Positions 1 to 64,000 of a DNA stretch of 64,000 nucleotides are shown one piece after another. The stretch covers positions 496,001 through 560,000 of the forward strand of contig CATKHK010000007.1 of NCBI GenBank assembly GCA_949751835.1, in the 5' to 3' direction. The notes under the pieces are model-generated. The model worked only from the letters and a program-made list of their open reading frames with translations. It had not been told where the DNA came from and ran no database searches. The stretch's first letter is position 1; each line of letters opens with the position of its first letter. This DNA comes from Blepharisma japonicum (lineage: Eukaryota; Ciliophora; Heterotrichea; Heterotrichida; Blepharismidae). The translations under genes and the position numbers were made by a program.

Positions 1-64
1 TTTTTTAATTTAGATCTTTCCTAATTCCCATAGTTTCTTGTTGATTAATGAAAACAAACTATAA

Positions 65-3000
65 ATGTTTATTTATATCAGATTTTTGCTTTCCCTCATT
101 ATTCTTACAGAAAGCTTGAAATCAGTCAAAATACCAAAAACTGATACTCCTCCAAATGCAAGAAAATTTTCATCATCTACTTATGATAAAAAACATAACA
201 GAATGATTATTTTTGCCGGTTCTTCAGATCAAAGGGAGTATTACAACGACATTTGATGCTTCCAATTTAATAGCTCCGAATGATTGCAACTAAATCCAGC
301 AACACCTATTTTTCCTGCTCCGCGCATTAGCCCAGCTCTTTTTTATGATGAAAATGAAAATCGTATAATAATATTTGGGGGAAAAACCTACCTAGGTATT
401 GCGTCTGATATTTGAAGCTTCAATTTAGATTATTTTACTGTACATTTTATTATAGTGGGAGCAAATATCTTTAAAAGGGTCAACAATTAGCCCAACATCA
501 TTTGCTGCTTATTGCTCCTTTATTTGGAATAATAAACCTTATCATGCAATATTTGGAGGCGAATCTACTGACTCTGTGCATACGCGATTATATTTGTAAT
601 TATCATTTAGACTTGAATTTGAAAACATGACTAGTTCGATCATGCCGAATTGTGGAAGCCCTCCTACTACAACTCAAAATCAAATGGCTTTTTATAAGGA
701 TTCTATTTATGCATGGGGAGGTTTTGGATCGGATCTTTTATATGACACAAACCTATATGTTTATAGCTTAAATTCCCAGGTATGAAATATTGTTAAAATA
801 GATGGAAGCATCCCTCCAGGAAGAATTTATCATTTCATACTAGTGTATTCTACCTTTTTATACATTTTTCCTGGATTTAATTATAACTATGATGAAGATG
901 AAACCGACATATGAAGAATTAATTTAGACAGTCTAAAAAACTGAGAACTAGTAAATTATACCTCAAATTCTGATACAACTCCTAGAGGATCTGCTATAAG
1001 TATTTTTGTTGACTCTATAGTATACCAGTTTAGTGGATCTACCATAACAAATGACTTGATTTCTATTGATTTATCTTTATCCACGCCTCATTTTATTACA
1101 ATTTCTGCTCCATGAGTTTCTCCACCTTCAAGGATGCGATTTTCAATGGCTTTGGTGAATACAAATATTATTGTTTATGGAGGAATGGGAAATAATGGAG
1201 AGCTGTAATTTTCAATTAGATATAACGACTTATGAGTGTTTGACCTACTAAAAGAAACTTGGAAATCAATTGAATCTTCAGGATTACCATCAGCAAGATC
1301 AGGGCAAGCTACAGCCCAAAGTCTGTTTGGCATGGCTATTTTTGGAGGTGAAAATGATAATGGTTTGCTCAATGATTTTTATATTTTTTCACTAGCGCTG
1401 CAAACATGATTCTCAATTTCTATAGCTGCTACCAATTATCCTAGCCCCAGAAAAGGAGCCTGCATGTATTTTATTGATCTTTATATATTCTTATTTGGAG
1501 GGATAACAAAAACAGGCACAGTTAATGACGTATGGATGTTCAATCTATATGAATTAACTTGAACAGAATTAACACCTCATGATAGCAAAGCCCCTCCTCT
1601 TGCTTGACATCAATGCATTGCAGAGTATAAAGACTCAGGCTATAATTATTATGCATTTTTTGGACAACTTAGTAATGGGATGCCAAATAAATACTTATAC
1701 AGATTTAACATTGCTTCTAGGGATTGGGAGTTTATCACTGCTTTAAGTGATAAAGTTGGTGTATCTCCAAGCGAAGCGACAGCAGCTCTTTTTCCAGATT
1801 ATATTATCATAATTGGTGGAGAATTTGGCGACTATTATGTCTCTGATTCAATTACTGCTTTTAATATTAAAAATTTTACAATTGTATCTCAAGAATCAAT
1901 GGGAATTCGTTTATTTGCTCATCAGTCTGTATATTTTACTGATAAACTCTACATTTTTGGAGGAGGTTTGGCAATAAATACGCTCCTTACTGGGAAATTG
2001 ACTTCTTCTACATTGTATAAAATCAGCTTTGAAGACTCAACTATTCAATATCCATGCAGTTTAGGATCATATAAAAATAATTCTGAGTGTTTAATATGTC
2101 AGCCTGGCAGCTATTCATCAGATTATGATTCTTCTGGATGCACAAAATGCCCTGCAGGGACTTTTCTCAACAGATATGGAGCTCAAGCTCAATCTTTGTG
2201 CGTCCCATGTCTTTCAGGAAGCTATTCTGATGAGCCTGGGGCGAGCTTATGCAAGAATTGTCCCGCGGGGATGCATTGCGAAATTGGAAGCACGAACCCA
2301 ATTCCTGAATATTTTATATCCTCTGTGTCTTCAAAACAGCCATCTTCTTATAAAGGAGGAGCTGGGACTGTTAGCTATTGGACTACAATTTTTGAAATTA
2401 TAATTGGGGTTTTCATTTTTCTTTTAATTTTATGCTCAATGCTTAACAAACAATTTTGAAACTCAATCGCAAAAGCTGATATGTTTGATACTCAGCATAA
2501 TAAAGATAATGAGCCAATGTGAAAAAGAAAAACATCAATCGGAGGATTTTTCTCAATAGTTGGGAAATTTTGAGCGGTTTTCCTAGTACTTTTATTAATT
2601 CTGCAAAGGATTTATGATAATATTATAGAAACAACGTCTCTCATCCCTATACTTAATCTTGCACAAGAAGCAGGAAAAATATCAGCAGACATATTGGTAG
2701 TTATAACACTATATAATTATGGAGGATCTTGTGTGCAAAATGGAGTTTGTGTAAATGGAGTGTCAATATCTTGAAATAATACAGTTAATGATTATACTAC
2801 TTTAGAGTGCGAATTAATAGACAAAAATTGTTTTGTTTTTTCTACTTGCAAATCTTGTACTTTATCTTCCAGCTCAAGTCTGAAATTGGGGTTATCTGAG
2901 AGCAATAGTTATGCAAGCTATTTTTCAGTGAATATAACATCAGATTCTTGAGTTCCAGGAGAGTCTAGCTCTTATGCTACTAATATATATCCTCCTAAGG

Positions 3001-3518
3001 GCTATTTTTTTATTGGTTCAGATCCTACATCTGTGAATTTTATTATGACTTCTTGTGTAATTTATATATAGTTATTTTTATCTGATTCTTCAACATGAAA
3101 AAATAATCAAACTGGATATTTAGTTTCCTTTGGTAGCACAGTACTTGGATCAACGAAAACGGCTGAGATGATGACTTTTAACAGATACTTCAGCATTCTT
3201 GTCAATTTCGAAATTGATCTTTCAGGGTTGTTAATAGTAAGAACCACTGCTATGGATTTTTTGCTTTTTTTAAGTAGTGCCTTTGGAGCAGTTAGTGGAT
3301 TGCTAGGGTTCGTTGGATGATTTATGGAAAAATTTGAAGAGTTTTGCGGTGAAAAAAAGGAAAAATTTCAAAAAAAGATTGAAATTCGAGAGCTAGCCAA
3401 AAATGCCTCTAAATTTGTTGCAATTTTCCAAAAGCTCTATGTTAACAAAAATGCAAGTAAAGACTCGACTATTGATTTCGAAAATCGACATTTAAATGAT
3501 TATTATGCTGATAATTAA
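65..3518 (+). CDS. Kelch-repeat, cysteine-rich, multi-pass membrane protein (1130 aa)
   Basis: Five exons joined by tiny introns at 440-455 (16 nt), 596-610, 1205-1219 and 3057-3071 (15 nt each), with many in-frame TGA read as Trp. The start gives a signal peptide (MFIYIRFLLSLIILTES). Residues about 30-700 hold roughly ten kelch-type repeats with FGG cores and W/Y pairs, expected to form beta-propellers. A cysteine-rich stretch follows (CxxCxPGSY, CPAGTF, CPAGMHC), like the GCC2/GCC3 ephrin-receptor-like repeats. Then come hydrophobic segments near residues 760-780 and 800-820, a Cys-rich extracellular-type loop, another hydrophobic segment near 1050 and a short charged tail. Probably a surface or secretory-pathway protein that binds ligand through the propeller. 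This architecture is common in ciliates; the function is unknown. Gene structure is firm because all frames close exactly. Confidence 0.85.
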
Positions 3519-3647
3519 TTCAATGGCTTACTTACTTATATTTTTTCAAATTTGATTATAAAAATAATGACAGCTTAAAAAATTAATATTTAACATTATA
3601 TAAGAAGGCAAATAGCTAATACTTTACCTTTTTACTTATGCAATTAT

Positions 3648-4859
3648 CTAGGAAGCAAGTAATTGAAACACTTTGCTCTCTAATTCTTCAAGCTCTTTTA
3701 AAGTGACTTTATTCTCTGTACCTATTAATGCTAGAGTTGTTTTATTTCCAGATTTATCTCAATATTTTATTCATTCACATGCTTTCAATTTGCTTCTGTA
3801 TCCTTCTTTTTTTGGTGAATTTTTATTTATAATATTAGGTGGAGGTGTTTTGCTTCTTGGTGTTAATTGTGGCTGAAATGTGCATTCACTAATTTCCGCT
3901 TTAGTTTTTTCTTCTTGTCTTGCCTTCACTTTTTCGTCTTTTTCCAAAATTGATTTAATGCCTTTTTCATACAAATTTATATCTCAAGATTTCCTTGGCT
4001 TGCTAATTCTTTTATTTATTCTTTCGACTTTTCATTTGTATTTTTTCATTGGCTTTTCATAATTTCTTTCAATAAAATGCTCGAATTCTTCATTATTTAA
4101 TGTTTTTGAGACTTTCGATTCCTCTTCATTTATATTTTCGGGAATTTTAATTATTCTGTTTCTTCAATTATGAGCAAGCTCATTTGCATTATTATTTATA
4201 GTAGGCTTAAATGAGTGGGATCTTTCATGAATATTTTCAATTCCTTTTTCTTTTTGTTTTTTATGAATTATCCCACTGTAGTAGAGATAGTCTGAAGTGT
4301 TATCTGGTCTTGGCATATTTCACTTATTGATTTTTGGAGAAAAGCTTGGAATTTCTTCTTTGATATCCTTGCGTATTGTCTCTATTTTTTCAACTTTTTC
4401 TTTGTGAACCCTTAACAGTCTATTTTCAACTTTTTCATCTGTAATAGGGCACATAGACCTTGAAGCTTCATTTATCTGAGGTATATGCTGAGGCTCAAAT
4501 GGTACTTGATTTTTCGTATCAAAATATTGTTTGACTCTTTCTTCCCATGCTCCAATAGGACTCTGGTATCCATCAGGTGTATATGATTTTTTTGAATTAT
4601 AACTATCCTGAGTCGGTTGATAAGAATTATTTTCTGCTTTTCCAGGACTATCACACGACCAAAAATCATTATCATCTTGGCCTTTATTTATTATCCGATT
4701 TTTTATTATTCATTTGCTTCTTGCATTAATTTTAGGAACATTTCTAATTTCTTCGATTTCTTTAGCACTTCTTTCCTTGCTTGCAGATTCTATCATTTCT
4801 TGTTTTTTTAGCTTCGCTAAGATTCCTCTTTCATATAAACTGCTATTAGCGATATTCAT
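3648..4859 (-). CDS. Charged protein with F-x-P-x-I/L motifs (403 aa)
   Basis: One exon from ATG at 4859 to TAG at 3648-3650, with several TGA codons read as Trp. No named domain recognised. Rich in Lys, Glu, Asn and Ser. It carries spaced motifs of the type FSPKINKW, FKPTINNN and TFQPQLTPR. Such 'F-x-P-x-I/L' repeats are frequent in protist axoneme, basal-body and cortex proteins of unknown function, so a cytoskeletal role is an inference. It converges on the kelch gene with a 129 bp gap and lies 34 bp downstream of the coiled-coil gene at 4894-5361 on the same strand. Confidence 0.75.
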
Positions 4860-4893
4860 CTAATAAAATTCGTTTATCTATTTAATTAGTTAA

Positions 4894-5361
4894 CTATGGC
4901 TCATTTCCAACTTGGCTTTCTAATTCGCTTATTCTTCTTTGGAGTGCCAAAAGCTGCTGTTGTAAAGCTGTTTTTTCTCCTTTAAGTTGAGTAATTTGTT
5001 GCTGCAGCCTGCTATTTTCAGCTTTTTGATGTGAAAAATGTCTTTTCATTTCTTCTTCAACACGGTTAATTTCACTCATCAAGCTTTTTCTAACATCATT
5101 AATTTTCATGTTTAAAACATTTTCCAAAGTATCTTTTTCTGAACGAAGGATTTGGACTTCTTTTTTGTGAAAATTCATTTCTTCAGTTATTGATCTGATC
5201 ATTTCTTCTAAACTTAAAAGCTTTCCTTTTAAAGAAGCTGAGCCAGATGTAGACTGAGTGCCAACTAGAGAGGCAGCAGAGCCTTGAGTGTTTAAGGTTC
5301 GGGTATTTGGAGAAGCAGCTTCATCAAAACCTGGGCGAAAAGAGTTACCTGCACTTCTCAT
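4894..5361 (-). CDS. Small coiled-coil protein (155 aa)
   Basis: Intact single exon ending in TAG. The first 45 residues are Ser/Thr/Gly/Ala-rich and likely disordered. From about residue 48 to 150 there is an almost unbroken heptad pattern (LLSLEEMIRSITEEM, then LQQQITQLKGEKTALQQQLL) typical of a long parallel coiled coil. There is no catalytic motif. A structural or adaptor role on the cytoskeleton is plausible but inferred. No specific family recognised. Confidence 0.75.
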   Translation of the reverse strand: MRSAGNSFRPGFDEAASPNTRTLNTQGSAASLVGTQSTSGSASLKGKLLSLEEMIRSITEEMNFHKKEVQILRSEKDTLENVLNMKINDVRKSLMSEINRVEEEMKRHFSHQKAENSRLQQQITQLKGEKTALQQQLLALQRRISELESQVGNEP

Positions 5362-5422
5362 TTTTATGAGATTATTTTAAGATCAAAAACAGTTATGTTA
5401 AAGCTAAATATGAAAATATAAT

Positions 5423-6067
5423 TTATATAACTCTTTGTCGTATTTCTTGCATAGGAATATATTGATAAGTTGAGGGTTGTGGGGCTCTGAAAGACTGGCC
5501 TGTATTTTCTTGCAAAGGAACATATTGAAATATTGGTGGCTCTTGAGCCATTGATGGTAATGAGATACGTTCCTGAGCCAAGAGAAGCTCATGAAATTTT
5601 TTTGCATGACAAGAGAATAGTGAAAACATTGAAAAAATAATAATTGAGCAAATTCCAAAAAACCCACACAAAATCATAAAAAATGCGAAGATTCCTTTAT
5701 ATGTCCCGCAAGTATCATACATTTCTTTTGTGCATTCAAAATTTTCTAAATATATAAAAAACACAAGAAATCCTATTAGACAGCACACACTTGATCCTCC
5801 GCTGGAAGCTGCAACGCCAAATAATATTGTTTTATAAACCTCAGCAGTAGATATATTGCTCCTTTTTGAAACTTTAATGCCTGCATATCCCAGTAAGGGA
5901 AGAAAGAAAAAGAATACAGTAAAGCTAGCAAGACCACCAATTCCATATATCAGAAATATAAATAGGCCGGGTATTGAATAAGCTAAAATCATAATGATTG
6001 CTTCACATTTTACTATAGACTTATATCTTGCAATATTTCTTTCTATTTCCATTCTATTGCTCTCCAT
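5423..6067 (-). CDS. Four-helix membrane protein, paralogue A (214 aa)
   Basis: Intact exon. Four hydrophobic segments lie at about residues 22-45, 48-66, 85-108 and 125-150, with a Cys-containing loop (ECTKEMYDTCG) between the third and fourth. The N-terminus (RNIARYKSIVKCEAI) and a C-terminal tail with two QYVPLQ/QYIPMQ-type motifs match the neighbour at 6167-6721. The tail is cytoplasmic-like and Pro/Gln-rich. The tetraspan layout is visible, but the canonical tetraspanin CCG motif is absent, so I do not call it a tetraspanin. Member of a local three-gene family; function unknown. Confidence 0.75.
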   Translation of the reverse strand: MESNRMEIERNIARYKSIVKCEAIIMILAYSIPGLFIFLIYGIGGLASFTVFFFFLPLLGYAGIKVSKRSNISTAEVYKTILFGVAASSGGSSVCCLIGFLVFFIYLENFECTKEMYDTCGTYKGIFAFFMILCGFFGICSIIIFSMFSLFSCHAKKFHELLLAQERISLPSMAQEPPIFQYVPLQENTGQSFRAPQPSTYQYIPMQEIRQRVI

Positions 6068-6166
6068 ATTTTATTATTTTTTATACTCTTCAAGATATTT
6101 TATAAATTTTGGTTCCTCGCATCAATAAAATTCAATTTATTATGATATTATTGATAAATATTATTT

Positions 6167-6721
6167 TTAAGCAATTACTTGCATAGGAACATATTGTGAA
6201 AAAGCAGCTTGTTGATGCAAAAGAGGCCTGTATCTATTTTCCTGGTTTTTAGTAATTAATCGAAACAAAATACATAGATCTCGATACAATGAATAGGACA
6301 ATACAAAAGTAATTATTGATGAAAGTCACATAAATCCAATTAAACAGCTAGAAATACTGCTTTTCCCTATATAAATTCCACAACTATAAAAAGCTTTAAA
6401 ACTTCTAAAATCAATAAAAATACATAAAGTTCCTATTGATGTTATAATGCTTGAAATTCCAGTTACAATGGTAGTAATTTTTAACGCTGATTTAAAACAT
6501 TTTGATTTAGATATATTGTTCTCTATTGATGCTTTTATTGCTGAAATTCCAAATAAAGGATAAAAGAAAAACAGTATCATGACACTAATTAATCCTCCTA
6601 TGCCATCAATAATCAAAATAAATATTCCAAACAGCGCATAAATAATCAGCATTAAAATTCCTTCTAACTTTACTTTTCATTTATATTTTGCAATATTTCT
6701 TTGAAAATCCTCATAATCCAT
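6167..6721 (-). CDS. Four-helix membrane protein, paralogue B (184 aa)
   Basis: Single exon from ATG 6721 to TAA 6167-6169; TGA codons at residue 14 and after the fourth helix start are Trp. It shares with the 5423-6067 product the N-terminal RNIAKYKW-K-K motif, the IGGL-FFFYPLFG-IKAS core, a Cys in the third loop (YSCGIYIG) and the C-terminal SQYVPMQ motif. About 100 bp separate the two coding regions, so a tandem duplication is the simplest origin. Function unknown. Confidence 0.75.
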
Positions 6722-6969
6722 CCTTATATGAAATATTTATATTCCAATCTCTTTAATTTGCAGCCACCTCTTTAATTTGTTTGCTTATATTTAAAAATAT
6801 GTTTTCATAAATTACCTTAAATATAATTCTAAAAATTTACATTTAAATACATGAAGACTCAGTTTCCTTTTACTCTCTAGCATTGCTCTAATAATTTTCT
6901 CTAAATTTAACTTTATCATGCTTGACGACCTTAAAAGCGATATTTCTAGCCATATTATAATTTCTGGGT

Positions 6970-7590
6970 ATGGGTATCTCACGTGATTCACGACACAAGC
7001 GTAGAAAGACAGGAGGTCGTATGCCTATTCATAAGAAAAAGAGAGCTTTTGAGAAGGCCAGACAACCAGCCATGACTAAGCTTGGTCCAAAACGTATTCA
7101 CCTAGTCCGTGGCCGTGGAGGAAACCAAAAATACAGAGCTCTTCGTTTAGATGCTGGAAACTTCTCCTGGGCAAGTCAAAATGTGACTATCAAAACCCGT
7201 ATTCTATGGGTCGTCTACAATGCCACAAATAACGAATTGGTCAGAACCAACACGATCACTAAAAACACCATCTTAGAAGTTGATGCCACTCCTTTCAAAG
7301 CCTTTTTCTATAAGACTTATGGTCAAGACTTAGGAAAAGTGAAGAAAGAAGAAACCGCTACAAGATCAGCTAAAGCCCAAGAAAAATGGGAAAAAATACA
7401 AAAGGAATGGGAAGAGAATTCGAAGGAAAAGAGAATCGACCCAACCTTGGAAAGCGATTTTAAGACTGGAAGACTTCTAGCTTGTATTACATCAAGACCT
7501 GGACAAAGTGGAAGAGCTGATGGATATATTTTGGAAGGAGAAGAGCTGGAGTTCTATAAGAAGAAACTTGAAAAGAAAAAGACTAAGTAA
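6970..7590 (+). CDS. RPS8: 40S ribosomal protein eS8 (206 aa)
   Basis: Intact exon of normal family length. The opening [17 protein letters not shown] and the following basic stretch ([19 protein letters not shown]) are hallmarks of eukaryotic eS8, a small-subunit protein near the base of the 40S particle. The middle ([33 protein letters not shown]) and the C-terminal [16 protein letters not shown] block are also conserved. All Trp codons are TGG, and the base composition is richer in C and G than the neighbours, as expected for a highly expressed gene. It splits the membrane-protein family on the minus strand. Confidence 0.97.
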
Positions 7591-7622
7591 GCTAAGTTCT
7601 TCATAGAATTATTTATTAAAAA

Positions 7623-8207
7623 TTAAGGGTTAATCAATGATGAGTAAGTGTTCATTTCAATGTATTCTTCAAGGTTTTTAGCAGTGCCTTGAAACATTGG
7701 TTTTGGGGATTCGGAATTTTGAGAAAGTTTTTCCTTTAAAAATGCAACATTTTTATGGGTTTCTGATATCAGCCACAATAATAGGGAAAAATATAAAAAG
7801 GCGATTCCTAAAAATAGTATTGATAAGTAATAAATAGCCTCGCTTAATGCGCATGAATCACTTTTTTCACAATAATAGCTTTGAAATAAATATAAAATAT
7901 AACAAAAGCGGGCAAACGATGCAATAAGAATCAATATTGAAAGAAACTTAAAGCACTTTAGAGCACCAAAATATATATAGGTGCTTGATGTATCTTCTGC
8001 TTTTGAAATTTTATACCCAAGATAGCTCATGACCAACAGTGGTGAGAACATAACTGAATATTGAGTAACAACTTTTAAGCTCTCAGACGAAATGAGCAAT
8101 ATAAACGGCAAACTAAAAATACAAAGATACAGTATTGCATCACATTTGAGAGAGCTTCTTAAGCTTTGCAGTGATTTGAGCACATAAAGGGTCTTGCCTG
8201 CCTCCAT
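7623..8207 (-). CDS. Four-helix membrane protein, paralogue C (194 aa)
   Basis: Single exon; the first ATG is at 8207 (the frame extends upstream only to a non-ATG codon and a stop). Four hydrophobic segments sit at about residues 24-42, 46-65, 82-107 and 125-150. The N-terminal SLRSSLKCDAILYL, the LGYKISK turn after helix 2 and a Cys pair in the third loop (YYCEKSDSCALS) resemble paralogues A and B, though divergence is larger. The C-terminal tail is Ser/Pro-rich and lacks a clear QYVPM motif. Function unknown. Confidence 0.72.
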   Translation of the reverse strand: MEAGKTLYVLKSLQSLRSSLKCDAILYLCIFSLPFILLISSESLKVVTQYSVMFSPLLVMSYLGYKISKAEDTSSTYIYFGALKCFKFLSILILIASFARFCYILYLFQSYYCEKSDSCALSEAIYYLSILFLGIAFLYFSLLLWLISETHKNVAFLKEKLSQNSESPKPMFQGTAKNLEEYIEMNTYSSLINP

Positions 8208-8225
8208 TTTATATGAATGAGCCAA

Positions 8226-8718
8226 AATGATTTAAAACTGCTCTTCTTATGATTTATATATATTAAGCAATCATCGATTTATATGTACTTATTATTTAAA
8301 TGCAAGAAGTTTGTTGATTGGATAATATTAAAATTTTTTCAATGCATAAATAAGTAGCGAAGAAATATATATTATCAATATAAAGTTATCTATATTGAGA
8401 TTGCTAATAGTTTTGTCGATATAATAGGTTTATTTGTTTTTAAATTTAAATTTAAAATGGACCTTTTTAGATTTTATCCAGCAAATTTGAAATAGCAAAA
8501 AATATTTTCATACCATTTTTAATTAATAAAAAAGATTAATAAAAATTCTAACATGTTTTAGATACAAGTCCTCCATAAAGCTTAAACTTATAATAATAAT
8601 AATAATTAACATATTATTTGAGCCATTAATGATATCAGCTCTTTTTTTCAATTTTTCATTTGCCGAATTTTCTATTTATTTACTATATAACTTAAATACA
8701 ATTGTTTAAAAATAACAA
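8226..8718. other. AT-rich intergenic gap
   Basis: About 490 bp between two divergent genes. Contains a short TAA microsatellite (about 8591-8608) and A/T runs. No ORF, tRNA box or structured RNA was recognised. Both flanking genes start here, so promoters must lie within it, but no motif can be named. Confidence 0.5.
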
Positions 8719-9708
8719 ATGTCAGAAAGCTTTAAGCCTTTGCATTTTGATGCATTAAACGTTGGGAAAATGATTAAAAGAACCAAAAGAAAATACTCTT
8801 GGAAATTTGAACTTGATGGAATTGTTTATACGCTGGATTTCTATGTTAGCAAGCTATCTGGAAAGAGAAAAATTCTTCTCAATGGAGAAATCAAATTAAA
8901 CACCAAAAATACAACCAATTTTTCTATATACCCCGTCAAAATTTATTCCCACAAATTATATATCCATCAAATTGGTGATAATCAATACGATCTCAGATTC
9001 GAAAATTTATCATTTGATGATTTATTAAAAGGCTTCGATGCTCCTAGCTTGAATTCTTGCAGAAGCCTCGGCTCACGTCACAGTTTGTTTAATTATTCAA
9101 ATACGCTCGAAGTCGCTCAAAGTTGACAAGAAAATTCAGGGACGATTTCCTTTGAAGAAAACAAAGAAGAACCAAATTGAGAAGCAAGAAAACAAAGCTA
9201 TGTTACCCCTTATAGGCTGCCGAGATTTTCACTGCAAAATATTCCAAGAAAGGAAAAAGTAGATATATATGAAGATCAAAAAAGGTTCAAAAGAGGATCA
9301 GGACCATCGCATGTGGTGACTGATGAATCTTTTGACGATTACATTCCAAAAGATGTATTTAATTCAAAATATAGAGATATTCATAATAAAAATCCATTTG
9401 AAACCGCTGAAACATTATCAAAAAGCCCAGAACAAAAGATTAAAGAGAATATTGAAATCGATTTATTAGATATAAATGCTTTAAACGAGCCAAAAGCAAA
9501 TGAAGCATCATTGCATAGTAGAGAAGTTCCAATTACTGGGAATGGATCATTAAATTATGTAGATAGATCAATTCCAAATACAAATGCATCAATGCAGCAA
9601 GGACCTTTTATGAACCAAATGGCTTCCACAATGGCATACAATCCATTTATGACAGGCTTAATGATGGGTCAATATCAGACTTTGAATCAATTTCAAAAAT
9701 CTTCATAA
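8719..9708 (+). CDS. Protein with FAIM-like N-terminal domain and NPF motifs (329 aa)
   Basis: One exon with three TGA read as Trp (first at 9124-9126). Residues 20-115 form a beta-rich unit with YSWKFELDGIVYTLDFYVSK, LSGKRKILLNGE and HQIGDNQYDLRFEN. This pattern of 'W-F-L-DG..., SGKR...NG, YDLRI' resembles the FAIM/beta-sandwich type domain found in many protist proteins. The rest is polar and likely disordered, with Asn-Pro-Phe tripeptides (KNPFE, YNPFM) and a Met/Gln-rich tail. NPF is the ligand of EH domains, so an endocytic adaptor is possible. Both assignments are inferences. Confidence 0.7.
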
Positions 9709-9779
9709 TTTCTATAATTTCATTACTGGCTTTTATTCATCTAAATTTAGAAATTTCTATTTTATTGTTATCACAAAGT

Positions 9780-10307
9780 TTAAACTTTATCTTGAAACTC
9801 TTCATAACCGCCATCTTCATCATTTTCTTTTGAAAACTTCTTCTCTAATTCGCTGACTATTTCATTAATAGCCAAACTTTCCTGTTTCTTATCAAATACT
9901 CCGGTAAAACTTCTTCTTTTCCAATAAGAAAGCTTAATTCTTAATCTTTCTTCTCTACTTGGCATTGGAATCTCATTTTTTGCCTGATCATTTCCTTGAT
10001 TCTGCTTTGTAAAAATTGGACCACTAAACAGAAATGCAGTCTCTAAATCGCTTTTCCTGCCCAATGGTGAATAACTTGTAGATCTCGGCCTTGGTGTTTC
10101 TGGAGGTGATCTTACAGTGTTTTGATTAGTATACGATGGATCGTTAGGAATTGTACTAACTATAATACTGTTGTCATGTGAAGGAATACTAATATCGTCA
10201 AAAGAATCTGCATCTTTAAATGTAAAAGCTGATGTGAGCTGGATATTTGTAGCTGGGCTTAATTGGTAGAGCTCTCTAAACTCTGGTTTGCATTGACAAC
10301 AACCCAT
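9780..10307 (-). CDS. Lipid-anchored protein of unknown function (175 aa)
   Basis: Intact exon. The start MGCCQCKPE is a textbook dual acylation signal: Gly2 for N-myristoylation with Cys3, Cys4 and Cys6 for palmitoylation, so membrane attachment is likely. The rest is polar, Ser/Pro-rich (SPPETPRPRSTSYSP) and ends in a charged helical stretch. No enzyme motif. It lies 33 bp downstream of the pseudo-protease gene on the same strand. Confidence 0.72.
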   Translation of the reverse strand: MGCCQCKPEFRELYQLSPATNIQLTSAFTFKDADSFDDISIPSHDNSIIVSTIPNDPSYTNQNTVRSPPETPRPRSTSYSPLGRKSDLETAFLFSGPIFTKQNQGNDQAKNEIPMPSREERLRIKLSYWKRRSFTGVFDKKQESLAINEIVSELEKKFSKENDEDGGYEEFQDKV

Positions 10308-10340
10308 AATTAAAATTTAATGTTTTGAGGTTTAACTAAA

Positions 10341-12378
10341 CTAGCGATACAAACTTTCACGCCCTCTTCTTTCTTTTATCATGTAGCTGGAAGCTCTAAA
10401 CTCTGTCCGGTCTTCGTGAAGGTTCTTTACTGATTTTGACCTTTGTGGGCTTTTACAATACCAACAACAGTCAGAAAAAATTGAATTGCTAGATTTGCAT
10501 TCTTCACAAGCCCACCTGCGGCCTGATGCTAACTTTTCATCACTTTTCTTATCATAGTCACTTGGGCGGGGTTTTCTACAGACGTTACATAGATAGAACA
10601 TCAAGGAATTTGAGCCTCCACAGATTTCGCATTTTCAGCCGACATTGGACTCAACTCGCAAAGATTTGGACTCTCTTCATGGTAAATTGTCTTCTCTGTA
10701 AGACTTGCTTTGGTCTTGCTTTTTGACTTCATCTTGAGCAAATGTGACTCTTTTGGTAAGGGATCCTTCTCGTGGGGATTTATTTTTTTCGAGAAGACTT
10801 CTATTTGTGGTGCTTAATGGACGTCTGGACTCGAATTTAGGAAAATCAGATGACGGCTCTTCATTTTTTGAAGATGGCTTAGGAAACTGAAACCTTGTCC
10901 CTGAAATTGTAGACGCAAGCGCCGATTTATTAGCCTCAATTCTTGCACTTGAGCTCAAGTTCCTTGGTTTTTCTTCCTTTGTTTGGTTTCTAAATGTCGG
11001 CTCATCATCAGTCAAAATATAAAAATTTTTGGCTTTTTCCTTAAAAGATTCCTGATTTGCATAAGAAGACAAAGATGGAGGATTTTGCTTATTTCCATCA
11101 GTCTTTTTCAATGAGCATTTCGGATCATCATATAACGAATTATGAGTCTGAGGATCTTCTTTAGGAGTATATGAAGTAACCACAGGAATCCTGTTCCTTG
11201 TCTGTTTAGATTTTATTTCATAAAATTTATCTCAATTAATAATTCTGCACTCAGGACACTCATAAATATTTCCTGGGATCGAATTCGAGCATTTTTTACA
11301 TTTTCAAACATCTGGAGTATCTTTGGTTGGGATTGTGTCAATAACGTTGATTTTTCGAGGATTTTCACTATTAGGAATAGATATGTCAACAGGCTTAGAA
11401 GCTTTGGTAATAGTGTCTTTTAATATTCCTTTGTTTTCTCGTATAGGTGTTGGTGGTTTTGTGTATTCTCTTGTATATTCACATATAGAAATTCTTGTAG
11501 ATTCATCCTTTTTTTGTGCGAATTTTAAAAGTTTGTCGTAGTCTGGAACGGAAATTTTATAGGAATTGGAATCATAGTTATAGCATTGCTTTAGAATTAC
11601 TAAGTTAGGATATAGCGAGCGGCTTGCTGAAGCCCACATGACTCCATTTCAGTCGATTTCAGATTTTGAGCACTCATCAAATAATATTCATTTATCTTTC
11701 CTTTTTATTATGGATGAGTAAAAGCAGCCATTATAGCTTATAATTCCTGCTAATTCATAATCTTCGTTATTAAATGACAGCATTGATTTCATCATTCTTA
11801 TAATAATTTCACTGGTAGGATTTAAGTCTCATTTGATTTCTATTATTAACAATGCTGACTGGTTTGATATGTTATTTTCTTTTTTAACCATTTGTGAATA
11901 ATCATCACTTTCCTTAAAGGTACTCGCTAACACTTTTATAGTAAAAGATTGATTTTGTTGTAGAAAAATCGAGTCAATATTAATTCTTCCTCGGCTTGAT
12001 TTAAACTCGTTTATAAAAAACTCCAAAATCTCTTTTGGATTTGTACTCAATGATTTCATAGAGTTTGGAATTCATGGAAACAAGGTATTGATATTTATTG
12101 TGCCAGATGGAACTTTTGAATAGTTATAAACTTCTGCTAAATCCTATATAGTAATTTACTTTAATTTTTTCACATATATTTGACCTGGAAAATTCAGCTT
12201 CGATAATTGCTCTTAAGAATGAATCAACAGAAAAAAGAACCTGCAAAAGACTTGTATGAGCTGAATATTCTAATGTGTCATCTGCAATAAATCTTAATGG
12301 CTGTGATACTAATTCTTGTGAAGAGCTTTCTTCATAACGATTGACAGAGGATGAGTAATCACGATAGTCTTTATCCAT
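10341..12378 (-). CDS. USP53/54-like inactive ubiquitin protease with zinc fingers (673 aa)
   Basis: Two exons; 16 nt intron at 12144-12159. Several TGA are Trp. Residues about 35-65 (YSAHTSLLQVLFSVDSFLRA) align with the Cys-box helix of ubiquitin-specific proteases, but the catalytic Cys is absent. Residues about 215-275 (YELAGIISYNG, then KRKDKWILFDECSKSEI, then VMWASASRS) match the His box and the following strands of USP53/54-type proteins, with Phe where the catalytic His should be. A Ser/Pro-rich linker follows. Three short zinc modules then appear: WKCKKC..CPEC, WKCEICGGSN..CNVC and WACEECKSSN..CWYC, like RanBP2-type fingers that often bind ubiquitin. Likely a non-catalytic ubiquitin-binding scaffold. 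The USP relation is inferred from pattern only. Confidence 0.6.
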
Positions 12379-12693
12379 TTTAAATTTCAAAAAAGAATTA
12401 TGTTAAGTCAGCAGTTTTTTAATAAGCGTATTTCTTAGATCAGCATAGAAAATAGCTCTAATTAAATTATTTAGCTGATAAAGGGAAAAGCATGGGATTG
12501 AACTTCAAAAGAGATAATATTTAATTTAAAGAAGTAGCGTATCATGCTATTCTGAATTGAAATTTACAAGAAATAGCTTGACAGAATTTAAGAATTAGTA
12601 TGATAATCATGACCCTCAGCTAAAATAAAATATTAAGCCAGATGTCAAGGTAAATCAAAAAAATGACAATGTAACTTAAAAAATTGGTCCTTT
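12379..12693. other. AT-rich intergenic gap
   Basis: About 315 bp upstream of the pseudo-protease gene and downstream of the gene at 12694. Nothing recognisable: no open frame of note and no RNA motif. Confidence 0.5.
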
Positions 12694-13326
12694 TTATTTG
12701 CTTATAAATGAATTGATTTCAGTTAGAAAGCTATTGATTTGGATATCTGGACCAGTTATACTTGATCTTCTATGCTTTACTTTCTTTTGGCTTAATTCTT
12801 TCTGCTTTTTCATTTGATTCACTTCTCCTCTAAGCAACTCAGACTTTGCAAGTCTTCTTAATTTATCCATATCTAATTTTTCTGCTCTATATTTGTACAA
12901 ATCTAAATCAAATCTTCTTTTAAGTGCTTCTTTATTCATTTTTTTGAAGCTATCTTTTAATTGAAAATTATCAAACTTACATGTGATAATTTTCACTTCC
13001 TCGTCAACTCTTTTTATTTCTTCTTCATATCTTCTTTGCAGTTTCTTTTTCATTCTATTTTCGTTTTTCTTTTGAATTTCAATTGCTTTATGTTTACACA
13101 GATCTTTTCTTGAGCTCAATATAGGTGAAAAAGAGCTGTTTAATCGGTATTTATTTAAGTAATCGCCTCTAAATATATCATACTTGAATTTTAACAAGTT
13201 GCTTTGAAGTTCAAGCTTAAGAGAAAGGTCGTTAGGGTCGATTGGGATATCTTGAATAATGCTTCTAAGTTTAATTATTTTGCCATCTTGGAAGTTTGAA
13301 ATTGCTTTAGGATGACTTAACTCCAT
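12694..13326 (-). CDS. Basic coiled-coil protein (210 aa)
   Basis: Single exon; I choose ATG at 13326 because upstream in-frame codons contain no earlier ATG. Residues 80-180 are very rich in Lys, Arg and Glu (KKLQRRYEEEIKRVDEEV) and should form a long basic helix or coiled coil. The C-terminus has KHRRSSITG, a possible basophilic kinase site. No family recognised. The gene ends 315 bp away from the next one and begins 34 bp after the stop of the kinase gene. Confidence 0.7.
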   Translation of the reverse strand: MELSHPKAISNFQDGKIIKLRSIIQDIPIDPNDLSLKLELQSNLLKFKYDIFRGDYLNKYRLNSSFSPILSSRKDLCKHKAIEIQKKNENRMKKKLQRRYEEEIKRVDEEVKIITCKFDNFQLKDSFKKMNKEALKRRFDLDLYKYRAEKLDMDKLRRLAKSELLRGEVNQMKKQKELSQKKVKHRRSSITGPDIQINSFLTEINSFISK

Positions 13327-13360
13327 ACAGTGAAACACTTAAATATTAATAAAAATTAAA

Positions 13361-14329
13361 TTACCAGTCTAAAAATGGATCATCATTAGGTCTAATCCCT
13401 GGCGATTGTGTATCTGACTCCTGCTCACCTGACATAACGCTTGTATCATTTGGGTTTCTTTGCCCAGGCATATATGGCATTATTATTTCTTTATGAAATA
13501 ATTTCTGCCAGTCCAGCCCTTCAAATCATCTGTGATTAATTATATCTTCACAGCCACCTTTCATAGTGCCGTACCTTTTATTTATGTCAGCAACTAATAA
13601 ATGCTTAACTAAACTTTTTGCTTTCCTATCAAAATCTATAGGAAACCTGAATTTTCCTTTCAAAATTTTTTGATAGACTGCCATAGGATCTTCATCACTA
13701 AATGGGTCTATCCCACTAAGCATTTCATAGATTAAAATCCCAAGTGCTCAATAATCAACTGATTTTCCATATCCTCGATTCATTAGTATTTCTGGGGCAA
13801 GATATTCAGGTGTGCCACAAAGTGTATAAGTTCTTCCTTCAACGATTTTGGCATAGCCAAAATCAATAAGCTTTAAGTAGCCATCATCATTGATTAGTAG
13901 ATTTTCTGGCTTCAGGTCTCTATATATAATATTTATTGAGTGCAAATATTCAAACATAAGTGTTATTTGCGCCACATAAAGCTTTGCATGCTCTGGCTCA
14001 AGTCGTGATGATTCGTGTATGCGCATATACAATTCCCCACCTTTTATATATTCTAATGCAAAGTATAAATATCGATCATCTTGAGAAAAGCCTAATAAGT
14101 TAATTAGAAAAGGGTGCCTGATTATTCGCAAAATTGTAAATTCAGATATCACATTATCTACTTGTTTCATTCGAAGAATTGAAGATTTTTTAAGCATTTT
14201 TATAGCAATTAGAAGCCCGGAATTTTTGTTTCTAGCTAAGCGGACACGTCCATATGATCCTGATTATAAAATACCAGTCCCTAGTGTTTGAAGAAGTTCA
14301 AAGTCATGGATATTTAGCTTTTGAGCCAT
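13361..14329 (-). CDS. PKA-like AGC protein kinase catalytic subunit (317 aa)
   Basis: Two exons; a 15 nt intron at 14260-14274 interrupts the glycine loop (LGTG-SYGRV). All kinase landmarks are present in order: AIKMLKK with the ATP-binding Lys, YRDLKPENLL with the catalytic Asp, DFGYAK for Mg, GTPEYLAPE with the activation-loop Thr, and DYWALGILIYEML with Trp from TGA. The loop-to-GTPEYLAPE spacing and YTLCGTPE are typical of cAMP-dependent kinases. The C-terminal tail is short and ends DDPFLDW, close to an AGC hydrophobic/PDK1-docking end. No cyclic-nucleotide domain is fused, which favours PKA-C over PKG. It would be opposed by the phosphodiesterase at 40801 in the cAMP pathway. Confidence 0.9.
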
Positions 14330-14626
14330 TTTCAAAATTCAATATAAGGTTTAAAATAATAAGCTGTGATTTTTATACTTTATTATATCATAAGATATAT
14401 TTTTTAATGTTTATTATAATGGATAAAAAACCTACATGTACTAAAATTTTTATTGCTCAAAACTATATTTATGAATTTTTTGGTTAAAATATTTTAATTC
14501 ATTAAATGATTGTAGGCATTAGGCTTTAATACAAATATATCTTTGGCTTAGAATTTCATGTATTAAAGAATTCGTCAAGCATTTGTGTATTATTAATAAT
14601 CCTAATAGAGATAAAGTCATAAAATA

Positions 14627-16150
14627 TTACCCTCGCCTAAACGTAAATTTGACATTACCTGGGAATCCCCCTCCTGATCCTCCATGCCTATGTCCACCTG
14701 ATCTTCCACCCATTCCTCCAAACCCTGGAAATCCTCCAAATCCTCCCATATCTTCAAATCCGCCTCCTCCACCTCCTCCGAAGAACATCTGGAAAATCTG
14801 CGAAGGATCTATTCCGCCACCTCCAAATCCTGAAAATCCACCCATTCCATTCTCTATATCTTCTAAATCCATTCCACTATCATATTGTTGCTTTTTAGTT
14901 GGATCAATTAGTACTGCATAAGCTTCTGCTATATCTTTAAATTTCTTTTCTGCTTGTAATTTTGACTCTTCTGTTTCAGAATTTTTATCAGGGTGCCATT
15001 TAAGAGCCTGCTTTCGGTAGGCCTTTTTGATTTCACTTTCAGAAGCATTTTTTTCAATTTCTAAAATTTTGTAATAATCCTTCCTTTTAGCTTTTTTTGC
15101 ATTGCTTTGTGCCAAGTGAATCGTATTATCAATATCATCATAGTGTGGATCTTTTTGTTTTACTGTATTATAATCTCTTATAGCATCTTCATAGTTTTCT
15201 AAATGTGAATGGACATTTCCTCTTCTCATATAAGCTTTTGTGTAGTCTGGATTTAGTTCTATAGATTTATTTAAATCTACAAGTGCTTCCATATAAGCAT
15301 TTTTCTTCATATGTGCTGCTGCTCTATTAGCTAGGATAATGGCATTCATATTTTTATTTTTTGGATCAACCTCCAAAGCTTGAGTATAAGCTTCAATAGC
15401 TTCTTGAGTATTTCCTGCAGAGAAATGCTTGTTGCCCTCTTCTTTAAATTTCTCGACTTTCCGTAAGTTTTTTAGCATACTTCCAGCCAATTGATGGTCA
15501 GGGTCAAATTTTAATGCTTCTTGAAACAACTTTCTAGCTTGATCTGGTAAGCCTTTATAGTAAAAACATCTCCCTCTTAATATCAAATAGTCTGGGTTTG
15601 TAGAATATTCGCTTCAAAGTTCGGTGCTGTATTGATGGCCTCTATCCAAATTGCCTGAGTCTACTAAGAGCTCTAATTTAATAAGCTTCAAACCCTGCTT
15701 TTCAGGAGACTGTTCACCAACCTTATCTAAGAAATAAAGAGCTTGACTATATTGAGCATTATTTTTCATATTTATAAGCATTGAGTAATTACCGGCTGCG
15801 TCTTCTAATAGTTTAAGGTCAGATTTCAAAGAATCATTATTTGGCTCCACTTGTACAGCTCGAGTCAAAAAGTCTTTAGATTGCTCATAACTGCCGAAAA
15901 TCAGATGGATTTTACCAGCCCTTTGAAGGCATTTAACAAAATTTGGATCAAGCTCAAGGGCCTTATAGCAATCTTGGAGAGATTCATTGTATCGTTTTGA
16001 CATGAATAATGATGCCGAACGATTGCTGTAATAAGTGGATTGATCTGGCTGGGCCTCAATTGCTTGAGTGTAAAAATCAGTTGCAGCTTGATAATTACCT
16101 TTTCGGTACTCATCATTTCCTTTAGCTTTAAAACTCTCGGCTTGTTCCAT
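14627..16150 (-). CDS. DNAJC7: DNAJC7-type TPR and J-domain co-chaperone (507 aa)
   Basis: Single exon with one TGA as Trp near residue 179. It begins with TPR motifs ([21 protein letters not shown], then [19 protein letters not shown]) and has further TPRs up to about residue 330. A J domain at about 355-425 carries the HPDK tetrapeptide (LKWHPDKN), which stimulates Hsp70 ATPase. A Gly/Phe-rich tail ends the protein. The TPR9-J order and length fit DNAJC7/TPR2, which passes clients between Hsp70 and Hsp90. The Gly-rich tail is more extended than in animals. Confidence 0.9.
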
Positions 16151-16330
16151 ATTTTTATCAGCTTACATAGGAATTAAGAATATCTGGAATATTTTTAAGG
16201 AAAAGAAAAATTAAGCATAGAACTTACAAATATTTTATTCAAAATAAGAAATTATTTGGTTTAAGATAATTTTGGTTTATATTATTCGAATATAAATATT
16301 TAAATACATTAAGTACACGCTATTTCTTTG

Positions 16331-17134
16331 TTAATTTGAGCCTCTATTCTTTTGTAAGGCACTTGAAATCGTCTTTAGCTCCATTGTAATTTCCTGTTCC
16401 CTTTCTCTTATATAGTTAAATTTTAGAACTTCTTCAATCTCACTAGGTGTCCCATATATTTTGATACTCCCAAAACTATTTTTTGCTCTGATTTTTGCCA
16501 AAACCTCAGGCTTTAATATATCAAATTTCGAAAATTCTTGCTCCTTTGCCTCCCTTTTTCTCTCATGAATATTTCTCAATAAAAAATTCGTTAATTGCCT
16601 CTTATATTTCTTTACCACTTTTTCTGAATGAGATTTAATAGGACTTATATCTGAAGTTTTGGCTTTTAATTCAGGACTCTCTGAAGTCTTATTCTCTTTA
16701 GGCTTTGTAATTTTATGTGTTGAGTAACTTCTTTTAATCCAAGGCACAGGATTGTGATACTGAGCAAATACAGGACCTACTGTTTCGCGGCGATTTGGAA
16801 AAAGCAGCATCATTTTCTTCTTTTTTCTAAAATCAGTTTCCTCTTGACAAGGGTCTATTGAGGCATGTTTTCATAATTTTCTATTAGCGGGTTCTGTAGT
16901 AAGAAGTCTTCCCACACTATCACGCTCATGTAAAAAAGGTACAAAAACCTTTTGGGTTTTTATTTCAGGTGAATCATTACGCTTTAAATCTTCTTGCAAA
17001 TTTATCGGTGGTATTTTTCCAGTAGATTTGCTACGATTAATAATTTTGTTCAATTCATTTTTGACATTGTGTGTAAAACTGAGGTTAAAAGTGTTGTAAA
17101 ACTGATTAAAATTTTCGGTCCTGTCTGTAGCCAT
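16331..17134 (-). CDS. Charged protein of unknown function (267 aa)
   Basis: Single exon; TGA near residue 88 is Trp. N-terminal half is Asn/Lys-rich, and the C-terminal half has a likely helical block (LTNFLLRNIHERKREAKEQE and TPSEIEEVLKFNYIREREQE). No domain recognised. The ordinary ciliate codon use and clean start and stop support a real gene. Confidence 0.68.
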
Positions 17135-17504
17135 TTATAATTCAAGAAAATCGCGAGGAATTATTTTTAATTTATTGAAATTATTTCTAGTTAAGAGTAT
17201 CTGAGCTGATAAAATCAGTAATAATATGGATATATATCAAAGTTAGAATTATAGTATAAGATGACAATTTTATTGTTGCAAATAAGGCAAAGCAATTCAT
17301 AGAGCTTTTATATTGATACTTATCACAATCCACATATCGTTTTTTAATATTTACAAAAAAAAGCCAAATTCTGTTTAATTTCTTTGAATTTCAAAACAAG
17401 TTATGGAATGAGACCTGCCTAACTTGCTATTTCTTTTCTTTTTATCTCTTTTATCTCATTATCATCAAAATAACTGCTATTATAACAATCAAATCATTAG
17501 TATA
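17135..17504. other. AT-rich intergenic gap
   Basis: About 370 bp with a pyrimidine-rich stretch near 17425-17460 (repeated CTTTT/TCTTTT). No ORF or RNA gene recognised. Confidence 0.45.
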
Positions 17505-17888
17505 TTATGAATGAAGCTTACTTAGCTCTGGACAAGATTTTGATGACGATAATTTCATTCGAGGAGCCATCATTTCTTCTAATGATTCATCTGATGAGCT
17601 GTCATCATTGTTTCTAGGCTCTGAATTTCTTATCATTTTAATAAGCGCTAAAGAAGCTATTCCAGCAGTTTCCAATGTCTATATAAAATTTACAGTTGAT
17701 ATCCCTGATGCCAATGATGAGAGCCATTTTGATCTCAGGTGAGAAGAAGGTTCAGATACTACACTAATAGACTCAGATACAAAGCATGGGATTTCGGTAT
17801 CCATATTCAATACTACATTGCTGATATTCTCTTCTATATCAAGTTGATTCCAATATACATCTAAAATCTCTGATGAGGAGGTGCCCAT
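17505..17888 (-). CDS. Small acidic protein, two exons (122 aa)
   Basis: The frame from ATG 17888 is closed by TAG unless a 15 nt intron at 17679-17693 (GTAAATTTTATATAG) is removed. Splicing extends the protein to TAA at 17505-17507 with ETAGIASLALIKMI and a Ser/Asp-rich tail. The intron has the same A at position 10 as the others. A short hydrophobic patch follows the junction. Function unknown. Confidence 0.65.
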
Positions 17889-18064
17889 TTAAAAATTATA
17901 GGCTGTGGACATTTATTTATATTAGATTTTGTGCTAGAGAAAATGCTTTTCAAATCAACACATTGCCAATCAACTCTTCCTAAATTTTCACCAAATGTTA
18001 TCTATATAAATTAAAGTGGATTTATTTGAAATTGAGAAATTATGAATATAATATTGTAAAACAT

Positions 18065-18760
18065 TTATGTATTGTGATTGTTTTCTTCAGCTTGCCGTCA
18101 TCCAGATACACTGTAATGAGTAGAATTTTTATCAATGCTACCTTCCTGATTTTTGATTTTCGAATCGTTAATTGTTTCTGATAGTCGATCTTTTTTATTT
18201 GTATTAATCTTGCTTTGAATCTCATTAGCACGGTCTAGATTTGGAGATTCGCATTGAATTCCTGAATTTTCGAATTTTATGATTTCTCGAGGTTTTCTGA
18301 TCCTTTTTTTTATAGGAGGCAGAATTTGTCGAAATTTTTCTTTGAGGATTGGAGCTTGCTTGCAAGTGTCAAATATAATGAAGTCAGAAACCTCAAAAGA
18401 ATAGTCCTCCGATTTTTGGTTGAAGATTTCATTTTTCTTTCTTTCACCTGGAGAAATGCTCTTGCTCTTTGAAGCTAAGTTGATCGTTTTATTTTTTCCT
18501 TCTTCATTCCTCAAAGCCATACTCTCCAAATGATAATATTTGCTAATATTTCTCTGTTTCTTTGCATAAGGATTAGTAACTTCTCTAACAGGACTTTTTG
18601 TTGATAAAACACTTAAATTCTTTCATCTTAATGGAGATTCACTTGGCGAAAATTTCCCTAAAGGTGAAACTATTCGATTCGTTGCCAAAATTGAGAAAGG
18701 TTTAATACGTTTCCTTTTCTCTAAATGGTCTAGAATTCAAGAAGGGATCATTTGATTCAT
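18065..18760 (-). CDS. Basic disordered protein (231 aa)
   Basis: Single exon from ATG 18760 to TAA 18065-18067, with three TGA read as Trp. Contains many Lys/Arg clusters and Ser-Pro pairs (IVSPLGKFSPSESPLRW, STKSPVREV), which suggests phosphorylation by proline-directed kinases. No domain recognised. Its start lies 13 bp from the stop of the PP2C gene, on the same strand. Confidence 0.7.
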
Positions 18761-18773
18761 GTTAAATACAATA

Positions 18774-19952
18774 TTAAAATTTGACTAAATTAGGAAGATA
18801 TGCAATAATAACAGTGATGTCGTCTACAACATCTTCTTCATACTGGATCCATTTGCCCCAGGCTAAGCTGGCTAACCTTTCTGCCGCTTGCTTAGCATTA
18901 TTTCCTGACTTTGAGACAGTATCAACAGCTTCTTGGTCGTTAATAAATTCCCATACTCCATCGCTACACATGATTAAATATGTGGATTCTTCAGTAAGTT
19001 CTACATCACATACCTGAGGAGTTGAAATTACTCCAACTTCTTGTGCCAAAAAATCTCCTATTGCACGACTTGTAGATAGCCCTGGATAGTCTTTTCCTTT
19101 TACAAAAATCCTATGAGGAATATCATCAGGGAGCTTTTTAACTTCACCGTTGCGAGATTCGATTCTTTGTTTTTCTTCAGGGAGCATAGGTTTATGGTCA
19201 AGAGTAAGCCGAACTGCTTCAAATGTATTTCCACGCTTGATGCCCATAATAGCTCGAGAGTCTCCTACGTGGCCGATATATATATGTGTGCCACGGAGTA
19301 ATACAGTGGTTGCGGTTGATCCTGATAATGTGCTTTCAAACTTCGCATTTTCAGATTCACACAAGTCTTTTAAATTTGAGTTCGTTTGTAAAAAAGTTTC
19401 AGTAAAGGCTGCCAAAATATCACTTTCAAAAGAGGGATGAGTCATCAATGTGGCTGGCAGCCTTGAATGTATATAGTTTGACACTTCATGCCCATCTGTT
19501 CCATGCCCATCAAAAACACCGAAAAACTTGAAATTTGCATCTAAAACTATTGCAAAATCATCTTGATTTGGGGCGTGAGGCTTCAAGCCTTTTTTGCATG
19601 CAAATCCAATCCCCATGGATTGAATCGCTTCAATTTTGGCGAAATCGCCATCAATGTTCATTTTTTTGTCTTCAAAACCTTTTTGAATTCGAGTACTTTG
19701 CATTCCTTCGATTATTGTGCGAGAATTTAACACAAGCAAGCCTCTGCTTTCTTCTTCTACATCAGGCTTTTCAGAGCGTATTGATTTAGAATGATTAAGG
19801 ATAATTTCATTAAGCGGCTCACTGATATCGCGCTCTGGGAGTAAGGCGACGGAAAGCCTGTGGCCTTTTTTACGCTCAATTACTATTGGAGTGTTTTTGG
19901 TTTCTGAGTGTTCTAGTCCTATTAACCTTGGCTTGGTAAAGCAAATTCCCAT
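18774..19952 (-). CDS. PP2C-family (PPM) Ser/Thr phosphatase (392 aa)
   Basis: Intact exon with only TGG Trp codons. Metal-binding and structural PP2C motifs are complete: FFGVFDGHGTDGHEV (metal Asp), LSGSTATTVLL, YIGHVGDSRAIMG, LTLDHKPMLPEE, LSTSRAIGD, YLIMCSDGVWEF and VDDITVIIAYL. The start MGICFTK fits N-myristoylation and palmitoylation, so it is probably attached to membranes or cilia. About 100 residues precede the catalytic core. Predicted Mg/Mn-dependent protein phosphatase; substrates unknown. Confidence 0.95.
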   Translation of the reverse strand: MGICFTKPRLIGLEHSETKNTPIVIERKKGHRLSVALLPERDISEPLNEIILNHSKSIRSEKPDVEEESRGLLVLNSRTIIEGMQSTRIQKGFEDKKMNIDGDFAKIEAIQSMGIGFACKKGLKPHAPNQDDFAIVLDANFKFFGVFDGHGTDGHEVSNYIHSRLPATLMTHPSFESDILAAFTETFLQTNSNLKDLCESENAKFESTLSGSTATTVLLRGTHIYIGHVGDSRAIMGIKRGNTFEAVRLTLDHKPMLPEEKQRIESRNGEVKKLPDDIPHRIFVKGKDYPGLSTSRAIGDFLAQEVGVISTPQVCDVELTEESTYLIMCSDGVWEFINDQEAVDTVSKSGNNAKQAAERLASLAWGKWIQYEEDVVDDITVIIAYLPNLVKF

Positions 19953-20388
19953 TTAACAATTGATTTTACAGTTGATTTTTTAATAGATAATATGAAATCA
20001 TTCGCACTACTCAGAATTTTATAAAAACACTCTAAATTGACTACATTTTTTGGGATATAATTGTATTTGTATATATTATAATTTAAATCAGAAGACTGAT
20101 AAAATGAAAATTATTAATTTTTATTTCCATTTCTTTTATTGCTTCAAGAAATCTTCATTTTTTTCTTTTTTCTCAGTCATTTTGATATTATTCAAGACAA
20201 AATATATTTAGTTATTCATAATAATTGGCTTCGTTATTTTGATTTTACTATTAGATCTTATAAGATTGTTTACAAATTATTAACTTTTTATCTTGAATTT
20301 TAAGGGTTTCTATTTGGTTTATATTTTAGTTCTGCAGTGCACAGAATTCGCATTAATAAAAAATAGAATAATTTTTAAGAATTTTAAA
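19953..20388. other. AT-rich intergenic gap
   Basis: About 435 bp between the PP2C start and the stop of the LRR gene. Homopolymer T and A runs; nothing recognised. Confidence 0.5.
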
Positions 20389-22194
20389 CTAAAGCATAGA
20401 GCTCTGTGCATTTCCAGCTCTATTTGACGTTTCTAGCACATCCATCAATCTAGTCAGCTCTGACATCATTGCTTCTATCCTTTGTAAAGCTCCTCGGTCA
20501 TCCCCTGTCCCACCTTGAACTTGTTTCTATATTATTCTTACGCTTGCATTTATAGCTGAAATGCTTTCAGGTTGAGGAATATATGCAGCTTGCCCTTCAA
20601 CTCTGCTTATTGCAGAATTCGACCATGATTGCTGATTTCTATCATTTTTCCGTAGAGTTTCTATTTGTTTTTTTAAATTTGTATTTTCTATATTTAATGC
20701 CCTACATACACTTTCAGCATTTTCTAATGCTTCTTCATATTCAATGCATTGCAAACATTTATCGTGTATTTTTTCTTTGTGTCCTTGCAATAAATAATGC
20801 TCATTACCAAGACTTTGTCGTGGTCTTATATACTCCTCGCTTTCACTTTCACTTTCACTACTATTTTTTGATATTTCTTCACTATGAGACTTCATAAGAT
20901 ATTTATTTGCCAATTCATCATTTTTATATTCATCAGAATCAAATGTGTCTTTTCTTCTCAATTTCATTTTTTTGGGCTGTTTTTCATCCTTAAAACTATT
21001 AGGCTCACTAATAAAAATTGGGTCAATTGACTGCTGAAGCTTCATTAATTTTGCTTTCCAGGATTTGTTTTCTACATTTTCATGAGAATATTCAGCAAAA
21101 TTTTTTCTCAGCTTGGATATTATTGCTTTTAAAATTCCTGTCCCTTCGTTATTTACGTTTTCTCTAATATCTAAAAATAATAAAGTAGAATTTGAATATA
21201 AGAGACTAACGATTTCTTTTATGCCATCAAGAGTGATTTTATTTTTTTTAAAATCAAGGCAGCGGAGGACATTATCATGATAAAATGCATGGCAGAGGTC
21301 ATATATTGCTTTGTCTTTTAACTTATTATTGCTGAGGTTTAGCTCTTCTAAGCCTTCTTTGTTAGGGTTTTCAATATAACTTCCACGTAGACCTGCAAGT
21401 CACATATCATGATCTCTTCTTTCTATTTGCATATTTATAATTCTTCCTATATCATATCCGCAGCTTTCTTCAAGTTCATTACTAGAAAAATCTAAATTTT
21501 TGATTGTTTTACTCTTCATAAGTGGAGGTATTAAGACGCTTAAATTTTCGTCTTCCATCTTGCAGAAGTTGATATAAAGATTAATAAGTGGGATTTCTCC
21601 TCCTAAACCTTCAGCTAAAAAATTTCAACCTTCTTTGCCAATTTTTAAACCAATTAATTTTATATCAGTCATGGCTCTGTTATTAGCCATATTCAGTGAT
21701 AAAGATTTTAATACTTTTGCATTGTAACTGCGATTTCTGCTATTACAAACTGTTCCAGGGTCGATGTGAATTTCAGAATCAGATTTATCTTCAGGATTTG
21801 GGACTAAATAAAATTTCCTAGGTGATTTTACTCTAAGAAATGGCTCAGAAGCAGAAGGTATAATAGATCCAGAGCTATAAAAATCATGCTGAAGTACTAA
21901 ATCAGTAAAATTTCGGCCTCAAATAAAAATCTTTTTCAAAAGTTGAAAACCAGGCAAAGATGCTTGAATTGACTTTAAATCCTTTTCCTTTAATTCATCA
22001 ATGTTTAATTTCATTTCACAATTTCTTAGGTCTGAAGTAATGTGATTGTTAGGCATAATATGAATTTTTGAACAAATTTCACGGTAACTTTCAGAGTAGC
22101 CTTTTGTGGAAATTCTTGCTGAAGAGCCAAGGGGATGAGGGGAGGTAAGGGGTGTAAATAATTTTTGAGAAATTTTTTTGCGATTGCGCTTCAT
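20389..22194 (-). CDS. Leucine-rich-repeat and coiled-coil protein (596 aa)
   Basis: Two exons; a 15 nt intron at 20527-20541 near the 3' end adds a final helix (LQRIEAMMSELTRLMDVLE). Residues about 150-350 hold ribonuclease-inhibitor-type LRRs (IKNLDFSSNELEE, LEELNLSNNKLKDKAIYDL, LRCLDFKKNKITLDGIKEI, LLFLDIREN). An acidic Ser/Glu run (SSESESESEE) and a coiled coil (about 480-540) follow. Such LRR plus coiled-coil proteins are typical of ciliary or basal-body scaffolds (inference). Several TGA are Trp. Confidence 0.8.
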
Positions 22195-22325
22195 GGAGGA
22201 TTTTATTTAAACAATGCAGAATAATGGAAGATTATTTTAATTAAAAATGATTTTAGGGTTATTTAGGGAAAAGCTGAAAATAATGAGGGATAAGCTAAGA
22301 TTTTAAATAATGCATTGCAAGAAAA

Positions 22326-24005
22326 ATGGAATTGCAACATAAAAAGCCACCTCCGTTTATAAGACCAAATAAAAAAGTGCATAGAAAGCCACCACCTTTT
22401 ATCAGGCCTCTAAAAAATTCTATTGATAAAGAAATAAAGCAAAATAATCCTTCAGGTATAAGTGAATTAATTGATGAACAAAACATTTCATTTCCAAGTC
22501 AAGATAATCCTGAACGATCAATATCATTTGCAGTGTCTCAGCCTATAATTTCTCCTAATTACAATGAAGATGCAAGCAGTCAGAGTATAATCATAAATGA
22601 CTCTTCTTTTATTGATTTGAATACTTCCAAAGAAACTAAAAAATCATATAAAACGACTATTAATAAGCCCTTATTAGACAAATCTGAAAGCAAACAACCT
22701 AAAAATGAATATCTTGATCAATCCGCCAATTCTAGCTTTGCTGGAAATACATCTTCCAAAAATTCATATAAAATTGATTTAAAGAAAAGAAAAACCACAC
22801 AAGAAAATGTGGAAGAAATGAAAAATGAGCCAAAAAGCGAAATACTTGATAAATCATTGAACAGTTCTTATACAGAAACAAGTGAAAGTAGAAATTCTTA
22901 TAAGATTGACCTTAAAAAGAGAAATATGACACATGGAATGTATGATTCCCCTTATATAACAAATGAAACCAAAAATAATGAAATCGTAAATGAAAAAATT
23001 CAAAAGAAGAGTTCTTATAAAATTGATCTTAAAAACAGAAAAAACACACAAGAAATATCTCCGAGACACAAAAAAACTGAAGAAAAGCCAAGAGAAAAAA
23101 CAATATCATATAAAATCAATGTAAATAATTATAAGCTAACGCAGCCTGAATTTTCACCTCAAGAGCAGAGCCCTTCTTCACCAGAAGAAAAGGAAGTTCC
23201 TTATAAAATTGATATAAAATGCTATAAAATGATCCAGCCTGAGTTTAAGTCACCTCCTGATCAAAGCCCAACATCGCCAGAAAAGCCAGACACTGCCAAA
23301 ATTTCTTACAAGCTTGACCCAACCAAATTACAAGAAGAAAAAGAAAATGAAAAATCCCGAAAATCAACTTACAAAATCGATCTCTATAAGCGTAAATCTA
23401 CAACTCCTGAACCTAGACAATTTCATCCTAAAGAAGAATCCAAATTTCCGTACGACATTGACATATCCAAGCGAAAAACTACATTTCCAGCAGCCCTTCT
23501 CGCTTCTCCTAAAGATGAATTATCCCCTATAAACAATGCTCAAGATTCCTCCCTTTCTCATATAGACGCAGACAGCTCCTTTACTTCAGTAATGAGCTCC
23601 ACAAAGCCTAGAATTACATTAAAAACACACCCAATAGAAGAGTTAGAAGAACCTGCAGCTTCTACACTTCAAGTAGAGTCTTTTTTGTTCCCTGAAGTAG
23701 AAAGTCTTCCTGCTGCACCTCTTCGTAGAGCTATCATAATGAATTTTCCAAGCTTTGTTAAAAAAACTAGAAAAGATAATGGGAAAATTGTGACTTTTTC
23801 GGAAAATGCAAATATTCCTATTGCAATGAAAGCTCAAGCTAATCTGGTGGCGGTAAAAGTGACTGATGAGCTTTTTTCGTGTCCAAAGCTGAAAAAGGGA
23901 GTGACGATGCAACAGCTTAATAAAATGGCGAAATTGTTAGCGAGGTATGTTTTTAAGAATGATTTTATTCAGCAGAGTCAGAACAGGAAATTAGTGTTTT
24001 ATTAA
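22326..24005 (+). CDS. Repeat protein with SYKIDLKKR units (559 aa)
   Basis: Intact exon with an unusual composition (Lys, Ser, Pro, Glu). The start carries a doublet of KPPPFIRP. Between about residues 140 and 400 there are about eight copies of a degenerate unit, S/P-Y-K-I-D-L-K-x-R-K-x-T, spaced 30-45 residues apart. Linkers are rich in Ser-Pro and Glu-Lys. The last 90 residues look folded (ELEEPAASTLQVESFLFPEV, LKKGVTMQQLNKMAKLLARY). No family recognised; the array resembles a string of short linear docking motifs. Confidence 0.8.
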   Translation: MELQHKKPPPFIRPNKKVHRKPPPFIRPLKNSIDKEIKQNNPSGISELIDEQNISFPSQDNPERSISFAVSQPIISPNYNEDASSQSIIINDSSFIDLNTSKETKKSYKTTINKPLLDKSESKQPKNEYLDQSANSSFAGNTSSKNSYKIDLKKRKTTQENVEEMKNEPKSEILDKSLNSSYTETSESRNSYKIDLKKRNMTHGMYDSPYITNETKNNEIVNEKIQKKSSYKIDLKNRKNTQEISPRHKKTEEKPREKTISYKINVNNYKLTQPEFSPQEQSPSSPEEKEVPYKIDIKCYKMIQPEFKSPPDQSPTSPEKPDTAKISYKLDPTKLQEEKENEKSRKSTYKIDLYKRKSTTPEPRQFHPKEESKFPYDIDISKRKTTFPAALLASPKDELSPINNAQDSSLSHIDADSSFTSVMSSTKPRITLKTHPIEELEEPAASTLQVESFLFPEVESLPAAPLRRAIIMNFPSFVKKTRKDNGKIVTFSENANIPIAMKAQANLVAVKVTDELFSCPKLKKGVTMQQLNKMAKLLARYVFKNDFIQQSQNRKLVFY

Positions 24006-24177
24006 TGGTTTGTCCTTTTTAAAGTACTTTTCAATTAAATTATAATTATCCAATAAATTGCCAAATTTTATTATAATGATTCGCATATTTAAAATAGCTA
24101 TTAAATGATATATTTGAAGATAAAGTATTATTTAATGCTTTTATTAAATTGAAACTACTAAATTCGCAGCAGTTTAA

Positions 24178-26967
24178 TTAAATAAATTCATATAATGAAC
24201 TAATGATTTCAGTATTTAATTTTTCACTATTTGATCTATCAGTTGATTGATAAAATATCCTATTTGCATCATCAATAGATTCACATTTAAATAAAAGTTT
24301 AGCTAATAATGAAGCTATTCGAGTATAAGCTGCATCATCCTCGCATATTAATGAAAATATAGAATAAGAATTTTGAAAAGAAGTTACTGATTCTTTAATA
24401 CGGTTCAGTTTGTCAAATAGAAATCCAAGTTTTACATAAATTTTCCCGACATACGCATGATTTGATCCCAGTGAAATTGTTGAGATTTGTAATATACTAT
24501 TTAGCAATAAAATTGCATCCTCATAATGTTCACTTTCTATATAAATATCCGCCATAATTTCGTCAATAAAAAATCCTAATGGATGATATTTATTGAAATT
24601 GAATGAAATGGTTTCTTTACACATTTCATAGCATTTTACCATTTTTTCTTTCTCATTTGCATAGAAATATGCAACTAAAAGAACACCTAAATACCGAATT
24701 TTATTAATTTCAAAATTTTTTATTGGTGATGATTTTGCTTCAAAATAATTTATACATATATCAATGCTGTGGAAGTGTTTAATATAAACTGAGAGTTCTT
24801 TGAATGTAAAATTTTCAATTTTTGGATCATAATCATTTTCTGATTGATATTTTCGTTTTAAAGTCTTGAAGTCATATATTTTGGATTTTTTTGTGAATTT
24901 AATAAAATCATCAATTGTAAAAATTTTATAAATAGCGTCTAATTTTTGATAAGAGGAAAGTTTCATTTCAACTCCACAATGATTGAGAATTTGCACATAA
25001 AGCATTTTTAAATTTAATTTTTGTTTTTGTAAGTATTCTGAAGGTATATTGAAATGATTTTCAGCATATTCACATATAGTATCATTTCAAAAATTAGTGC
25101 ATTCTTCATTATTTCCAAAAATCAAATTTAGATAATTTAGAAACAAAAGGGTAATGCTATTTGTTCTTGAAGTTTTACCTTTATTAATTATTGGAATACT
25201 ATTTGACTCTACTATATCTCATGAAGGCATCATAAAATTCTCAAAAGTCTGATAGTGATCTATATCAATTTCTTTTAATAAATCTGAATAATCTTCTGAA
25301 CTCTGTGATTTTATTCATTTTATAGCATAGTCATAAGCTTCAGTATCTAGAGTTTCTTCAGGAGCCATAAAATAACTTTTTCTTATTTCTTTTCTAAATA
25401 AATTTTTAGTAGTCCTTCCCAATATATTAATAATGCACAATTCTCTTATATGTGGCATTTTAGTACTAATTGCTATTTTTCCTAGAAAATTTAGTTTTAT
25501 CTCTTTTTCGTGGAGGATATTTTCTAATGACTGTGAGTCTATTGGCATGAGCTTTATTTTATCAAAATCAATGATTAATTTTGAAAATTTCTTATCTATT
25601 TTCATAGCTTTTTGTGTTTTATCATTGCAATTTGATAACATTTTATGTAAATTTATAATATAAAGCAACTCTCCAGGAGGGTCTTTTTGTATTTCTTTTT
25701 GGTTTATGGCCAAATAATTTTCATAGTTCTCATATCCACTGCTTTGATGGACTTGAAAAGTTGCTGAATTCTTATCAAAGCCTTCAGAAAGTCCTAATTC
25801 ATTTAATATTAAATGGACTTGCTCATTTACGAATGATGAGGAGTAAAATTTTCCATCAACTGATCTTCCATATAATAAGCATTCTTCATTATAAAGAGGT
25901 GGAGAAGCTATTAATAAAATTCTGTATCCTTTATAGTCTACTAAGCAAGATAGCGGGCATCTTATATCGAAGTCCCCATTTTTGGAAATCAGCTTAGATA
26001 TATAATTTGTCATTTTATTGCAAGCTTTATGCTCATTTTTTAGTATTTTATATGTCTCTTCACTATTTTCTACAAAACAAACTATTTTGTTTATTATATA
26101 AATTGGTATAGAGAAATTTTCCAATGGCTTGAGTTTCTTATTATTTGTGATTTCTTCGACGATAAATTTGGCAACTTTTCTCCCTAATTTTTCAAAATAA
26201 TCAATAAATGGAATAAATATTTCTCTATAGCTCTCTTCAATAAATATACTTTTAATTCACAGTGTTTGATATTGGTAGTCTATTTCGCTTTCTAGCTTTA
26301 TATTTTCTTCAGATTTTTGCAACTCAAATGAATCTTCTTTTTTTTCTGCAATCATTTCTTCTTGAACTTGACTAACTTCAATAATAATTTCTTCAGAATT
26401 ATCTTCAGGCTGGCAAATTTCAGCAATGTCATTTTGCTTTTGTACAGAAGAATCGCTGTCTAGATCTATATTGCATTCAAAAATATTTGATACACTTTCA
26501 GAGCTGGAGCTTTCTTTGTGCGATTTAACCAATTTTTCATCTGGATTAATCTTTTTTTCGTACTCTTTCGCAGTGTTTAAGCATTTTAATCATGTATTTA
26601 ATGATAAGTCGCTGCTTACAGCAAAAATTCATATGATTTCTTTACCATTCCTATAGAAGCATATCTGAAATGCAAAAGGCTTATTTTTCTTTTTGCAAAA
26701 GTTATCATCAGCTTTGGAGACTTCACAGTTTTGGATTTTTTCATATTCCTTTGGAATTGAAATTTCTTTATTCGATGAGTCAAAGTAGATTAAATCTCTA
26801 GGCTTCTTATTATAATAAGAAATAAATCCATGCTTCAGAACTAGATATCTCTTGTTTCATCTTCATTTCCTTTTGGAAAGTTTTAAAACATAGCCTTCTA
26901 CAGAGGAATCAGTATTAAGAATGCAGCTCTGAGAATGAGCTAAACTTTGAAATTCATTTTTATCCAT
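24178..26967 (-). CDS. PH domain, CLU-like and TPR protein (929 aa)
   Basis: Single exon from ATG 26967 to TAA 24178-24180, with many TGA as Trp. Residues 20-130 fit a PH domain (EGYVLKLSKRKWRWNKRYLVL, ending WLKCLNTAKEYE). An acidic linker follows. Residues about 290-560 show landmarks of the CLU (clustered mitochondria) domain: LVDYKGYRILLIASPPL, LLYGRSVDG, GELLYIINLHKML and MPHIRELCIINILGRTTKNLFR. C-terminal TPR-like repeats resemble CLU and kinesin light chain (SNHAYVGKIYVKLGFLFDKL). CLU proteins bind mRNAs of mitochondrial proteins; here a PH domain suggests a membrane link. The CLU call is from motif memory. Confidence 0.7.
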
Positions 26968-27139
26968 TTATCTATATGAAATTGCATTTGAATTTCTTAG
27001 ATTTTCCTTATCTTAAGATTTTGTGATAATCTGAAATATTTAATTTATTATATAAATAAAACAACATTTAATTTTAAATCAAAGTTATATCCTCTTAAAT
27101 TTAAAAATTCTTATATAATTCTGTGTCAGTTATTTAAAT

Positions 27140-27574
27140 ATGAAGCGAACGAAAGAAAATTGGCTCCACGGACACCCAGAAGACCGTAATGGGATCTCAG
27201 GATGCCGCATCTTTGATGGTGAAGACTTGCATTACCAAGAGCGTAAAAAAGCCCAGCAGGAGACTCAAAGAAGATGGATCGAAGAGCAAAAAAGACAGAA
27301 TGAAGAAAAAAAGCGCCAGGAAGAAGAGGAAGAAAGACAATATGCCTTTCAAACTCAGCAAGCCAACAGGATGAGAGGACTCCTTGAAGACGAACTTGAA
27401 AGCAAGAAAAGAATGATGCAGGCATCAACAAGGGATGCAAACCTTCAATTAAGCCGAGAAAAGAAAGAGAAGGAAAGATACGAGAAAAACTCGAAGTTGA
27501 GAGAAGAAGACCAAGACTTATTGGAGCAGAAAACGATTAGACAGGTGCCACCTTACGTGAACCCACTTGACTAA
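27140..27574 (+). CDS. RIBC: RIB43A-type doublet microtubule protein, short form (144 aa)
   Basis: Intact exon. The stretch GISGCRIFDGEDLHYQERKKAQQE followed by QRRWIEEQKRQNEEKKRQEEEE matches the central helix of RIB43A, a filamentous inner-junction/ribbon protein of ciliary doublet microtubules, and it ends with a proline motif (VPPYVNP). At 144 residues it is far shorter than the roughly 380 residues of animal RIBC1/2 and lacks the N-terminal third. Ciliates are known to have short and long RIB43A forms, and this fits the short one. TGG is used for all Trp. Confidence 0.75.
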   Translation: MKRTKENWLHGHPEDRNGISGCRIFDGEDLHYQERKKAQQETQRRWIEEQKRQNEEKKRQEEEEERQYAFQTQQANRMRGLLEDELESKKRMMQASTRDANLQLSREKKEKERYEKNSKLREEDQDLLEQKTIRQVPPYVNPLD

Positions 27575-27701
27575 ATTATCAATAAATTCGCTACAGCAAA
27601 AGCTATTTCAAATATTTTACTAAATTTCTATTTTTCATAAATTTCATTTCGAGATAGATCCTCCTTCTCAGAAGTTTCTTTTACCTTGAATTATTTATAA
27701 A

Positions 27702-29369
27702 ATGGATGATCCTTTTACCCAAATACAAGAAGACCTAGACTATGCTGAGGTTGCAGCATACCATGCCATAGAAAGCATATACTCCCTAGGAGGCGAAATC
27801 CTCTATGATCACTATATTGACCAAAAATCAGTTTCCTTCGCATCTCAAAACCTTCAATCCGTCTTAGCAAACACATTAGAAGCCTATTTCATACGTCATG
27901 ATCTCGGTGAAACTGAAGCTTGGAAAGAAGACCAAGAGCCGGTTCCATGTAAAATAGACACCTGGGCACGAGCCTCAATCCCAGTCAAAAAAAAGATAAA
28001 AATGCCTTCAGTTGAGACGTCAAATCAACAACTGCCAGCTGACATGCGAAGTGTAAAAAGCTTCAGATCAAGCCGCTCTGTGTTTAACCAAGTAAGCAAG
28101 CTTAATAAAACTGTCAGAGGAATGCAAGGAGAAGTTATAGATGAAGTCAAAGGGCAGCCAATACCAATAGCACAAGATAAAGAAGACATCTCAGAGGAAG
28201 AAGAGCAAATGAGGCAAAGGAAAGAAAGGGAAATGAAAAGAAAAAAAGACGAAAAAGAAAGGATTAGGATGAGAAAAGAGGAAGAAGAGGAAAAAGAAAA
28301 AAAAATTGTAAGGGAAGCAGAAGATTTGAAACGTAAATTATTCACATATGACAGTAAAGGAAAAATTGTACTGGTTAATGCGATTAAATATGATACTATT
28401 CCACCAACCGCTATGATAATGAAATATACATTACCTGTGCCAGTAGTCGAAGAAAATAATTCGAAAGATCAGAAAAAGCCTAAAAAAGAGACAAAAGAAT
28501 TTTCTATTGTAAAAGCTAGAAAGCAAGCCCCAATTCAAGAGCAGGAATGAGTGAAAAATGTGACATCAGTGGCGCCACCTATCTTTGATACTATAAAATT
28601 AAATCCAGGTGTAACCGTAGTAGAAGGAAGTAGAACTAAATACCCAAACCATCAGTCATCGGAAAAGCTGAAAACTATGACAAGAAAAGAATATAGGACT
28701 CTTACAGATCAGCATATTCCTACAAACTATAAAGATATAGTAGATAATCCTAGAGACACTTATGATAGAAGATCTTCTCCACAAAGTAGTCAGGAATCTT
28801 TTAAACCAGGCAGCAATATACAAAGTAAAAGAGACTTACTAGAAAGCATCCCAGATTTTGATGAAGAAAACCACGAAGTTGAAGAGCTTACAGAAGAAGA
28901 CTCAATGGCAGAAAAACCTTCTGTAAAGATACCAAAGCCTGACACTCGGTCTAAAAAAGATAGAATTTTACAATATGGTCAATCTATTGAGGAAACAGAA
29001 GAAATGAACCCAGTTGAAAAATTCAATTTGTCAATATTAAGAAATAAGCAATGGGGAACAAATCCGCCATTTAAACAAGCTTTCGTTCCAGATAAAATCC
29101 CGAAAAAACACCCTAATTCAAAGGAAGCTTGGCAAATTTATGGAGATCAAATAAAGAAGCCTAAAGATGAGCCTTTTGCATCTATTCAAGAATTGTGGGA
29201 TAAGAAAAGTACATCACTTAAAAAGCCAAGAGATAGACCTTTTATTGAGAGGGTGGAGAAGAAAAAGAGGATGCCTCCTCCACCGTTTGGACAAACTATG
29301 GTCAATGCAATGCCAGATTCTGGACTTGCCGCTTCTGGATCTCATTTATCAGCATCGTTTAATTCATAA
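27702..29369 (+). CDS. C2orf81-like ciliary protein (555 aa)
   Basis: Single exon; the TGA at 28548-28550 is Trp. The N-terminal 110 residues show the C2orf81 pattern: a helical block (VAAYHAIESIYSLGGEILYD), VSFASQNLQSVLANTLEAYF, and the signature W-x-x-D-Q-E-P-V-P-C-K-I-D-T-W-A-R-A-S-I-P-V. A Glu/Lys/Arg-rich helix and a long disordered tail with scattered PP motifs follow. C2orf81 homologues occur in ciliated organisms; the molecular role is poorly known. Lies 127 bp downstream of the RIB43A gene on the same strand. Confidence 0.7.
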
Positions 29370-29637
29370 TATTTTATCAGTTAGTATATTTGTTTGCTAT
29401 ATAATAAATTTAAAGCCATATATGAAAATAAATGTACCCAAAATGATTTAACTTATTATATGAGCTCATAAGTTCTTATAAATTACTTACGAGTAGCAAG
29501 ATTTTATCATTGATTTATTACAATAATTTATGAAGGATATTCTTAACTTTATTAAGAAAAATATTTAGAGAATATATTTTGTGTAAATATGGATAATGAT
29601 ATCATCAAGAGTCAGCCCTATTTATAAAACCAAGTAA

Positions 29638-31416
29638 ATGTCACGTTATGATTTTTGGCAAGATGATAATTCCAGCAGCTTTAATTTTCCTCAAATTGAC
29701 ACTAGCCCTTCAGATACCTTTCTCAGGCACGCAACAGACTTGTTCAACACTCTCACTGAAGAAGAGGAGCAAATTACAAGATCTCTCCCAATATTAATTA
29801 GTCAGCATTCTTCAAGACAAGATCAAGTTGACCTAATTGAAGCTTATGCTTTAGAACTTAAAATAAGAAATCAAGAAAAAATAAATCTTTTGGATTCATT
29901 TTTATCACGTGAAAAAAGTCACAGCTTACAAGTTCGTCAATTAGAGCAGGAAATCAAAAAACTTAAAGAAGAAGCATCAGCTGCCAAAAATATGATTAAT
30001 AAAAGAATCAACAGGATCGCTGGCACATTGAACGCTACTGACGTCTATGACTGAATCGTGGACATAGGACTTATTACTGATATCAGTAAAAGTGGCTGGG
30101 AAGTTGAATTTTCTGAAAAATTCTGAAACTCATGAGGAAAACCGATGCAGAACCAAACTGACAGTAAAGGGGAAGTGATAGTAAAAAATGAATCTGCTAT
30201 AAAAAATGATGCTGGAAATACTTCTTGAGATGGAGCAGTTGTTTCTGTAGTAGGACTCTATGATAAAGGTAAAACATTTCTGCTGAATAATTTAACAGAT
30301 TCTTACTTGCCATCAGGAAAGAAAGTAAATACAAGGGGTCTTTCTTTTAAGCATGTTCAAATGGACACAGGCACTAATTTAATTTTACTTGACACTGCAG
30401 GGTCTTACTCTCCTGTAAAGGTCCTAAACGAGTTTTCTGTTGCAGAAAAAGAAGCAACCGAGCTATTTATCCTTGATATGGTTTTTGAAATTTCTGACTA
30501 TTTTATATGTGTTGTCAATGATTTCACCTCTCTTGATCAAAGATTTTTAGACAAAATAACTAGAAGTCTGCAAAACTCAAGCACAAAAATATTCAGAGAA
30601 GTGATTGTAGTTCACAATCTTAAAGATGTTGAAGATGAAAACGTTATTAGCCATATATGGGAAACTCAGGTGACTCAGATTTATGGATCTGGGAGTACTC
30701 AAAGTACCAAAGTTGCTGCAAATTCTCCAGAGTCTAATGAATTGGTTGAGAAGAGTGTAAGCTGGTTTAAGACTGATTACTCACGACATGTGTGCCTCGC
30801 AAATGCTGACTCAGAAATTGGGCAAAAACTAAACCCTTGGACATTTTCATTATTAAAATATTGACTTAAGGCTGTTTTTGTGCCTGTAAATAGGCCCTTA
30901 TCAGTTGTTGAAACAGTAGTATCTATAATAAAATCCAAGCTTTCTTCTTATTTTAAAACCCCTGTAGAAATTGAGCTAACAAACGGCCAAAACCCTCTGA
31001 AAAAAATAATTATATGCAAAAACATGTCTCAATCAGAAAGTCTTCGACTCCCCCAGTTTTCAATGGACTCAAGCGGCTTTATAATTTCTCGTCCAGACAG
31101 TTTTATCCCTGCAGTTGACATCATTCAAGACTCAGCCTATAAGATCTACATGGACATTTCTGGCCTCTCCAAAGAAGACATCCTCCTTACACGTCAAAAT
31201 GTCCTCACCGTCGTTCAAGGTCGGCGCAAGAAGCCCAACCTCAGCAGCCCAGAAAATGCCAGAGTAATAAAACAAGAGCGAAAATATGGAGATTTCGCCA
31301 TCAGTTTTAAAATTCCTGAACAATATGAAAGAAGATGGAACTCGTTTGAAGTAAAAGATGGAGTCTTAATGATTACCTATAATAAAGACGAAGATGAAAT
31401 AAGTAAAATGCAATAA
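29638..31416 (+). CDS. P-loop GTPase-like protein fused to an HSP20 domain (592 aa)
   Basis: Single exon read through several TGA (Trp). Residues 1-135 are a helical N-terminus with a coiled coil (LRQLEQEIKKLKEEAS type). Residues 200-400 are a GTPase-like core: G1 GLYDKGKTF (206-214), a Thr in TRGLSF for G2 (232), G3 DTAG (252-255) and a G4-like HNLKD (326-330), closest in style to dynamin/guanylate-binding GTPases. The last 110 residues are a small heat-shock (alpha-crystallin) domain: YKIYMDISGLSKEDILLTRQ, VIKQERKYGDFAISFKIP and the closing VKDGVLMITY. The fusion is in one uninterrupted frame. Probably a GTP-dependent chaperone or membrane-stress protein (inference). Confidence 0.75.
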
Positions 31417-31442
31417 CTAATAATAGGCTAACAAATTCATAA

Positions 31443-32573
31443 ATGGCAGATAGCGAAAACACAGACCTCCAAGAAAGCGTAGATGAGCCACCTCCTTTAA
31501 GGATGGCTTCAGATTCAATCAATTCAATACCTAGTGCGAAATTTTTGCACCCTAAATCAGCACCAATTCGACAAAATGCTGAATCTACTCCAAGTAAAGC
31601 ATTTGGAGCACATATTTTTACAATGCATCAGGATGAGGATTTCCATAAAATCAAACAGATTAAACAGAAAACCTACTTTCAAGAACTCACCAGACAAATC
31701 CAGAACAAAAAGAACCCTCAAGACGCCAATTTCAGACAGATGCCGCAGGTGAGTCCAAATATCGTTCCAAACGTATCAATTTATAACCCATTTGTAGCGG
31801 ACGTTCCAATGACAAAATATCAAAAAAAATATGAAATTGAAAATTTCTCTACTATAAACAGAAGTCAATTGTTTGAAGGGCCACTTCAAAGGGACGAATC
31901 AAGCTTATTAAAGCTGAAAAAGGAACAAATGCAGAGAGAAATGCAAAGAGCATTAAGAGAACAAATTGATGAAAAAAATAGGAGAAACCAAAGAGATGAA
32001 GGAAGGTTTCAAGAAGTAGCGAATGAGTATGTATCAACGCCGGTAAAAACAGAAGAATGCTCGCCAAGAACACCTAGTTATAGTCCATTACAACCTGTAA
32101 CCTCTAGCTTCGCAGAAGCAAGCAAGTCTGTCGTAGTTAGTGACGAAAATGAAACAATTGATTATTTAAGCAGACTTTGCAAACAGCTTATGGAAGAGCA
32201 ACAGAAATTAAAAACTAAAATTCAAGACCAGGAAAATTTCATTAGCGAACTTAAACAAAATAAAAACGAACAGAAATCCTTTGTGAGTGAAAGAAAAACT
32301 CCTAGCAAATTGAAAATTCCGTCGAATTCTCCAATAAGAGGTAATGATAACTCGAAGTTTATTGAAGATATCATCAAAGGGTCTAGGCAGAGAAGAAACC
32401 TAATGTATAAAGAAGATTTATTGCCGAGAAGAACAAGCGATCTTGGCTCGCCAATTCTTCCTGAAACAACTCCTAGGAAATCAGACCCACTTGGAAGCTA
32501 TGCTTTGTCATCTCCTGATCTTCCACCCCTTTTTTCCCCACAAAAACTGATGCAAAATCCATTTAATTATTAA
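31443..32573 (+). CDS. Coiled-coil protein, possibly spindle-pole or ciliary (376 aa)
   Basis: Intact exon starting 26 bp after the GTPase-HSP20 stop. Two short blocks look like the CSPP1/CCDC66 type (IKQKTYFQELTRQIQNKK and LREQIDEKNRRNQRDE). A coiled coil lies at about residues 240-285 (LSRLCKQLMEEQQKLKTKIQ). Phospho-type SPxxP motifs are frequent, and the tail ends NPFNY. CSPP1-like proteins act at cilia bases; this link is weak. Confidence 0.7.
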   Translation: MADSENTDLQESVDEPPPLRMASDSINSIPSAKFLHPKSAPIRQNAESTPSKAFGAHIFTMHQDEDFHKIKQIKQKTYFQELTRQIQNKKNPQDANFRQMPQVSPNIVPNVSIYNPFVADVPMTKYQKKYEIENFSTINRSQLFEGPLQRDESSLLKLKKEQMQREMQRALREQIDEKNRRNQRDEGRFQEVANEYVSTPVKTEECSPRTPSYSPLQPVTSSFAEASKSVVVSDENETIDYLSRLCKQLMEEQQKLKTKIQDQENFISELKQNKNEQKSFVSERKTPSKLKIPSNSPIRGNDNSKFIEDIIKGSRQRRNLMYKEDLLPRRTSDLGSPILPETTPRKSDPLGSYALSSPDLPPLFSPQKLMQNPFNY

Positions 32574-32700
32574 ATACTCATCTTAATTAATTGCATTATT
32601 GAATAGCTTATCCCTATTATTAAATAGTTTTAAAGTTTTTTTAATATCTATTTAGAAATTGGTTAATTAATCTTATGACAATGGTTGAAAGAAATAATTA

Positions 32701-35346
32701 TTAAGATTTTCTTATGAATTGTAGGTTAATTGTTTTCCTGAAATTCTGAAAAGTGATATCAACATGAACTGCGATATGGTCATAAAGACTAATTTTTTGA
32801 TTCTCAACAACTATTGATCTTGAGTCATATTCACTGGCATTAGGTAGCTCAACCTCCCCTTCTAGCCCAATTTTTGGAATCATCACATCAACTCCATTCG
32901 GTAAAATTTCAGTAACGATTGCATCATATTCAATTGCTTCTTTACGTCCCTTAAACACAAGATATGTATGCAAATTGGCTGAAGTCCTTTCAGAATACTG
33001 TGACATGCGATTCCTAAAATTCATTCTTCTACAAATTTTCCCCATTTCTCTTCTGTCAGTCATTTTTTCAGGTAGAGATTTCACGTCAATAGCTGCTGCC
33101 AGCAGTCTGTGGACTAAAATATCTGCATATCTTCTAATTGGGCTAGTAAAATGTGTGTAGATTTCAGCTGCAAGCCCATAATGGTAATACTCATGCCTAT
33201 CAACTTCAGAAGAACAAAAATAAACAGCCTGATTCATACACCTAGTTACCTGCATCCTTATTATTGTATTAAAATAAGGGTCATTTTGCCTTATAATTCT
33301 GTTTAACGAATCTGCAAGAGTTAAAGAAGAATCATAATTGAGTGGGTAGCCTAGATATTCCAGTTTTTCTGCAAGCTTTTTTAAGTCATCCAGCTTTGGA
33401 GATGGATGTCTACGTAGGATAGAATATGCAGGATATGCTTCACATATTTTGTCAGCAACTGCAATATTTGCGAGAAGCATAAATTCTTCGACCATACTAT
33501 TGGTTTCGAATGTCTTGTAAAGTGCCATATCTTTGGCTTTGAGCTTGTCTGTATCTAATTCAAATTTAACTTCAGCGCTGGCTAGCTCTAGAGCTCCAGC
33601 CACAATTCTTTGCTTTTTCAGGTGTTTTGATATATCTAGCAGTTTTCTTAACGAAAATGACATCTCATCATTTACTTTAGAATCAATGATTTCTTGTGCT
33701 TTTTGGTATGAAAGAGATGCCCGGGAGTGTATTAAGCTTTTACAGAAAGAAGTCTTTTTGATTTCATATGTTTTTGGGTCAAGCTCCCACAGGACTGAAA
33801 ATGCTAATCTATCTTGATTACAGACCAAACTGCAAAGGACTTCTGTAAGTATTCCTGGCAACATATCAGTTCTTCTTTCAACTAAATATACCGTCGTACA
33901 TCTTTCAGAAGCTTCTAAATCAAGAGCAGACTCAGGCAACACAAAATGAGTGACATCAGCTATGTGAACTCCTACTTCAAGATTCCCATTGGGAAGAACT
34001 TTACAATGGAGAGCATCATCAATATCTTTACACCCTGGAGGATCAACACTGGCAACACATCGGTCTCTTAAATCGGTTCTTCTATCAATTTCTTCTTGTG
34101 ACAAAACCCAGTCACGTGGAGGTAAACAATTTAAAGCAGCTTGTGTGAAAGGCTTGATTACGACATCATGCTCCAATAAGATTACATCACTTTCAGTTTT
34201 TACGTCTTCAATTTCTCCTAATATTTTGACTACGTGTCCTTGAGGCAGGTTACTTGAGATATCCCATTTGTCGATGGACACAGTAATTCTCATCCCTTCT
34301 AATCTTGAAGGATTTGCACAGTAAATTTTTATTTCCGGCAGCTTGGGGTTCACTGGAGAAAACAAACATTGTTCTCTATTATCAATAAAAATGCCAGTTC
34401 TTCTTATACTGCCACAATATGATTTTTGCTTATTTTTAAGGATAGACACAACTCTGCCTTCTCTATGTGGTTTTTCTTCAACATTTGTGACTTTAATATT
34501 GACTACATCTACTCCTTCTACCTCTTCTAGATGATCGAGTTTTTCTTCAATATCCATTGGCTCATTAAGCACTTCAATTGCTACTACATCTCCATCAATT
34601 GATCTATTCATATTTTCAATTCCTTTTATTGCCACATCAAATGATTGGCCCACATTTCTATTTACCCTAATCCAAGCACTATCAGGGGAATTTCTATAAA
34701 CATGTAAAACACCTTCAAATAGTGATCCTTCTTTAATCATTTTTTCAGCTTGAATTGGGTCAATATGCTCACTGAAAATAGGGTTAATTGCAGGCTCATC
34801 TACAGGGAACATATCAGCTAATATTGTGTTTTGTACAATTTCTTCAAGCTTGATACATTTTCCACCACTTCTCAATGAAATAACTTTAATATTGACTTGT
34901 GGAAGATGAAAACTTAGCCATTCTGCAGTTTTGATAGCAGATAAATATTCTCTGTCTTTTGTTCCTTGTGGAATATATGTTTCTGCTCTATGCTCGTTAA
35001 GAAAGACGTGAAAATGATTTTCATCGATAAATGTTTTGACTCGCTTATATAAATTTTGATCTTTTACTTTAAGCTCTAATAAAGTAGACTGGAGGAAAAG
35101 GGTATTTGTGTTGGTTAGAATTGGGCATTGATATTGCTCTTCAAGGACTGTTATGTGAGATGTTAAAGCTTCTAAATCGAAAAAATAAAGATTTGTGTCT
35201 GAAAGAGGAGCATGCATTAAATTACTGCAGTGAATGCATGATGAGTATCCACAAGGGACATCGTGCCTTAAGTAATGCTGCTTTATGCTACTAAAGATAT
35301 TGCCTCTTCTGGTTTTCTTTGGAGTAGAGATCACTACAGGTTCCAT
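32701..35346 (-). CDS. DIS3/DIS3L-type exosome exoribonuclease (881 aa)
   Basis: Intact exon, all Trp codons TGG. N-terminal CR3 motif (HYLRHDVPCGYSSCIHC) and a PIN-like domain (about 50-190) are followed by cold-shock folds, an RNB domain and an S1 end. The RNB active site is whole: SVDPPGCKDIDDALH (about 435-449) with the Asp cluster, NGNLEVGVHIADVTHF and HFTSPIRRYADILVHRL. In the PIN domain the first Asp (YFFDLEAL) and the Glu (LLELK) are kept, but the late TND motif is replaced by SLRSGGK, so endonuclease activity is doubtful, as in metazoan DIS3L. Predicted 3'-5' RNA decay enzyme. Confidence 0.93.
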   Translation of the reverse strand: MEPVVISTPKKTRRGNIFSSIKQHYLRHDVPCGYSSCIHCSNLMHAPLSDTNLYFFDLEALTSHITVLEEQYQCPILTNTNTLFLQSTLLELKVKDQNLYKRVKTFIDENHFHVFLNEHRAETYIPQGTKDREYLSAIKTAEWLSFHLPQVNIKVISLRSGGKCIKLEEIVQNTILADMFPVDEPAINPIFSEHIDPIQAEKMIKEGSLFEGVLHVYRNSPDSAWIRVNRNVGQSFDVAIKGIENMNRSIDGDVVAIEVLNEPMDIEEKLDHLEEVEGVDVVNIKVTNVEEKPHREGRVVSILKNKQKSYCGSIRRTGIFIDNREQCLFSPVNPKLPEIKIYCANPSRLEGMRITVSIDKWDISSNLPQGHVVKILGEIEDVKTESDVILLEHDVVIKPFTQAALNCLPPRDWVLSQEEIDRRTDLRDRCVASVDPPGCKDIDDALHCKVLPNGNLEVGVHIADVTHFVLPESALDLEASERCTTVYLVERRTDMLPGILTEVLCSLVCNQDRLAFSVLWELDPKTYEIKKTSFCKSLIHSRASLSYQKAQEIIDSKVNDEMSFSLRKLLDISKHLKKQRIVAGALELASAEVKFELDTDKLKAKDMALYKTFETNSMVEEFMLLANIAVADKICEAYPAYSILRRHPSPKLDDLKKLAEKLEYLGYPLNYDSSLTLADSLNRIIRQNDPYFNTIIRMQVTRCMNQAVYFCSSEVDRHEYYHYGLAAEIYTHFTSPIRRYADILVHRLLAAAIDVKSLPEKMTDRREMGKICRRMNFRNRMSQYSERTSANLHTYLVFKGRKEAIEYDAIVTEILPNGVDVMIPKIGLEGEVELPNASEYDSRSIVVENQKISLYDHIAVHVDITFQNFRKTINLQFIRKS

Positions 35347-35753
35347 TTATTACAATTGATAATGAACTTATAATGATTTATAAAGCTATAATGTATAAAT
35401 TTTAAATTGCTATAGCGATCGTCTAAATCATTATATTATAAGAAATAAGCAAGAATATTTAAATAAAAATTGTTATTTCTTAAAAGAAATTTTATATTAT
35501 AATTATTTTTTTTTATAAAGATAATTATATTTCTTAGTATTGTGCTCAATCCAATTCTTAATTCAAATTCGCTTTATTTTTTATTTAAGTTTACTAATCA
35601 CATTAATATGAATTTACAACGGCATCTTATTCAATACATTATCAGGCTAATCTGTAAAAGAAATTAAAGACTAATTAAAAATTGTTATATAATTCCAAAT
35701 TATTTTTTAAAAAATTCTTTTTAATCCAGCAACTTCTGAGATAAAACTGAAAA
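35347..35753. other. AT-rich intergenic gap
   Basis: About 405 bp between divergent genes (DIS3-like minus, EF-hand-like plus). Long A/T runs; no feature recognised. Confidence 0.5.
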
Positions 35754-36650
35754 ATGGATTTAGATTCAGGTCTAGAAATTTTTGATCCATCAAACTGTGA
35801 AGAAGACTCAATTAAACTTACAGTTCTTACAAATTTACTTATAAAATATATAGGCCTCAAAAGAAAGCCTACTCATCGACGCGCATTCAGATTCAAATCA
35901 TCATACCCTTTCGGCTTAAAATGCAGCATAAGCTCATCTGATAGCTTTCGGTCCACACTATCACTGAGCTCAGATCCAGATCCCTTTCTATTAAGCCAAA
36001 GCTTTTCTACAGTTAGCTATGATATTCCAGAGTTGAATTTTAGCACTTCCGAATGTCATAAGTGAATTTACAATTTAAAAATTTGTAATTTTAATATAGA
36101 TTCAAATGAAGAATTTGAAATTATTCGGCACAATTTCATTAAACTCTATATGGCTCATAAAGCTGAAGGAGGCTCAAGAATCGAAAAATGCGAGCCTCAA
36201 GTGCACATTAAGAATGTGATACAGTATTTTTTGGACTGTAGCATTTGCACTCATCATCTGTTAAATCAGCTTCTTGCTCCGCTAAAAGTTGTGCAGTGAA
36301 TTGATTTGAAATGCTTTTGTCAGTCAATTGAAGTAATTCAGCAGGAAATATTTGAAAAAACGTCATTTTTCTATAAAGAACCAAATACTGAATTTAAAAA
36401 AAATATTACGATGCAAAAATTACTATGTAACCAATAATCAGTTTTCTTTAAAATGCTTGAATACAGGCATGAAAGATCTTTAGGAAAAGATGAGCTAAAG
36501 TATGTAATAAGCATGGCTCTAAAGAAAAGAAAAAAGAAAGTAAACCAACAAAAAATTATAGAATGGACATTTGATAAAGCAAAAGTTCTTTCAGGAAAGA
36601 ACAAATCGACAGTAACTTTTGATGAGTTTTATATTATTCTTCGGAATTAG
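35754..36650 (+). CDS. Protein with a C-terminal EF-hand-like region (293 aa)
   Basis: Two exons; a 15 nt intron at 36427-36441 (GTAACCAATAATCAG) restores one frame through the final 70 residues. The C-terminal part (YRHERSLGKDELKYVISMAL and LSGKNKSTVTFDEFYIILRN) has helix-loop-helix spacing of an EF-hand pair, but the loops lack most Ca ligands. The N-terminal 190 residues show no family. Several TGA are Trp. Function unknown. Confidence 0.7.
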
Positions 36651-36959
36651 AAATAATGTTAATTTATTTGTTTATTAATATCGCGCATATGATAATCAAT
36701 TTTCAAAAAACAAATCGAAAAATGAAGCTTTCAAAGGTTGATATTTTTACAGCTTTAAGGCTTAAAGCTTTAAGGTATTAGAGCTATAAAGAATTTTAGT
36801 CTGTCACCTTAAGTTTGTTGATTATTTAAATAGATGCTTGCAGACTATTGCACTAGAAATTGTAAATTTATGGGCCAAATATTCTGTCTTCGGTATAAAA
36901 GTTTATTGATCATATTTTCTAATGCGAAGGCCTCAACTCTTGCTTTAATCTAGATCCAT
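36651..36959. other. Intergenic gap with a short direct repeat
   Basis: About 310 bp. The 10-mer AGCTTTAAGG occurs at 36751-36760 and again at 36766-36775. No ORF or RNA gene recognised. Confidence 0.45.
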
Positions 36960-37659
36960 ATGCGAAAGACTGTGCTTCCTCTTAAAATCCTTCTTTATAT
37001 AATACCTCCACTAAATGCTGCCAGTCCATATATAAGCAGTTTACATCCATGAAATATATATATACATCTATGGAATAGGAATTCTACGAAAGCTTTTGAA
37101 ATTAAAAAATGAAGACAAAAAATATAATCACAAGTGGGTTTTATATGGGGATAAATTTTATTTTAATAATAAAATCATGTATAGCTTTTTAGGACAATTG
37201 TGGGAAGAAAGAGTCCAAATGTTGTTCACAGAAGATTTTGATGACGGAAATGGGAAGGTAAGTGTTTCTGAATTAGAAAAGTTTATGGTAAAACTTTATC
37301 GCTTTCCTTTTAGCGATAATGAAGCAAAGACTCGTTTAATTTCAAAAATTATAAACATCATCAATGAATTTTATGCTGATGCAGATGGGAAAGTTGATTT
37401 CGAAATATTTAAGCGTGTTTATGCATACAAACATCTTGATAAGTGAGGAACAGGCAGATTAGATTTAGACAGCTTCTTGGAAACTGTTAGGAGACGAAGA
37501 TGAACGGATGAAATGATTACATATTGATTCAGAAAGTATGGAGAAGTTAAACCGTCTGGAATACCTAAGTTCACCATTGGCGTTAGAAAATTTTTTATTA
37601 ATCCTGTTAGAATTTATTCTAAAAATAAAAATAATAATTCTTGTCTTGTTTCCATATAA
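36960..37659 (+). CDS. EF-hand-like protein (227 aa)
   Basis: Proposed two-exon gene: ATG 36960, 16 nt intron 37024-37039 (GTCCATATATAAGCAG, unusual GTCC start but A at -6), then to TAA 37657-37659; total length closes in frame. N-terminal residues are hydrophobic (LPLKILLYIIPPLNAAIYI). Three degenerate EF-hand-like loops follow (DDGNGKVSVSEL, ADADGKVDFE, DKWGTGRLDLD). The main exon is firm. The first exon and start are less sure because no ATG lies in frame after the stop at 37033-37035. Confidence 0.6.
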
Positions 37660-37818
37660 AATAAGATTGCACTTCAAATTTAAAGTTTATCTCTATAAGC
37701 AAAGTTTTACTTTTTATAATTGTATACATAATCCCTCCTTTCAAAGCATTAAATCATTTATCTCCAAGCAACAGTATACTTTGTATAAGCATTTAAATAA
37801 ATTAATTAATTTATTAGT

Positions 37819-38655
37819 ATGACTGAATCGAATTTTAGGAGACTTAAAATCGCTCTCAATCTAAAATGCGACACATCAAGACAAGCCCTCGATTCAACAT
37901 TAAAAAAGACCCCAAGAACAGCAGCTGAACTTAAACAAGAACTGACCCCAACAACATCAGTTTTTATTCCAGATGCTCCTAACACAGCAACCCTAGAAAA
38001 CAACGTTTTTCTGAAAAGAAAAAAATACACAAGAAGAAGAACAATTGAGCCTGATGCTTTTAATGACCATCACATGAAAACCCTCAAGCGCAAACTTACT
38101 CTATTAGAAGACTTTGGCTTACCGATGGATGTAGAAGTAAAGCCAGTGCTAAAAAGGTTCAATTCTGAGCTGTCTAGTGTTTTATCAAGAAAGTCTATAA
38201 CCATGGCTGATTTCTGGGGAAACAAAGTCGCACAAAACCTATTAACCTCCCCTAAACTGAGACAAGCTGCTAATACTTTAAAGCATAAATATTTAATCCA
38301 AAACCGGGCAACAGAGCACTCTTTACTTTATCCAAACAAGCCAAGGAAAATGGATATGGGCACAATAATTAGGATGCAGGGCACAATTAAATCCAGTTCC
38401 CCTATTAAGCATCAAAGTCATTGCTCATTTTTGATGAGCACTACTGAGCCTGTATATAATACAGAAAAAAGAATGAAAAAACGCCGAGAGCTTTCTGAAA
38501 TATATCAAATTATGAAAAGCTGTGACGATTTGTACAAAACCAGCCAAGAAAATCTGCAAAAACTTAAAACCCCAATTAATGAAACGAATAAAATTAAAAA
38601 ACTCCCAAAAAGAGCCAGAGCACAAATAGCATTATTTAAAAAACACTTAAATTAA
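37819..38655 (+). CDS. Basic protein of unknown function (278 aa)
   Basis: Intact exon, Lys/Arg-rich throughout with a late coiled-coil-like helix (RRELSEIYQIMKSCDDLYKT) and a very basic end (KKLPKRARAQIALFKKH). Contains RKKYTRRRT, a possible kinase or nuclear-localisation motif. No family recognised. It ends 6 bp from the stop of the ARMC9-like gene on the other strand, one of the tightest gaps in the window. Confidence 0.72.
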   Translation: MTESNFRRLKIALNLKCDTSRQALDSTLKKTPRTAAELKQELTPTTSVFIPDAPNTATLENNVFLKRKKYTRRRTIEPDAFNDHHMKTLKRKLTLLEDFGLPMDVEVKPVLKRFNSELSSVLSRKSITMADFWGNKVAQNLLTSPKLRQAANTLKHKYLIQNRATEHSLLYPNKPRKMDMGTIIRMQGTIKSSSPIKHQSHCSFLMSTTEPVYNTEKRMKKRRELSEIYQIMKSCDDLYKTSQENLQKLKTPINETNKIKKLPKRARAQIALFKKHLN

Positions 38656-38661
38656 CGCTTA

Positions 38662-40008
38662 TTATGTTTCCAATAAAATCTCATCAGTAAAGCATTCAAA
38701 ATCAAAAACTTCAATAGATGATGAGGTCTCTTCTTCCTCTCTTCCTAATCTTGGCTCAATAGGCTTCTTTTGTAATAACGCCGCACATGCAGCGAAAACA
38801 AGGCTTTTCATTTCTTCATTTTCATCAGTTCTTTCTTGGTAATTTGAAATTAATGCTCTTATTTCTCTATCTACATTAGGATGGTCAGCAGGATCACAAG
38901 CAGCCATTGCTGTAGATACACATATAAGGAGAGCACAAATGGCTTCTCCTGGTAGCATTGGTTCTTTAACAATATCTAAAAGATATCGTAAAATCACGTT
39001 TGGTTCACCATAATGCAAAATATAGTCACGGCCTGTAGGAAAATTAAGTAGATTTGCAAGCAAAGCACTTCCAAAAATATGGACAAATGGATGAGTAGGC
39101 GATTTTCTCACAATTTGGTTATAAAGCATTGATTTTATAAGCCATTCAATGAAATTGGCTTCAGTTAGTTGGCTACAAACTTCATCTTCTGTATAGCTTA
39201 GTTTAGATAAGGCTGCCAATGCAAATCTTTGAGTGACACTTCCAGATTCTTGCTCTTTCACTTCTGCCATTAATTGAGCAATAATTGTAGAACCATAGCC
39301 AGAAAGAATATAGTTTCTCCCATGATTTTCTGAACATAATATTGAAACCAGTGCCAACAAACAAGATTTAATAGAGTGATTTCTGATTGTTAATAGGTTT
39401 CTAAGAGACCCAGAAAAGATATCTTCACTTGATAGTAGCCGTATAAGCTCAGACCTTTTATCTTTTGGGGCTGACAAAGACTCTGCTCGAAGCGTCACTA
39501 ATAGTTCAGCTAATTCCGTGTAATTTTTTCTTTCTAAATCATTCAAAATTTTTGTCTTCATTTCTTGTATATAATTGGGATTCAAAATCGAAATATTATC
39601 AGTTTCATACACTCTCAACCCAAGGATTTCTTGAATTTTTGATAATTGCTTTTTATATACTGAAATTTTATCTTGGTAGGCTTCACTATTTTGCTCTTCC
39701 AGCAACTGTATTGTATCGACAGCTATTTCAAATAATTTTCTTCCGTTTCTTAAAATATTTTCCTTGCTCTTTTCTGCGTTGTCTAATCTTTTTTCAAGAG
39801 TTGAAACTCTTGCAGCTTTTCCATCTTCACCCAAAGAAATTGTGTATAATCTTGGCATTTCTCCGATTTCTTTACTAGTAGTGGGCTTTTTTGTTTGCTT
39901 TGAGATTGCTTTGGACTTCAGTTCTGCATTAAAACATTCTAAAGTACTTGAAAAGCCATGATAAGTTAAATATTCTTTGATAAGTTCTTGAGTGTGCAAA
40001 TCTTCCAT
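38662..40008 (-). CDS. ARMC9: ARMC9-like LisH and armadillo protein (448 aa)
   Basis: Intact exon. Residues 5-38 form a LisH motif (LIKEYLTYHGFSSTLECFNAEL). A helix/coiled coil spans 75-130. The second half has armadillo-like helices (LLTIRNHSIKSCLLALVSIL, RFALAALSKLSYTEDEVCSQ, FIEWLIKSMLYN, GSALLANLLNF). This order and the segment ALAALSKLS...WLIKSML fit ARMC9, a ciliary base/tip protein linked to axoneme stability; it is shorter than animal ARMC9. Other LisH-ARM proteins remain possible. Confidence 0.7.
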   Translation of the reverse strand: MEDLHTQELIKEYLTYHGFSSTLECFNAELKSKAISKQTKKPTTSKEIGEMPRLYTISLGEDGKAARVSTLEKRLDNAEKSKENILRNGRKLFEIAVDTIQLLEEQNSEAYQDKISVYKKQLSKIQEILGLRVYETDNISILNPNYIQEMKTKILNDLERKNYTELAELLVTLRAESLSAPKDKRSELIRLLSSEDIFSGSLRNLLTIRNHSIKSCLLALVSILCSENHGRNYILSGYGSTIIAQLMAEVKEQESGSVTQRFALAALSKLSYTEDEVCSQLTEANFIEWLIKSMLYNQIVRKSPTHPFVHIFGSALLANLLNFPTGRDYILHYGEPNVILRYLLDIVKEPMLPGEAICALLICVSTAMAACDPADHPNVDREIRALISNYQERTDENEEMKSLVFAACAALLQKKPIEPRLGREEEETSSSIEVFDFECFTDEILLET

Positions 40009-40800
40009 AAAATGAAAATTTGATTATTAAATTTTAACTCTCATAGAGCTTTTGAAAACATAAAATAACCTTTCAAAGTATTTAAGAGATATAGTTATGA
40101 TTTATAACCCGAACTAAAGTAGCATCGACTATAAAATATGATAGGAGGATTAATAAGTAAAATTTTTATGAAAATTATTTATAAGAATATTCTTTTCAAT
40201 TTTATAGAGAGTTGAATGGCTAAATATTTATTTATTTCTATCTAATATATCACTATGTCTTATTAATCTTGAATGTACGAGAAGTAGCATTTACAATATT
40301 TTTAAATCTGTTGTACTTTGAAATTGTAATTAGTAAAATAAATTATGCAATATATTTGAAGAGTTATGACTTGCTTATACAATGAAATTTTCTGACATAA
40401 TATTAGCATTCAATTAAACAGTAAAATATAAGCATAAAATTCCATTGTAAATTATTTATTAATACTTTTTCAATTTTCTGAAGGCATGAATAAATTATTA
40501 AAATTAACATAAAAGCTATATGAAAATTCATTAATTTTTATGATTTGAATCAGCTCGAGCCCTTTAAATTTTACTTTTCTATATAAAATCGTTTTTCAAT
40601 ACTTTCATTTTGATCACACTCTTTTTGCTTTGACTAACTTTGCTAATGCATTTGATTGGCGACATTTTATCGAAATTAGGAATTTCTATCTGATTTGTAC
40701 TCCATTATCTATATTTGAAAACAAACACAGAAATTCAAATAACTTAGAAAATTAGTTTAATTATATTTATCAGCTCTAAATATAAAACCAATTTCTCAAA
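40009..40800. other. Longest intergenic gap (792 bp)
   Basis: Lies between the divergent ARMC9-like and phosphodiesterase genes, so both promoters should be here. AT-rich with slightly more mixed sequence at about 40540-40720. No ORF beyond short ones, no tRNA A/B boxes and no repeat were recognised. Confidence 0.5.
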
Positions 40801-42990
40801 ATGAAATCTCCAGATCATTCTTTCAGAGCTCCAGACCCTCTATTATATGATGGGCATTTACTTGCTGTCCCAAGCAAGGATTTATCAATGGTCGGCATGG
40901 TAGAAAGTTCATGCTCCCAATCCGGAAACTTGTGATCAGGAAAACAGCTCAGTCTCAAGTTTTATATGTGCTATTACTGCTTACTATCAATATGCCTCGG
41001 AAATTCTCTCGCCTACTACTCTATTTACAACTCTTCCGCAAATTTTCTATTTTTAAGCATTATTCTCCTTATTGGAAGCATTTTGTTTAGCCTTGCCATT
41101 ATGATTTTAGAGGTTCGAATAGGCTCACAATATATGATAAAATACATGATAAATGAAATGGTCTATATATTTGTAGGCATTTCTATTATCTTCTCAGATC
41201 CCAACGTTTTTGTAGTTTTAGTTCAAATTGACGATAAAAATGATTCATTTGCCACCAGTTTTGCGTTTTTGTCAATTTTAGGCGTTATTGCTCATAAAAA
41301 CCTAATTAAAAAAATCAGGCAGTTTGTCGAAGTAAATGCTTTCCTAGGTATTATTGCCTTTATTTTAAACATGTTTGGGCAAATGAACAAAGGGACAACA
41401 ATTTTTCAATTTATCTTATATATGTTACTGATATTTTATTTAGCCACTGAACTGCAATCAATGAGCCAAGACATGAAGTTGGCCCCAGATAAAAGTGATG
41501 CATCACTGATGATACATGAAAGTGTAGAACCAAAGAGCAGAAGAAGCTTAAGTGAGCCCAAATCAAAAATTGATTCAAAACATGCAAACACTACAATAGA
41601 AGAAATTGTAGCATCTCTATCCAAATCTTATGATTTGCTTTCAGAAGTTCAATCACAAGATAATGCAGTGCAAGAAAAAATTCAAGCGTCTGCAGAAATT
41701 TTATTAAAATCATTAGAAACTTTAAGATCATCCCCAAATATTTATTCCACAAATTTGAATAACATTGTAAAAAATCTGGACGAGCAGGACAAAATGTTTA
41801 TTGAACAGACTTTTATTGATGCCAACAAGAGTGGCTCAATCCATTGTCAACCGCTTGCTAAGAGAAACCATAAAGACCCTCTTTATACAACAGGATATGG
41901 GGTGCCTGACTTAGAGGGTGTTTTGCGTCAAATTACCAAAGAATGGAATTTCAACACTTTTTTTATTGACGAATGCACAAAAGGCCGTCCACTTTTGTCT
42001 TGTGGTGTCTTTACAATCAGAAGATATGGACTTCATGAAATTTTTAGCATTGCTGACCAAAACTTGACTAATTTATTAGAAGTTTTGGAATCAAAATATA
42101 TAAGAAATCCTTACCACAACTCTTGCCATGCTGCAGATGTGATGTGCTCATATTTGTATTTAATTCATCATTCACAGCTAGAAGATGAAATGAGCAGTTT
42201 AGAGCTTTTGGCAGGAATTTTTGCTACACTTGCACATGATGTAGGACATCCTGCGAAAAATAATAGGTTTCTAATCATGAGCAATGATGACCTTGCAATT
42301 CAATTTAACGACATAAGTGTGCTAGAAATGCTGCATGCTTCAACATTTTTCCAAATACTCAAGGCAAATGAGCCAAACTTATTTAAAAGCGTAGAGCCTG
42401 AAAAATGGCATCAAATGAGGAAGCTGATTATTGAACTGATTTTGGCGACAGATATGGGAAAGCATTTTGAAATTATGGGGTATTTCAATTCGAAATATCT
42501 AAGTATCAGTGAGCTTCCTGAGCTATCAGATCCTGAGTTTAGACTGGATCAATACAAAATGGCTATAAAATCAGCTGACATTGGCCATGCTGCTAAATCA
42601 ATTGAACTCCATGAAAAATGATGCGGATTAGTTATCAAAGAATTTTTCGCTCAAGGTGATGAAGAAAAGCAGCTGGGGATCCCTGTCTCTATGTACTGTG
42701 ACAAAGATACAACTGATATTTCCAAATCACAATCTGGGTTTATAAAAAACATCGTTATGCCTCTATTTGTAGCATTAAATAAAGTTATGAATTCCCAACC
42801 TATTGAAGAAAACTGCATAGCCCAGCTCAAAGTAAATGAAGGGTTCTGGAATTCCAAGCGAAATTATAAACAATTCCAAACAGTGCTGATGCGCAAAGAA
42901 GAAGAAAACGAGAAAGCCAGGATCGAAAACATCTTAGTCCGCAGCATGACTTTAAGACGTGGAAGTGCTGTGGAAAAGTTCCTCTCTTAA
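40801..42990 (+). CDS. Membrane-anchored 3',5'-cyclic nucleotide phosphodiesterase (729 aa)
   Basis: Single exon with three TGA as Trp (e.g. 42619-42621). About six hydrophobic helices at residues 55-220 anchor the protein. A linker precedes the class I PDE domain (about 370-700). Metal-binding residues are complete: YHNSCHAAD (H439, H443), AHDVGHP (H479, D480) and KSADIGHAAK (D593). The catalytic domain ends with the QxGF-type region (SQSGFIKNIVMPLF). No GAF domain is present. A six-helix N-terminus on a PDE is a ciliate/apicomplexan style. It should terminate cAMP or cGMP signals at a membrane; specificity cannot be told. Confidence 0.93.
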
Positions 42991-43024
42991 ATTTTCAAGT
43001 AATTAATAATCTGTTCATAGTAAA

Positions 43025-44539
43025 ATGGGAAATAATAGAAGCAGGCTCTCAGAAAATCCCCCTTCTATCCAAGCTCCACAAGAAAGGCCAAATACATTTA
43101 TTCCTGCTTACCACAAACCACTGAGTTCGGGAATATGGGAAAGCTCAGGCACAGGAAAAACCCGAAGATCTGCTCACATTCAGTCATCGAATTACTCCAA
43201 TTGTGGACTCATTGAAGAAGCACCAAAAGTAAGCAATTTGTATGTGAATTGTCCTCAATGTGCCTCCTTGGCATATGATGGAGGTTTATGCAAAAGAGTT
43301 AAATGTGAAAGGTGTGGGATTTATTTCAGAAGAGATGATGATGAAAATGTTAGAAAAGAATCCCAGCCCTCAAGCACAAATTTTGAAGAAGTTTTTCAAG
43401 AATGTAATAATATACCGGGGAGTGAAGAAATTGGGGAATTAGTCACAATCACACTGGGATTGTTTAGAGAAGGACTGCCTGTAGAATTTATGATTGGAGG
43501 CAAACCGAACTTTCCTGTGATATTTGGGTATTATTTAGGGCCTTATTTTCAGAAGAGATTAAGATGCCTTGGGATTGGAGACTATTTTTCATATGGAGAT
43601 GCTAAATTCAAAGTGCTAGGAGCTTATCCGAGCTTTGGATTGGTAAAAAACCAAACAGTAATATTCTGTTCTGATATTTTGACTGAACACCCAATAAGCA
43701 GAGTGCAGATACTCCCAATTAGGCCTTCGATTATGAATGAAGAAATATATAATTCATCATTCCGACCCTTTTTCAAAAGAAGACCTCGTCATATTCATAC
43801 GGGGCAATATCTCTATCTAAACTCAATGAACTTCATGGTTGTACAAGGACAGCCTATAGATGGAATTGTGAATCCTAACACTCAATTCTTTTTTCAAGGC
43901 GAGTCCCTCGACAATATTCATACTGTAAGCTTAACTCCTTTAATTGAAGATCTACCTCCCTCATATCAGCGACTTAGCCAATCAGCTCTTATCGAAGAAA
44001 TCGTGAATTCTTTCATTATGCCATATATCCAAGGAATAAGAAGAGTCGTAACTCAAGACCAAATAATAAATATCAATGGGGTAGGATTTATGGTCACAGA
44101 TTGTTATCCTCCTCGAGGAGTTATAGACGACTACACGCAAATTGTTTATGATGGATCTTTTGGAAGCAGAATTCCTCCTAGTTTTGAACAAATTCTTTCT
44201 TTAGGAGGCAGAGGGCTTTCTGACCAACAAATGATTGCTCTTGCAAGACAAGTTGTAGAGCTTGAGCAGATGATGCGTGCCATGGGGCAACAACAAATTC
44301 AAGGGGCATCTCAAGATGCCATTGCGATGCTGCCAACTCATAAAATAGCGGTGATCCCAGAAGACCCTGAAGCTGCAAAGTGCATGGTCTGCCTGAGTGA
44401 GTATGAGATTGGAGAAGAGGTAAAAACACTTCCATGTTGTAAGATTTATGTAGTTCATATGTTCCACACAGCTTGTGTTAATGAATGACTTCAAAGAAGC
44501 ACATTGTGTCCATTATGCAAAACACCAATAGATTCTTAA
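43025..44539 (+). CDS. RING-H2 E3 ubiquitin ligase (499 aa)
   Basis: Two exons. The 15 nt intron 44439-44453 (GTAAGATTTATGTAG) contains no stop, so the unspliced frame is open and gives a spoiled RING; splicing restores LPCFHMFHTACVNEWL and a perfect C3H2C3 RING-H2 (CMVCLSEYEIGEEV ... CPLC). Trp at 44486 is TGA. The start MGNNRS suggests N-myristoylation. A zinc ribbon-like CPQC...CERC lies at about 75-100, and the middle has repeated beta-rich units. Predicted membrane-attached E3. Starts 34 bp after the phosphodiesterase stop. Confidence 0.88.
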
Positions 44540-44848
44540 TATATTTTAAAGATTAACTATATGTAGATGGAATATTAGTAAATATTCAAGCAGATTTAAT
44601 ATGACTATTGTCTAATAATGTTCTCTTCAATTTTTTATGTCTTAAATTCTATTATTGTGCCTGTTTCCAATTGAGTAAATCTTAGCAAGCGCTAGGTGCG
44701 CTAAATGTAATTAATATTTACGAAGTTAAGTAAGAATTTGTATGAGCAATTATTTTAATAATAAAAAATTGCAGCTTTTAATATCAATTTATTTGACTCC
44801 TATTTTTCATACACTTCATTAATCTGTGAATGTTTAATTTCTAAATTA
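44540..44848. other. Intergenic gap with a small hairpin
   Basis: About 310 bp between converging genes. A GC-containing hairpin at 44688-44702 (stem AGCGC/GCGCT, 5-nt loop) stands out from the AT-rich surroundings. Nothing else seen. Confidence 0.45.
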
Positions 44849-45478
44849 TTATCTCCTTCTTCGATTTTTTTGATACATCTCAAATCCTTGCATCCTAAAC
44901 ATTTCAACCTCTTCTTCTGTCATCTTATACCCATATACTCCTGGCAAATCCATTTCTTTTCTTGTTTCTTCTGTGAACACATGCAAATAAACATCTTTAA
45001 GGATCACCATAAGCCATCCTGAATCTCTAACCCCGCTAACTCTAAAATATTGGCAGTCAGGAACATTAGCTTCTCTTAAGGATCTTACAAGGCTATAAGC
45101 GATTCTTGAAATATGTCTTGGAGAGTATCCAGTGCAGAGCATGACTGTCGTAAAAGGAGTATTGTTAGTGTATTTTCTTATATCAATCACATCAATATCT
45201 GTAGCCTGCTCATATTCTAAAAACCGCTGGATTCTTTTTAAGCTTGGAAACTTGTCAGATCTAAATTTCACTCTTTGGTACTTGAGAACAACTTGGCCTT
45301 GTGCCCATAATGCTCCTTTTTCTGGTCTTGTGACTAAAATTTCTTTTTTAGCTTTTGATGGAAGTGTTGATTCTATAAAATTTGTAGTTTCGGGAGGCCT
45401 GAATAGAATTTACATTACTTCTTCAGAAAAGGCACGAGCAGCATATAGCAACCTTGAAAGCTTAGAAAATTTTAGCAT
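44849..45478 (-). CDS. MALSU1: Mitochondrial ribosomal silencing factor RsfS/MALSU1 (204 aa)
   Basis: Two exons; the 15 nt intron 45399-45413 splits a Met codon. The start MLKFSKLSRLLYAARAFSEE is an amphipathic, Arg/Lys/Ser-rich mitochondrial presequence. Residues 75-190 show the RsfS/Iojap core: ATDIDVIDIRKYTNNTPFTT, TGYSPRHISRIAYSLVRSLR, RVSGVRDSGWLMVILKDVYLHVF. RsfS binds uL14 and blocks or assists large-subunit joining. The bacterial-type family here is the mitochondrial copy. Strong call on structure and family. Confidence 0.9.
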
Positions 45479-46001
45479 TATAATTAAATATGAAATAATG
45501 CATTGGATAAGTGCAAGCTTAATTGAAGATAAAAACCAATCAACTATAATATATTACTATACTTTTATATTTAGTTTAATGAAACTTTATTTATTATGCA
45601 AGATAAATGCTGAAGAGAAATAATAAATAATTGATTTTGCGAACTATTATTGATTAAATTAGCAACTATATTCATTTATAGTGATATTGATAGTATTTCA
45701 TTATTAAAAAATTCCTTTATATGATAATTAATAGTTTTGCAAAGAAAATTTATTTCATTTCTCATTTATACTCATATTGTTGTAAAAAATAAAATCAGCC
45801 ATGAGAATATCGGTTTATTTTTATAAAAATCCGAGAGGATTAATAAAACTTATATAATCTGATATGATTTCTTTAGTCATTTTCATTTTATTGAAGTAAA
45901 TTTTATTTGCTGACTGAATTAAGAGATATAAAATCTGTTGCTTTTGAATTCTATAGAATATATCATCCATAATCAGTTTAATATATAAATATTTTTTTCA
46001 A
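45479..46001. other. AT-rich intergenic gap
   Basis: About 520 bp between divergent genes (RsfS minus, RINGv-FHA plus). No feature recognised. Confidence 0.5.
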
Positions 46002-47126
46002 ATGAATTCCACCGGAATGTATCCTTTGCATAGTGTCATTATGAAATCTTTGACATGGAGCAGGGATTCTCATGGCCTCTTTGATTATGAGTCAAAAAAT
46101 ATATTCAAAAAACATTTAAAAGCTTACGGGCCATGTGAAATTTTAAGGAATGCCAATGAAGTGAATCTTTGCACATCAATGAATGGTAACCCAGAATATG
46201 CAGCTGAGCCAGAACCTCTCGTATCCCTCTTTCAGACAGGCACGGGCTTGTTTTTTGTAAAGTCAGTTGAAAAGGAGCAACTTTGACTTGTGGTGAGGTC
46301 CTATAAACAGCAGGGCTTAGAAAATGGTTACGAGCTTTCAGAGGGTGAAGTTGTTAAATTTGGCCGTGTCAGATTCAGGATAAGATCTATCAAAACAACT
46401 CCCTCAAGGGAACTTGATACAATAGATGACGAAGTTTTAATAGTAGACCCAACTATCGGAAGCGAATGCAAAATCTGTAGAATATGCCTTTCAGATAGAA
46501 ATGAGCCTGAAAATCCTATTATTTCTCCATGCAGGTGCTCAGGATCCGTAAAATATATCCATTTTAATTGCCTAGTGGGATGGATATCTTCAAGGCTAAC
46601 TGTGCAATCAAAGGAAAAATTGAATTCTTATTATTGGAAGTCTGCTGTTTGCGAAATATGCGAGCAAGAGTATCCAATGTACATAAATTATCAAGGAAGG
46701 ATCAGAGAACTCTTCCCAATTGAAAAACCTCCAGCGCCTTATTTAATTCTAGAAGAAACCAGTAAGGAAAAAAATAATAAATCAATTCACGTTGTACACT
46801 TAACAACAAAAAATTCAATAAGGATTGGGAGAGGACATGAAAGTGAACTCAGAATTAATGATATTTCAGTTTCAAGATGTCATGCGCTTATTTCGTTTAG
46901 AAATGGATCTTTTTACTTAGAAGATAATCGATCTAAATTTGGAACCCTTATTGAAGTTTCAAAAGGATATGCACTAGACCAGAATTCACAAATTGCATTG
47001 CAAGTAGGAAGGACTGTGATTTCATTCTCCGTAAAAGGTGAAGGTCAGCTGCCTTCCAATGAGCTAGATTCCTTAAATATGTCACTTGATGAAACAGTTA
47101 CTGATCCAGATTTTGAAGAAGATTAA
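46002..47126 (+). CDS. RINGv (MARCH-type) zinc finger and FHA protein (374 aa)
   Basis: Single exon; TGA at 46284-46286 is Trp. Residues about 155-217 form a RING-CH finger of C4HC3 type (CKICRICLSD, CRCSGSVKYIHFNCLVGWI, CEICEQEY), the E3 ligase fold of MARCH proteins. Residues about 260-345 form an FHA domain (SIRIGRGHESELRINDISVS, SRCHALISF, LEDNRSKFGT), which binds phospho-Thr. The N-terminal 150 residues contain a second beta-rich region. No transmembrane helices, unlike most MARCH proteins. Likely couples phosphorylation to ubiquitination (inference). Confidence 0.88.
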
Positions 47127-47501
47127 GTAGCTTAATTTTCTTTATCAAATTAAACTTTTTTTACTATAAATAATATGTTCTATAGATTCTGTTTGCATAA
47201 TAAATAAAAAATCGAATTTATTCTGTATAATTTTAATAAATTATAACACCTTTATTATAAGCTTTAAATAGTTTCCTTTATAATGCTATTAACAAGTAAT
47301 TATTTTAATTTCGCCATTTATTTAAATTTCTCTCTTGGCTTTAATCTAATTCGAAAACCCTTTTTTTGGCCATTCTTCCATTATAATAAATTATTGGTAT
47401 ACTTTATAATTTATTTAAGCTAAAATAAATTCACTTATTACGAAATTCTGGAAACGGCAAGAGTTTCAAATTATTTTCTTTGTTTTTTCCAATTTATAAA
47501 G
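47127..47501. other. AT-rich intergenic gap
   Basis: About 375 bp upstream of the Myb gene. Nothing recognised apart from A/T runs. Confidence 0.5.
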
Positions 47502-48512
47502 ATGTCTCACGGAGAACGTAAAATTTGGAACCAAATGGTATCCAATAAGTAGGAGGATTCAGCTATTCAAAACTTAGTCGAGGAGTTTGGCGAGAAAAAT
47601 TGAATTTTAATTTCTGAAAAGCTAGCTGAGAAATATGGAATTAAGGACAGAACTGGCAAGCAGTGCCGAGAACGCTGGCACAATCATATCAATCCAAAGC
47701 TTAAAAAAGATGCTTGGACAAAAGAAGAAGAAAGAATTTTGTTTCAGCAACAAATGCTACATGGAAATCGATGGTCAGAAATAGGAAAGCATCTTCCTGG
47801 GAGGTCTGATAATTCAATTAAAAATCAGTTTTACAGTGCAATAAGAAAAAACTTAAGGAAATACAATAAATATAAGCCTGCAACCGAAAGAATATACGGA
47901 TCAATAAAAGAGATACTTCTAGATCCTGAAATGGCAAAAGTTTTGATTAATTATGACGAAATACTTAACGATAAAAGCAAAGGGAAAAAGAAAAAGACAA
48001 AGAAAAAGTGTATAAGGACAAAGAGAGCATCCTTTACTGTTGAAGCTTCATCTATCTTGCACTCGCTTTATGATGATTCTAAAGAAAAGACTGAAAATCC
48101 TGTTTCTGTTGCAAAAATTTCCCCTGTGAAAATAGAGAATGTAAAAGCAGTAGAGTTGAAAATAGACTCAGCAGCTCCAATTTCAAGCATCAATGCAGCA
48201 ACACCATTAGCTGGGTACACTCCTAATTTTAGGGAAGCTCATATCTTTAACTTTCCTGATGATGCTTTAAATGTTTTTAATTGGGATATTTATAACAATG
48301 CAGATCTGGATGGTATTCATGGATCAGATTCTCTCACATTAATTCCAGATACGATGGCTATTCAGAAATCAGATTCTTTTCAAGGGGCAGTGCCAGAGTC
48401 ACTAAGTTTTATAAAGCAAATGCAGTCTCCGCATGCAAATTCATTCATTTTGCCTCCTTTTTCTCCAATGGATTCATTTCAGCATTATCTTAGCCCTAGA
48501 AATAATAAATAG
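47502..48512 (+). CDS. R2R3-like Myb transcription factor (331 aa)
   Basis: Two exons; the 15 nt intron 47538-47552 lies in the first repeat. Two Myb/SANT repeats are present: the first with spaced Trp (WNQMEDSAIQNLV, NWILISEKL, CRERWHNHI), the second DAWTKEEERILFQQQ, NRWSEIGKHL, RSDNSIKNQFYS. The order CRERWHNHINP and NSIKNQF is typical of c-Myb R2R3. A Lys-rich stretch (GKKKKTKKK) may be the nuclear signal and the acidic/Ser-rich tail may activate. Predicted sequence-specific DNA binder. Confidence 0.93.
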
Positions 48513-48680
48513 TGTAAATATATTTTATTAAAAATACTTATATAAAATGAAAAAACAAATCACAATATAGGTCATCTAATTAATTTCCGTATATCTATTT
48601 TTCATATTATGTTTTAAAATTTACATGAGCAGTAGATTATCTTATTGAAATCTAAAATTCATTGAAATTCGAATGATATT

Positions 48681-49658
48681 TTAGGTTCTCAATGGACTTT
48701 TATGGATACTTTTGGATTTTGTACTTAATGTATCAATTAACTTCTTGTCTTGCTCAGTTTGTGTTTGTTTAAACCCAAAGACGCATCGATTCAGCAGCTT
48801 CTTTGGATCCTGTGCCATATTATAATTCGGTGGCTTTTCAAGCTCGTTAAAGAAAGCTAATATATTTTTTGTTATTGCATTTTTATCATTTTTTTCATCT
48901 TTTGGCTTATTATTTGTTTCTGTAAATTTCTGCTTCAGCACTCCTGGATTAGTTAGACTAGAAATTCTTCTCCCCCCGTATTTCTCATTGTATTTTCTTA
49001 GCATTGCTTTTCTTTCATCAGGGCTTTCATACAGTTTACGCAGAAAAACCTTATCATTATTCCAAGGAACACCTGGATTTGCTTCACAAAAAATAGTTAA
49101 GCCATGCATTTCTTTTTTGAAATCTTTTAAACGGCCTTCTATATTGTCCATTTGGTCAAGCGTCTTTTTTTGTTTTTCAGCCCATGATGTCATTGTTCTC
49201 CCGAATCTTCTTTCAGGTGTTAAATCTTGGCTATTTTGTCGTCGCTCTATTGGAGTTATGGATCTTTTAAGAGAGCGGTCTGTGATGCTCCCTTTTCCGA
49301 TTTTTCAAGAATTCAATCTTGATGTTGAGTCCTTTAATGTGTCTCTTAAAACGGTCTTTCCATTAAGTTTGGGAAGGCTGGGGTACTTGATTTCATCACT
49401 TTCTTCGTTTGGCAGTTGAAGAATTTTGGGCTGACGTCTATTTAAGTCTTGGGTTTTTATTATTTTCTGTTTTTCAAGCATTTCTCGGAATTGCTCAACT
49501 TCTCTATAAATTTTGTTAATGTTTCGTCTGGATTCACCAGTAATTTTTGTCTTAAAAGCTTTACTTTGGAGTTCTTCTAAGGAAATTGTCAAATTAAGTG
49601 TTTCATTCAAAGCTTCTTTCAGTTCAAGTGCGAAATGGGTGTTGCTCTCTAGATTCAT
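48681..49658 (-). CDS. Charged coiled-coil protein (325 aa)
   Basis: Single exon with TGA as Trp near residue 118. The first 110 residues include a helical block (LELKEALNETLNLTISLEEL). The middle and end are Lys/Asn-rich, with a WNNDKVFLRKLYESPDERKAML block. No family recognised. Sits 36 bp downstream of the dynein light chain gene on the same strand. Confidence 0.7.
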
Positions 49659-49694
49659 TTAAACGAAGTATTAATTCACTTTTAAAATGGATTT

Positions 49695-50414
49695 TTACTT
49701 ATCAATATTTTTAAGAAAAGTGTCAAGGTGCTTACCTTGATATTCCAAGAAATCAAGCTCCACCTTCCTTTTCGCTTCATTCGCTGCTTTCTTTTCTTCG
49801 TATTTCCTTAAGAGCGCATCTTTCTTATTGAGCAGCTCAGACTTCTTGTTTTCAAGTCTAATTTTCTGTTTTTCCAGCTCGTCTTTTTTCTCTTGAAGTT
49901 CACTTTTGCCTTCTTCTGCTTGCAGCTGCTTTCTCGTCCCAAAAGTTACTGAGCTTTGATATAGAGTTTGATATGCCGCAATTGTCATTTTAATTTCATC
50001 GCGGACTCTCATTAAAAGAAGCCCTCTTTCAGCGCATTTGATTGTGACTTGTCTAATAATTTCATCAAAACATTGAGAGTAAAGCTCTTCTCTTACTGGA
50101 CAGATCCCTGAATCTCTGGCTTGTCTTTCCATTAGCTTTTGGTCGAGTTTTTCTTTGAGGGTAATTACGTCTTGACGTGATGCAGATTGGTGAGAGACGT
50201 ATTGGATAAAACGCTTTTCGTCTTGGGTTCATTCCCGAGGTGGAAGAATGGAGTTCAAATATTCTTCGATGGTGGGTTTACTCTCCATTGGAGGGAGTGT
50301 TCCACGTTTGCGGCCACTTGGACCTAGAAGACGCTTCTTAGGGGAAATAAAATCGGATGAAATTTCAACTGGAGGGTCGTATTGAATTAATGTTTCTCTC
50401 GGTGGGCCTTCCAT
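49695..50414 (-). CDS. DNALI1: Axonemal dynein light intermediate chain p28 (239 aa)
   Basis: Single exon; TGA near residue 62 is the conserved Trp in ILPPREW. The family signature is complete: ARDSGICPVREELYSQCFDE, IIRQVTIKCAERGLLLMRVR, DEIKMTIAAYQTLYQSSVTF. A coiled coil fills the C-terminal 100 residues. p28 (DNALI1/IDA4) binds the single-headed inner-arm dyneins of motile cilia. Length fits the family (about 240-260). Confidence 0.96.
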
Positions 50415-50468
50415 GATAACTGTTTACTAAATTATTAAAGTTTATGTGACAAAAGTTTAAAATATTAC

Positions 50469-51368
50469 TTAGTATGAATTCAGATGAGATGAAGTTCCGT
50501 TGCTCTCATGCAAATTATAATGTGTTTTCTCTAATTTTTTCTTATCTTGATGGCGTTTCCAAACTTTTTTAGAGAACAAAACAATCAATGAAAATACAAA
50601 TATAACTAGATATGCAACTCCTATCACGGGCCAAGCAAGCCCTTCAAGAGTTGTAGGAGCAGCAACATAATAGCTTGAAGCACATTGGCTAAGACAAGTA
50701 TTGCACGTGCACGGCTGAACAGGATATCCATAAGCGGTAGTGACATTTGTATTACAAGGCAAAAATTGAAGATCTAAAGATGTAGGCTCATCTGATAAGA
50801 AAAATGTCACCCAAGCCAAGCCGATTGGTATTCCTTCATATCCTTGAAATTCCAAAAATCCTTGTGGGCTTTGCATTGCAGAAACTTGAGTCACATATGG
50901 GCACTTTTGGCACGATTGATAAATTTCACATGCTAATGAATTAGTAACAGTAAAATTAACTAATAAAGCAAGTACTTTTTGTTCAGGGGACACAGGATTC
51001 GGGACATATTTTTGTTCTCCAGTTGAAACAAATTGAGACTGCAGAGGGTTGCATGTAAAGTGGCATCACATCAATTTAATATTTGCTGCACAGATATCGC
51101 AGCCTCCTACAGAGTGCCCAAAAGTTTCTCCAATAAGGAAGAATTTATAGTTCATGGCTGAATTTTGGTCATCGTTGCAGCAGACGTCTTGATCCAGGAA
51201 TGTAGGGCAGGCATATGGAGCAGTAAAATTTTCATGGAAGGAAGGTATAGGAGGGCTGACTGCTTGAGGAACATCGCATTGGTAGGGTGGTTGAGAGCAA
51301 TGCTGAGTCATAGAGCACATGCTATACACCTGTGCAAAATTCAAGAAAATCCATAGCATTATCACCAT
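50469..51368 (-). CDS. Stand-alone NPC1 N-terminal-domain protein (299 aa)
   Basis: Single exon; a TGA near residue 101 is Trp. A signal peptide (MVIMLWIFLNFAQVYS) precedes a Cys-rich domain with the NPC1 N-terminal pattern: CSMTQHCSQPPYQC, ACPTFLDQDVCCNDDQN, CHFTCNPLQSQFV and the closing C-T-C-N-T-C-L-S-Q-C. That domain binds sterol 3-beta-OH in lysosomes. A single transmembrane helix (about 244-266) and a 30-residue basic tail follow. The sterol-sensing and RND-type transport parts of NPC1 are absent. Could be a sterol shuttle or carrier (inference). Confidence 0.8.
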
Positions 51369-51569
51369 TATTTCACCATAGTAAAAAGCTCATGTTTGCG
51401 CATAAGAGTAAATTGATGAATTAATTAAATAATTTTATGAAATTAATAGAAAAGATCAAAATAAGAGTTGTTTTTATTATTAATAATAAAACCATTAATG
51501 TATAAATTGTTTTATTTTATCATTAAATATAATTCAAAACTCTTTTAATTATGCTATTATTTCTATTAT

Positions 51570-52877
51570 TTATTTAACTGTTTTACCATTGTTATAGTTG
51601 GCTTTGGTTATCTTACCGTTTTCATCTGTAGAATAGCCAGCTCCATGCTTTTTTCCATCAAGCCATCCACCGGCATACTTTTTCCCATCTGACCATGTAT
51701 AAATTCCAAATCCTGACCTTTTACCAATATTTCATTCCCCATAATATTCCCTACCATCAGCCCACAAAAATTTTCCAACTCCATGAAAAACATTATCTTT
51801 CCATTGCCCAGTATATTTAGACCCATCTATTCAGCAATACTCTCCTACACCTTCCTTCAAATTATTCTTGTACTCTCCTGTATAAGTAGATCCATCTACT
51901 CATACGTTTCTACCAAGCCCATTTTGTTTATCATTTGACCAAAATCCTGCATAAATGTCTCCGTTTTCTCATATATTTCTTCCTCTTCCTTCACGGATTT
52001 TCCCTTTCATTTCTCCATAATATTTTACTTTTCCAGGAAATGTGTGTTCTTTAAGTTTTGTGGCGAATTGAGTATCAAATATATTTTCTGTATTTACTTT
52101 ATGCTGCTCTAAAATCTCAATTATATCTGCAAAATCTTTTTCCAGCTTTCTTAGCTTTTCTAAATATTCCTCTGAGTATCTTGGCCCCTCTTTAGCTTCT
52201 TTGCATTTTTTATAAAGTCATGCTGCTTATAAATTACCATATCCGTCTTTTGCAATATGTTTTTTCTCCAAGCCAAACGAATAGAGACACCTCCATTCTC
52301 CTTCATAAGCCTCTTCTCTTTTATAATGAAAAATTCCTTCTCCAAATGGGTAACCATAACTCCATTCTCCTTGATATTGTGACCCATCGTTTCATATCAT
52401 TACTCCATATCCATCTCTGAATCCTCCTTTCCATTCGCCTTCATAAGTAGCTCCATCTAAATAAGTATATATTTTTCTCTTTTTCCGCTTGACCATTCCA
52501 TTTGCAGGAGATACTGTTTCCTTTATATAATCACTTGAAAAGTAGTTGTGATTGGGCTTTCGATAATTTTTGAACTGTAGATATTGTCTGATATTATAGA
52601 ATATTCGAAATGCTTGCTGGATTCTTAAGGCAGCTTCTTCTTTTTGCTGCTCTAGGCCGTCGACAAAGCTTTTGAGATCTGAGGAAGCTGTGTTTGTTGG
52701 CTCAGGTTCTTGGAGAGTTTGATAAAATGGTGGAGGATCTGGAGTTGACGCTGCATTTTGAATGCTCTTTATGCTTTTTCTATTCTGTATAGAAATTCGG
52801 GCTATTGATTGCTTTAAATCTAATTCGTGCCCTCCTTCTGAGCCTTGGCAAAATTGCGAACAATTGAGGTTTCCCAT
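51570..52877 (-). CDS. MORN-repeat protein with IQ motif (430 aa)
   Basis: Two exons; 15 nt intron 52223-52237. The start [10 protein letters not shown] fits acylation. An IQ-like calmodulin-binding helix ([20 protein letters not shown]) lies near residue 85. MORN repeats of type Y-x-G-x-W-x-x-x-x-x-x-G-x-G are arranged in two groups, about 140-195 ([29 protein letters not shown]) and 310-425 (six units). Many TGA are Trp in GEW/xxW positions. MORN proteins link membranes and cytoskeleton at cilia and cortex. Confidence 0.9.
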
Positions 52878-53202
52878 TTCAAAATTTTAATAATTTATCC
52901 CATGAAATTCAAATTTCATATAAATAATTTTAAAAAAATTAAAGTTATATACTTGAATATCCGATCAAGTTTAAAGTGAAATAAATCCTATACTACTATT
53001 TAAAAATTACTTAGATATGAGCTTTATGTTTTCCATATATATAAAAATGATACTTATACCTAAATATATTCCCATTTTTTGTAATTTATTAGACTGCTTA
53101 TTTAAATTTTAAGTAATAAGCGCAGAGCATTTTACATTTTTATCAACAATTTAACGCATTATGTCTCCAGTACTTAATTAAGCTTAATCCGTTTCTTAGT
53201 TA
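52878..53202. other. AT-rich intergenic gap
   Basis: About 325 bp between divergent genes. Nothing recognised. Confidence 0.5.
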
Positions 53203-55455
53203 ATGGAAAATTCACCATCACCTTTATTTACTCCGCCTGAAAATAGTACACCAGCCTCTGGCATAAAGATTGAGACTTACTCACCTGAAAAATTATCTGA
53301 AAAATCAGTCATGAGAAGTCTTGATGGCTCGAATAAAATTTTATGCACAACTGCTGACTTATTAAAAAGTCTTGAAAACCATAACATGGAATTTGATGAA
53401 GAAGACGCGTTTATCAGCCCAAATAAAGACTGCGATAATATTCGTATTTGCTCTCCATTGGTAGAACCCATTATAGATCCTTTACTGACACTCAATTCAG
53501 AAGAAAACGAAAACGCATCAGAAGATTCTTCTCTTTTGGAAAGCAAGACACCAAAAATTGAGCCATCAGTTGACCCATTCATATCACCAAGAAATCAAAA
53601 TTCTAATCCCGATTTAGACGAATTGCTATTGATGAAGCCTACTGCCTCACCTGAAGAAGGATTTGCTAAGAAAATAAATCGTTCATTATTGTCCCACAAT
53701 TCTTCTATTTCAACACGCCAAGGAAATGATTCTCCTTACATTGATCCAATAGTGGAGCCATTATTAAACGATCCACTCGATACTATAAAAGATGATTCCT
53801 CAATTGTGGAACCAATTATAGATCCTTTGCTTACTCTATACTCTTCTGCTTCAGAAAACTGCTCAGTTATAATTGAGCCACTTATAGATCCTCTAGTAGA
53901 AACTTCTTTTATCGAAAGATTCACAGAAAATGAAGTTTCTTTCAGTCAGAAAAAATCATCTATAGAGTTTATCATGGCTCACAAGCAAGATAAATCAAGT
54001 CTAGGAATTTACAGTGATTTCCTGATGGATGTACCATTTCAAAATTTCGATAGCAGCACACGCTATTCTTTGGCAACTATGGAATTTTTAAATCGAGTAT
54101 CTGAGATTATTAGCAGGGCAACTAGAAGAAAATGCAACTCAGGATTCAAAAAACTGGCCAGCCCAGTCTATGAAAAACAGCAAATTCAGCTAATAAACTT
54201 AAAAACTCACAGTAGATGGCTACATCTAAAGCATAAAGGCCAGCATCTCACTCCTTCAGAAAAGAAAGACATGAAAGCGCAATGTTTAGAAAGAATGATC
54301 ATGACTGGAAGAATCAATTTAGAACAAAGAGCACTGTGAAGGTGGAATTTAAAGTCCTTTGGTGTAAAGCTGCATCCTCCATATTGGAGAAGCCAAAAAC
54401 AATGTTCAGGAATTGAACTATTTGAAAGCATACTTGTAAAATCAGGCATCCGGCATTTTGATTTATTAAAGAGAAGCTTTTTAAGCTGAGTGAATATTGT
54501 AAATTTTGAGAAATTTCTTGATTCCAATGCAGAAATCATTGAAGAAGTCACTGATGTAATTGAAGAAGTTCATATATCAAAAGTAACCAAAAATGCTGAT
54601 GGTGAGATAATTGAAATAGAAGAAAAAGACTTAACTAACTCAAGGGTTGGTTTGGCTTTAATTAAGCATGCACTTAGAAAGGTCATTAACAATGGGTTTT
54701 ATCGATGGAAAATGCAGACCAACCTGCTCAGACAAGCTAGGGCACCTACAAAATCAAGTGCTTTGCTTAAATCTGTGTTTAGGAATTTAAGTCATATTCT
54801 TTCAAAAATAACGAGAAAAGGCTTTAATGTGTGGAAAATGAATATCAAACTAGAGAAAATCGCCAAAACTCCCAAAACAGTTGTGAAAAAAGTCCAAAAA
54901 GAAATGGCCTTCCAAAATATTAAAAATATCAAAGCGGTTATATGCAACTTGCAGCATATTTTGAAAGTCCCGCTACTCCAAGCCTGGATGAAGTGGAATC
55001 AAGAGGAATTTGAGTTTGAAGAAGAAGAGGAAGTAATTGTTCAAAGTATCAAAATCACTAATAGATCATTCACCTCTTTCTCAATTCTTCACAAGCCTTT
55101 ATGTGTTATAGAATATGAAATATCAGTTCAAACCAATAATGATTTCGATACTCCTACTAAAAGAGATTCAGTAAAATCCAGCAAGAGCAATCCTTTTTTT
55201 CCTCAAGAAATGCCTGGTTTAGAACTTAAAGGTGAAGCTGCAGAAAAAATGGAAAAATTAGTTCCTAAAATCGTTGCTATATGCAAGAAACGTCACCTTA
55301 TTGAAGGATTTACGCTCATAAAATGACTTGATCGGTCAAATAATCTCCATTTGCAAAAGCTTAAATTAAAAGCCATGATGAGCAGACTTATTACTAAAGA
55401 GGCAACTCCGCTGAAATGCTTTTATAGCTGGAGACTCAATACTTTGAGAAGTTAG
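53203..55455 (+). CDS. Repeat protein with EPIIDPLL motifs and Sfi1-like helices (750 aa)
   Basis: Single exon across several TGA (Trp); stops at TAG 55453-55455. The N-terminal 250 residues repeat a short motif: VEPIIDPLLTL, IEPSVDPF, IDPIVEPLLNDPL, VEPIIDPLLTL, IEPLIDPLVE. From about residue 280 the protein is basic and helical, with units ending in F-x-x-W-(K/R) such as NGFYRWKMQTNLL, KGFNVWKMNIKLE, KRSFLSWVNIV and KCFYSWRLNTL. That pattern resembles Sfi1 centrin-binding repeats, so a centrin partner at basal bodies or contractile fibres is possible (inference). Confidence 0.75.
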
Positions 55456-55502
55456 CTTTATAAGTTAATTTAATGGCAAGAATTAATAAAAATATTGAAG
55501 AA

Positions 55503-56987
55503 TTAATTTTTAAGTGGCTCAGCAGGGCTATCTGGGTTAGAGTTTATCAGCTTCAATTTTTTATTATATTGTTGACGTTCGTATCTCACATGGTTCGGGT
55601 CAATATGCTTTCCCATATATTTAGCAATTTTCTTGTTCGCAAGAGGCTCTGCGTTATATTTTTCGACAGCTTTATAGAATCTTTCATAGTCCTCTGCATT
55701 TCATTCAGATCTTTCTTGAGAAAAATACCTATAGCTTCGTTTTTTCTTTTCTTCTGGACTTTCATAAAATTCAAGTAGATGTTCCGCTACTTTAGCGATC
55801 CCTTCTTCTCCTTTTAACGAAGTATTCATATCTAGCATGCCAGGTATTTTCTTTTTATTTCATAAATACGCCCTTAAATCTTCACACAAGCTTTCATCTA
55901 CTTCTGCGTTTTCATCAATTGTTGGTGGCTTGGATACATCATAATGAAAAAAGGCCGTCCCATCATCAAGTTTTCTTTTGCTCATCTTTATAACTCTTTC
56001 GAAAATTGGTTCACCACCTTCAGCAAACTTTGTAAAGCCTTCTATACAGAATTTTAAAGTCAGTGCTAAAGTTTCTTCTTCTTTGGTTCTCATTTCGTGG
56101 TATCTATCAAAAATAGCTGATAAATTCATCCCTTCATTTTCACAAAAATCTCGAAATTTTAGCATTAAATCAACCGTATCTTGTCCTAATGGCAGTAATT
56201 CTGAGAAATCACTAAGCTTGTGGACAACGTCGCTTTTCATGTGGATATCTCTTCTGAATTTTTCGTTTTTCTGGTAATTATTTATTTCCCTGAATGTCAG
56301 TTCTATTTTATAATGATGTTTGGCTCTCAATAAACTTGTATAAATCAAATTTTGTAAGAAAAAATCACCAACTTTGGCAAGGTGCTCAGGGATGTCAAGA
56401 TAATCTTTCTTAATGAATTGAAAAATCATAGGAAATATCACTAGCGGAAGTCTAGGTATGCGCATATATCTATTCGCAGCAAAAAGTGTTTCTGATGATG
56501 ACTTCGCAATATGCTCTCTTAAGACGCTATATGGGATACTTCTATCATCCTCTAAGCTATCTGAGTTCCCATTTCCATTTTGGCTATCATCTGGTTTAAA
56601 TTCCCCAGCCTCTTTGATTGCATTGTACACCTCAGAGTCCAAAATCCAAAATTTTGTTTCTTTCCTCATAAACGCAATGATCCCCGCCATCAGTTCTTCA
56701 ATGCTGGTAGCTGCTTATAAGTTACCTTTAAAGTATGAATAGTCTATTAAAGCTAGCTCAGTAATATAAGTCTCTAAATCATAATCCTGGAGGCTGCAGA
56801 CTTCTTTTCGTGAAAGCCTGTTTTTCACCTCTCGTTTTATTATTGGCAGGGCTGCTATATTCAGTGAACTTGGATCGCCTTTCTTTGGCTTTCGTGCGGT
56901 GGAGCTTGAATAGAAGACGTCTGATCTTGTCAATTCATTGTACTTGGTAATGAAGTTTCTATGCACATACCTGCTTGCCGAATTCAT
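55503..56987 (-). CDS. SANT-domain protein (489 aa)
   Basis: Two exons; 15 nt intron 56711-56725. The last 100 residues hold a SANT/Myb-like unit: RSEWNAEDYERFYKAVEKYN, then KIAKYMGKHIDPNHVRYERQQY, with Trp from TGA. The first 300 residues are mostly helical with no family recognised. SANT domains in chromatin enzymes bind histone tails or DNA. Converges on the Sfi1-like gene with a 47 bp gap. Nuclear role inferred. Confidence 0.72.
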
Positions 56988-57251
56988 TTTTATTTATGGA
57001 TAGGCCTTCACTCTTCAAGAGTTTAATGAAACTTTTAAGCAGGATCATTTTTTGAAGATTTCTGAGCTTGTTCAGGATAGATTAGAAATTTGATCATAAT
57101 TTAGTATCTGTCCATGATCAGTTGTTACTTATAAAGACGCAATTAAAATGTTTAGAGAATGTATGGAAATCTTATTTTTGGGGTAAAATTAAGGGTAAGC
57201 TATTTAACAGGTAAAAAATAATCTGCTAAAGCAAGGAAAATCGCTAATAAA

Positions 57252-58973
57252 ATGGCGGAAAAAGAATTCAATTCAAAACAGCCCACTTACCTGTACTCTG
57301 CAAAAAGTGATTTAGAGTCCAATCAAGACTCTCAAGACTTATTCAGCATAAAAAGGGAAAGTGATGTAACAAGTGAATCTCGAGACATAAAACGTAGAGT
57401 CTCATGGGGAAATTATCGTGTTCGGCAGTACCTCCAAACTACAGAAGAAAGTCCTCTTGAAGGAGGTCGGTATCCTTTAATTGAAGATGAAGATCTACTT
57501 CAGGCCCCTCTTGGAAGTGCAAGTCCTATAGAAGATCCGCAGCTTTCTCAACTTTTTCACGAATCAGCTAAACAAGATGAAACATATAAGCGAAAACAAG
57601 CCAATTCTCCTTCAGATATGGACATCTCTGAAATCATGTCTCCTCCTTCAAAACCAATTTTAAAGCCTGAAAGAACTGGGAGAGAGCTAATTGAAGAATT
57701 CAATCAAAGTTTGGAATCTCCTCCTGTCTATATGAACTGTGAAGAAGATACACCAGAAGAAGCACGCTATGAAATACCTGATCCAGGAATGCCAGCATTA
57801 TTAATAAAATATGATAATACCCCAAGCCAAGCGTGCTCACAAGATATCGCTCCAAGATTCCCAAATTTATTAACTCCAGTAAAAGAAGAAGACAGCGAAT
57901 CTATGCAAATTTGTAGCTCTGGAGATACATTGGCATCACCAAGCATTGGAAGATTTAAAGATATAAGTAACAGGCAGTCAACTCCATATGTAAATGTTAA
58001 GCAAAGCAGTCCAGTGAGTGCAAAAAGTGAAGGGTCTTCTAAAAGTGTGGTAAAACCAATTTTAAAAAGAAATGAAGAAGAAAAAAAAATAGAGGAGACC
58101 CCTCAAGTAGCTGAAAAAGTTTCTTTAGTGTCTTCAAAACTTGATACAAGTAAGCTTACTCCTTTGAAGCCAATTCCATGAAAAGCGAATTATCCTCCGA
58201 ATTCTTCAGGAAGAAAAACACCAAAGATTGATCCATTTAAAGAGCGTAAAATTCAGGACTTAAAAGATAGGCTAGAAGAAGCGAAAAGAAGTTTAGAGCA
58301 TGCCCTCTATGAAAAAGAAAGCTTGGAAAATCTTTCAAATGGATTAATATATCTGTTAAAAGAGCAGGACAATAAAATTGAAAGGGCTATCTCAGGTCTG
58401 ATTTCTGAAAACCGGCAAAAAGAAAAATCAGCTGAAGCTGTGATTAATTCACAAATTGAGAATTTAAGCAGAGATATACTTGAGTTAAAGGAAAAAGATA
58501 GATGGTATATGACTTATCATCATTCCTATGGAGACAAAGAAATCAAAGCGTTTCGGCACATTTCAAGTCTCCAAAATTCTTCTTGATATTCCAAACTTTA
58601 TATGGTTTTAATAGGCCAAGAGACAGGATATGAAGTATCAGTAAAAATCATGGATGGTTTTGATGATGAAATTTTTGAAAAATTATGAGAAAAATTTTCG
58701 AAATTTTTAAATAAATATTTGTCGCATAATAAAGAAGAATTTATACTGGAAAACGCTGCTCATTATTGGCACAGCTTTATATGCTTGCAAGAAGCCTTTT
58801 TCAAGCTGAAAATGGCATTTGAAATTAGTGAGATCATAACTACTGATACTTCTTTAATAATCAGAGGAACTGCTGCAGATCAGAAGTGGGAAACTGGGTT
58901 TTCTTTTATAAGTATTGACAAAGATTGGGATCTTTTTAAATCATCTCTACGAAATTTAGGCCTTGAAATATAA
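57252..58973 (+). CDS. Candidate KNL1/Spc105-like kinetochore protein (573 aa)
   Basis: Single exon with several TGA as Trp. N-terminal RRVSWGNYRVRQYL resembles the RVSF-type PP1-docking motif of KNL1/Spc105 with following conserved residues. The long middle is Ser/Pro/Glu-rich and disordered with ILKPE-type repeats. A coiled coil (about 330-430) is followed by a 140-residue folded end (WYMTYHHSYGDKEIKAF, then YMVLIGQETGYEVSVKI), where KNL1 has RWD domains. The overall order fits, but no single motif proves it. Alternative: another PP1-binding scaffold. Confidence 0.65.
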
Positions 58974-59015
58974 ATTTTTACAAATAATGAAATAATAATT
59001 CTTTATTAAATATAT

Positions 59016-59714
59016 TTAACACTTCTGCTTCTTAGATGGCTTTGGCTCCTCATTGCTTGCCACATTGATTAAGCTGTATAATCCTTACTTAAATATTTTG
59101 TCAAAAGAGTCTTTGTCAAGAGCATTCATCTTAATTTGGATTCTTTCAGTGTCCAGCTCCTCTATAGCAGACTTACATTGGCTCTCCACAATTTTCACTA
59201 TTTCTGCAAGCAGCTCAACAGGTGCTCTTCTAATCTTTTCAGCAAGCTCTATTTTGTTTTCAAAGCTTAGTGCTTCATTATTTGTCAAAGGTATACTAAA
59301 AATATCTTCTCTTGGTCTTTTAACTGCTTTTTCTACAAACAAGCTATGCTTATCAATATATTTCTTCATGTATGCCTCCATCATCTCTGCATGCTGGTAT
59401 ATAGGCTAAATAATAATTACAGAGCCAATTTGATTGTAAGTTTTACAGTTTTCCCAAATAAGGCTGAGGTCTTTGAGGATTTCTTTTGAGTTAGAATATT
59501 TTGAGGATTTGAGCTTTTTCTTTATAGTTGATAAGTCCATTGGATTGCTTATAATGAGTGGATAGTCGATAAGACCTAATGCTTTGTAATCAACTGGTTT
59601 TGAAAACAAATTGGACTCAGGACGCTTCTCTAGATGCTTTATTAATTCTTGTGCCTTTTTAATCTCATCTTTTGATAGAGCAGATTTCTTAGTTGAGTCT
59701 GACATCTGATCCAT
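59016..59714 (-). CDS. Small BET-like bromodomain and NET protein (222 aa)
   Basis: Three exons with 15 nt introns at 59406-59420 and 59074-59088. Residues 10-110 are a bromodomain (PVDYKALGLIDYPLIISNPMDLSTIKKKL, then WENCKTYNQIGSPIYQHAEMM) with the acetyl-lysine Asn in CKTYNQ. Residues 140-205 match a NET domain (FENKIELAEKIRRAPVELLAEIV, DTERIQIKMNALD). The C-terminus is basic (KPSKKQKC). BET proteins read acetylated histones; this has one bromodomain instead of two. Without splicing both introns the frame closes early. Confidence 0.9.
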
Positions 59715-59918
59715 AAGTTGAGATTAATTAATTATTTAAGTTTCAATAAACTTTCAATGGAATTTTCATAAAAAATAAAAAATAAATAGTAATTAGAATT
59801 ATGAATTTTATATATGCCAATAGAAAAAACTCTGATAATGTTAAATTTCGAATATTACGATAATAGAGATAATCAGAGAGTTATTTCAAAATTTAAGTGA
59901 TAAAATATTACTTATGTG

Positions 59919-61721
59919 TTAAGCATTAGACTTTCTAGCTCTTTTTCTGGATTCAAAATCTAAAAGTTTCTTTCTCAGCCTGATTGATTTTGGTGTAATT
60001 TCTACAAGCTCATCTTCATTAATATAAGCAAAAGCTTCTTCTACTGTAAAGCTTTTAATTGGACTAAGCTTAATATTTTCATCTCTCATTGCAGATCTCA
60101 CATTAGTCAGTCTTTTTTCCTTATTTGGGTTTAATATAATTTCATCTTCAACAGAAGTTTCTCCAATAATCATTCCTTCATATACTTTTTGCCCAGGGGT
60201 AATAAAAGATTGGCCTTTTTCTTCTAAATGGTTAATTCCGTATTCAGTGCAATTTCCTTTATGGGTTGACACAACAACTCCTTGTTGCCTTCTTCTGAGT
60301 TCTCCTTTATATGGGGAATAAGTTTTTACATGTGACTCAATAGTCATATTTCCTTTGGTTATACTGAGAAGCTTTGGCTTAAATCCCATCATTGCTCTGG
60401 TAGGGATATGGAAGATTACTCTAGCATGGGTGGCAGAAATATCTTTTTGATCAACAAATGTGGCTAGTCTATTTAAGAAAGCTTCAGTTAAAGGCAATGC
60501 AAACTCTTGTGGAGACTCAATGATGACTTCTTCAATTGGCTCAACAATTGTGCCATCTTCCAAAGTTTTGGTCAAAATAATAGGTGGCTCAATAGTCATT
60601 TCAAAGTCTTCACGTCTGAGGTTTTCAATCAAAATTCCTAAATGAAGTTCTCCTCTTCCAGAGACTTCCACACAACTATTTCCTTCTTTCACAACTAAAG
60701 CCAAATCATTTTCAGCTTCTTCATAAAGTCTTTTCTTTATAGCTCCAATAGTATTTTTTGTTCCTTCTTGCGAGTTATAAGGTGAGTCATTTGCTCTGAT
60801 CCTCAAAGTCATTGTAGGCTCATCAATAGGTATCGCATTCAATTTTTCAGTATTTTCTACATGAGAAACAGTATCATTTACTTGCCCATTGACTCCTGAC
60901 ACCAATATAATATCTCCTGCAATTCCTCTATTGACATCAATTCTTTCACTTCCCAATGTTTTTTGAATTTTTGTAATTTTTCCTGTTTCTTTGATCCCTT
61001 CAGCTCCAATCAAATGAATATCATCGCCAAGTTTTACTTCTCCTTGATTAACCTTTCCAATCATATATTTTCCGAAATGAGTATTGGTCTCAGTCATTGT
61101 GATAAGCATCCTAAAAGGTCCAGTTTCTTTTTCTTTTGGAGGATCAATTTCATTAATAATAGTTTCCAGAAGAGGCTCACAATTTTGCCTTGGCCCATTG
61201 ACTTCTCTATCAACCCAACCACTTCGCCCTGAGGCATAAAGTAGAGGATAGCTCAATTGATGCTCACTGACATTTAGACTGCAAAATAAATCAAAAATCC
61301 TGCTTTCGACTTCACCTGGCTTTGATGTAGGACGATCAAGTTTATTCATGACGACTATTGGCTTAAGTCCTGCAGCAATAGCTTTACTAAGAACGTAGCG
61401 GGTTTGAGGCATTGGTCCTTCAGTGGCACAGACAACTAGAAGGCATCCATCCACTATGCTCATCACACGCTCCACCTGGCCTCCAAAATCAGCATGCCCT
61501 GGTGTGTCGACAAAGTTGATTAGGTAATCTTTATATGGAATCCCAGTAACTTTAGAGAGGATGGTAATTCCTCTCTCCTGCTCAAGATCTAAGCTGTCCA
61601 TTGATTTCGTATAATTTCCTCTCTGAGTAAGGATTGAGTTCACGAGAGTTGTTTTTCCATGATCAACGTGAGCAATTACAGCGATGTTACGGAGAAATTT
61701 CTGGCGGAGGTTGTTAAGCAT
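59919..61721 (-). CDS. typA: BipA/TypA translational GTPase, probably mitochondrial (600 aa)
   Basis: Intact exon, length normal for bacterial BipA (about 600). GTPase motifs are complete: [10 protein letters not shown] (G1), ERGITI (G2), DTPGHADF (G3), NKLDR (G4). Domains II, III, V-like and the BipA-specific C-terminus ([14 protein letters not shown]..., [29 protein letters not shown]) follow. The N-terminus [12 protein letters not shown] is short and basic, so mitochondrial import is plausible but not certain. Bacterial-type family in a eukaryote; together with RsfS it points to mitochondrial ribosome assembly. All Trp codons TGG. Confidence 0.95.
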
Positions 61722-62176
61722 CGTGGATTGATTAAATATGAATTTCGATAAATATGGCCTTTAATTATAATAATAAAATATCTTAAGTAGATTACTCGCA
61801 ATATTTATTTTTCTATCCAAATTAATAAAAAACTGATCAAATTTGAATTGTTAATAGAAATAATTGCATTAAACTGATTCTTTTTTATTTTTTGCTTATA
61901 AACCCTAAAACTTGATAATAAATTATAAAGAAAATAATAAGTATATTAAAACCGAGAAACCAATTTATACTTAATAAAACATATTGTGTGGATTATCCTC
62001 ATTTAATTAGCTTTCAATAATTATTAATCAGCATACAAATATTTTTAGATTTTTAGTAATAAAGCACCTGGTGTTAATAATAAACTAAATTTCATTTAAA
62101 TTGTGCAGTAATTCTATATATCATTAATTAACAGTCTTGGAACCTATATTATACTCCAATATCATTGAATATTCGA
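61722..62176. other. AT-rich intergenic gap
   Basis: About 455 bp upstream of BipA. Nothing recognised. Confidence 0.5.
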
Positions 62177-63061
62177 TTATTTCTTTTGTGAATACAGATT
62201 TGACCCGCTTGCATTCCTTACCAACTTTGGAGGATCTTTCATCTTTATTTCTTTGTTTTCCTGAGTCGAGGATCTTACGTTTACATTTGCAGAGGGAGAT
62301 ATACCATTTTGCATAATTTTTCAACTCCCTGCAAAGCTTGACCTCACAGAATTATCAAATGTGCTTGAAAAATTCCTTGGAGAACTATCCTTCACAATAG
62401 GCCTATCAATTTTGTCTGCTTTGCTTGCAATTAGCTGCTGGGGCAATGACCCTTGTGGAAAGCTTAATTTCCTTGAAAATGAAGGGCCTTCTCTTGGAGA
62501 ATTGTCCTTTAAAGATATTGGCGATTTTGGAAAATCTTTATCTTTTTTTAAGCTAGAAAATTGTGAATGTGAAGAATATGAGTTGGGTGTAGATGATATA
62601 GATTCTAAAGGGAGTGATCCTCGACGGATATCTAATTGCTTAGAAAATGACGGTTCGTCTTCTGATATACTGGCTCGAAAAGAAAATGATAATCCTTGCT
62701 CATTAATAAACTTAGAAAATTGCTGCTGAGGGTATGGTGTTGGAGTTGATTGCTGGGGTAATGATCCTCGACGTATAATTGCTTGGTATGAAAATGGTGA
62801 CTCATCTCCTGATACACTATTTCTAAATGAGATTGGATTTTGCGAATAAGCTCTTTCCTTAGTAAAGCTTGGAAATTGCTGTGGAGGGCATAGTGTATTG
62901 GCTGTAACAGTGGGAAATTGATAAGATGATTCTGAGAATGGAATCTTCAGAATCTGTTGAGATGTTGTTTTGTGAATTTTGGTTGGGCTGATTATTTTAT
63001 TAATTGGCTGCTCACTTCCAGAAAATACAACGTTTGTTGGTTGATTATACCTTTTATCCAT
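62177..63061 (-). CDS. Three-repeat protein with RRGS phosphorylation motifs (294 aa)
   Basis: Single exon; TGA near residue 247 is Trp; stop TAA 62177-62179. Residues about 65-220 carry three related units of about 50 residues: F-S/T..., SFR/S-x-S-x-x-x-E-x-P-S-F-S, IRRGSLP (units 1 and 2) or FPQGSLP (unit 3). RRGS fits the PKA/AGC consensus. The whole chain is Ser/Pro/Gln-rich and disordered. Possibly a PKA substrate scaffold (inference). Confidence 0.75.
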
Positions 63062-63177
63062 TTTTCTTTTTCAGATCAAAAACTCAAAAAGAAACTATAT
63101 TTACAGAAATTCTTATTTATTTTGATAAATTAATTAAGTCACTTTTCAATTTTCCTAATTTAATCTTGGTTATAAAA

Positions 63178-63483
63178 ATGTTCAGCAGGGCTATCAAAAC
63201 CAAATTCAATGAGAGCAAGTACATGCAGCTGAGTATTGTTAGGAACAGGCGTATCGCAGACGAGGATCTTCAGCCAGCCGCAAAGAGATTTGGACTGATA
63301 ATGGGAATCTTCTGCACATTCCATTTGATTAAACTCAAGAGAAAAGATCCTAGTCACAAGACCAACTATACTAGATGGAGCAAAGGTTTGTATACACTCC
63401 CTCACTTGCCATGGTATAAGAAATTGGAAGAAGGCTCTGTGCCAATGAAGAAACAACCAACTGCTCTTTATCCAGACGTATAA
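63178..63483 (+). CDS. Small protein with a hydrophobic helix, possibly mitochondrial (101 aa)
   Basis: I place the start at ATG 63178; the frame is open upstream without another ATG that is conserved-looking. Basic N-terminus (MFSRAIKTKFNESKY), a hydrophobic helix (about 38-53, RFGLIMGIFCTFHLI) and a Pro/Tyr/Trp-rich tail (LYTLPHLPWYKK). Base composition is richer in C/G than neighbours, like eS8, suggesting high expression. The layout fits a small subunit of a mitochondrial membrane complex, but no family is recognised. Confidence 0.65.
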   Translation: MFSRAIKTKFNESKYMQLSIVRNRRIADEDLQPAAKRFGLIMGIFCTFHLIKLKRKDPSHKTNYTRWSKGLYTLPHLPWYKKLEEGSVPMKKQPTALYPDV

Positions 63484-63554
63484 CCAGAAATGGATAACTA
63501 AGAGACTTCATAGCAAACTAATCTTGTAAATAAATTCCAAATAAATACTTCTTC

Positions 63555-64000
63555 ATGGAAGGGAACACAAAAGATTATTATGGAACGCTTCAAGTCCCCA
63601 AAGAAGCTACCCTACAAGAAATTAAAACTGCCTACCGTCGACTTGCCCTTGCATTTCACCCTGACAAAAACCCTGACCCTTCCTCGAAGCAGAAATTCCA
63701 AAGCATCACTGAAGCATATTCAGTCCTCAGTGACCCAGAAAAAAGAGAAATGTATGACACCTATGGGACAGCAGAAATGGACGATCTTGACATGAGTGAT
63801 TTAGAAGACTTGCTGGGCAGCGATTTTATAGTAGATTTAGGCTTTATTGATATGATGGATTTCCTAGGGCCATTGATGGGAGTATTTAAGAAAGGAAGCG
63901 AAAGCGGAGAAAGCATGGACGAAGAAGAATTGAGAAATTTCCAAGAATTTGTCAATAATAATACAATAAAAATTGGGGACGAGTATAAATGTGGAATTTG
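63555..64000 (+). CDS. J-domain protein, cut by window end (148+ aa)
   Basis: ATG at 63555; open to the end of the window. Residues 6-70 are a J domain (KDYYGTLQVPKEATLQEIKT, AFHPDKNPDP with HPD, FQSITEAYSVLSDPEKREMY). An acidic, Met/Asp/Leu-rich segment follows (MDDLDMSDLEDLLG). The last visible part is polar. It stimulates Hsp70; the C-terminal domain that would set its class lies outside. Confidence 0.88.
   Translation, partial: MEGNTKDYYGTLQVPKEATLQEIKTAYRRLALAFHPDKNPDPSSKQKFQSITEAYSVLSDPEKREMYDTYGTAEMDDLDMSDLEDLLGSDFIVDLGFIDMMDFLGPLMGVFKKGSESGESMDEEELRNFQEFVNNNTIKIGDEYKCGI

What the first reader, a model, noticed from the sequence alone, without database searches (positions are those of the whole stretch)
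29638..31416. GTPase domain fused to a small heat-shock (HSP20) domain
One open frame joins a coiled-coil N-terminus, a P-loop GTPase-like core (GLYDKGKTF, DTAG, HNLKD) and a C-terminal alpha-crystallin domain. I know of no standard family with this order. A nucleotide-switched chaperone or membrane-remodelling stress protein would be new. The fusion is seen; the function is inference.
Basis: partly seen in the sequence, partly recalled or inferred. Interest (0 to 1): 0.7.

Follow-up and report, generated by a model that had tools for sequence, protein, structure and literature searches.

The report
GTPase fused to small heat-shock domain
A Blepharisma-like ciliate carries a seven-gene family in which a GTP-binding switch domain is joined to a small heat-shock (chaperone) domain in one protein, and these are the only clear small heat-shock domains found in its genome, which suggests a chaperone controlled by GTP.

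Summary
The fusion is real. Window 29638-31416 (+) is one 592-codon frame (TGA as Trp): a G domain (aa ~197-439) followed by an alpha-crystallin/HSP20 domain (aa 497-588, Pfam E 1.7e-10). It is one of seven paralogues in this genome; all seven keep the order G domain - linker - HSP20 in one unbroken frame, and both domains show purifying selection. TGA and TGG interchange at conserved Trp columns. Genetic code, 15-nt introns and CCCTAACA telomeres place the genome with Blepharisma. PF00011 at E<=10 finds no HSP20 domain outside the family; a second sHSP model adds one weak hit (E 0.43).

The first ~100 residues of the G domain resemble guanylate-binding proteins, but the P-loop Arg, DxEG, RD motif and helical C-terminus are missing, so it is not filed as a GBP. 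No GTPase-sHSP fusion appeared in the paper listings seen. Eukaryotic sequence collections could not be searched, so novelty across ciliates is untested.

Most likely a GTP-gated sHSP: ACD pairing brings G domains together and the nucleotide cycle controls assembly or client binding (inference). A membrane-remodelling role has little sequence support.

The parts
29638..31416 (+). whole gene: single open frame, 592 aa with TGA=Trp, stop TAA
29638..30045 (+). N-terminal region aa 1-136, possibly coiled coil; shared only with the C103 paralogue
   Evidence: heptad test; alignment
30046..30225 (+). aa 137-196: conserved lead-in (YDxIVDIGLI..DI...GW) plus a variable spacer before the G domain
   Evidence: invariant columns in A1
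30226..30954 (+). G domain region, aa 197-439
   Evidence: Pfam GBP and MMR_HSR1 in 7 of 7 paralogues at E<=0.1; A3
30253..30276 (+). G1/P-loop GLYDKGKT, aa 206-213, identical in 7 of 7
30331..30333 (+). G2/switch I Thr232, invariant in 7 of 7
30391..30402 (+). G3 DTAG, aa 252-255, identical in 7 of 7
30613..30627 (+). G4-like HNLKD, aa 326-330 (HN[LF]KD in 7 of 7; N and D at the N-x-x-D spacing)
30955..31068 (+). linker aa 440-477, inside one open frame in all seven paralogues
31069..31413 (+). C-terminal region aa 478-592 with the HSP20/alpha-crystallin domain (Pfam stretch aa 497-588 = 31126-31401); GVLMI motif, no I-x-I tail
   Evidence: Pfam; PDB profile
30052..30054 (+). TGA read as Trp139 (TGA in the C103 paralogue, Cys in the other five)
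30226..30228 (+). TGA read as Trp197; Trp in 7 of 7, by TGA or TGG
30862..30864 (+). TGA read as Trp409, late in the G domain region and before HSP20; Trp in 7 of 7, by TGA or TGG

Best explanation
A Blepharisma-type family of GTPase-tethered small heat-shock proteins. Shown: one continuous gene joins a TRAFAC-type G domain to a C-terminal alpha-crystallin domain, and the arrangement is conserved in seven paralogues under purifying selection. Inferred: the alpha-crystallin domain, which aligns best with bacterial and plant sHSPs, pairs subunits and/or holds unfolded clients. The G domain stands where an sHSP would have its N-terminal arm. GTP binding and hydrolysis switch G-domain pairing or posture and so control higher assembly and client hold/release: a GTP-gated version of the normally nucleotide-independent sHSP cycle.
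For: HSP20 matches in 7 of 7 (Pfam best 8.6e-12), with a PDB profile hit of 1.1e-10 to a Xanthomonas sHSP, then plant sHSPs. G1, G2 Thr and G3 are identical and the G4-like HN[LF]KD is kept in 7 of 7. No in-frame TAA/TAG between the domains in any of the seven. TGA/TGG exchange at Trp columns 197 and 409. dN/dS in the six least saturated of 21 pairs: 0.13-0.17 for the G domain, 0.09-0.35 for HSP20. With PF00011 at E<=10, the 7 HSP20 matches found in the genome are these genes, so they may be the cell's sHSP complement. No CaaX in any of the seven and no hydrophobic stretch outside the G domain above 1.5.
Against: No functional, expression or structural data. No full (9/9) three-unit heat-shock element upstream of any of 7 genes; 8/9 matches in 2 of 7, against 0.07-0.16 expected per gene by shuffling. 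No C-terminal I-x-I motif, so oligomerisation cannot be of the classical kind. The G4 motif is N-x-K-D rather than N-K-x-D, so nucleotide specificity is unproven. AlphaFold on single sequences was uninformative for the core (pLDDT 33) and weak for HSP20 (53; no Foldseek match at E<=0.001, best 0.012 with TM-scores below 0.5). NF042420 adds one weak untethered-looking match in the genome (E 0.43). A P-loop ATPase with a C-terminal alpha-crystallin domain, Get3d, binds its clients without that domain (passages of PMC10248533).
Confidence: 0.42

Rival explanations
1. The GTPase is the working part: a GBP-like assembly GTPase that acts on membranes, organelles or intracellular bacteria, with the alpha-crystallin domain serving only to dimerise or as an adaptor.
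For: The first ~100 residues of the G domain resemble GBP (profile-profile E 7.7e-8 to eight GBPs of the same genome; PDB GBP5 E 2.8e-4). Three of the 16 strong GBP matches in this genome also lack the P-loop Arg and DxEG (L032-L034), so divergent GBPs exist. Five copies in tandem on C102, the kind of expansion seen in defence families (recalled). Conservation is highest in the G domain (A3 mean column identity 82%, A4 70%).
Against: No CaaX, no GBP helical C-terminus, no stalk domain recognised. The most hydrophobic 19-residue windows score 1.04-1.60; the single one at 1.60 is aa 276-294 inside the window protein's G domain. The GBP P-loop Arg, DTEG and RD motifs are absent.
Confidence: 0.2
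2. The HSP20 domain works as a CS/p23-like docking module that links the GTPase to Hsp90/Hsp70 machinery or to a specific partner; there is no general chaperone function.
For: Get3d precedent: its alpha-crystallin domain lacks oligomerisation features and is not needed for client binding (passages). No I-x-I tail here.
Against: The domain matches HSP20 and not CS in Pfam. The same genome has at least 12 CS-domain matches, so that role may be filled by others. No stand-alone sHSP was found with PF00011 to supply the general function.
Confidence: 0.25
3. A degenerate G domain: the protein is an ordinary sHSP with an inert P-loop scaffold as its N-terminal arm.
For: Non-canonical G4 (HNLKD); the GBP P-loop Arg and the Ser before the switch I HT are not kept (alignment; their catalytic roles recalled).
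Against: G1, G2 Thr, G3 and the G4 Asn/Asp are invariant in 7 of 7; dN/dS 0.13-0.17 in the six least saturated pairs.
Confidence: 0.1
4. Artefact: two adjacent genes run together by reading TGA as Trp or by an assembly join.
For: Five TGA codons lie in the frame, three of them at positions that are not Trp in the five tandem paralogues.
Against: The same join in seven paralogues on 3 contigs; TGA at Trp197 and Trp409 sits in columns that paralogues write as TGG; no TGA lies after Trp409; the genome has the Blepharisma hallmarks in which UGA is Trp.
Confidence: 0.02

Closest known systems
Small heat-shock proteins of bacterial/plant type (Xanthomonas 3gt6/3gla, plant 25.3 kDa chloroplast and 17.1 kDa class II)
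   Same: alpha-crystallin domain over nearly its whole length, ER.yG.F and GVL-like motifs
   Different: 592 aa instead of a short chain; a G domain replaces the N-terminal arm; no C-terminal I-x-I motif
Guanylate-binding proteins (GB1-type dynamin-related GTPases)
   Same: IVGLY..GK[ST] P-loop, [HN]T.G switch I and LLDT.G over the first ~100 residues
   Different: Asp for the P-loop Arg, DTAG for DTEG, HN[LF]KD for the RD motif, no helical C-terminal domain
Get3d (ArsA/Get3 ATPase with C-terminal alpha-crystallin domain)
   Same: P-loop NTPase with an alpha-crystallin domain at the C-terminus (passages of PMC10248533)
   Different: Get3/ArsA ATPase (SIMIBI class, recalled) rather than a TRAFAC-type GTPase; ArsA_HSP20 (PF17886) finds nothing in this genome at E<=1; described from land plants and photosynthetic bacteria
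Era/MMR_HSR1-type GTPases
   Same: MMR_HSR1 matches 7 of 7 (best 2.6e-8)
   Different: no KH domain or other Era/Der accessory domain among the Pfam hits; atypical G4

Membership tests
small heat-shock protein (HSP20) | alpha-crystallin domain above curated threshold | tested here: met
   41.3 bits against a cut-off of 20.8; 7 of 7 paralogues over the cut-off
small heat-shock protein (HSP20) | short chain whose N-terminal arm precedes the ACD | tested here: not met
   592 aa, with a G domain in place of the arm
small heat-shock protein (HSP20) | C-terminal I-x-I/V motif | tested here: not met
   none after the GVL-like motif in 7 of 7
small heat-shock protein (HSP20) | ATP-independent holdase activity | not testable with these tools
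   needs purified protein
small heat-shock protein (HSP20) | heat-inducible promoter with heat-shock elements | tested here: inconclusive
   no 9/9 three-unit element in the 350 bp upstream of 7 of 7 genes; one 8/9 match in each of 2; start codons were chosen by me and the ciliate element may differ
GBP | full-length GBP G domain (PF02263) | tested here: inconclusive
   7 of 7 above cut-off, but the listed matches lie within profile positions 20-97 of 264; the 16 strong GBP matches of this genome cover most of the profile
GBP | P-loop arginine (xxRxGKS) | tested here: not met
   GLYDKGKT in 7 of 7; Arg in 13 of the 16 strong GBP matches of this genome, absent in L032-L034; R28 invariant in the 8 of those 16 that I aligned
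GBP | switch II DxEG | tested here: not met
   DTAG in 7 of 7; DxEG in 13 of 16 strong GBP matches, not in L032-L034
GBP | guanine motif RD (TxRD/LRD) | tested here: not met
   HN[LF]KD in 7 of 7; R157-D158 invariant in the 8 GBPs aligned of 16; the other 8 were not looked at for this
GBP | helical C-terminal GBP domain | tested here: not met
   HSP20 instead; no GBP C-terminal family among the Pfam hits
dynamin superfamily (DLP/IRG) | Dynamin_N or IRG G domain above cut-off | tested here: not met
   Dynamin_N E 0.13, 12.7 bits against 27 for the window protein; weak in 6 of 7 members, best E 0.015; IRG not listed
Get3d | ArsA/Get3 ATPase domain and ArsA_HSP20 (PF17886) | tested here: not met
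   no ArsA match in the protein; PF17886 not found in the genome at E<=1

The most novel reading that the evidence does not exclude
In this ciliate lineage the free small heat-shock proteins have been replaced wholesale by a GTPase-tethered form, so the whole sHSP layer of protein quality control is under GTP control: a nucleotide-switched sHSP, unlike the nucleotide-independent sHSPs known elsewhere.
Probability: 0.25. Interest if true: 0.82.

Novelty: new variant of a known kind. Interest (0 to 1): 0.56.

Why it matters
sHSPs are regarded as nucleotide-independent holdases (recalled). A conserved family that puts a GTPase switch on the same chain would be a natural experiment in coupling energy to sHSP assembly and release, and is directly testable with purified protein. 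That no clear untethered HSP20 gene was found in this genome makes it sharper: either the fusion took over the sHSP role or the cell does without one.

Tried and rejected
Artefact of TGA reading or a gene join: rejected on seven paralogues, TGA/TGG exchange and purifying selection.

Hidden 15-16 nt introns in the window gene: 6 GT..AG strings of 15 nt and 10 of 16 nt occur in it. None breaks the frame, which is open. The most intron-like of the 15-mers (starting GTA, at 30757 and 31264) encode residues 374-378 and 543-547, which align with conserved residues of the paralogues, so no intron is needed; splicing was not tested by RNA.

Dynamin/IRG membership: rejected. GBP membership: not filed, several defining motifs absent, with the caveat that 3 of 16 strong GBP matches in this genome also lack two of them.

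Relatives in viral and GTDB contigs: pattern hits (72 and 80) but none confirmed. A further own-genome match (C39:147414-147830, E 5.6e-4) has an HflX-like sequence by eye (recalled), not a sibling; two others at E 0.21 and 2.28 were not followed. Heat-shock elements: none convincing. Leftover copy in the C102 gap 41.3-44.15 kb: only the N-terminus of the neighbouring member C102a.

Structure prediction by single sequence: too poor for the core. HSP20 alone gave pLDDT 53 and no Foldseek match at E<=0.001, though the best 47 of the 50 rows shown are sHSPs/alpha-crystallins before the first CS-domain row. Paralogues from the genome search were not put into the structure jobs because the tool's stated list does not include them. 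The SSU rRNA search failed on the machine side and was not repeated.

Papers: searches returned 0. One search listed 15 of 32, search 52 10 of 10 and search 72 15 of 26; these were read as titles and abstract starts only, and none was about such a fusion. One search (10 of 15 listed) was for the genome, search 48 (1 of 1) for Get3d. Passages were read in PMC9942806, PMC10248533 and PMC4082629 (nothing relevant).

Full report
Observation. Window 29638-31416 on the + strand is one open frame of 592 codons when TGA is read as Trp. With this composition about 32 TAA/TAG stops are expected in 592 codons and the chance of none is about 5e-15; the five other frames hold 13 to 36. Pfam finds HSP20 at aa 497-588 (E 1.7e-10), GBP at aa 200-257 (E 1.5e-5) and MMR_HSR1 at aa 202-307 (E 2.7e-5), each above its curated cut-off. 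The motifs are GLYDKGKT at 206, DTAG at 252 and HNLKD at 326.

Organism. The genome (45.2 Mb, 224 contigs) carries exact CCCTAACA arrays, including at the far end of the window's own contig C7 (77 forward and 91 reverse matches to a three-unit pattern, 0 in the control). The other ends that I read (180 bases each at the start of C102, the end of C103 and the start of C7) show none. Two paralogues have in-frame stops that fall inside exact 15-nt GT..AG strings. Blepharisma stoltei is described with UGA as Trp, predominantly 15 and 16 bp introns, 66% AT and telomeres that are permutations of CCCTAACA, in a 41 Mbp assembly (passages of PMC9942806). The window is therefore from Blepharisma or a close relative; the species was not determined (an SSU rRNA search failed).

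A family of seven. Searching the whole genome with the protein at E<=0.01 gives the window gene, one paralogue on C103 (two pieces: 75% over aa 189-587, 54% over aa 8-166) and five in tandem on C102 (48-59%). All seven have lead-in, G domain, linker and HSP20 in the same order in one frame, with no TAA/TAG between the domains. Of the seven, 7 match HSP20, 7 MMR_HSR1 and 7 GBP in Pfam at E<=0.1. The N-terminal helical region is shared only by the window and C103 genes; the five tandem genes have other N-termini.

The frame is read through. At conserved Trp columns the paralogues use TGA or TGG interchangeably (C7 residues 154, 197, 341, 376, 401, 409). Trp197 opens the G domain region and Trp409 lies late in it, before HSP20; both are Trp in 7 of 7. 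No TGA of the window gene lies after Trp409. The other three window TGA codons are less telling: Trp139 and Trp163 are shared only with C103 (Cys or Tyr in the five others), and Trp166 is Leu in the other six.

Selection. In the six comparisons among C102b, c, d and e, where synonymous change is least saturated, dN/dS is 0.13-0.17 for the G domain, 0.09-0.35 for HSP20 and 0.18-0.41 for the linker. Most of the other 15 pairs are near or beyond synonymous saturation and were not used for ratios. In the lead-in and spacer (aa 137-196) some of those pairs reach 0.75-0.99, so that stretch is loose.

The HSP20 half. The profile of the seven finds bacterial and plant sHSPs in the PDB, best a Xanthomonas sHSP at 1.1e-10. 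The GVL motif is kept as G[VIL]L.I, but the chain ends 8 to 13 residues later without any I-x-I. AlphaFold on this domain alone gave pLDDT 53. The best Foldseek rows are sHSPs at weak E-values (0.012 and up, none at E<=0.001, TM-scores below 0.5): consistent, not independent proof.

The HSP20 domains found are tethered. PF00011 finds exactly these seven places in the genome at E<=0.01 and at E<=10. A paralogue HSP20 domain as query at E<=10 finds the same seven. A second sHSP model, NF042420, finds the seven plus one weak hit in an 864-codon frame (E 0.43). PF17886 finds none at E<=1, while the related CS fold is found 12 times, so the search can find this fold class. Limits: only best first-look candidates are scored, a short gene broken by introns could be missed, and the assembly may be incomplete.

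The GTPase half. The family profile reaches GBPs in the PDB with only its first ~90 positions (best E 2.8e-4), then Era (best 0.014). Against eight GBPs of the same genome, chosen from 16 strong matches, the profile-profile E is 7.7e-8 over positions 4-110. It differs at the P-loop Arg and DxEG, which 13 of those 16 keep and three (L032-L034) lack, and at the RD motif, invariant in the eight aligned. It has no recognised GBP C-terminal domain. N327, K329 and D330 are invariant, giving N-x-K-D in place of N-K-x-D; guanine specificity is likely but unproven. No other close relative was found in the genome: beyond the seven, the best match is an HflX-like GTPase at 5.6e-4. No relatives were confirmed in the viral or GTDB collections.

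How it may work (inference). sHSPs pair through the alpha-crystallin domain and are not nucleotide-driven (recalled). Here the domain is on one chain with a conserved G domain. Pairing would hold two G domains together, and the nucleotide state could then set assembly or client release. No membrane anchor is evident: there is no CaaX, and the one 19-residue window that reaches 1.60 in hydropathy is inside the G domain. A membrane-remodelling role is therefore less likely. Upstream regions show no full heat-shock element, so stress induction is not supported by sequence. I put the fusion itself at about 0.97 and the GTP-gated chaperone mechanism at about 0.42.

Comparison. The nearest published parallel found is Get3d, a Get3/ArsA ATPase with a C-terminal alpha-crystallin domain, whose structure is known and whose alpha-crystallin domain is not needed for client binding (passages of PMC10248533). 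That is the same idea with a different NTPase class. None of the paper listings seen (some lists were cut) was about a GTPase-sHSP fusion, but they cover open-licence papers only, and database annotations of ciliate proteins could not be searched. The rating is therefore a new variant of known kinds.

Noticed in passing
window 24178-26967 (-): 929-aa frame combining a PH domain with CLU (clustered mitochondria), eIF3_p135-like and TPR matches; the PH-CLU combination looks unusual to me (recalled).
   Followed up: no
window 27140-27574 (+) and 27702-29369 (+): Neighbours with RIB43A and DUF4639 matches; the first probably ciliary (recalled).
   Followed up: no
window 32701-35346 (-): Exoribonuclease of RNB/DIS3 type, RNB E 3.7e-100.
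   Followed up: no
G000, 25 places: 16 strong GBP-type matches (E <= 1e-25) besides the seven fusions and two divergent ones; three of the 16 (L032-L034) lack the P-loop Arg and DxEG.
   Followed up: partly
L035 and L038 (C39:301516-301773 and C39:309230-309511): Two neighbouring frames of over 1000 aa with a GKQSSGKSYLLNRI P-loop, which remind me of very large inducible GTPases (recalled).
   Followed up: no
L009:6165-7706 (-), paralogue C102b: A stretch of about 29 residues before the G domain is duplicated head to tail.
   Followed up: no
G000:C38:61941-62099 (-): Weak partial sHSP-model match (E 0.43) in an 864-codon frame: possibly another multidomain alpha-crystallin protein.
   Followed up: no
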